Origin: Gemmatimonadales bacterium
GTDB taxonomy: Bacteria > Gemmatimonadota > Gemmatimonadetes > Palauibacterales > Palauibacteraceae
Assembly: GCA_030636765.1 (NCBI GenBank)
Contig: DAOVWI010000004.1
Span: 1 to 39,346, forward strand
Direction of reading: 5' to 3'
DNA length: 39,346 nucleotides
A program made the position numbers and the translations under genes. Within the stretch, counting starts at the first letter, position 1. Each line of letters begins with the position of its first letter. Positions 1 through 39,346 of the stretch are shown here, in pieces. The notes beneath the pieces were generated by a model that worked only from the letters and a program-made list of their open reading frames with translations, did not search any database and was not told the DNA's origin.

Positions 1-194
1 ACGTAGCCGCCCAGGACGGCCCCGATGAGCCCGAGCACGATGCTCGTGATGATCCACAGGCCGGAGACATCGAACACACCGGGCCGGAACACGAGGTCCG
101 CTCCCATGATGCGTAACGCAAAGAAGAAGCTGAGAATGACAAAGGCCGCCATCATCAGATAACCGAGGACCACGCCGCCGAGGGATCGCATCAT
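1..194 (-). CDS. Small hydrophobic membrane protein, partial (runs off the left edge)
   Basis: Reverse-strand reading from ATG at 194: MMRSLGGVVLGYLMMAAFVILSFFFALRIMGADLVFRPGVFDVSGLWIITSIVLGLIGAVLGGYV; two hydrophobic segments; no stop before the window edge. Confidence 0.6.
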   Translation of the reverse strand, partial: MMRSLGGVVLGYLMMAAFVILSFFFALRIMGADLVFRPGVFDVSGLWIITSIVLGLIGAVLGGY

Positions 195-420
195 CCGCTC
201 TCCTTACCTGTTACCTGAGGTCTGCACTCGCAGATTCGCCAATGCCCGTTTCACGCCGCCACCGTGGCTTGGCGCTACGTCGCCGTCGCAGCTTAGCGCG
301 CCTCCGCCAGACTCGCCAAGAGCGCCTCGTCGGGGAGGCCGCACAACACCACCCCTTGATCCTCACGTAACGTTAGGTGTTAGGCTTGTCTCGGCACGCG
401 AATCTCGGGAGGCGAGGGCC

Positions 421-1119
421 ATGATGGATCAACGCGAAGGTCGCGAGGAGCACGCAAGAGAGCTGGAGGCGCTCAAGGTGGGCGAGCTCGCCCGGCGAAC
501 CGCGAGCGGACACCGTCTGTACGGGCAAGACGAGATTCGGCGCCTCCAGCGGATCCGCTCCCTGCGGCAACTCGGGTTCTCCCTCGAGGAGATCCGTGAG
601 TGTCTGGACGGCCGAGGATACACGCTCGAGCGGGTCGTCGACCTCCATGTCTTCGCACTCGACGAGCAGATCGAGCAGCAGAGGCGTCTTCGAACCCGGC
701 TCGAGATGTTGGCCGGTTATCTCCGCTCCTCGGAGTCCGTGTCCGTAGAGGATCTCATCAAAACGATCGAGGTGATGACGATGACCGACAGGTACTACAC
801 GACACAGCAGTTGGAGCGGCTGAGCGACCGGCGGCGGATCGTGGGCGACGAGCGCATCCAGGAGGCTCAGGCCGAGTGGCGGGAGCTGTTCGAGAAGTTC
901 AGCTCGGCCATGGGGGCCGGCATCGATCCGGCCGACGAGCCTGTGCAGGCCCTGGCTCGAAAGGCAAAGAGCCTGATCGAGGAGTTCACCGGCGGCGATC
1001 CCGGAATCCGTCGCTCGCTCGAAGAGATGCACCACGACGACCCGGACGGCATGTACGCGAAGTGGGGGATGGAGCCGGCCGTCGCCGAGTACATGGGCAA
1101 GGCGATGGCGGTGCTGTAG
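421..1119 (+). CDS. MerR-family regulator with TipAS-like C-terminal domain; DNA-binding HTH appears internally deleted
   Basis: KVGELARRT...ASGHRLYGQDEIRRLQRIRSLRQLGFSLEEIRECL is the MerR core; the C-terminal AEWRELFEKFSSAMGAGIDPADEPVQALARKAKSLIEEFTGGDP...YMGKAMAVL is TipAS-like. Confidence 0.85.
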   Translation: MMDQREGREEHARELEALKVGELARRTASGHRLYGQDEIRRLQRIRSLRQLGFSLEEIRECLDGRGYTLERVVDLHVFALDEQIEQQRRLRTRLEMLAGYLRSSESVSVEDLIKTIEVMTMTDRYYTTQQLERLSDRRRIVGDERIQEAQAEWRELFEKFSSAMGAGIDPADEPVQALARKAKSLIEEFTGGDPGIRRSLEEMHHDDPDGMYAKWGMEPAVAEYMGKAMAVL

Positions 1120-1160
1120 GCGTGTCGGTCAGCGTTCGGGCAGCTCGGCAGGCTCCGGAG

Positions 1161-1544
1161 CTAGGCAGGCTCCGGAGGCTGCCAGAGCTCGATCTTGGTG
1201 CCCTCGGGATCGACGAACCAGCCGAACCGGCCGAAATCGTACTCCTCGATCTCCCCCACGATCTGGGCGCCACCCTGCTTCACCTGGGCCAGCGCGCCAT
1301 CGAGATCATCGACGATGAGGTTGACCATGAACGGCTTCTCGGAGGGATCGAAGTACGTGGTGGACTCCTCGAACGGCCCCCAGACGCAAAACGCCGCGTC
1401 GGGGAGATGGGACACGTCGAACCCGACGCTGCCGAAGTCGTCGATCTCGAGACCGAGGTGCTCGGCGTACCAAGCGCCAAGCCCCTTCCTGTTGCCGCAC
1501 TTGAAGAACACCCCACCGATGCCGATCGCTCTCGCCATACTCAA
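1161..1544 (-). CDS. VOC / glyoxalase-bleomycin resistance family protein
   Basis: GGVFFKCGNRKGLGAWYAEHLGLE...FGWFVDPEGTKIELWQPP is typical of the VOC fold. Confidence 0.9.
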   Translation of the reverse strand: MSMARAIGIGGVFFKCGNRKGLGAWYAEHLGLEIDDFGSVGFDVSHLPDAAFCVWGPFEESTTYFDPSEKPFMVNLIVDDLDGALAQVKQGGAQIVGEIEEYDFGRFGWFVDPEGTKIELWQPPEPA

Positions 1545-1552
1545 CCTCGCTT

Positions 1553-2047
1553 TCAGCTCCGCAGCTCAACCTGCATTCGCTTGAGCAGCTGAATCTGGCC
1601 CACATGGTAGGTATCGTGCATGACGACGCCATGCAGAAGGTCGGCGATCCTGTACGCGACGCTTCCCGGCGCTTCGTCGTCCAGACGCCTTGGGTCGAGA
1701 GCCCGAACCGTCTCCACGAGCCGTTCATGCTCGGACCGCAGGAGCGAGCGGTCCTCCTTCCACGACGAGTCGTCAGCCGGTTCCGGCACCCGCGGCCAGC
1801 TGGCGGGTGACCGCGGGAATCCGCCCTTCGGCCCGCTTTCCAGGACGCGGCGCACAGCGTACTTCCAGTAGGCGATGTGGAGGGCGAGCTCCCAGATGCC
1901 ATGCCGTCCGGCTGCGGGCCTCCACGCCGCCTGTTCGGGCGAGACGCCTCGCAGGCAGCCCAGCGGCGTCGCTCCACCGAACCACAAACGGCAGCCGGGC
2001 TCGGGATCGAGCATTCGGAGGATCTCGGAGAGTCGAGGGTCGCCCAT
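1553..2047 (-). CDS. DinB-like family protein
   Basis: WELALHIAYWKYAVRR...LLHGVVMHDTYHVGQIQLLKRMQ is typical of the DinB four-helix metal-binding family. Confidence 0.85.
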   Translation of the reverse strand: MGDPRLSEILRMLDPEPGCRLWFGGATPLGCLRGVSPEQAAWRPAAGRHGIWELALHIAYWKYAVRRVLESGPKGGFPRSPASWPRVPEPADDSSWKEDRSLLRSEHERLVETVRALDPRRLDDEAPGSVAYRIADLLHGVVMHDTYHVGQIQLLKRMQVELRS

Positions 2048-2084
2048 CCGCTAACCAGGTCTCTACCGTGCTCTACGCGCCAAC

Positions 2085-4493
2085 CTACGCCACCTCCTCC
2101 GCCATCTTCACGGCTTCGGCATCCCGGATTGCCTGCCAGACACGAGGCGGGGTGAAGGGGAGGGAGTCGATGCGGATGCCGATGGCATCGTAGATGGCGT
2201 TGGCGATCGCGGGAAGGGATGGATGGAGCGGGCCCTCACCCGCCTCCTTCGCGCCGTACGGCCCTTCCGGATCGTTCGATTCCACGATAAACGGCACGAA
2301 CTCGGGGCAGTCCATCGAGGTGGGAATCCGGTAGTCCAGCAGGGAGGGCGCGTTGTGGAGCCCTCCCTCGTGCTCGCCGACCATGTACTCCTGCTCTTCG
2401 AGCACGGCCTCGGCATGCCCCATGTAGGCGGAGCCCTCGATCTGGCCCTCGACCAGCACCGGGTTGAGGGCCCGTCCACAGTCGTGCGCCACCCAGATCG
2501 TCCGTACGTCGACGAAGCCCGTGTCGGGATCCACCTCCACGTCGGCCACGTGCGCGGTGAAGCTGTACGCGGGCGAGGCACCGATCGTCCCGCCCCGGTA
2601 GTCGCCGTGCACGCCTTCCTTCGGCGTGTTGTAGTGGCCCACGGCACCGAGCGTCCCGTGCTCAGCCTCGGCGAGCTGAAACGCTGCGGCGATCGGCATG
2701 CGGCGCTCGGTGTCCTTGACGTCGAACGCCCAGCCGCCTGCCAGGCGAACCCGCGAGGGCTCCACCTCCCACTCCGCCGCAACGCTTCCCCCCACGAGAT
2801 CGCCGACCCGCCGGCACGCCATGAGGCAGGCGTTTCCGACCATGATCGTCTCCCGGGAGGAGTACGCGCCGAGGTCCACCGGCACGAGGTCGGTGTCGGC
2901 CGAGAACACCCGCACGTAGTCGAGCGGCACGCCGAGCTCCTCGCACGCAATGTACGCCATCGTGGAGTCCGAGCCCTGGCCGATCTCCGAGGCGCCGTGG
3001 AGCACCGTCACCCGGCCCGACCGCTCAACCTGAACCTGGACGGCAGCCTGCGGCATCGGGTTCGGGTAGATCGGATAGTTGGTGCCGGAGATGTAGCAGG
3101 AGCCGGCCACACCCAGCCCGCGGCCATACGGCATCTTCCCATACTTCTCCTTCCACCCGCTCGCCTTCTCGACCGCCTCCAGACATTCCAGGAAGCCGTT
3201 CGACTGGACGCGGAACTCGTTCACCGTGCGCCCGGTCCCCATAAAGACGCCGCGACGGAACTCGATCGGATCCATCTGCAGCCTCTCGGCCACCTTGTCG
3301 AGGGAGATCTCGAACGCGAAGCGGGGCTGGACGGAGCCGTGGCCGCGTTTCGGGCCGCAGGGCGCCTTGTTCGTGTAGACGCGGGTCGAGTCGAAACGGT
3401 ACGACTCGATCTCGTACGGCGCGGTGAGGAGCTGACCGCTGTAGTACGTGGTGACCAGCCCGAAGGAGGCGTAGGCGCCCCCGTCCAGGATCGTCTCCGC
3501 ATCAACGGCGAGGATCCGGCCGTTCTCCGAGGCTCCCACCCGGTACTTCATCTTCATCGGGTGGCGCCCACGGTGGGAGTAGAAGACCTCCTCCCGCGTG
3601 TAGAGGATCTTGACCGGGCGGCCCGTGCGGAGCGCGAGCAGCGCGACGCAGAACTCGAGGTCGAACGGCTCCGACTTCCCGCCGAACGCGCCTCCCACGG
3701 CGGGCTGCACCACCCGTACCTTCGCGACGTCGAGGCCAAGAACGCGCGCGATCTCGCGGTGCAGGTAGTGGGGTACCTGCGTCGCCGACCACACCACCAG
3801 AAGGCCGTCCTGGTTCAGGCGCGCGATCGCGCAGTGCGGCTCGATCGGCGCGTGCGTCGTGCCGTGGAAGTAGTACTCGCCCTCCACCACGACATCGGCC
3901 TCGCTCATCTTCTCGTCCACCGGGCCGAACTCGAGCTGGACGCGCTTGAGGATGTTCCCGTTCCCGCCCGGCTTTCGGGGGGCGTGGATCGGGGTCTCGG
4001 CGGCCTCGAGGGTGAGGGCCTTCTCCGGATCCAGATAGTAGGGAAGCGCCTCGTACTCGACCTCGATCAGGTCAAGCGCCGCGTTCGCCGTATCCTCGTC
4101 CACGGCGGCCACGCACGCCACCGCGTCTCCCACGAACCGCACCTTCTCGACCGCAAGTGCATGCTCGTCCGGCGTCCACGGGATGATCCCGTAGGCCGTA
4201 GGGATGTCTCTCCCGGTGATGACGTCGTGCACGCCCTCGAGGGCCAGCGCCGCAGAGGCGTCGATCGACTGGATCCTGGCGTGCGGCTCGGTGCTTCGCA
4301 GGATCTTCGCGTGGAGCATCCCCGGAAGGACGATGTCGTCCGTGTAGATCGCCTTCCCCGTCGACTTCTGAAACCCGTCGACTCCCCGGTTCCGGCCGCC
4401 GATCATACGGAATCCTCCCCCCGCGATCTCGGAGAGCGTCTCCGGCCGATCCGCCGTCCTCTCCTGAAGCGGCAGCAGGTCTTCGCTACGCAT
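2085..4493 (-). CDS. Xanthine dehydrogenase-family molybdopterin-binding large subunit (4-hydroxybenzoyl-CoA reductase alpha-like)
   Basis: TGKAIYTDDIVLPGMLHAKILRS; VGGAFGGKSEPFDLEFC; PCGPKRGHGSVQPRFAFE; GPYGAKEAGEGPLHPSLPAIANAIYDAIGIRID. Confidence 0.93.
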   Translation of the reverse strand: MRSEDLLPLQERTADRPETLSEIAGGGFRMIGGRNRGVDGFQKSTGKAIYTDDIVLPGMLHAKILRSTEPHARIQSIDASAALALEGVHDVITGRDIPTAYGIIPWTPDEHALAVEKVRFVGDAVACVAAVDEDTANAALDLIEVEYEALPYYLDPEKALTLEAAETPIHAPRKPGGNGNILKRVQLEFGPVDEKMSEADVVVEGEYYFHGTTHAPIEPHCAIARLNQDGLLVVWSATQVPHYLHREIARVLGLDVAKVRVVQPAVGGAFGGKSEPFDLEFCVALLALRTGRPVKILYTREEVFYSHRGRHPMKMKYRVGASENGRILAVDAETILDGGAYASFGLVTTYYSGQLLTAPYEIESYRFDSTRVYTNKAPCGPKRGHGSVQPRFAFEISLDKVAERLQMDPIEFRRGVFMGTGRTVNEFRVQSNGFLECLEAVEKASGWKEKYGKMPYGRGLGVAGSCYISGTNYPIYPNPMPQAAVQVQVERSGRVTVLHGASEIGQGSDSTMAYIACEELGVPLDYVRVFSADTDLVPVDLGAYSSRETIMVGNACLMACRRVGDLVGGSVAAEWEVEPSRVRLAGGWAFDVKDTERRMPIAAAFQLAEAEHGTLGAVGHYNTPKEGVHGDYRGGTIGASPAYSFTAHVADVEVDPDTGFVDVRTIWVAHDCGRALNPVLVEGQIEGSAYMGHAEAVLEEQEYMVGEHEGGLHNAPSLLDYRIPTSMDCPEFVPFIVESNDPEGPYGAKEAGEGPLHPSLPAIANAIYDAIGIRIDSLPFTPPRVWQAIRDAEAVKMAEEVA

Positions 4494-5055
4494 GCGGCTC
4501 CTTCAGCAGGTCGCTCAGGGGCTGCATCGACCGGGAGGGAAGCGCAACCTCGTAACGCTCGGCCACGATGTCCCGCGGGTCCATGCCGGTTCGCAGCGAC
4601 TCGGCCGCGACCTCCACCGCCTCGAAGATCTTGGTGTATCCGGTGCAGCGGCACAGGTTGCCGGATAGCGCCTGCTGGATCTCCTGCCGCGAGGGGCTCC
4701 GGTTTTCGGCGAGAAGGCCATGCGCGCTGCAGAGAATGCCGGGCGTGCAGAAGCCGCACTGCGCCGCGCCCGTCAGATCAAAAGCATCCTGAAGCGGGTG
4801 CGGATACGGCCCATCGGCCAGGCCCTCCACCGTCGTGATCTCGTGTCCGAGCGCCTCGTAGACCGGCATGATGCACGAGAGGTGGGCCTCGCCGTCGAGG
4901 AGAACGGTGCAGGCGCCGCAGTCTCCCTTGTCGCATCCCTGCTTGGAGCCGGTGAGGCCCAGCACGTAGCGCAGCGTCTCGAGCAGGGTGTAGTGGGTCG
5001 GAACACCCACTTCCACCTGGTCGCCGTTCACCTGGAGCGTAAGGACGTCCTTCAT
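4486..5055 (-). CDS. [2Fe-2S]-binding small subunit of a molybdenum hydroxylase
   Basis: [16 protein letters not shown] and [17 protein letters not shown]...[14 protein letters not shown] Fe-S motifs; overlaps the start of the large subunit. Confidence 0.95.
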
Positions 5056-5270
5056 TCGTGCTTCATCCGGTGCCTGGAGCCTTCGCCGCCTCGAAAGTCG
5101 AGCGGCGCGTCAGCATAATACCGCTCGCGGCGACGCCTGTTCAAACTACGCGGACTCCCGGAGGGCCGGCAGCGAGCTTCCCGCGGGCCGATGGCGAACT
5201 TCCCGGAGGGCCGATGGGTACGGTGCACGCAAGCGACTTTGACCGAGAGAGAACGGGGAGCGCACGGAGG

Positions 5271-6911
5271 ATGTTCACGATGAAGCCGGCTACGATGGGA
5301 AGGGCAGCCGTCCTCCTGGTGGCGATGTTCCTCCTCCTACCGCGATCGGCGGAGCCGCAGGAGCCGAGGCCGATCGACCGGTGGCTGCTGTCGCGTCCGT
5401 TCGCGGCGGCCTCCATGTCCGCGCAGGGACCGCTTCCGACGCTCGCGGAGCTCAACCCTCTGTTCGTACCGGGCGCCCCACCCCCACCATCCCCCTCCCA
5501 GCTGGAGGAGGACCTTGCGAGAGCCGACTCCATCCTGGGCCGGCCGCAGCTTCCCGACGGACGCGACGGCGCCGAGCCCGGCGATGACCCCGGTTTCCCT
5601 CCGCCTCCCGGGAGAGGCCGAGGCGGACGCCCTCCAAGCCAGCCGGCGCAGCAGGGGCCGCTCCGACCCTCGTGGATGGCTCGCAGGGACTCGGTCCTGT
5701 TTCCCGAGCGCGGCACGCGGGTCGGCGCGACGGTGTGGACGCTCGTGAGGCAAGACGGAAACCCGATCTTCGACCTCGACACGCTGGTCGACCGATCGGG
5801 CCCGACGGCGACATTCGCCCACGTCTACATCAGGCCGCCCACCGATCGCACGGTAACGATGGTCTTCACAGGCCTGGGGTGCACCGTGCTCTCCGCCCAG
5901 CTGAACGAGCGGCCTGTGGCGCTCCCCACGAGCGCGGCGCCCGTTGAGGAGTGCGGTGTGGACAGAACCGTCCTCACCGCGCGGGTCCGTCTGGCAGGCG
6001 GGTGGAACGCCCTCCAGATCAAGGCTGAGGGAGACGACGCACCGTACGGGTTCGCCGTCTTCATTGCGGCCGGTCCAGACGGTGAGGCGGTGGCGGACCT
6101 TCGAATCCAGGCTTCCCGTCCACCGGGGATCCGTCCCATAAGCCCCCAGCCGTGGATCGACCTCGTGGAGATCGGGATCCCCAAGCTGGTGTGGCGCGGC
6201 GACGATCTTTCGGGTGACCTGGCGATCGGTTTTCGCCTGTGGGGCGACTACGCGCCCGAGGACGCCAGGGCGACTCTGGTCATCGGGAAGGCGAAGATCG
6301 AGCACCGGTTTCCCGAGGAGGGGGTGAGCCGGAGCGAGCCGCTCTCCGAGGCCGTATCGCTGGATGAGCTCAGAAGGGCCGCCCTCGGGAGAGGGGTGCT
6401 GGTGGAGATCAAGTTCGACGACGTCGATCGGGAGCTGGTGCGCTCCGTTCCGGCTGAAGCCATCCTTACCGCGCTCCACGGACCGATCGAGCTCGATGGC
6501 TGGGAGGGCGCCACCGCTTCGGGCCGCCTTCCCGGGAGCGGCGCGACCGTCACGGGCGAGTGGAAGGTGCCCGGGTGGCTGTCGGGCTTCACGCTCGAGC
6601 TGCTGGTGGAGGGTTCCGCCGGCGCCTACTCGCTAGACGGGGCGCCGCTGCCGGTGGACAGGAACGTGGTCGTGCTGTGCCGCGAGTGCGAGAAGGGCAC
6701 GCGGCTCCGGCTCGAGGCCGTGGCGAGCGACGACTGGTCCTCGATGCCCCACGTCCGCATCACGGGACCGACGTACTGGGAGGCCGCGGCCTCCGAGGGG
6801 GCTCCGCCACCGGATCGCTGGCTCCGTGCGCTCGAGAAGGGCGGAAGCGACGACTACCGGAGGCTGCTCGCGGAGTACGCAAGCACGGGGAGCGAGACGC
6901 AGGGATCGTAG
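5271..6911 (+). CDS. Uncharacterised secreted protein
   Basis: ORF 5058..6911 with a likely start at 5271 or 5280 giving a signal peptide (MKPATMGRAAVLLVAMFLLLPRSAEPQ) and a Pro-rich linker; no family recognised. Confidence 0.7.
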   Translation: MFTMKPATMGRAAVLLVAMFLLLPRSAEPQEPRPIDRWLLSRPFAAASMSAQGPLPTLAELNPLFVPGAPPPPSPSQLEEDLARADSILGRPQLPDGRDGAEPGDDPGFPPPPGRGRGGRPPSQPAQQGPLRPSWMARRDSVLFPERGTRVGATVWTLVRQDGNPIFDLDTLVDRSGPTATFAHVYIRPPTDRTVTMVFTGLGCTVLSAQLNERPVALPTSAAPVEECGVDRTVLTARVRLAGGWNALQIKAEGDDAPYGFAVFIAAGPDGEAVADLRIQASRPPGIRPISPQPWIDLVEIGIPKLVWRGDDLSGDLAIGFRLWGDYAPEDARATLVIGKAKIEHRFPEEGVSRSEPLSEAVSLDELRRAALGRGVLVEIKFDDVDRELVRSVPAEAILTALHGPIELDGWEGATASGRLPGSGATVTGEWKVPGWLSGFTLELLVEGSAGAYSLDGAPLPVDRNVVVLCRECEKGTRLRLEAVASDDWSSMPHVRITGPTYWEAAASEGAPPPDRWLRALEKGGSDDYRRLLAEYASTGSETQGS

Positions 6912-6923
6912 CAGCCGTCTGGC

Positions 6924-7361
6924 CTAGTTTCCCACCGCGTCGGGCGGCGCTTCCAGGTACGTGTCGGGCTTCGCTTCCGAATCCGAGTCGGGTTTCGCCT
7001 CCGAGTCGGGCGGCGCGGACGAAACCGCCGCCGGGCTGTCCGGCTCAGGCGGCTGCGGCACGACCGCTGGTGGTTGCGGCGCCGCCGGCGCAAGCGACTG
7101 AGGCACGACCGGCGCAAGCGACGTCGGGGAGGATGACGACGGAGGCGGCGCGGAGGCGCCCCGCTGCTTCTCCGGCTCTACCGATGCCGAGCGCTCGGCC
7201 TCCTGCAACTCTCGCTGGATCTCGTTCAAGCCGCGACGGAACTCGCGCAGCGCGCCCCCGACGGCCCGACCTATCTCGGGCATGCGGCGAGGCCCGAAGA
7301 AGACGAGCACAAGGACGGCGATGACCAGCATCTCGGAAAAGCCGATGCTACCGAAATTCAT
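6924..7361 (-). CDS. tatA: Sec-independent protein translocase TatA/TatB family
   Basis: MNFGSIGFSEMLVIAVLVLVFFGPRRMPEIGRAVGGALREFRRGLNEIQ: TM helix, FGP hinge and amphipathic helix; Pro/Ala-rich acidic tail. Confidence 0.9.
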   Translation of the reverse strand: MNFGSIGFSEMLVIAVLVLVFFGPRRMPEIGRAVGGALREFRRGLNEIQRELQEAERSASVEPEKQRGASAPPPSSSSPTSLAPVVPQSLAPAAPQPPAVVPQPPEPDSPAAVSSAPPDSEAKPDSDSEAKPDTYLEAPPDAVGN

Positions 7362-7383
7362 GCCGGAGCCTTCAGCGGAGGCC

Positions 7384-7938
7384 CTACGCCCGACTCGTGA
7401 GCGCGCTCACGATCTCATCGCCGTAGAACATGCCGATGTACTTCGCCTGGACCGGGGTCACCCTCCGAACGGCCCAGATCAGCTCGACATGGTTCGGCTC
7501 GTGAGGATCGCACAGCGGCCTGAGCCCGCATTCCTCGGGAAGGCGGTTGCCCTTGCGAAGGTTGCAGCGGCTACATGCGGTCACCACGTTCGTCCAGTCG
7601 TTTCCCCCACCCCGGGAGAGCGGAACGAGGTGATCTCGCGTAAGGGATTCCCGGTACCCCAGCTCGTGCCTTGGGCGTCCGCAGTACTGACAGCGATAGC
7701 CGTCGCGAGCGAACAGGAACGTGTTGGTGACCTGCCGACGAAACCGCCGTGGCACGTGGATGTAGCGCACGAGCCGGATGACGACGGGAGCATTGAGGCG
7801 GGCCCGTTCGGAGCGGAAGGGACGATCGGCGTCCACCTCGAGCGCTTCGGCCTTCCGGTCCATGACCAGACGGACGGCGCGCCGGACCGGTATGATCGTC
7901 AGCGGCTCATAAGACGCGTTCAGCGCGAGACACCCCAT
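7384..7938 (-). CDS. HNH endonuclease family protein
   Basis: FLFARDGYRCQYCGRPRHELGYRESLTRDHLVPLSRGGGNDWTNVVTACSRCNLRKGNR. Confidence 0.93.
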   Translation of the reverse strand: MGCLALNASYEPLTIIPVRRAVRLVMDRKAEALEVDADRPFRSERARLNAPVVIRLVRYIHVPRRFRRQVTNTFLFARDGYRCQYCGRPRHELGYRESLTRDHLVPLSRGGGNDWTNVVTACSRCNLRKGNRLPEECGLRPLCDPHEPNHVELIWAVRRVTPVQAKYIGMFYGDEIVSALTSRA

Positions 7939-7984
7939 GTAATCTCAGCCCTCCTAGCTGGCCGGGGATTCTAGGCGTCCTCGG

Positions 7985-10303
7985 ATGGCCAGGTCAAGCA
8001 ACGGCGGGCGAATGCCAAACCTCTTGGAATTCTGCCAGGTCGCCCTTCCCCGGCCCGTTCTCCAGACTTTTACCTACCAACTTCCCCCAGAGATCCGCGA
8101 GCGCGCTCGGCCCGGCATGCGCGTGTGTGTTCCCTTCGGCAACCGCCAGGCGCTCGGGTGCATCGACTCGCTGCAAGAGGATGGACCGGCCGGCCGCGTG
8201 CGGCGGGTGCTCGAGCTGCTCGACGCGGAGCCGATCTTCTTCCCGGCGCTGCTCGAGCTCTGTCGCTGGGTGGCAGAGTACTACGTCGCCCCTCTTGGAC
8301 TCGTTTACCGCACGGCCCTTCCTCCCGGCATGCTCGCCGAAGCGAAGGCGGGATCGAGCGCCGCCGTGGCCGGCGTGCGCCGCAAGGTCATTCGGCTGGA
8401 AAGGAACCTCCCTACGCTGGAGGCGAGGGAGGAGGCGTTCGGGCGAGCCCACCGCCAGCGCGAGGCGTACGAGGCGCTGGAGGAGATCGGCGGCGCGGCG
8501 ACCCTTTCGGAGATGGAGGCGCTGGGCTTCAGCCGCACCGTACTGATGGGCCTCGCGAAGCGTGAGATCGCCAGCGTAGCGGACGAGCGCGTGGAGCGCG
8601 ATCCGTTTGGTCACATGGAGGCACCTGCCGGTCCCACGCTTCGGCCCACGCCCGCGCAAGCACGAGTGATCGAGGCACTCATCGAGCGCCGAGGGCGACG
8701 GGAGCCCGGTATCGTCCTCCTTCGAGGCGTCACCGGATCGGGGAAGACCCTGGTCTACATACGGTTGATCGAGCAGGTCCTCGCCGCCGGGCGGGAGGCG
8801 ATCCTCCTGGTACCCGAGATCTCCCTCACGCCTCAGACGGTCCAGCGCTTCCGCTCCGCCTTCGGGGACGATGTGGCCGTTCTTCACTCCGGCCTCTCGG
8901 CCGGCGAACGCCGCGACGCTTGGCTTGCGCTGAGGGAGGGACGGAAGCGAATCGCGATCGGCGCCCGCTCCGCGGTGTTCGCCCCGCTGTCGAATCTCGG
9001 GGCGATCGTGCTCGATGAGGAGCACGAGAGCAGCTACAAGCAGTCGGACACACCGAGGTACCACGCCAGGGCGGTGGCCGTGATGCGGGCCAAGCTCCAG
9101 GGCGCACTGTGCCTCCTCGGCTCCGCAACACCCGCTCTGGAGAGCTGGGAGAACGCCCGGTGCGGCCGTTACGCGCTGCTCGAGCTCCCGGAGCGCGTCA
9201 CCGACCACCCGCTCCCCGAGGTTCGGGTCATCGACCTACGCGCCGAGGGCGACCGCCGTGCCGAGGGCGACCGCCGTGCCGGCGGCGGACGCGTCCCCGG
9301 AGGCCTCACCCTCACGGCACCACTCCATGATGCGATCGATCTGCGGCTCCAGCGGGGAGAGCAGTGCATCCTCCTGCTCAACCGGCGAGGCTATGCCACC
9401 TTCGTCCAGTGCGGTCATTGCGGGAAGGTGTGGAGCTGCCCCCACTGCAACGTCTCCCTCACGTTCCACCGGCGGAAGCGGGCTCTGCTCTGCCACCACT
9501 GTGCCTTCCAGGATGCCGCGCCCGAGCTGTGCGATGAGTGCGAATCCCGGATCTCCTACTCCGGGCTGGGGACCGAGCAGGTCGAGCGACACCTGGGCGA
9601 TGCGTTCCCCGCCGCCCGCATCGTTCGAATGGATATGGACACAACCTCAACCAAGTGGTCACACTTCCGAGTCTTCGAGCGCATGCTCCGGCGGGACATC
9701 GACATCCTGCTCGGCACCCAGATGATCGCGAAAGGCCTGGACTTCCCGCACGTCACGCTCGTGGGTGTCATCAACGCCGATGTCGGTCTCAACCTCCCCG
9801 ACTTCCGAGCCAGCGAGCGTACCTTCCAACTCCTCTCGCAGGTGGCCGGCCGGGCCGGCCGCGGGCCCGAGCCGGGCGAAGTCATCATCCAAACGTCCCG
9901 GCCTTCCCATTTCGCGCTGCAGGCGGCCGTGCGACACGACTACTTAGCGTTCGCGGAAAGAGAGCTGGCGGATCGCCTCGAGCCCGGATATCCCCCCCAC
10001 ACTCGGCTCGCGAACGTGGTCGTCTCCGGTAGGTCCGAGACGAGGGTGACGGATCTGGCCCTCGAGCTCGCCGAGTGGGCGCGCGGCCTGATCGAGGCCC
10101 GATCCCTGGCCGGGCTCGTCGTCCTGGGGCCGGCCCCGTGCCCCATCGACCGCCTCCGCGACCGATGGCGGTGGCATTTCCTGCTGAAGGCGCAGAGCGC
10201 CCGGACGCTCGGCTCGGTGCTGCGCTTCCTGGCCGACCGGCATCGGCAGCCGTCGGGGGGGCTGCGAATCGAGATCGACCGCGACCCGGAGTCGCTGCTC
10301 TAG
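7985..10303 (+). CDS. priA: Primosomal protein N' (replication restart helicase PriA); ATG at 8012 is an alternative start
   Basis: Walker A GVTGSGKT, DEEH box, zinc-binding Cys array CGHCGKVWSCPHC...LLCHHC...LCDEC, and LLSQVAGRAGRGPEPGEVIIQT. Confidence 0.97.
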   Translation: MARSSNGGRMPNLLEFCQVALPRPVLQTFTYQLPPEIRERARPGMRVCVPFGNRQALGCIDSLQEDGPAGRVRRVLELLDAEPIFFPALLELCRWVAEYYVAPLGLVYRTALPPGMLAEAKAGSSAAVAGVRRKVIRLERNLPTLEAREEAFGRAHRQREAYEALEEIGGAATLSEMEALGFSRTVLMGLAKREIASVADERVERDPFGHMEAPAGPTLRPTPAQARVIEALIERRGRREPGIVLLRGVTGSGKTLVYIRLIEQVLAAGREAILLVPEISLTPQTVQRFRSAFGDDVAVLHSGLSAGERRDAWLALREGRKRIAIGARSAVFAPLSNLGAIVLDEEHESSYKQSDTPRYHARAVAVMRAKLQGALCLLGSATPALESWENARCGRYALLELPERVTDHPLPEVRVIDLRAEGDRRAEGDRRAGGGRVPGGLTLTAPLHDAIDLRLQRGEQCILLLNRRGYATFVQCGHCGKVWSCPHCNVSLTFHRRKRALLCHHCAFQDAAPELCDECESRISYSGLGTEQVERHLGDAFPAARIVRMDMDTTSTKWSHFRVFERMLRRDIDILLGTQMIAKGLDFPHVTLVGVINADVGLNLPDFRASERTFQLLSQVAGRAGRGPEPGEVIIQTSRPSHFALQAAVRHDYLAFAERELADRLEPGYPPHTRLANVVVSGRSETRVTDLALELAEWARGLIEARSLAGLVVLGPAPCPIDRLRDRWRWHFLLKAQSARTLGSVLRFLADRHRQPSGGLRIEIDRDPESLL

Positions 10304-10324
10304 CAGCTACTGGCAGCTAGAACG

Positions 10325-11353
10325 CTAGGGCTGCTCGACGCCGAGCCCGGGCCGGTCGTTCAAGACGACGGTCGGCCCGTCGAGATGCGGTCCGTCGAAA
10401 GGGTCGTCCTTCAGGAGCGCGGCGCCATCGAGATCGGCATAGTCGACCAGCGGCGCGAGGTGAGCGGCAGGCGCGATCCCCAGCGTGCTCTCCACCATGC
10501 ACCCCAGCATGACCTCGAGGCCGCACGCCCGGGCCGTGTGGATCATGCGCAGCGCCTCCCGCGGTCCCCCGCACTTGGCGAGCTTGATGTTGATGCCGTC
10601 GCAGAGCCCCACCAGAGCCGGGATGTCGCTCGCGACGACACACGACTCATCCAGAATGATCGGGAGAGGAGAGCGCTGGAACAGGTAGCGGAGCCCCTCC
10701 CGGTCCCATGGAGGTAGCGGCTGCTCGACGAACTCGACGTCGTGGTCGGCGAGAAGACGCATGCTCTCGAGAGCTTCCCGCGCCGTCCATGCCGCGTTGG
10801 CGTCCACGCGCAGCCGCGCGTCCGGCGCTTCGCTTCGAACCGCTTCGAGGACCTCCCGGTCCCGGGCCGTCCCGACCTTGATCTTGAGGATCGGATACCG
10901 ATGGGCCTCGCGAACCTTCTTGGCGACGACCTCCGGCTTGTCGATCCCGATCGTGAACGAGCTGAGCGGCGCATCGGCCGGCTGCAGGCCCCAGAGCCAC
11001 CAAAGGGGGCGGTCGAGGATCTTCCCCTGCAGGTCGTGGAGGGCCGCCGAGATCGCGGCTCGCGCGGCGCCGTTACGGGCGAGGCGGGCCTCCAGCGCAC
11101 GCTCGATCCTCTCGAGCGATCCCGGAGCTTCCGGCTCCTCCGAGCCCTCGACGACGGGGCGATACGCCGCCAGTGCCGTCTGGACGGTGTCGGCCGTCTC
11201 GCCGTAGTACGCGGAGGGGTCCGCCTCTCCCCAGCCCTCCAGGCCTTCCGTTTCGACGCGCACCCAGACGAGCGTTTCGCTATCCCGTGTGCCCCGGCTG
11301 ATGGTGAACGGGTAACGCAGCTCGACCCGAAAGGTCTCCCAGCTCAGCTTCAC
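10325..11353 (-). CDS. Dipeptide epimerase (L-Ala-D/L-Glu epimerase-like, enolase superfamily)
   Basis: LKIKVG, LRVDANAAWT, VEFVEQPLP, ILDESC, GINIKLAKCGG. Confidence 0.92.
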   Translation of the reverse strand: MKLSWETFRVELRYPFTISRGTRDSETLVWVRVETEGLEGWGEADPSAYYGETADTVQTALAAYRPVVEGSEEPEAPGSLERIERALEARLARNGAARAAISAALHDLQGKILDRPLWWLWGLQPADAPLSSFTIGIDKPEVVAKKVREAHRYPILKIKVGTARDREVLEAVRSEAPDARLRVDANAAWTAREALESMRLLADHDVEFVEQPLPPWDREGLRYLFQRSPLPIILDESCVVASDIPALVGLCDGINIKLAKCGGPREALRMIHTARACGLEVMLGCMVESTLGIAPAAHLAPLVDYADLDGAALLKDDPFDGPHLDGPTVVLNDRPGLGVEQP

Positions 11354-11385
11354 GCATGCCTCGCCGATCTCAGTAGAAGTTTTCC

Positions 11386-11716
11386 AGCAGGTCGCTGAAA
11401 ACCCTGGCGGGTCGCGTTACGAGCGCCGTGGGGGCAGATCCAAGGCGGCGCGACGACGGCGATACCGTGCGTATCGGGGAGGAGCGGCAACGCCGGAGAT
11501 GCCCCCACGCCGCCGTAACCCACAGGGCGTATGGGGGTTGGCTGGCGCCGACCTCCACTCGCTTCGCTCGCTCCGGTTGTGGCCGAATACGGCGTTACTC
11601 GTCGTCGAGGGCACCGCGCGCAGCGTGGTCGCACAGGGCATCGACTCCTCCTCGCTCCGTGTCTTCGACTCACAAGACCCATGCGCGCAACCCACCAGGG
11701 TTTTCAGCGACCTGCT
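11386..11716. mobile_element. MITE-like / structured repeat element with 27-bp terminal inverted repeats
   Basis: Left end 11386-11412 agcaggtcgctgaaaaccctggcgggt; right end 11690-11716 acccaccagggttttcagcgacctgct, whose reverse complement matches the left end at 26/27 positions. Internal nested stems at 11416-11436/11500-11519 and 11460-11465/11471-11476. No convincing CDS inside. Confidence 0.7.
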
Positions 11717-11720
11717 TAGC

Positions 11721-12983
11721 CTAGCGCGACCCGGCCCGGCCGTGGGGCCACGGCTCCATCTGGGGCCGTGGCGTCGTCACCTCGGGCCCATCGGCGCGCA
11801 GGTAGACGTTGATCTCCGAACGCACGCCGAACCGCCCGGACAGGTACACTCCCGGCTCGACCGAGAAGCCGATTCCCGGCACGAGCTCACGCTCGTCCCG
11901 CGTTTCCACGGAGTCCAGGTTCGGACCGAATCCGTGGAGCGCCCGGTCCATGCCGTGACCCAAGCGGTGCTGGATGTGTTCTCCGAAGCCCGCCTCCTCG
12001 AGGATGCGGCGCGCCTCCCGGTCCACCTCCGCGCCCGTGAGCAACGGCACCTCCGTGCCCCCGAGCAGCGCTCCATCTGCGGAGCGGGACCGGATGAGCT
12101 CCACGGCGCCATCGCGAGCCGCGCGCACGGCGTTCCAGGCTTCCTGAAACCCCGGCGGGCCTTCGTCCCCCAGCACCCCCATCCAGGTCTGGTCCGCGAA
12201 CACGGCGTCCGGATCGCCGGCGACCTTGCCCCACAGGTCGATGAGCAGGACCTCGCCGGCCTCCAACACGGCGGAGCTGCCGGCCACGGGTTCGTAGTGG
12301 GCGCTCGCGCTGTTGGAACCGGCAGCCACGATCGTTCCACCCTCGGCCAGGCCGCTCTCGGCCTTGGCACCATCAGCCAGGCCGGCGGCGGCGATCCGCG
12401 CGAGAATCCACTCGGCGAGGTCGTGCTCGGTGAGGCAAGCCCCCTCGCGCACCGCCTCGAGCCCCCTCTCGAACGCCGCCTCGGCGATGTCGGCCAGCAA
12501 CGCACCGGCCCGCACGTGCGCCTCGTAGCCGCTATCTCCCCACTGGGCGTACGTACCGGTGATCAGCGAAGCGGAGCTGACGACCCGAACATCGAGGCTC
12601 TCGATCAGCTCGACGACGCCCGCCGGCACCTGGTCCACGAACGGCACGTCGTCGCGCCTCGACACCTCCATGGCGACGACCTCGCAGCCACCCAGCATCC
12701 GGCCGAGCGCTTCCTCCATCTCCTTCCAGCCGACGTACGCCTCGAGATCCCCTTCCCATCCGTCCCAGGCATCCAGCTCGATCCGGTGCGCAAGCGCCGA
12801 CGGCTTCGCTCCGGGACGAAGCAGCAGGAAGATCCGGCGTGATGGCCCATCGCCCAGACCAAGCAGCTCGCACGTCACCCGATTTCGCCCCTCCAGATCG
12901 AAGAGAAGCCAGCCATCCAGGGAGCGTCGCTCGAGCTCGGCGGCGGTCGCCTCCACGAACCCATCCGGCAGACGAGCCCTCAT
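11721..12983 (-). CDS. M24-family metallopeptidase (Xaa-Pro aminopeptidase-like)
   Basis: EVLLIDLWGKVAGDPDAVFADQTW, GHGMDRALHGFGPNLDS, GIGFSVEPGVYLSGRFGVRSEINVYL. Confidence 0.88.
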   Translation of the reverse strand: MRARLPDGFVEATAAELERRSLDGWLLFDLEGRNRVTCELLGLGDGPSRRIFLLLRPGAKPSALAHRIELDAWDGWEGDLEAYVGWKEMEEALGRMLGGCEVVAMEVSRRDDVPFVDQVPAGVVELIESLDVRVVSSASLITGTYAQWGDSGYEAHVRAGALLADIAEAAFERGLEAVREGACLTEHDLAEWILARIAAAGLADGAKAESGLAEGGTIVAAGSNSASAHYEPVAGSSAVLEAGEVLLIDLWGKVAGDPDAVFADQTWMGVLGDEGPPGFQEAWNAVRAARDGAVELIRSRSADGALLGGTEVPLLTGAEVDREARRILEEAGFGEHIQHRLGHGMDRALHGFGPNLDSVETRDERELVPGIGFSVEPGVYLSGRFGVRSEINVYLRADGPEVTTPRPQMEPWPHGRAGSR

Positions 12984-13972
12984 CGATGGACCTCCTCGCT
13001 CGCACTCGGTACACGGACATCTCTCAGCGCCTTCACGTGCGCAACCACGTTCCGGCCCAGCTCTTCGGAATTGTAGCCCCCTTCGAGGACCGAGACGATC
13101 CGGCCGGCGGCGCTGCTCCTGGTACGCTCCGCCAGCTCGACGGTGATCTCCGTAAACTCCTCTTCCCGCAGCGTAAAGCCCCCGATCGGATCCCGTTCTG
13201 CCGCGTCGAAACCACAGGAGATCAACACCAGGTCCGGCTCGAAGCCCGCCGCCGCGTCGATCGCGGCAACGAGCTCATCGACGTAGCGCGCCGGCGGCAG
13301 GCCCGGCGGCAGCGGCACGTTCAGCGTCGTCCCCTCCCCGGGCCCGGCTCCGCGCTCCTCGCGCAAGCCCGTTCCCGGATAACACGGGCTCTCGTGCATC
13401 GAAAGGTAGAAGACATCCGGATCCCGGTAGAAGATGTCCTGCGTGCCGTTTCCGTGGTGGACGTCCCAGTCGACGATCAGCACCCGGGCGGCCAGGCCAC
13501 CGGCGATGGCGTGGCGGGCTCCTAGGGCTACGGAGTTGAAGAGGCAGAATCCCATCGCGCGGCCGGCCGTGGCGTGATGCCCCGGAGGACGCACCACGCA
13601 GAAGGCGTTTGCGTAGCGGCCCGCAGCCACAGCGTCCACCGCATCGATCACGCACCCTACGGCCGCGAGCGCCGCGTCCCAGGAGGCGGCCGACAGCACG
13701 GTGTCCGCGTCCAGGCTGACCAGGCCGTCCTCAGCTCCGGCGCGGCTTGCCGCCCTCCGGACCGTCTCCACGTGGTCCCCGGTATGGACGAGCTCGAGCT
13801 GTGCGGGATCGATGGCGTGGCCGCCGACCATCTCCACATCCGAGGAAAGCTCGGGCAGCGCCGCGTAGAGCGCGTTCGTCACAGCGCGCAGCCGGCCCTG
13901 GTGCTCCGGGTGGCGCCAGCCCGTGTCATGACGCGCGCAGTCGGAATGGTGGTAGACCGCGGTTCTGTTCAA
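12980..13972 (-). CDS. Histone deacetylase superfamily / acetylpolyamine amidohydrolase-like protein
   Basis: CVVRPPGHHATAGRAMGFCLFNSVALGA, VLIVDWDVHHGNGTQDIFY, LVLISCGFDAAERDPIGGF, VLEGGYN. Confidence 0.96.
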   Translation of the reverse strand: MNRTAVYHHSDCARHDTGWRHPEHQGRLRAVTNALYAALPELSSDVEMVGGHAIDPAQLELVHTGDHVETVRRAASRAGAEDGLVSLDADTVLSAASWDAALAAVGCVIDAVDAVAAGRYANAFCVVRPPGHHATAGRAMGFCLFNSVALGARHAIAGGLAARVLIVDWDVHHGNGTQDIFYRDPDVFYLSMHESPCYPGTGLREERGAGPGEGTTLNVPLPPGLPPARYVDELVAAIDAAAGFEPDLVLISCGFDAAERDPIGGFTLREEEFTEITVELAERTRSSAAGRIVSVLEGGYNSEELGRNVVAHVKALRDVRVPSASEEVHR

Positions 13973-14093
13973 GGCGCCTCGCTCGAAGGGGCAAAACGAC
14001 CACCGGGAAACGTAGCGCTCGACACGCTTTGTTGCTCGCTCTCAACGCTCCGCCTACCTTGGCGCCACGTGGCCTTTACCGCCCAACCTGAAG

Positions 14094-15146
14094 ATGCGAG
14101 CCTGGATGACACGCTCTCTTCGCCGGCCCGCGGTCCCATGGTGCGCTCTAGCCTTGCTGACCGCACTCGCGCTCGGCCCCGCCGCGTGCGACGTCGAGTG
14201 GGGAGGGGGCTGGATCACTCTCGAGGACCCTTCTCCCCCCACGCCGGAAGCCGTTGTCGAGGGTGAGGCGCCGCCCGCACCCCTCCCGGATGGGCCCCTC
14301 CTGTACATGGTCGGCCTGCGGGAGGATGGACGCGCCACGCTCGCACCGATCGCCCGCATCACCGGAGACAGCCTGGCCTCCCTCGAGCTCCCCAGCCCGA
14401 TCGACGAGGAGTACCGCGCCCGTTTCGAGGCCGCGTTCCTGCGTCCGGGCGCCGAGCTGGCGCTCGTGGCCGGCGGAGCCAGAGTCGGGAGTCTGATCAT
14501 CGAAACCGGACCCGCAGCCGCGCCCGCGGATTGCCCATCGGCGGGCGTCGCGCAGGCGGTGCTGCCGCCCGGTGCGTACATGCCGTCACTCGGATTCGGA
14601 GTGCCGCTCGACATGGCCCCGGTCGAGCTCGGGCGCGCGACGCCCAGGGAGCCTGTCGGACGCATGGCTACCTACGGACCCATCCTCGCAGAGCAGCTCC
14701 TGAGGGCGGACGGCGTGGCGCGTCCCTTCCTCGCTCAGCGCGCGGCCCTCGAAGCGGTCCCCTCCGGCGACTCTCTCCGCTCGATGGCCGCTACGTACCT
14801 GATCAACGACACCCTCGCGGCGGCCGCGCCACGAGGCGAGGCCGCGTCACTCTTCTTCCTCGCGCGAGATGAGGTGGGCCGTGGCTTCGTACCGGTCTGG
14901 CGGGAGGTGCGGAGCTACCGTACGGCGGAGGAGAAACAGGCCTTCGCGTACGTGGATTGGCTGGAGCTGGCGGGAGCCCGGTTCGACTTCGTACGACTCA
15001 TCGAAAGCGAGGGCGAGCGACTCTCAGCCAGTCGAGCGCCGTCGGATTGGCGAGAACGCACGTCCCTGGCGGAACGCGAGTTGGTGTGGACGGAGGACGC
15101 CGGCTGTGCCGCGCGCGGCCTCCTCTCAAGCGGCGAAGCTCCGTAG
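14094..15146 (+). CDS. Uncharacterised exported protein (possible lipoprotein)
   Basis: N-terminal hydrophobic segment LALLTALALGPAAC (non-canonical lipobox); no family recognised. Confidence 0.7.
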   Translation: MRAWMTRSLRRPAVPWCALALLTALALGPAACDVEWGGGWITLEDPSPPTPEAVVEGEAPPAPLPDGPLLYMVGLREDGRATLAPIARITGDSLASLELPSPIDEEYRARFEAAFLRPGAELALVAGGARVGSLIIETGPAAAPADCPSAGVAQAVLPPGAYMPSLGFGVPLDMAPVELGRATPREPVGRMATYGPILAEQLLRADGVARPFLAQRAALEAVPSGDSLRSMAATYLINDTLAAAAPRGEAASLFFLARDEVGRGFVPVWREVRSYRTAEEKQAFAYVDWLELAGARFDFVRLIESEGERLSASRAPSDWRERTSLAERELVWTEDAGCAARGLLSSGEAP

Positions 15147-15998
15147 CATCTGACCCGCCGGTCCGGCGCGGAGCTCCCGCAGGGCCCGATCCCGAAGCTG
15201 GCGGACGCGCTCGCGCGTGACTCCCAACAGCTGGCCGATCTGCTCGAGCGTATGCTCCTGTTCCCCCTGGAGCCCGTAGTAGAGTCGCACGACGCGAGCG
15301 TCCCTCGGCTTCAGTCCCTGGAGGGCCTGTGCGACTTTCTCCTTCAGGAGCTTCGCCTCGAGAACCTCCTCCAGGCTCGACTCGTCCACGAGAAAGCGAT
15401 CGACGAGCTGGTTGTCGTCGCTCGAGCCTACGGGAGCGTCGAGCCGGACCTCGGCCACGTTGAGCATCTGGAGCATTTCCACCGTCGCCATGTCCAGCTC
15501 GGCGATCTCGGCGATCTCGTCCACGCTCGGATCGCGGCGCAGGCTCTGCTTCAGTTCCTCCCGCACCCGGGTCATCCGAGCAAGCTCGGTGGCGCGGTTC
15601 AGCGGCAGCCGCACGCTACGGCCGTGCTTGGCGAGCGCGGCGAGGATCGCTTGCCGGATCCACCACACGGCGTAGCTGATGAACTTCACACCCTGGTCCG
15701 GATCGAACTTCCGCGCGGCCGTGACGAGGCCGACGTTCCCCTCCTGGATCAGATCGGCGAACGGCATGCCACGATTCTGATACTTCTTGGCCACGGAAAC
15801 GACGAAGCGGAGGTTGGCCCTTACAAGCACATCGAGAGCGGAGCCGTCGCCGGCCCGGGCGAGACGCGCGATGCGGTCCTCTTCCTCTGCATCGAGTAAG
15901 GGATGAGCGCTCAGGTCGTCGAGGTAGAGGTCGAGAGAACTCGGTACGTCGTCGGCCGGCAGGTGGCCGTTCATCCGTCGACGGCTTCGCATGATCAC
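15126..15998 (-). CDS. RNA polymerase sigma-70 family factor (RpoD/RpoS-like, group 2)
   Basis: NLRFVVSVAKKYQNRGMPFADLIQEGNVGLVTAARKFDPDQGVKFISYAVWWIRQAI and HTLEQIGQLLGVTRERVRQLRDRALRELR; no region 1.1. Confidence 0.96.
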   Translation of the reverse strand: MIMRSRRRMNGHLPADDVPSSLDLYLDDLSAHPLLDAEEEDRIARLARAGDGSALDVLVRANLRFVVSVAKKYQNRGMPFADLIQEGNVGLVTAARKFDPDQGVKFISYAVWWIRQAILAALAKHGRSVRLPLNRATELARMTRVREELKQSLRRDPSVDEIAEIAELDMATVEMLQMLNVAEVRLDAPVGSSDDNQLVDRFLVDESSLEEVLEAKLLKEKVAQALQGLKPRDARVVRLYYGLQGEQEHTLEQIGQLLGVTRERVRQLRDRALRELRAGPAGQMLRSFAA

Positions 15999-16185
15999 AC
16001 TTTCGGGCGTCGGGCTCCGCTCACAAGCTACTGCCGGCGGGGCCGGCCATTGCAGCGAACGTGCAAGGTAAAGTGAGCCGCCACGCCGGTCTAGTAGCGC
16101 CCTCCGCGACCCTCATGGGTGAACTGGCGCCAGGCATGGGAGGGCTTCTATTCTCCTTCTTCTTGGGCCGAGTGCGTCCCGGAGA

Positions 16186-16977
16186 TTGGGCCGGGTGCCA
16201 CGCGGAAAGCCTACCATCGCCGAGAACACAATGCCACTGACCCCGCGCCACGCGGCCGCCACCCACGTCGGCCGAGTTCGTCAGAGCAACGAAGACAGGT
16301 TCTACGCCGATGAGGGAGCCGGCATCTTCGTGGTGGCCGACGGAATGGGTGGCCACGCGGCCGGCGAGGTGGCGGCCGAGATCGCCTCGACCCTCATCGG
16401 CAAGAGGCTCTCCGCAGCGGCCGACACGAGCGAGATGGCCGAGCTCGCCACAGCGCTCGAGGCCGCGATCGCCGAGGCCGATCAGCGCATCCTGGACCGC
16501 GCTCGGGGCGATCCCGCTTGCTCCGGGATGGGCACGACCGTCACAGCCCTCTGCACACGGCCGGACTCGTACGTCGTCGGCCACGTCGGCGACAGCCGGG
16601 CCTACCGGCTCCGCGACGGAAGACTGGAACGGATCACTCGCGATCATACGCTGGTCCAGCAGGAGGTCGATCGAGGCACTCTTACCGACGAACAGGCGCG
16701 CACTCACCCGAGATCCAACATCCTCACGCGCGCCCTGGGCATCGCTGGAGGACTCGAGATCGACGTCTACCACGGCATCCTGGAGCCGGGCGACCGGATC
16801 CTCCTGGCGACGGACGGTCTCACGACGATGCTTCCCGATTCGGAGATCGCGGCCATTCTCGATTCGGCAGCGGATGCCGCAACGAGCGCCGAGATGCTGA
16901 TCGAGCGGGCCAACGCGAGCGGCGGGATCGACAACACGACGGTGATCGTGATCGATCTGCTCGAGCCTGCCTCGTAG
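16186..16977 (+). CDS. PP2C-family Ser/Thr phosphatase (likely start at 16231)
   Basis: GRVRQSNEDRFYADEGAGIFVVADGMGGHAAGEVAAE, SGMGTTVTAL, VGHVGDSRAYRLRDG, LLATDGLT, GGIDNTTVIVI. Confidence 0.96.
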   Translation: MGRVPRGKPTIAENTMPLTPRHAAATHVGRVRQSNEDRFYADEGAGIFVVADGMGGHAAGEVAAEIASTLIGKRLSAAADTSEMAELATALEAAIAEADQRILDRARGDPACSGMGTTVTALCTRPDSYVVGHVGDSRAYRLRDGRLERITRDHTLVQQEVDRGTLTDEQARTHPRSNILTRALGIAGGLEIDVYHGILEPGDRILLATDGLTTMLPDSEIAAILDSAADAATSAEMLIERANASGGIDNTTVIVIDLLEPAS

Positions 16978-16998
16978 CCGGTCGCTGAAGAACCCTCA

Positions 16999-18363
16999 CT
17001 ACTCGGCCAAGCGCCCATACAACGACCGGCTATCGGCGAGCCGTGCCTCCACCTCGGACGCCGAGCCCTGGAGGAACTCCAGCAGTGGCCCCGGATCAAG
17101 AGATCGGCGCTCCCCCAGCACGAACACCCGGAACACGCGCGCCGCGTGGTGCAGCGACCGGCTCAGGCGCGGCAGATCGATCAACCCCGCCTCGCCCTCC
17201 GACGTGAGACGCTGCACGTCTCCACTTCTCCGGACCAGGAGGGTGTCCAGCTGCAGCATGCCCGGATAGCTGGGATAATCCACGAACACGCTGCCGGCCG
17301 GCAGACCCCACTCGTCGGCCAACCGATCCTCAAGCCGCCGCACCAGGTCCGTTCTCGGCTGAAGCCACCCACCGATCCCCGCCGGCAGCTCGTCGCCGAA
17401 CAGCTCGACGGAGCGCTTCGGCAGGCGCCGGTTCTCGAGACAGGCGACCAGCCGGCCCACGATGTCGGCGTCCGGCTCGCCCTTCCGGTCGGCCGCCCGC
17501 CGCGCGAGTAGCCCCAGCAGCTCCTCGTCGGTGCGCCCCGGGAGCTCCTGGGGTTCCACGAGAGCCGCATCGCCCGCCCGCTCGACCAGAGCCCGAAAGA
17601 CGGAGGAGGCCGCACGCACGCCGTGGTGCCAGTACACGTTCCGGAACATCTGGTACTTCGAGAAAAGGAGTGACTCGAGGGCGCTGAGGCCCTTCTCCGA
17701 GACCGCGATCTCCAGCGAGCTCCCCCTCTCCTGCCGGGCCAGAGTGAGGGCCTCGAGCAGCCGGTCCACGTCCACGGCTCCGTACGGCACGCCGCAGAAG
17801 AAGCTGTCCCGCCTCAGATAGTCGACCTTGTCGAGATCCAGGGGGCCGGCGATCAGCCCCTGCAGGGGGTGGCGGGACCGCCCCTGGATGAGCTCGGCGA
17901 TCATCTCGGGCGCTTCCTCGTCGACGCGCCGCAGCGCGTTCCTGATCGAGTCGGCTTGCAGGAACCTCGACGCCATCTCCTCGTGGTGGCCCGGGATCGA
18001 GCCCGGGCCCACCTCCTCCATCGTGTGCGAGAAGGCGTAGTGCCCCACATCGTGGAGAAGGGCAGCGAGAAGGACGATCGGCAGCTGTCCGCGCGCCTCC
18101 GAGCTGATCCGCTCCAGCGCACCGCTCCAGCGCAGGCTGGCGATGGCGCGGCCGGTAAGCCCGTACACGCCGATCGCGTGGTTGAAGCGCGTGTGGACCG
18201 CGCCCGGATACACCAGATGCGCGAAGCCCAGCTGCTTGACCCGCCTCAGCCGCTGGAAATCCGGGGTGTCGACGACCTCGGCGGCCACAGCGTCGAGCCG
18301 GACGTTGTTCCAGACCGGATCCCGGACCGTGCGACCATGTCCGTCGTTCGATGATTGCACCAT
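16999..18363 (-). CDS. HD-domain phosphohydrolase (SAMHD1-like dNTPase family)
   Basis: FQRLRRVKQLGFAHLVYPGAVHTRFNHAIGVYGL, LLAALLHDVGHYAFSHTME, LIAGPLDLDKVDYLRRDSFFCGVPYG. Confidence 0.92.
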   Translation of the reverse strand: MVQSSNDGHGRTVRDPVWNNVRLDAVAAEVVDTPDFQRLRRVKQLGFAHLVYPGAVHTRFNHAIGVYGLTGRAIASLRWSGALERISSEARGQLPIVLLAALLHDVGHYAFSHTMEEVGPGSIPGHHEEMASRFLQADSIRNALRRVDEEAPEMIAELIQGRSRHPLQGLIAGPLDLDKVDYLRRDSFFCGVPYGAVDVDRLLEALTLARQERGSSLEIAVSEKGLSALESLLFSKYQMFRNVYWHHGVRAASSVFRALVERAGDAALVEPQELPGRTDEELLGLLARRAADRKGEPDADIVGRLVACLENRRLPKRSVELFGDELPAGIGGWLQPRTDLVRRLEDRLADEWGLPAGSVFVDYPSYPGMLQLDTLLVRRSGDVQRLTSEGEAGLIDLPRLSRSLHHAARVFRVFVLGERRSLDPGPLLEFLQGSASEVEARLADSRSLYGRLAE

Positions 18364-18542
18364 GTTGATCAGATAATGCCCGGCCGATGGCCCGGCGGCA
18401 AACTCGGCTCATGGGCCTCCGGGGGCCGGGATCGCTGCTTGACACGTCCGGCGCCGCCCGTGATTTTGACCCGATCCAATCCCCTAACCACGGTTTATTT
18501 CTGGCCGTCTCTGGAGGAGCCTTGGAGATCAAGCCGGGTCGC

Positions 18543-18908
18543 ATGATCCACCTCGGATACGGAAAGTACTGGCGATCGGAAGAGATCGTCGGGCTGCTCC
18601 CGATCGAGGACGGAAGGGGGCCGGGCCGCCGCACCGAGGTGTACGTGGCGACCCTGGAGGAGCCGGTGGTCGCCTCCCGCTCCGAACAGACGATCCTTCA
18701 GGACATGGCCAGCCTGCCCGAGGAGATCGCCAAAGCCACCGAGGCCCTCTCGGCCACCGAGGACCTCCTCGACGCCATGCAGGAGCTGTCGCCCGTGCTC
18801 CGTCGCATGCTGAAGAACGAGGAAAGCTTCGACGTCGAGTACTGGATCCGCCGTTTGGGCGCGCTCACCCAGCCGCCCGATGAGGAGGATCAGGAGGAGC
18901 TCTTCTAG
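18543..18908 (+). CDS. RemB/DUF370-like small protein with helical C-terminal extension (ORF track gives 18387..18908)
   Basis: MIHLGYGKYWRSEEIVGLLPIEDGRGPGRRTEVYVATLEEPVVASRSEQTILQDM resembles the DUF370/RemB layout (MxIHLG...IVGI...S.STL); family assignment is by eye. Confidence 0.5.
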   Translation: MIHLGYGKYWRSEEIVGLLPIEDGRGPGRRTEVYVATLEEPVVASRSEQTILQDMASLPEEIAKATEALSATEDLLDAMQELSPVLRRMLKNEESFDVEYWIRRLGALTQPPDEEDQEELF

Positions 18909-18919
18909 CAGGTCCGCTC

Positions 18920-18946
18920 GGCGGGCCGGCCGGCCCGCCACTTTTT
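18920..18946 (+). terminator. Intrinsic terminator downstream of the RemB-like gene
   Basis: Perfect 20-bp palindrome ggcgggccggccggcccgcc (18920-18939) followed by acttttt. Confidence 0.75.
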
Positions 18947-18995
18947 GCAGGCGCCCGGGAACGCAGGCGCGACGCGGCTGGTATTCTCCACCACA

Positions 18996-21074
18996 ATGTC
19001 AGTGACGACGGGAGCGCTGCTGCTCCATCTGACCGCGGCCGCCCTCGCGCCCGCCTCGACCCTCTTCCCACAGGACACGCTCGCCGTGACCCGGGGGGCC
19101 GAAGCTGTGTTGTCCCCCGAGCCAGGGACCGCTCCGTCCGAGTGGAACGACGAGCGCGTTCTCCTGATCATCCAAGCGGCGATCGCCGCGCGACGCCATG
19201 CCTTCTCCGACAGCTCGCTGCTCAACTTCGAGGCGGACGCCGAGGGCTACATCTATCTGCTCACCGACATCGAGGGTCAGGAGCGCCTGATCCGGGCCGA
19301 TCAGGTGGCCCTGAGGATCGCCTGGCAGGCACCCGGGAATCTCACCCAGACGATCCTGGGACGCCGCTCCGACCGAAGGCTCCCGTCGAGGATCCGCTAC
19401 CACGTCGATCACCTTGCCGTGACCATCGACAACTTCGGCGACGTCATCCGGGTGGGAGAGGGAGACGAGGTCAGGGGCGTTTTGCACCCGGTCGCTCGCG
19501 CGGCTACACGCTTCTACGAGTACCGTTTGGCGGACTCGACCGAGATCCGCTTCCAGGGAGGCCGCGCTCGCATCTACGAGATCGAAGTGAGGCCGACCCG
19601 CTTCGACCGCTCCGGCATCATCGGGACGCTGTACATCGACCGGGATACATGGGCGGTCGCCCGCATGGCCTTCACCTTCACGCCCACATCCTACGTGGAT
19701 CCCCGCCTGACCGGGTTGGACATCGACATATCCAACGCGCTGTGGGAAGGGCGTTACTGGCTCCCGGTGCTGCAGATCGTCGATGTAAGACGAGCGTCAC
19801 GGTGGCTCAGCTTCCCGATCTCCGCCACGATCCGAACCGAGCACCACATCGGACCATACCGAATCAACGGCAATCTCACCGAGCCCGTGCCGAGGGGCGA
19901 GAAGATCAGCTCGGTCGCGAGGTCCGAGCTGGAGACCTACGACGAGTGGAGACGCGACCTGCTCGACGGCCCGCTGGGCGAGGCCGATACCGCGGCCATC
20001 GACATGGAAGAGATCCGCGCGAAGGCAAGAGAGATCGTGGGACGCCGGGTCGTCCCGACCGGTCGCCTCCGCGTGTGGATCGACGGCGTTTCGAGCCTGG
20101 CCCGCGGGAGGAGGGCCGAAGGGTTCCTGGCGGGAGCGGGCGGCGAGTACGCGCTCCCACGCGGCTCCGTGCGGGCGTGGGTGGGCTACCCGTTCGGTAC
20201 GGACGTGCCGGAGCTGCTGGTCGCCTTCGATCGCGACATCGGCTCGTCGCGACTGCGCGTCGAAGGATACAGCCAGCGCCTCACGGACGTGGGACCGTTT
20301 CAGGCCGCGGCCGGACTCGTCTCCTCCTTCTCGCTAGCCATCAAGGGTGAGGACTTCATGGACCCGTACTTCCGCGACGGCGTGAGGGCCACGCTGTTCT
20401 TCCCCCTGCTCGGCAACACGAGCTCCGTCTCGGCCGGCTGGGAGAACCAGGAGAGCGCGACGCTGGCGACGGGCGTGTCGGACGCGCGGCCGGTCCGGTC
20501 GATTCGAGACGGAGGCCTGGCGAGCGTCACCGTGCTGCTTCGGCCCCAACTCGGCGAGCTGCTCGGGGCCGGCTTGAGCGCGCGTTTCGAGGCGGAGGCG
20601 GGGGTTATCGATGACGGCTACGCTCGGTGGATCTTCGGCGTCGCTCTGGACGGCCAGAAGCCCGGAGCTCCATGGGCCTGGAAGGCCGAGGTCGGTGGTG
20701 CGCTCGCGGCAGGCACGCTTCCGGCGCAGCGGCTCGTGCTCCTCGGGGGTCGGCACACCGTCCCCGGCTACCCGTTTCGTCCCTGGGGCGGCGACCAGGG
20801 GTTCCTCGTGCGGCTCCTCGGCTCGCGGCAGGTGCTGGGCCGGTGGCTGAACGTCCGGGCGTTCGCCACGGCGGGGTGGGTGGGCGTCACCTCGGTCTCG
20901 GCCGAGGCCGCCGAGAGGTTCGGCGCCACGCGGAGCGACGGGCTTCGACCCTCGCTGGGCGTCGGCATCGGCTTCCTCAACGACGCGCTGCGGGTGGACG
21001 TGGGCCGGGGCCTGGACGACGGCGTGTGGGAGTGGATGATCTCGGTGAACCCGGACCTCTGGCCGATGCTGTAG
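18996..21074 (+). CDS. Outer-membrane beta-barrel protein (DUF5686 / BamA-TamA-like)
   Basis: ORF 18945..21074; ATG at 18996 gives a signal peptide. YIDRDTWAVARMAFTFTP...; C-terminal barrel pattern LLGGRHTVPGYPFRPWGGDQGFLVRLLGSR...LGVGIGFLNDALRVDVGRGL. Confidence 0.75.
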   Translation: MSVTTGALLLHLTAAALAPASTLFPQDTLAVTRGAEAVLSPEPGTAPSEWNDERVLLIIQAAIAARRHAFSDSSLLNFEADAEGYIYLLTDIEGQERLIRADQVALRIAWQAPGNLTQTILGRRSDRRLPSRIRYHVDHLAVTIDNFGDVIRVGEGDEVRGVLHPVARAATRFYEYRLADSTEIRFQGGRARIYEIEVRPTRFDRSGIIGTLYIDRDTWAVARMAFTFTPTSYVDPRLTGLDIDISNALWEGRYWLPVLQIVDVRRASRWLSFPISATIRTEHHIGPYRINGNLTEPVPRGEKISSVARSELETYDEWRRDLLDGPLGEADTAAIDMEEIRAKAREIVGRRVVPTGRLRVWIDGVSSLARGRRAEGFLAGAGGEYALPRGSVRAWVGYPFGTDVPELLVAFDRDIGSSRLRVEGYSQRLTDVGPFQAAAGLVSSFSLAIKGEDFMDPYFRDGVRATLFFPLLGNTSSVSAGWENQESATLATGVSDARPVRSIRDGGLASVTVLLRPQLGELLGAGLSARFEAEAGVIDDGYARWIFGVALDGQKPGAPWAWKAEVGGALAAGTLPAQRLVLLGGRHTVPGYPFRPWGGDQGFLVRLLGSRQVLGRWLNVRAFATAGWVGVTSVSAEAAERFGATRSDGLRPSLGVGIGFLNDALRVDVGRGLDDGVWEWMISVNPDLWPML

Positions 21075-21081
21075 GATCGGC

Positions 21082-21110
21082 TTGACGAGCGGCGGCCGCG
21101 ACCCTAGCGT
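21082..21110 (+). promoter_or_regulatory. Candidate sigma-70 promoter for the trp leader
   Basis: TTGACG (21082-21087), 17-nt spacer, TAGCGT (21105-21110), placing the start site at about 21116-21118. Confidence 0.45.
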
Positions 21111-21117
21111 CATTGCG

Positions 21118-21213
21118 ATGCAGAACCCGGTCCTACTTCTCGCCTCGAAAGCGCACACCAGCAGCTGGTGGTGGTGGTACTGCGCGCACGCGGAGGTGGA
21201 CGCTATCGGGTAG
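21118..21213 (+). CDS. trpL: trp operon leader peptide, MQNPVLLLASKAHTSSWWWWYCAHAEVDAIG
   Basis: 31-codon ORF with four consecutive TGG codons (21166-21177), immediately upstream of an intrinsic terminator and trpD. Confidence 0.92.
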   Translation: MQNPVLLLASKAHTSSWWWWYCAHAEVDAIG

Positions 21214-21270
21214 AACGCCTGACCCATGACCCTGCGACCCACCTCCGAGGGGCTGGAGGTGGGTTTTTTT
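21191..21270 (+). terminator. trp attenuator: terminator hairpin with competing antiterminator
   Basis: Terminator stem acccacctcc (21237-21246) / ggaggtgggt (21255-21264) followed by T7. Upstream cggaggtgg (21191-21199) is perfectly complementary to ccacctccg (21239-21247), giving the alternative 2:3 pairing. Confidence 0.92.
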
Positions 21271-21311
21271 GTGCCCTCGCCGGCTCCTCCACGGTCGCGA
21301 TCGGAGCCAAT

Positions 21312-22376
21312 ATGAACGGCATGCCGCGCACGCTGGAACGCCTGACGAACGGTCATGATCTCACAGAGCAGGAGGCCGCCGACGTGCTCCTGGCGCTTAC
21401 CGCCTCAGGGGGCTCGCAGGCCCTATCGGGAGCCGTTCTGGCGGCTCTCGTGTCGAAAGGCGAGACCGCGGAGGAGATCCGCGGATTCGCGGGGGCTATG
21501 CGGCATCGAGCCATACGTGCCGACGTAGCGGACGGGCTGCCGGCGATCGACATCGTGGGCACGGGAGGCGACGGGTCCGGCAGCCTCAACCTCTCCACGG
21601 GCGCCGCACTGCTCACCGCGTCGTGCGGCCAACCGGTCATCAAGCACGGCAATCGATCCGTCTCGAGTCGCTCCGGCAGCGCCGACGTTCTGGAGGCACT
21701 GGGCCTGGCGCTGCCACACGACGAGAGATCGGCGGTCGAATGTCTCGAGCGCACCGGATTCACCTTCCTCTTCGCACCGTATTTTCACCCGGCCATGAGG
21801 GCGATGGTGCCGGTCCGCCAAGCGCTCGGAATCCGCACCGTGTTCAACATCCTGGGCCCTCTGACCAACCCCGCGGAACCGCCCTTCTACCTGATTGGAG
21901 CGTACGACCTGGACGTCGCCGCCCGCATGGCCGAGGCGCTGGCCGGCATGAAGATCGAGCGCGCGTTCGTCGTGCACGGAGCGTGCGGTTGGGACGAGGC
22001 GACACCCTTCGGCCCGTTTGAGCTCTTCGACGTGCGGCCGGGATCCGTTCGGCGGTTGGAGCGCGACCCGGCGGAGCACGGAGTCCCTCGCTGCCGGCCC
22101 TCCGACCTCATCGGCGGGGATCCGTTGGAGAACGCGCTTCGGCTGCGTGCGGCACTCGAGGGCGAGCGAGGGCCGCACCGCGATGCGCTCCAGCTGGGCG
22201 CGGCGCTGGCGCTGGAGATCACCGGAGGCGCCGGCACGCTGGACACCGGGCTGGGGATCGCAGCCGCGGCGATCGACGACGGCTCGGCCGCACAGCTTCT
22301 CGAGCGTCTGAGGACCTTCTCGCCCACCGGGGCGACCGACGTGGCCGAGGTGACCGGGGCGGCCAGGCATGTCTGA
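21312..22376 (+). CDS. trpD: Anthranilate phosphoribosyltransferase
   Basis: DIVGTGGDGSGSLNLSTGAALL, VIKHGNRSVSSRSGSADVLEALG, FNILGPLTNPA. ATG at 21312, after the attenuator. Confidence 0.97.
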   Translation: MNGMPRTLERLTNGHDLTEQEAADVLLALTASGGSQALSGAVLAALVSKGETAEEIRGFAGAMRHRAIRADVADGLPAIDIVGTGGDGSGSLNLSTGAALLTASCGQPVIKHGNRSVSSRSGSADVLEALGLALPHDERSAVECLERTGFTFLFAPYFHPAMRAMVPVRQALGIRTVFNILGPLTNPAEPPFYLIGAYDLDVAARMAEALAGMKIERAFVVHGACGWDEATPFGPFELFDVRPGSVRRLERDPAEHGVPRCRPSDLIGGDPLENALRLRAALEGERGPHRDALQLGAALALEITGGAGTLDTGLGIAAAAIDDGSAAQLLERLRTFSPTGATDVAEVTGAARHV

Positions 22377-23208
22377 CTTCCTCGCCACCATGGCCAGGGA
22401 GAGCCGGTCGCGGGTCTCGGACGCCCGAAGGCGGGAGCCGGAAGGAGCTCTCCACTCCCGGGCGCTGGAGACGCCCCGGCCACCCCGGCTCCTGCTGGAT
22501 GCGGGCTTCGACGTGATCGCAGAGATCAAGCGGCGGGCCCCTTCGGCGGGATCGCTCAGCCCGAGCCCTCGCGCCGGGCTTGCGGCCGAGCGGGCCCGCG
22601 CGTACGCCCGTGGCGGAGCGGCTGCGATCTCCGTACTCACCGAGCCGAGCCGGTTCGGGGGAAGTCTCGCCGACCTCGAGGGGGCGGCGGGCGCCACGGG
22701 CGTGCCGGCCATGCGGAAGGACTTCCTGGTCGACCCGTACCAGCTGCTGGAGGCCCGCGCTGCCGGCGCCGGGGGCGCGCTGCTGATCGTCCGCCTTGTC
22801 GAGGACGCCGTGCTGGTCGAGATGCTGGAGGCGGCGGCCGGGCTAAGGCTTTTCGTCCTTCTCGAGTCGTTTGCCGAGCCGGATCTGGAGCGCATTGGCT
22901 TCCTCCTGCCCCGCGCCAAGGCCCTCGGCCTCGATGTGCTCATCGGCGTCAACGCGCGCGACCTCACGAGCCTGGAGGTCAACCCGACCCGGCTGGCCGA
23001 GCTGGCCGCCTCCCTTCCCTCCGGCATGCCGTGCGTCGCGGAAAGCGGCCTTACAACGCCCGGGGACATCCGTGGCGTGGCCTCCCGCGGCTACCGGTTG
23101 GCGCTCGTCGGAAGCGCGCTCATGCGGTCGGTGGACCCGTCCGGGCTCACGGCCGAACTGGTTGCGGCGGGTCGAGAGGAAGCGCTGAGGTCATGCGCGT
23201 CCGCGTGA
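22369..23208 (+). CDS. trpC: Indole-3-glycerol-phosphate synthase
   Basis: VIAEIKRRAPSAGSLSP, ISVLTEPSRFGGSLADL, MRKDFLVDPYQLLEARAAGA, IGVNARDLTSLEV. Confidence 0.97.
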   Translation: MSDFLATMARESRSRVSDARRREPEGALHSRALETPRPPRLLLDAGFDVIAEIKRRAPSAGSLSPSPRAGLAAERARAYARGGAAAISVLTEPSRFGGSLADLEGAAGATGVPAMRKDFLVDPYQLLEARAAGAGGALLIVRLVEDAVLVEMLEAAAGLRLFVLLESFAEPDLERIGFLLPRAKALGLDVLIGVNARDLTSLEVNPTRLAELAASLPSGMPCVAESGLTTPGDIRGVASRGYRLALVGSALMRSVDPSGLTAELVAAGREEALRSCASA

Positions 23209-23875
23209 AGATCTGCGGGATCACGACGACCGAGGCGGCCGCGGCAGCGTCCGAGGCCGGCGCGGACGCGGTCGGGTACGTGTTCGCCGACTCGCCGCGC
23301 CGCGTGCGGATCGAGCAGGCCCTCGCGCTCTCCGACCGGCTCGGCGCCTTCGTCACGCGCGTGGCGGTCTTCCGGTATCCTGCACCCGACGAGGTAAGGG
23401 CCGTCGTCCGGGCGCTTCGTCCCGAGATGGTGCAGTCGGAGCCGGCGGGCGACCTGGCCGGAACGATGGCCGGCGCGAGCGAGCTCCTCGCGGTGTTCCA
23501 CGACACTCCGACCCTCGGATCGCGGGTCCGGGAGTACGTGGGTCGGTACCTGGAGCGGTGCAACGGTCGGCCGGCCATCCTGCTCGAGGCGCCGGGCCGG
23601 GGCGGGCGCGGCATCCGGCCTAGCTGGGATCGAGCCGCCGTCGTGGCGCGCGACGCACGGCTCGTCCTGGCCGGCGGCCTCACGCCGGAGAACGTGGCCG
23701 ATGCCATTCGCGCGGTCCGGCCGTACGCGGTGGACGTGAGCAGCGGCGTGGAAGGGAGGTCGGGGGTCAAGGACCCGGAGAGGATCGAAGCCTTCATGGC
23801 GGCGGTACGGCGAGCGGAGGCCGAGTTGAACGAAGCTTGGGCGAGCGCCGAGGAGCCCGCCTGCGGAGCATCGAG

Positions 23876-23879
<4 letters not shown>
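23193..23879 (+). CDS. trpF: Phosphoribosylanthranilate isomerase
   Basis: VKICGITTTEAAAAASEAGADAVGYVFADSPRRV, LAGGLTPENVADAI, AVDVSSGVEGRSGVKDPERI. ATG at 23193. Confidence 0.96.
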
Positions 23880-25122
<1,243 letters not shown>

Positions 25123-25126
<4 letters not shown>

Positions 25127-25935
25127 CCGGCCTGGCGGGCGCGGACCGCCTCGCTGAGGCAACCCACGACGCGGGCGCGGACCGCCTCGAGCGGGCGATT
25201 CGACGGGCGACCGACTCCGGACGACCGGCGCTGGCGGCGTTCCTCACGGCGGGCTTTCCCGAACCGAAGGGGTTCGCCGATCTCCTCCGGGCGGTCTCCG
25301 ACGCCGCCGAGATCGTCGAGATCGGCGTGCCGTTCTCCGACCCCATGGCCGACGGCGTGACGATCCAGGAATCGAGCCGCCGCGCGCTCGAGTACGGCGT
25401 CACGCTCGGTTGGATTCTCGAGACCGTCGCTCGTGCGCGGAGCTCGACTCCGGTGGTGCTGATGAGCTACCTGAACCCGCTCCTGGCGCGCGGGCTAGCC
25501 GACTTCGCGCGGCAGGCAGCCGAGGTGGGAGTCGCGGGCCTCATCGTGCCGGACCTGCCGTACGAGGAGTGCGGACCCCTCCGGAGCGCTCTCTCCGGGG
25601 TGGGGGTCGCCCTCGTCCAGCTCGTAACGCCCATCACTCCGCCCGAGCGCCTGCGTCTGCTGTGCACCGCCAGCGACGGCTTCGTGTACGCCGTCACGAC
25701 CGCCGGGACGACCGGCGGCGACACGGACTCTGGACAGACACTGCGGGGCTACCTCGACCGGGTCCAAGCGGCCTCGCCGGTCCCGGTGCTGGCCGGGTTC
25801 GGCATTCGAAGCGCCGGCCAGGTGAGAGAGATCGCGGGGCACACGGACGGGATAATCGTCGGAAGCGCGCTTATCGAAGTCCTGCGCCGCGGAGAGGACC
25901 CCGCCGCCTTCCTCCGCCGGCTGCGCGACGGGTAG
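25123..25935 (+). CDS. trpA: Tryptophan synthase alpha chain
   Basis: LAAFLTAGFPEPKGF, EIGVPFSDPMADGVTIQESSRRALEYG, GLIVPDLPYEE, GFGIRSAGQVREI. Confidence 0.97.
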
Positions 25936-25957
25936 ATCATACGCGGCCGACGTCGTC

Positions 25958-28744
25958 TCAGCCGGCCTTGCACGCGTACCAGCTGTCTCCGACTCCGAGA
26001 TCCACCTCGAGGGGGACGTCCAGGTCGGCGGCTCCCTCCATCTCCTCCCTGACGACCTTGGCCACCTCATCCGTGAGTCCCTCACGCACCTCGAAGAGGA
26101 GCTCGTCGTGCACCTGGAGCAGCATGCGGACGCGGCCCTTGTACTCCACGGCCAGCCGGTCATGCAGCCGGATCATCGCGATCTTGATGAGGTCGGCCGC
26201 CGTCCCCTGGATCGGCGAGTTGGTGGCGGTCCGCTCCCCATAGCCCCGCATCCCCGGATTCCGTGAGCGAATCTCCGGGATGTAGCGGCGGCGGCCGATG
26301 AGCGTCTCCACGTATCCCTGGGCGCGAGCCCGCTCCTTCATCTCCTCGAGGAAGTCGCGCACCCCGCCGAACCGCTCGAAGTACTGATCGATGAAGGTGC
26401 GGGCCTCCGCGCGGCCGATCCCGAGCTGCGCGGCGAGGGCGACGGGCCCCTGACCGTAGATGGTCGCGAAGTTGATCGTCTTCGCCTGATCGCGCATTGC
26501 CGACGACACGGCCTCGGAGGCGACCCCGAAGATGCGGGCCGCCGTCTCGCGATGGATGTCACGGCCCTCCCGAAACGCCTCGACGAACGCCGGATCGCCG
26601 GAAAGATGAGCCAGGACCCGGAGCTCGATCTGTGAGTAGTCGGCGCCCACGAAAAGCCAGCCCTCCTCGGGCACGAAGCCCTTCCGGATCCGGCGGCCGA
26701 TCTCGGAACGGATCGGGATGTTCTGAAGGTTCGGGTCCGAGGAGGAGAGGCGGCCCGTCGTCGTCGCCATCTGATTGAAGCTGGTGTGGATCCTCCCAGT
26801 CTCCTGGTTAACGAGCCGGGGCAGCTTCGAGACGTACGTCCCATCCAGCTTGTCCAGCTCCCGGTGCTCCACGATGAGTCGAGGGATCTGGTGCCCCTCG
26901 GCGGCGAGGGCCATCAGCACGCTCTCGTCCGTGGAAGGGCCCGTCTTGGTCCGCTTGAGGACCGGCAGCCCGAGGCGGTCGAACAGGAGCTCGCGGAGCT
27001 GCTGCACGGAGCGCAGGTTCACCTCCTCGCCGGCGATCTTGAAGATCTCCTCGCGGATGAGATCGATGTCGCGCCTCAGCTTCCTGGAGAGGTCGTGGAA
27101 GAACTCGACGTCGATCCGGATCCCGGCGCGCTCCATGTCGACGAGCACGGGCAACAGAGGCATCTCCACGCTCTCGAAGAGATGGAGCATCTCGTGGGCT
27201 CGGAGATCCTCCTCCAGCACCCCGGCCAGGCGCAGCGAGTAGTCGGCCTCTTCGGCCACGGCGGGAGCCACCTCCTCCGCGTCCCTTTCCGCGGGCTCCA
27301 GATCGGACCCGCTTACCTCCGCGCTGCTCCCGGAGAGCGTGTGGCCGAAGCGCTCCAGCGAGAGCAGGTCCAGATCCTGCTGCCGCTTCCCCGGATCCAG
27401 GCAGTAGGAGGCGAGCGAGACGTCGAAGGTCAGTGCGGCCACCGGAGCTCCGGCGCGCTCGAGTACGTGGAGGCAGAACTTCAGGTCGTGGCCGATCTTC
27501 TCCACGGCAGGATCCGCCAGCAGCTCCCTCAGAGCGGCGGCAGCGTGCGACCTGCCGAGGGCCGGCAGGCTCACGATCCGGGGGTGTTCGAAGCTGAGCA
27601 CGGGGTTCCCCGCCTCGTCCCTGGCGACCGCCGGCGCCACGTGGCCGAAGGGCAGGTACCATGCACGACCCGGCGCGACCGCCAGCCCGAGGCCCACGAG
27701 CCCGGCCCGCATCGGATCGCCAGATGACCCGACCACCGCCAGAGCCACGCGCTTCGCCTTCCGTGCCGCCTCGACCAGGCTCTCCAGCTCCTCCGCCTCC
27801 GTGACCAGGCGATACTCGGACTCGCGAGCCATCGTCTCGCCGGCCGGTGCGAACTCACGGACGAGCGAGCGGAACTCGAGAGCCAGAAAGAGCTGCCGAA
27901 GGCGATCGCGGTCGGGAGGCTTCCGCCCCAGACGATCCAGGTCGAGCTCGATCGGCACATCCAGACGGATCGTCACGAGCTCGCGCGACAGGCGTGCCCG
28001 CTCGGCGTTCTCTCGAAGCGACTTGCGGGCTCGGGTGATGCCCACGTCGTCCACTCGGGAGATGAGCTCGTCCAGCGACCCGAACTCCGCGAGCAGGGCG
28101 TTCGCCGTCTTCTTCCCGATCCCCGGCACGCCCGGCACGTTGTCGGAGCTGTCTCCCAGCAGGGCCAGGTAGTCCGTCACCTGATGCGGCGCAACGCCCA
28201 GTCGGTCCGCGGCGTTCTCGGGCGTCACCCACTCCTCCTCGACGGCAGCGGGCCCGCCGCGACCCGGATTGAGCAGAAAAGTGTTCTCGTCGATCAGCTG
28301 GTAGAAGTCCTTGTCCCCCGAGACGATCACCGTACGCACTCCGCGCTCGCTCGCCTGGGCGGCCAGCGAGCCAATCACGTCGTCCGCCTCCCATCCGGCC
28401 ACCTCCAGCACGGGAACGCGAAACGCCTCGACGAGCGCCCGGCAGCGCGGGATCGAAGCCTCGAGCTCCTCGGGCATCTTCTCCCGCGTGGCCTTGTACT
28501 CCGGATGCACCTCCGTGCGGAAGGAGTCGCCGGCGTCGAACACCATGCCCACGTACTCCGGCTCGTGCTCCTCCAGCAGCCGCACCAGGAAGCGGGCGAG
28601 CCCGTACGGGGCGGACGTGTTCTCACCGCCTGACGTGGTCAGCGGCCGGCTGATCATCGCAAAGAAGGCGCGGTAGATGAGGGCGTAGCCGTCGATCAGG
28701 AAGAGGGTGGGACGCTGGTCCCCCGAGGAGGGAGGATCGCTCAC
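25958..28744 (-). CDS. polA: DNA polymerase I (5'-3' exonuclease, degenerate 3'-5' exonuclease and polymerase domains)
   Basis: FLIDGYALIYRAFFA, SGDKDFYQLI, GVPGIGKKTANALL; polymerase motifs DPNLQNIPIRSEIGRRIRKGF, DYSQIELRVLAHLSGD, KTINFATIYGQGP, QVHDELLFEV. Confidence 0.98.
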   Translation of the reverse strand: MSDPPSSGDQRPTLFLIDGYALIYRAFFAMISRPLTTSGGENTSAPYGLARFLVRLLEEHEPEYVGMVFDAGDSFRTEVHPEYKATREKMPEELEASIPRCRALVEAFRVPVLEVAGWEADDVIGSLAAQASERGVRTVIVSGDKDFYQLIDENTFLLNPGRGGPAAVEEEWVTPENAADRLGVAPHQVTDYLALLGDSSDNVPGVPGIGKKTANALLAEFGSLDELISRVDDVGITRARKSLRENAERARLSRELVTIRLDVPIELDLDRLGRKPPDRDRLRQLFLALEFRSLVREFAPAGETMARESEYRLVTEAEELESLVEAARKAKRVALAVVGSSGDPMRAGLVGLGLAVAPGRAWYLPFGHVAPAVARDEAGNPVLSFEHPRIVSLPALGRSHAAAALRELLADPAVEKIGHDLKFCLHVLERAGAPVAALTFDVSLASYCLDPGKRQQDLDLLSLERFGHTLSGSSAEVSGSDLEPAERDAEEVAPAVAEEADYSLRLAGVLEEDLRAHEMLHLFESVEMPLLPVLVDMERAGIRIDVEFFHDLSRKLRRDIDLIREEIFKIAGEEVNLRSVQQLRELLFDRLGLPVLKRTKTGPSTDESVLMALAAEGHQIPRLIVEHRELDKLDGTYVSKLPRLVNQETGRIHTSFNQMATTTGRLSSSDPNLQNIPIRSEIGRRIRKGFVPEEGWLFVGADYSQIELRVLAHLSGDPAFVEAFREGRDIHRETAARIFGVASEAVSSAMRDQAKTINFATIYGQGPVALAAQLGIGRAEARTFIDQYFERFGGVRDFLEEMKERARAQGYVETLIGRRRYIPEIRSRNPGMRGYGERTATNSPIQGTAADLIKIAMIRLHDRLAVEYKGRVRMLLQVHDELLFEVREGLTDEVAKVVREEMEGAADLDVPLEVDLGVGDSWYACKAG

Positions 28745-28828
28745 GTGCGGAATCTGCTCCAGAAGTGGCGGCGCCCCGACCCTGGGCCTGGCCCAAGAGC
28801 CGGGGCGTGCACCTACATCACTTCAAAG

Positions 28829-28852
28829 GGATGACGGGTGCGCCCGTCATCC
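28829..28852 (-). terminator. Hairpin downstream of the cold-shock gene, probable terminator
   Basis: ggatgacggg-tgcg-cccgtcatcc, perfect 10-bp stem 8 nt past the csp stop; U-tract weak. Confidence 0.5.
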
Positions 28853-28859
28853 GATGCTG

Positions 28860-29063
28860 CTATGCGCGTTGCACATTCAAGGCATGGAGGCCCTTATCTC
28901 CCTGCTCAAGCTCGAACTCCACGTCCATCCCCTCGGCCAGCGTCTTGTATCCGTCCATCTGGATCGCGCTGTAATGGACGAAGACATCCTCGCCGCCCTC
29001 GGGCAGCTCAATGAAGCCGTAACCCTTGGCGTCATTAAACCACTTCACCTTTCCCGTTGCCAT
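28860..29063 (-). CDS. Cold-shock domain protein (CspA family)
   Basis: [65 protein letters not shown]. Confidence 0.98.
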
Positions 29064-29119
29064 GGATTGGGTCCTCCTGCTGGCGTGAAACCTGGGGTGG
29101 GCTGTCCCCCGCGCCTATG

Positions 29120-31495
29120 CTACCGCCCGCGTTCGACTCCGTCAACATGTCCATCCGCGAGCCCGTAGAGGCGCGCGTAGATGAGTGCGTTTGCGGTCAC
29201 CTCCTTCGCATAGACTCGCGTCTCGCGGAAGGGAATCCGCTCGACGAACAGCTCGGGATCGGCCTCCAGTTCGGGGAACTCCCGCCACCTGAGGTACCGG
29301 TGCGGGCCCGCGTTGTAGGAGATGAGCGCGGCGATGACCGAGCCGTCGAAGCGGTCCAACATTCGCTCGAGGTAGAGCGTTCCGAGGCGGAGGTTGATCT
29401 CCGGAATCTCCAGCTGCGGACCGGCGAAACCAGCGACTCCAGCCTCACGGGACATCTCGAGAGCCGTCCGGGGGAGGAGCTGCATCAGCCCGACCGCACC
29501 GGCCGACGAGACGACGTCGGCCTCGAAGAGGGACTCTCGGCGGATCAGCCCCGCGACCAGCGCGACGTCCAGCCCGCGGAGCGTTGCCAGCTCCTCGATA
29601 GCGGTCCGATACGGTAGCGGGTACACGGCCCGCAGCGTCGCTTCGCTCCAGCGGCCTCCCTCGCGCCGCCGTGCGCGCAGGCCGAGCCGGATGCCGCGGC
29701 GCGCCCAGCCACGCTCGCTCAGCGCACGGGCGAGCGGAAGCAGCTGACCGCTCGGCACGGTCCCGGCACCCAGGGCCACGTCGTACTCCCACCCCGCCCG
29801 GTCCTCCCACCCCAGAGCACGCAGCGCCTCCATGCGTCCCAGGAGATCCACGGCTGCGGATGAGAGCTCCGGCAACCGGGGCCCACCCCGTCTCGTTGCC
29901 ATGTCGAACGCGTCCTCGCCGATGCGACGGGCGGCGAGGTGGCCGTAATAGCTCAGCGGCGAATACCCGACGGCCTCCCGGTACAGCGCGCGCGCGGAGG
30001 CAGTGTCGCCCGACGCCTCCAGGGAGCGTCCGGTCCAGTAGATCGTCGCATGGTACCAGTTGCCACCGGGGTAGCGCCTTCGGTAGGTCCTGAAGCGGAG
30101 GTATGCCTCGTCGTACTCCTCCAGCACGAAGGAGAGCATGCCGAGGCGGATCAGCGAGCGGGCCGCCCAGCCGGAGCGGGGAAAGCGGGAGATGGCTCGC
30201 TCGTAGGCGGCCCGCGATGCCTCCAGCCTGCCGTCGTCCTGCAGACGGTCGGCAAGCAGGTACGCGGCGAACGCCGACTCCGTCCCGAACCCAGCCTCCG
30301 CGGACCGTCGGAACGCGTCCTCCGCCGCCTCCCGGGCATCCAGACGGGAGAACGCCCGTCCGGCCAGAAACCACACGGAAGCCTCGTCGATGGCACCGGA
30401 GCCAGGCCCGGCCGGCATCCCTTCCAGCCACGGCGCCAGGGTCCCTACGACACCCTGGTTGTCGCGGGCGGCGTATTGGGCCTCGGCCAGCTCCATCCGG
30501 ACCGCCGCCCGTTCCTCCCCCGGAGCCTCCTCCAGGGCTGCGCGCAGGAGCCGGGCCGCCCTCTCGGCTCGCCCGGCGCGAAGATCCGACTCCGCGACGC
30601 TGCGCTTGTTCTCCCAGCCTGGAGCCAGCTCGAGCAGCAGCTCTCCGGCCCGGGGGCCCACCCTCCGCTCGAGCGCTTCCTTCAGCGCCCGCTGGGCGGC
30701 TGCGGTGTCCCGCGTGGCGAGAAGGGCCGGCGCGATCCACTCCGCGGCGAGAGCCGCCGACGTCCGCCTCGGTAGCCGTCGGGCCTGCTCCAGCCCCTCC
30801 CGAAGCGCGCCGGCGCCGAAGGCCGCGAGGACGAGCTCGCGGCGCACCGAGTCGGCCGGAACGACTCGATCCCGGCCGAGCGCCGCCGCGATCCGGCTCG
30901 CTCCCTCCGCGTCGCCGGCCAGGGCCAGCTCCTGCAGCGCGGAGAGCCGGAACCAACCGGCCACCTCCGGCAGCGCCTCTGCGACGGCCTCGTACTGGGC
31001 GGCCGCGTCGTCGTGCCGGCCGAGCCGCGACAGAACCGACGCGTATCCGACCCGGAAGACCCCGCTCACGTCGGGCGTCGGCTCCCACGCCTCCGATGAC
31101 GCCGCGTCCAGATACCGACGGTAGGCGGCCAGGGCGGGCCTCAGGCTGTCCGCACCCGCGTAGGCGCGCGCGAGCTCCAGGAGTCCCCTTCCCATCTCCG
31201 CACGATCGAGCCACGGCTGGCCGCGGAGCAGCCGCAGCACCTGCGGCCACGCCCCCGCCCGTGCGTATGCACCCGCCGCCAGCAGCACGAGAGGCGGATC
31301 CGGCGGCGCCGGATCGCGCCGCGAGGAGAGATACCGCGAGAGGATGTCTCCCGCCGTGAGCGGCAGCTGCGCCTCGATGAGCCGGGACGCGAGATCCAGG
31401 ACCGCCGGCTCGGAATCGAGCGGGGCAGAGGAAGACAGGAGGCCGGCGCCGCCGGGCGCGACCTGCACAAGGGCCGCGATCAGGAGGACCTTCAC
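29120..31495 (-). CDS. Soluble lytic murein transglycosylase (Slt-like) with TPR-type N-terminal region; probable GTG start at 31495
   Basis: C-terminal VAGLIRRESLFEADVVSSAGAVGLMQLLPRTALEMSREAG...INLRLGTLYLERMLDRFDGSVIAALISYNAGPHRYLRW...FRETRVYAKEVTAN; the ORF extension to 31900 overlaps the TonB receptor and is implausible. Confidence 0.93.
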   Translation of the reverse strand: MKVLLIAALVQVAPGGAGLLSSSAPLDSEPAVLDLASRLIEAQLPLTAGDILSRYLSSRRDPAPPDPPLVLLAAGAYARAGAWPQVLRLLRGQPWLDRAEMGRGLLELARAYAGADSLRPALAAYRRYLDAASSEAWEPTPDVSGVFRVGYASVLSRLGRHDDAAAQYEAVAEALPEVAGWFRLSALQELALAGDAEGASRIAAALGRDRVVPADSVRRELVLAAFGAGALREGLEQARRLPRRTSAALAAEWIAPALLATRDTAAAQRALKEALERRVGPRAGELLLELAPGWENKRSVAESDLRAGRAERAARLLRAALEEAPGEERAAVRMELAEAQYAARDNQGVVGTLAPWLEGMPAGPGSGAIDEASVWFLAGRAFSRLDAREAAEDAFRRSAEAGFGTESAFAAYLLADRLQDDGRLEASRAAYERAISRFPRSGWAARSLIRLGMLSFVLEEYDEAYLRFRTYRRRYPGGNWYHATIYWTGRSLEASGDTASARALYREAVGYSPLSYYGHLAARRIGEDAFDMATRRGGPRLPELSSAAVDLLGRMEALRALGWEDRAGWEYDVALGAGTVPSGQLLPLARALSERGWARRGIRLGLRARRREGGRWSEATLRAVYPLPYRTAIEELATLRGLDVALVAGLIRRESLFEADVVSSAGAVGLMQLLPRTALEMSREAGVAGFAGPQLEIPEINLRLGTLYLERMLDRFDGSVIAALISYNAGPHRYLRWREFPELEADPELFVERIPFRETRVYAKEVTANALIYARLYGLADGHVDGVERGR

Positions 31496-31530
31496 CGAGG
31501 CGCCTCGACGGGCTGGAAGGCTGTTGCCTT

Positions 31531-34347
31531 CTACGGAGTGTTGTAAACGATCCGGAAGAGGGCGACCCGTCCGAGAATCGGCGTGCCGGGGAACGACTGG
31601 TAGCTCTCGTCGAAGATGTTGGTCACATCGAGCTGCAGCATCACCCCCTTGTTCGCGAACTCCCAGCCCAGCGTCACGTCCACGGGTGAGTAGCTGTCGA
31701 CATCGCCCACATACACGCCGGAGTTGGCCGGGAATCCGTCGATATACCGGAACTTGGCGTCCGCCATGAAGCCCGACCCCAGGCGGTCGTATCCAAGGCC
31801 GATCGACGTCTTGAACCGTGTGGCGTTCAGCGCGACATCCAGGCCGTCCGCGTCGAACGTGTCGTCGCTCACATACGAGGCCGTCAGCCCGAAGAACCAC
31901 TCGGGCGTCGCCTGGTACTGGGCGGAGAGATCCGCACCGAACAGGTTGACGCTACCGAAGTTCCGGTACGTCAGGAGCAGCGGCGCATTCTGCGTGCTCA
32001 CCCCCTCCGGCGTGATCACGCCCAGGGGGATCACGGCCATCCCCTGAGCGATCTGGCCCGCCAGCTCCGGCGGGATCCCGAAGCCGGCCAGATACCCCGC
32101 GATGTCGCCGCCGCTCAGGAAGGCGTTCGGCGTCTCGATCCGGAGCGGACCGATGAAGTCCTCGATGAGCGTGTAGTAGAAGTCGAACCCGATGAGGAAC
32201 TTCTCCGCGATCAGCCCCTTGTAGCCCGCCTCGATCGTGTTCGTAATCTGGTTGTCGATCGCCGGGATATCGGTGATCCCATCCACGCCGCGCGGATCAA
32301 CGATGAACGTGCCGCTCCCCGGATCCAGGAACGCGGAGACGATGCCGACCTGGCTCTCGTTCGGTACGGGCAGGCTGCCGAGCAGCGCTCCGAGCACGGG
32401 GTCCGACGCCCCCACGGAGCCCACCGCCAACGCCCACAGGTTCTCCGTTGTCGTCGGCATGAAGGCCGCCGGCGACTGGCCGATGAGCGGCGCGAACGGC
32501 GACTTCATGTCGGCGCGTCCGTCCGTCCGGCTGAACGCGAACCCGTCCCTGACGCCCTGCGTGTTGATAGGGTAGAAAAACGGCCCGCCCAGCGGGACGA
32601 CCCTGGCCAGCAGATCGAGGAAGAGGTTGTTCGTCGTCGGCGTCGAGAACGCCCGGTTGTACGTGGCCCGGAGGGCGTGGTTCGGCTCCGGCTTGTAGAC
32701 GAAGGCGACGCGCGGCGACCAGACGAAGTCGTCCAGCACCGAGTGGTAGTCGCCCCGCAGAGCCAGGATCAGGTCGAGCTGCCGGCTCAGCTGCGTCTGC
32801 GACTGCACGAAGGCGCCGACCTGGGTGATCTGGTCCTCATCCTCGAACACTCCGTTGATCGTGCCTTCCGTCCTCGGGTTCGTGAAGAGATAGTCGGCCC
32901 CGTAGGTGAAGGACTGGCGCTCGCCCAGGAAGGAGGTGTTCTGGAGCTGCGCCCCGAAGAGGGACGAGAGGTCGACGATCGGTTGCCCGGTCCGCAGAAG
33001 GAAGGTGTCTCCCGCGTTGCTCTTGTTGAAGTAGACCTGTGCGAAGAGATCCTTGTGGTTCACCCGCGCCTGGTAGTAGTCGTACTTCCAGCCATCGATC
33101 TGACCGGCCCCGATTCCGGTGAGGTCGATGCTCGTGTTCGACGTCGTGTGACCGTACGAGAAGACGACGTCGGTCTCCTCGGTGGGACGCCAGTCCGCCC
33201 GGACGTCCAGCGACCAGTTGTTCAAATCGTCATCGCGCTGGCCCACGTTCATCAGCTGCTCCTCCGTCGTCCCGGGCTGGAAGAGAAGACAAGCCTCCTG
33301 CACGCCGTCGAGGCACGCCTGGGCGAACACCTGCGCCTCGAGCTCGGCCGGATCGATGAAGATAAAGTCGGTCCCGCCCAGGAACTGCCCGGAGACCTTG
33401 ATCCCGAACTTGTCACTCGCCTTGATGCCGATGCGGCCCTGGCCCTGGAACACCCCCTCCGTGTTCTTGTCGACCTCCGTCGGCCCGAGCCCGGAGCCGC
33501 CCTGGCGCCTCGCTCCGCCGGCAACCGAGAAAACCATGCCGGGGTCGTCGATCGGCGAGGTGGTGATGAGGTGGACGACGCCGTTCGCCGTGTTGGGTCC
33601 GTAGATCGAGGAGGCGGGTCCAAGGACGACCTCGATTCGACCGATGTCGGCCGGAACCGTCGGGTTCAGGTGGGCGATGTTGGCGCGCAGCGACGGTACC
33701 TGGACGATCCGGTAGTCCGTGAGGAACATGACGGCGCCCGAGAAGATGTTGTTGAAGCCGCGCGTCACGAAGTAGTTGCCCTGCAAGCCCGTCGTGATGA
33801 CGTCCACACCGGCCACGTCGTCGACGTAGTCGGTCGTGGAGAGTGACTGATGCTTCTGGATCGTGGCCTGGCTCACCACGTGGACGGAGGCCGGTGCGTC
33901 CAGAAGCTTCTCCTCCACCCCCCGCGACACGGTCGCGGTGATCGGGTTCATGCTGAACATCTGCTCCTCCAGCACCAGCCGGAGGCTTGTGACCTGGCCT
34001 GCCGTCACCACTACGCCCGGCTCGCTGAGCGTCTGCCAGCCGGGGATCGTGAGCCGCAGCGTGTACGTGCCCGGCGGGATCCCCGTGACTCGGAACGTGC
34101 CGCTCTGGCCCGAGAAGTCGCCGGCGACCACGGCGCCATCCGCACTCAGTACGCTCACCTCGACGGTGGCCAGCCCCGTCGACGTCGCGGCGTCCTTCAC
34201 GGTACCGGCGATCGCCCCGTCCTGTGCGAGAGCCCCGGCCGGGCGCAAGAGGAGCGGGAGGAACAGGATGAGGAAGCCGAAAGGAAGCCGCCGGAGGAGC
34301 ACGGGCCGGCGGGCCGAGCACCAGGAACACGGACCCTCAGTGCGCAT
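31531..34347 (-). CDS. TonB-dependent outer-membrane receptor with N-terminal carboxypeptidase-regulatory-like domain
   Basis: IAGTVKDAATSTGLATVEVSVLSADG...GTYTLRLTIPGW, plug IGRIEVVLGPASSIYGPNTANGVVHLITTSP, C-terminal barrel ending FRIVYNTP. Confidence 0.93.
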   Translation of the reverse strand: MRTEGPCSWCSARRPVLLRRLPFGFLILFLPLLLRPAGALAQDGAIAGTVKDAATSTGLATVEVSVLSADGAVVAGDFSGQSGTFRVTGIPPGTYTLRLTIPGWQTLSEPGVVVTAGQVTSLRLVLEEQMFSMNPITATVSRGVEEKLLDAPASVHVVSQATIQKHQSLSTTDYVDDVAGVDVITTGLQGNYFVTRGFNNIFSGAVMFLTDYRIVQVPSLRANIAHLNPTVPADIGRIEVVLGPASSIYGPNTANGVVHLITTSPIDDPGMVFSVAGGARRQGGSGLGPTEVDKNTEGVFQGQGRIGIKASDKFGIKVSGQFLGGTDFIFIDPAELEAQVFAQACLDGVQEACLLFQPGTTEEQLMNVGQRDDDLNNWSLDVRADWRPTEETDVVFSYGHTTSNTSIDLTGIGAGQIDGWKYDYYQARVNHKDLFAQVYFNKSNAGDTFLLRTGQPIVDLSSLFGAQLQNTSFLGERQSFTYGADYLFTNPRTEGTINGVFEDEDQITQVGAFVQSQTQLSRQLDLILALRGDYHSVLDDFVWSPRVAFVYKPEPNHALRATYNRAFSTPTTNNLFLDLLARVVPLGGPFFYPINTQGVRDGFAFSRTDGRADMKSPFAPLIGQSPAAFMPTTTENLWALAVGSVGASDPVLGALLGSLPVPNESQVGIVSAFLDPGSGTFIVDPRGVDGITDIPAIDNQITNTIEAGYKGLIAEKFLIGFDFYYTLIEDFIGPLRIETPNAFLSGGDIAGYLAGFGIPPELAGQIAQGMAVIPLGVITPEGVSTQNAPLLLTYRNFGSVNLFGADLSAQYQATPEWFFGLTASYVSDDTFDADGLDVALNATRFKTSIGLGYDRLGSGFMADAKFRYIDGFPANSGVYVGDVDSYSPVDVTLGWEFANKGVMLQLDVTNIFDESYQSFPGTPILGRVALFRIVYNTP

Positions 34348-34514
34348 GGTGAGCCTCGCTCTTGCTGGTGACGAAGGCCATCGCTGCAGGGAGCCCGCTC
34401 CGGCCGGGCCAGGCGGACTCGTAAACGTAAGCAGAAAGAGAGGGTTCCGGCAACGATACCGCCGCAGTGGGAAACGAGCGAGTGGGATCCGCAGCCGGAC
34501 GGGCGAGTGTGGTA

Positions 34515-34544
34515 ACGAAAGAGCCCGGCGACGCCGGGCTCTTC
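34515..34544 (-). terminator. Intrinsic terminator downstream of the ExbB/TolQ-like gene
   Basis: acgaaagagcccggc-gac-gccgggctcttcgt; near-perfect stem with T-rich flank on the minus strand. Confidence 0.7.
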
Positions 34545-34595
34545 GTGATCCATCTGTGCGCTACGGTCCCCGACCACGGCGGGGGCCGGCCGCCG

Positions 34596-35306
34596 TCACG
34601 AAGCGGCGCGGGCCGCAGCCTCCTGCTCGTGCAGGGCATCGATCATCTTCTGCGCGCTCTCCTCCATGTCGATCACGAGCCTGTCCACTCGCGTCACGAA
34701 GTAGTTGTGCGCGATGTTGATCGGGATGGCGATCGCCAGACCGGTCGCTGTCGTGATCAGGGCCACCTTGATCCCGCCCGCCACCAGCGTGGCCTCCACC
34801 TCGCCCGCGATCTCGATCGCCTGGAACGCCTGGATCATCCCGATCACGGTTCCAAGGAAGCCGAGCAGCGGCGCGACGTTCGCCAGCGTAGCCAGCCAGA
34901 CGAGGCCCTTCTCCAGCTCGGCGATCTGGATCGCGCCGGCGTTCTCGATCGCCTGAATGACTCGCTCGGTGCCCTCTTCGTGTCGCTTGAGACCTGCCTC
35001 CAGGATCGCAGCGGCCGGCGCCTTGGAGTCTTCGCATCGAGAGAGGGCCTCGGGCAGGCGCCCGTGAGCTACCATCGCGTCCACATCGGAGAGAAGGGCA
35101 CGTGTGCGGGTCGATTTCACCTGGAGGTCGATGAACTTCCAGAAGATGATCAGGAAGCCGACGGCCATGCAGAAGCCGAGCGGCCACATCATGAAGCCCC
35201 CCGAATCCCAGATCTCGCCCAGGTGCAACTCCTGTCCCCCACCGAGCGTGGGCGACGCCTCCTGTACGAGCCAGAACGCTGTTGCTAGAAAGCTGTTCAA
35301 GGTCAC
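34596..35306 (-). CDS. MotA/TolQ/ExbB proton-channel family protein
   Basis: GLVWLATLANVAPLLGFLGTVIGMIQAFQAIEIAGEVEATLVAGGIKVALITTATGLAIAIPINIAHNYF. Confidence 0.95.
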   Translation of the reverse strand: MTLNSFLATAFWLVQEASPTLGGGQELHLGEIWDSGGFMMWPLGFCMAVGFLIIFWKFIDLQVKSTRTRALLSDVDAMVAHGRLPEALSRCEDSKAPAAAILEAGLKRHEEGTERVIQAIENAGAIQIAELEKGLVWLATLANVAPLLGFLGTVIGMIQAFQAIEIAGEVEATLVAGGIKVALITTATGLAIAIPINIAHNYFVTRVDRLVIDMEESAQKMIDALHEQEAAARAAS

Positions 35307-35479
35307 CTCCGACTGCCTTGGCTACCGCAGGCCATGCGGGCCGGGCGTGCCGCCCGGCGAGGCGATAGGCGGCGCAAGCTAAGAGCGGCCTTCGGAGGCT
35401 GTCAAGTCGCTCCACCGCCCCCCGGGCCGGCTCCTGAGGCCGCCCGCAACCGCTCCGTCGAGACCCTCCCGTGCGCGCC

Positions 35480-36460
35480 TTACGCTTTGACGCAGCGCAC
35501 CCACCGTCCGGCCCTGCGCTCCTCCAGCGCCGGAAGCGCGGCGACGCACTCGCCATCCTTGGCCGGACTCGGACAGCGCGGATAGAAGGGACAGCCGAAC
35601 GAAGGGGCGTCCCCTACCTCTCCTTCCGGCAGCGGCGGATCCGCCTTCCTGCGCCGCGCCTTAGGGGGGTGTGGGCTCGGTACCGCCGCGAGGAGAGCCT
35701 TCGTATACGGGTGAAGGGGATGGGCGAACAGCTCGTCGGCCCGCGCGAGCTCCACGATTCGTCCGCCATACATCACGGCCACGCGATCGGCGACCTGCCG
35801 GACGACGGCCAGGTCGTGAGCGATGAAGAGATAAGAGAGCCCGAGCCGCGCCTGGAGGTCTGCCAGCAGGTTCAGCACCTGCGCCTGGATCGAGACGTCT
35901 AGCGCCGACACGGGCTCGTCCGCGACGATCAGATGGGGCTCGACGGCGAGGGCCCGCGCCACCCCGATCCGCTGCCGCTGACCGCCGGAGAACTCGTGCG
36001 GGTATCGGCTCGCCGCGTCCGCGTCGAGCCCCACCAGCTTCAGCAGCTCCGCGATGCGCTCCGGCCGCCTGGCGCGGGGCACGAGCTCGTGTACCGCCAG
36101 CACCTCCGCCAGCATGCTGCCGACAGTCAGCCTCGGGTTCAGGGAAGCGAAAGGATCCTGAAACACCAACTGGACCGAGCGCCGGAAATCCCGCAGCTCC
36201 ACCGGCGACAACGTCCTCAGGTCGCGGCCGCGATACCGTACCTCGCCGGCCGAGGGCGGCTCGAGCCCGAGCAGGAGACGCGCCGTGGTGCTCTTGCCGC
36301 ACCCCGACTCGCCGACCAGAGCCAGAGTCTCCCTCTCCCGGATCCGCAGCGAGACGCCCTCCACCGCCCGAACGCTCCCGCTTGTCTCGGCCTGCCGCCC
36401 AGCCTGATAGCGCCGCGTGAGCCCCCTGGCCTCGAGAATGACGCTCTCCCCGGAGCTCAC
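35480..36460 (-). CDS. Oligopeptide/dipeptide ABC transporter ATP-binding protein (DppF/OppF-like), GTG start at 36460
   Basis: [74 protein letters not shown]. Upstream ORF extension overlaps the partner ATPase; the GTG start overlaps the upstream TGA. Confidence 0.95.
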
Positions 36461-37629
36461 GGGCTCTCTCCGGGCCTCACGGCCTCCGCGCCCGCCGCGG
36501 GCGTCACGCCCGCCCCACTCCCCACGTCCACCCCGAAGCCGGCGCCCATCCGTCGCGTCGGCTCCTCCTCGAGCCAGCAGCGGTCCTGGCGGACCGGACC
36601 CTCGGCGCTGCCGCGCACGAGCGGAGGCGGCTCGAAGCAACGCTCCCAGGCGTACGGGCAGCGGGGCCGGAAACGGCATCCCTCCGGCCAGGCCGCGGCG
36701 TGCGGCACGCTCCCCGGGATTTCCGCAAGCCGGGCCCGCCGCCGGTACAGCTCGGGGACGGCCTGAAGGAGGCCTTCGGTGTACGGATGCCGCGGTTCGC
36801 TGAACAGCGGAGCGACCGGGGCCTCTTCCACGATCTGGCCGCCATACATGACCAGCACTCGGTCGGCCGTTTGCGCCACAACACCCAGGTCGTGAGTGAT
36901 GAGCAGGATCGCGGTTCCCAGCTCCTCCTGCAGCGAGGCCAGAAGGCGGAGGATCTGCGCCTGGACGGTCACATCGAGCGCGGTCGTCGGCTCGTCCGCG
37001 ATCAAGAGGGCCGGGCGGGCCGAGAGCGCCATCGCGATCATCACCCGCTGCCGCATGCCGCCGGAGAGCTGGTGGGGGTAGTAGCCGTGGCGCCGCTCGG
37101 GCTCGGAGATCCCCACGCGCCCGAGCCACTCGATCGCCTTCCGCCGGATCGCGGCCGAGCGGCTCTCTCCCGAGCGCCGGCCGAACGACCCGTGCGCCCG
37201 GATCGCCTCGGACACCTGGTCGCCGACCGTGAACACCGGATTCAGGCTGGTCATCGGCTCCTGGAAGATCATGCCGATCTCGCCTCCCCGGATCTCGCGG
37301 AGCCTCCTCTCGCTCGCGCCGACCAGCTCCTCTCCTCGCAGCCGCACGCTCGAACCGGGAAGGACACGGCCCGGCGGCTCGGGAACCAGACCCAGGATGG
37401 AGAGCGCCGTGACGGACTTTCCGCAGCCCGACTCGCCGACGAGCGCAAGCGTCTCGCCTTCACGCACCTCGAACGAGACGCCATCCACGGCGCGCGCCTC
37501 CCCCCGCTCGGTCGCGAAGTGGGTGCGCAGGCTCCGCACCTCCAGGAGCGGCTCGCCCGTCACGACACGGGCCTCTCCGTCACGACACGGCGCTCGCCCG
37601 TCACGCGACGTGTCTCGGGTCGAGGGCAT
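36457..37629 (-). CDS. Oligopeptide/dipeptide ABC transporter ATP-binding protein (DppD/OppD-like); GTG at 37563 is an alternative start
   Basis: [78 protein letters not shown]-terminal oligopeptide motif [13 protein letters not shown]. Confidence 0.95.
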
Positions 37630-38461
37630 CGCGCAGCCCGTCGCCCACGAGGTTGAAGCTCATGACGGTGAGCACGATCGCCAGCCCCGGGAAGGTCGTG
37701 ATCCACCAGGCGTCCAGCATCGTGTCCCGGCCGGACGCGACCATGTTGCCCCAGCTGGCGGTCGGCGGCTGAACACCGAGGCCGAGGAAGCTGAGCGCGG
37801 CTTCGGCGAGGATCGTGTTTCCTATCCCCAAAGTGGCGGCGATGATGACCGGCGTCAGGACGTTCGGGAGGATGTGGCGGACGAGGATCCGGGCCTGTCC
37901 GAACCCCAGGACGCGCGCCGCCGTCACGTACTCCATCTCGCGCACGGTGAGCACCTGTCCGCGGACGATTCGGGAGGTCCCCATCCAGCCCGTCAGTCCG
38001 AGCACCAGCGTAACCAGCGCGATCGACGGCTCGAAGAGCGCCACGAGCGTGATCAGCAACACGAGCCGGGGAAAGCTCAACAGGAGATCCACGCCCCGCA
38101 TCAGCGTCGTGTCCAGCCACCCGCCCAGAAAGCCGGCGATCGCGCCCACGGCCGTTCCAATGCTGATCGCGAGCGCCACCGCCAGGAATCCTATCATCAG
38201 GCTGATCCGCGCCCCGTAGACGACCCGGCTGAAGACGTCGCGCCCGAACCGATCCGTCCCCATCGGGTGCTCGACCGACGGCGGCTGATAGCGCGTCGCC
38301 ACGATATCCGTCTGTTCGTCCGGGTCATGCGGGGCCACGAGCGGCGCCATCAGAGCCGTGAGCGCGAGCAGGACCGTGAGAAGGAGGCCCAGGACCGCCT
38401 GGCGGTGCCGCAGGAACCTTCGCCACGCCTCCCGGCGGACCGAGCGGCGACTTCCCGTCAT
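37601..38461 (-). CDS. ABC transporter permease (DppC/OppC-like)
   Basis: [27 protein letters not shown]...[67 protein letters not shown] at 38461 preferred over 38533. Confidence 0.95.
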
Positions 38462-38483
38462 CGGACCCCGCTCGCCGGGCGGC

Positions 38484-39346
38484 TCATGCTCTCCGGATTC
38501 GCGGGTCGACCGCCGCGTACAGCATGTCCGCAACCAGGTTCGCCGCCAGGACCAGGACGCCGAAGAAGAAGCTGGCTGCCATCACCACCGGGTAGTCACG
38601 CCCCAGGATCGCGTTGTACAGGGCCCGGCCCATGCCCGGCCACGAGAAAACGACCTCGATCACCACGGAGCCTCCGAACAGGAGCGGCAGGTAGAGACCG
38701 AGCAGGCTCACGATCGGAACGAGCGCGTTTCGAAGCGCGTGCTTCAGTATCACCCGCCGCTCGGGAAGACCCTTCGCGCGAGCCGTCCGGATGTAGTCCT
38801 GGCCGATCACCTCCAGCATCGAGCCCCGCATGTAGCGGGCGACCCCGGCGGCGGAGGCGATCCCGAGCGCGATGGAGGGGAGCACGAGGTGCCGGGCCCG
38901 GTCGAGCAGCTTGCCCAGCGGCCCCATGAACTCGTAGCCGACGGAGGTGACCCCCGATATCGGCAGCCGCAGTGCGTCCGGGAGAGCCGGCGACGAGAAG
39001 GCGAGGATCAGCATCAGGCCCAGCCAGAAGCCCGGCATCGAGTACACGAACAGCGAGGTGAACGTGAGCACGTTGTCCAGCTTGGAGTACTGCCGGACCG
39101 CCTGAACGGCGCCCACCGCGCAACCGACTACGAATATCAGCACGAGCGACACTCCGCTCAGCACCAGGGTGTTCGGAAGCGCGTCGGCGAGGACCGCGGA
39201 AACCGGTCGGTGCTGGCCGAAGCTGTAGCCGAAGTCGCCGGTGAAGAAGGCCCGCAGCCACCGGAAGTACTGCTCATGGATGGGCCGGTCGAGCCCGAGG
39301 TTCTCGCGCATGCGATCGATGATCTCGGGGCTGACGTTCGGGTTGA
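38484..39346 (-). CDS. ABC transporter permease (DppB/OppB-like), partial (continues past the right edge)
   Basis: MRENLGLDRPIHEQYFRWLRAFFTGDFGYSFGQHRPVSAVLADALPNTLVLSGVSL...DYIRTARAKGLPERRVILKHALRNALVPIVSLLGLYLPLLFGGSVVIEVVFSWPGMGRALYNAI. The frame stays open upstream (NPNVSPEIIDRMRENLGL). Confidence 0.95.
   Translation of the reverse strand, partial: NPNVSPEIIDRMRENLGLDRPIHEQYFRWLRAFFTGDFGYSFGQHRPVSAVLADALPNTLVLSGVSLVLIFVVGCAVGAVQAVRQYSKLDNVLTFTSLFVYSMPGFWLGLMLILAFSSPALPDALRLPISGVTSVGYEFMGPLGKLLDRARHLVLPSIALGIASAAGVARYMRGSMLEVIGQDYIRTARAKGLPERRVILKHALRNALVPIVSLLGLYLPLLFGGSVVIEVVFSWPGMGRALYNAILGRDYPVVMAASFFFGVLVLAANLVADMLYAAVDPRIRRA

Follow-up and report, generated by a model that had tools for sequence, protein, structure and literature searches.

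A conserved leader with the anatomy of a ribosome-mediated trp attenuator in Gemmatimonadota

The trpDCFBA operon of a Gemmatimonadota MAG is very probably controlled by a ribosome-mediated transcription attenuator located upstream of trpD. The leader was analysed within a stretch of 39,346 nucleotides, referred to here as the window, from an assembly of 2.3 Mb that is 83% complete. In silico, it displays a defined anatomy that is conserved in relatives, a fixed spacing between its parts and two mutually exclusive pairings.

Leader anatomy and the predicted switch

The leader peptide ORF, trpL, occupies positions 21118-21213 of the plus strand, as do all features described below. It begins at the ATG at 21118, ends at the TAG at 21211-21213 and encodes the 31-codon peptide MQNPVLLLASKAHTSSWWWWYCAHAEVDAIG*. 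Four tandem Trp codons (TGG) at 21166-21177, with similar runs in relatives, constitute the predicted stall site. Segment 2, CGGAGGTGG at 21191-21199, is followed by the stop codon 11 nt further on. Its exact complement, CCACCTCCG at 21239-21247, lies in segment 3, the 5' arm of an intrinsic terminator (21237-21247). This arm pairs with segment 4, the 3' arm (21254-21264), and a T7 run (21264-21270) is located directly at the 3' end of the stem. The segments were assigned from folds and pair counts, and segment 4 and the T7 run also from a terminator scan, which found two terminator-like sites in the leader region where 0.3 would be expected. An initial annotation had described the ORF with its four TGG codons, the GC-rich hairpin ending in T7 ahead of trpD and the perfect pairing between segment 2 and the 5' arm. 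All of its coordinates are right, the two segments are exact complements, and the stem (21237-21264) is followed by trpD, which starts at the ATG at 21312.

The genes downstream encode Trp biosynthesis in the order trpDCFBA. They comprise trpD (anthranilate phosphoribosyltransferase, 21312-22376; TIGR01245, E 2.8e-103, 345.7 bits against a cut-off of 199), trpC (indole-3-glycerol phosphate synthase, 22369-23208; E 6.8e-55), trpF (phosphoribosylanthranilate isomerase, 23193-23879; E 3.7e-44), trpB (tryptophan synthase beta, 23837-25126; TIGR00263, E 7.5e-161), whose true start may be further in, and trpA (tryptophan synthase alpha, 25123-25935; TIGR00262, E 3.1e-60). A mechanical ORF list starts trpD at GTG 21168, inside the Trp codon run, which is an artefact. 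Annotation pipelines may hide the attenuator through such a mis-start (21168-22376).

We infer the transcription start, translation, stalling and Trp-dependence of the leader as follows. Transcription would start at the leader ATG or a few bases from it, and a ribosome would load directly on the leaderless mRNA. With charged tRNA-Trp in short supply, the ribosome would stall at the four TGG codons, leaving segment 2, which begins about 14 nt downstream, just outside the ribosome and free to pair with segment 3 once the latter is made; the terminator would be blocked and trpDCFBA transcribed. When Trp is plentiful, a ribosome at the stop codon would cover segment 2, the 3:4 terminator would form and transcription would end at the T7 run. 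The Yanofsky-type logic proposed in the initial annotation is supported in silico by the leader, the operon, the terminator and the conserved, exclusive 2:3 and 3:4 pairings.

A predicted promoter at the leader start codon

The initial annotation did not mention a promoter that would start the leader mRNA at its own ATG. We found a predicted promoter, TTGACG-N17-TAGCGT, at 21082-21110, with the -10 hexamer ending 7 nt before the ATG. Related trp leaders carry the same arrangement: TTGAC(G/C), 17 or 18 bases, a TAnnnT-like hexamer and 6-9 nt to the start codon. The pattern is matched by 0-9 of 2000 dinucleotide shuffles of each leader's upstream region. Just seven sites in the 2.3 Mb assembly fit TTGAC-N17-19-TAnnnT-N5-8-ATG, the window leader included, and a control pattern gave two. 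No Shine-Dalgarno-like sequence was found upstream of the leaders in the type-A set, described below. Initiation about 7 nt downstream of the -10 hexamer would place the 5' end of the transcript at the leader ATG or within about 3 nt of it. The promoter spacing thus predicts that the type-A trp leaders are leaderless.

Conservation of the leader and its pairings

The trpD and trpE genes of relatives were collected blind to their upstream regions, and short ORFs containing Trp runs were then sought in those regions. Homologous leaders were found upstream of trpE or trpD in G001 (two), G002, G006, G009, G014, G018, G022, G110/L006, L005/G307 and G366. The G002 leader is near-identical to that of the window; those of G001 and of other genera are divergent homologues. 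A covariance model built from 11 leaders and searched over 397 genomes of the class recovered two further leaders (G012 and G366) and found the L005 genome again as G307, all with E <1e-9. The G012 leader contains WWWW, and its contig stops just past the terminator, leaving the downstream gene out of view; the G366 leader contains WRW and precedes trpE. Altogether, this type (type A) comprises 13 leaders from 12 genomes, counting that of the window. The Trp codons are kept in all of them, as WWW or WWWW in 12 and WRW in one, so the TGG run, tandem or near-tandem, is conserved as the initial annotation required of an attenuator. The N-terminal parts of the peptides differ.

The Trp run, segment 2 and the terminator are retained in relatives with TrpD only 61-68% identical. 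In G001, of the same genus and with 68% TrpD identity, MSNSVLNWAARADTWWWYSIHAEVDPTG is encoded upstream of trpD, and a second leader, MKQTESHPVSHAYAIDSWWWWHYARAEVDTAD, precedes a divergent trpEG operon that continues into a DAHP-synthase-like gene. One intergenic region (L060, 8183-8626 of contig C144) separates trpEG and the DAHP-synthase-like gene from trpDCFBA, and each of these divergent operons has its own WWW or WWWW leader and terminator. Upstream of trpE, leaders with a Trp run are present in G018, G009, G022, G014, G006, G110/L006 and L005; in these genomes the operon is trpEGDCFB(A) where the contig extends far enough.

Most other trpE genes scanned in the class (lineages with 46-52% identity) have no Trp-run leader within 500 nt upstream. 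One exception is G047, with a WW leader. Two others belong to family f2, where WWAWWW (L106 in G041) and WWGWWW (L108 in G037) leaders precede trpE with a long, unrelated terminator. These two f2 genomes have a different TrpD lineage, and the start of their leaders is predicted to be near-leaderless.

Several candidates were discarded. A second DNA match in the window's genome (contig C203) lies inside an aldehyde dehydrogenase-like gene and is attributed to chance. A loose DNA pattern, which matched 368 of the 397 genomes and gave similar counts for its controls, was set aside. Most weak RNA-model matches (E ~1e-4 to 1e-2; L148-L150 and L152-L154) are ordinary terminators that lack a Trp ORF.

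The gene upstream of the leader (18945-21074) runs in the same direction; the intrinsic terminator between it and trpD could simply end its transcription constitutively, lying before trpD by chance next to a chance ORF. This is highly improbable: the predicted promoter sits between that gene and the leader, and type-A leaders with different upstream neighbours still carry the Trp-run ORF, the terminator and the same segment 2 ahead of trpE or trpD. Across the 11-leader alignment segment 2 keeps eight invariant bases, GGAGGTGG, while nearby codons vary and the position of the stop codon shifts. Segment 2 lies 14 nt downstream of the last Trp codon in ten of these leaders and 17 nt downstream in L005; in G006 the spacing is counted from the last Trp codon of WWWRW. 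A distance of 14 nt puts segment 2 just past the front edge of a ribosome stalled at the last Trp codon.

The same terminator could in principle serve another Trp sensor, and its architecture alone is compatible with a T-box, a TRAP-like protein or a riboswitch. We consider this the least probable of the alternatives, since what is conserved, Trp codons plus a segment held at constant spacing from them, would be needed only by a translating ribosome. Neither Trp_leader (RF00513) nor any other Rfam covariance model reaches its gathering score in the window, and none of note appears over the leader at E up to 5; we do not claim membership of a sequence family.

The proposed ribosome-dependent switch was examined by folding 13 leaders (ten of type A, G047 and two from Gammaproteobacteria). 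In the nascent fold, which spans the RNA starting 10 nt downstream of the Trp run and extending through segment 3, the 2:3 pairing has a mean probability of 0.86-1.00 in 13 of 13 leaders and of 1.00 in the window. Folds that begin 10 nt downstream of the stop codon give the terminator in every leader. The energy of the window's 2:3 duplex is matched by none of 1000 dinucleotide shuffles. At equilibrium the finished terminator beats 2:3 in most folds, which means that the switch must be kinetic. Attenuators of the ribosome-mediated type are generally kinetic switches.

The unconstrained fold of the whole leader has ordinary stability (z -1.0), so that conservation bears the argument. Among the 11 aligned leaders, 98% of the 2:3 cells and 96.7% of the 3:4 cells are paired, and sliding the partners by 1-3 columns reduces the pairing to 38-60%. 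The initial annotation had looked to orthologous leaders for conserved pairing, Trp codons and stem covariation. The pairing and the Trp codons are kept; covariation is weak, with few compensatory changes. Its excess over column shuffles is small (equally high values arise in 29-89 of 500 shuffles for 3:4 and in at least 55 of 500 for 2:3) because segment 2 and most other columns hardly vary. G110 has a C-G to U-A exchange in 3:4, which segment 2 accommodates as a G-U pair. The main evidence is therefore conservation and spacing, not covariation. A 1:2 protector pairing does not exceed shuffles in the window's genus (g1) and is suggestive in g5, g2 and f10 genomes, where 25-93 of 1000 shuffles are as good.

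Operon history, his leaders and known systems

The closest named relative by TrpD is 'Gemmatimonadetes bacterium isolate KW1-S21_123', with 93% identity. This agrees with the Gemmatimonadota lineage of the window and with the earlier view that it lies outside the enterobacteria. Despite the intact trpDCFBA, trpE was not found in the 83% complete assembly, which may reflect a gap. The only trpE-like gene there (L063, 2222-3601) resembles, by inspection, a MenF-type isochorismate synthase and not TrpE. In two genomes of the same genus (G004 and G005, 90% complete, the latter a single contig) no trpD or trpE was found, and a hisG was not found in any of the genus's six genomes. These absences possibly indicate auxotrophies.

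In a TrpD tree built by a quick method, the window-type Gemmatimonadota sequences and those of four gammaproteobacterial MAGs (L007-L010) form one starred clade, apart from the usual Gemmatimonadota TrpD. The AU test rejects placing all TrpD of Gemmatimonadota in a single clade (p 2e-36). The simplest reading is that the operon moved with its attenuator between Gemmatimonadota and Gammaproteobacteria, in either direction; this reading rests on MAGs, for which binning errors are possible. On this view, an attenuator may accompany its operon from one phylum to another and be duplicated if that operon splits.

A weak match of the RNA model, L151 in G044, is a His leader (MIVCLAHAHHYHIPGHLPESEASG*) directly before hisG. 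Scanning the regions upstream of hisG revealed His-rich short ORFs in families f1, f3, f4, f5, f6, f7 and f9, for example MSTIGFVLHHHHAHHHGPDGSRRRRVHGL in G043 and MNTRTHTPTHHHHGHREAVV in G046. They occur at L163, L164, L166, L168, L169, L170, L174, L175, L176, L184 and L187, with runs that include HHHH, HHHHAHHH and HAHHYHIPGH. Four of them (L164, L168, L169 and L187) have the same predicted leaderless promoter spacing as the trp leaders. Judged from sequence, the His-rich ORFs before hisG in many Gemmatimonadota families are probably his attenuators. A broader reading, to which we give an even chance, is that ribosome-mediated attenuation with leaderless leader peptides serves trp and his operons throughout the phylum, and that the trp form was transferred with its operon between Gemmatimonadota and Gammaproteobacteria and was later doubled for the split halves of the pathway.

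Both the mechanism and its leaderless form are already known. What is added is their spread in the phylum, the doubled attenuator of G001 and the lineage shared with Gammaproteobacteria. A literature search returned no paper joining Gemmatimonadota with leader-peptide attenuation; most subscription journals were outside this search, so priority is unproven. The leaders extend textbook attenuation logic, its anatomy well conserved, to a little-studied phylum far from E. coli. They also provide a natural series: segment 2 stays constant, as does its spacing of 14 nt from the Trp codons, and the peptide drifts.

The window leader shares with Escherichia coli trpL the tandem Trp codons in a leader peptide, the 2:3 antiterminator, the 3:4 terminator and the position at the head of a trp operon. 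E. coli trpL belongs to a different phylum, is SD-led and precedes trpE, whereas the window leader is predicted to be leaderless, precedes trpD and has no evident counterpart of the conserved 1:2 protector hairpin.

An established case of a leaderless trpL is that of Sinorhizobium meliloti (PMC7298713). There, the transcript begins with the leader ATG, trp attenuation depends on the ribosome and the trp operons are split (PMC7298713). The leaders described here are predicted to share the leaderless start and the ribosome dependence, and split trp operons occur here too. Only trpE(G) is attenuated in S. meliloti, with a peptide of 14 aa (PMC7298713). In the window the predicted target is trpDCFBA, and in G001 each half of the pathway has its own attenuator. 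The leaderless layout, predicted here, gives rise in S. meliloti to a small mRNA and a trans-acting peptide, rnTrpL and peTrpL (PMC7298713). An additional action in trans of the short leaderless transcript or peptide is improbable for the window, as the peptide's N-terminal region differs from genus to genus.

Streptomyces lividans trpL1, also established as leaderless (PMC8079986), encodes a WWW peptide (MFAHSTRNWWWTAHPAAH) and shares the TTGACn and TAnnnT promoter elements and the terminator (PMC8079986). It is actinobacterial and precedes a monocistronic trpE (PMC8079986). The leaders of the uncultured Gammaproteobacteria (L007-L010) are likewise short ORFs with a Trp run, predicted to be near-leaderless, with a terminator before trpE. 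L007 and L009 carry GGAGTGGGC as segment 2, a likeness to the window type. Their peptides are mostly shorter than that of the window, segment 2 lies nearer to the stop codon or past it, and they precede trpE, whereas the window leader precedes trpD.
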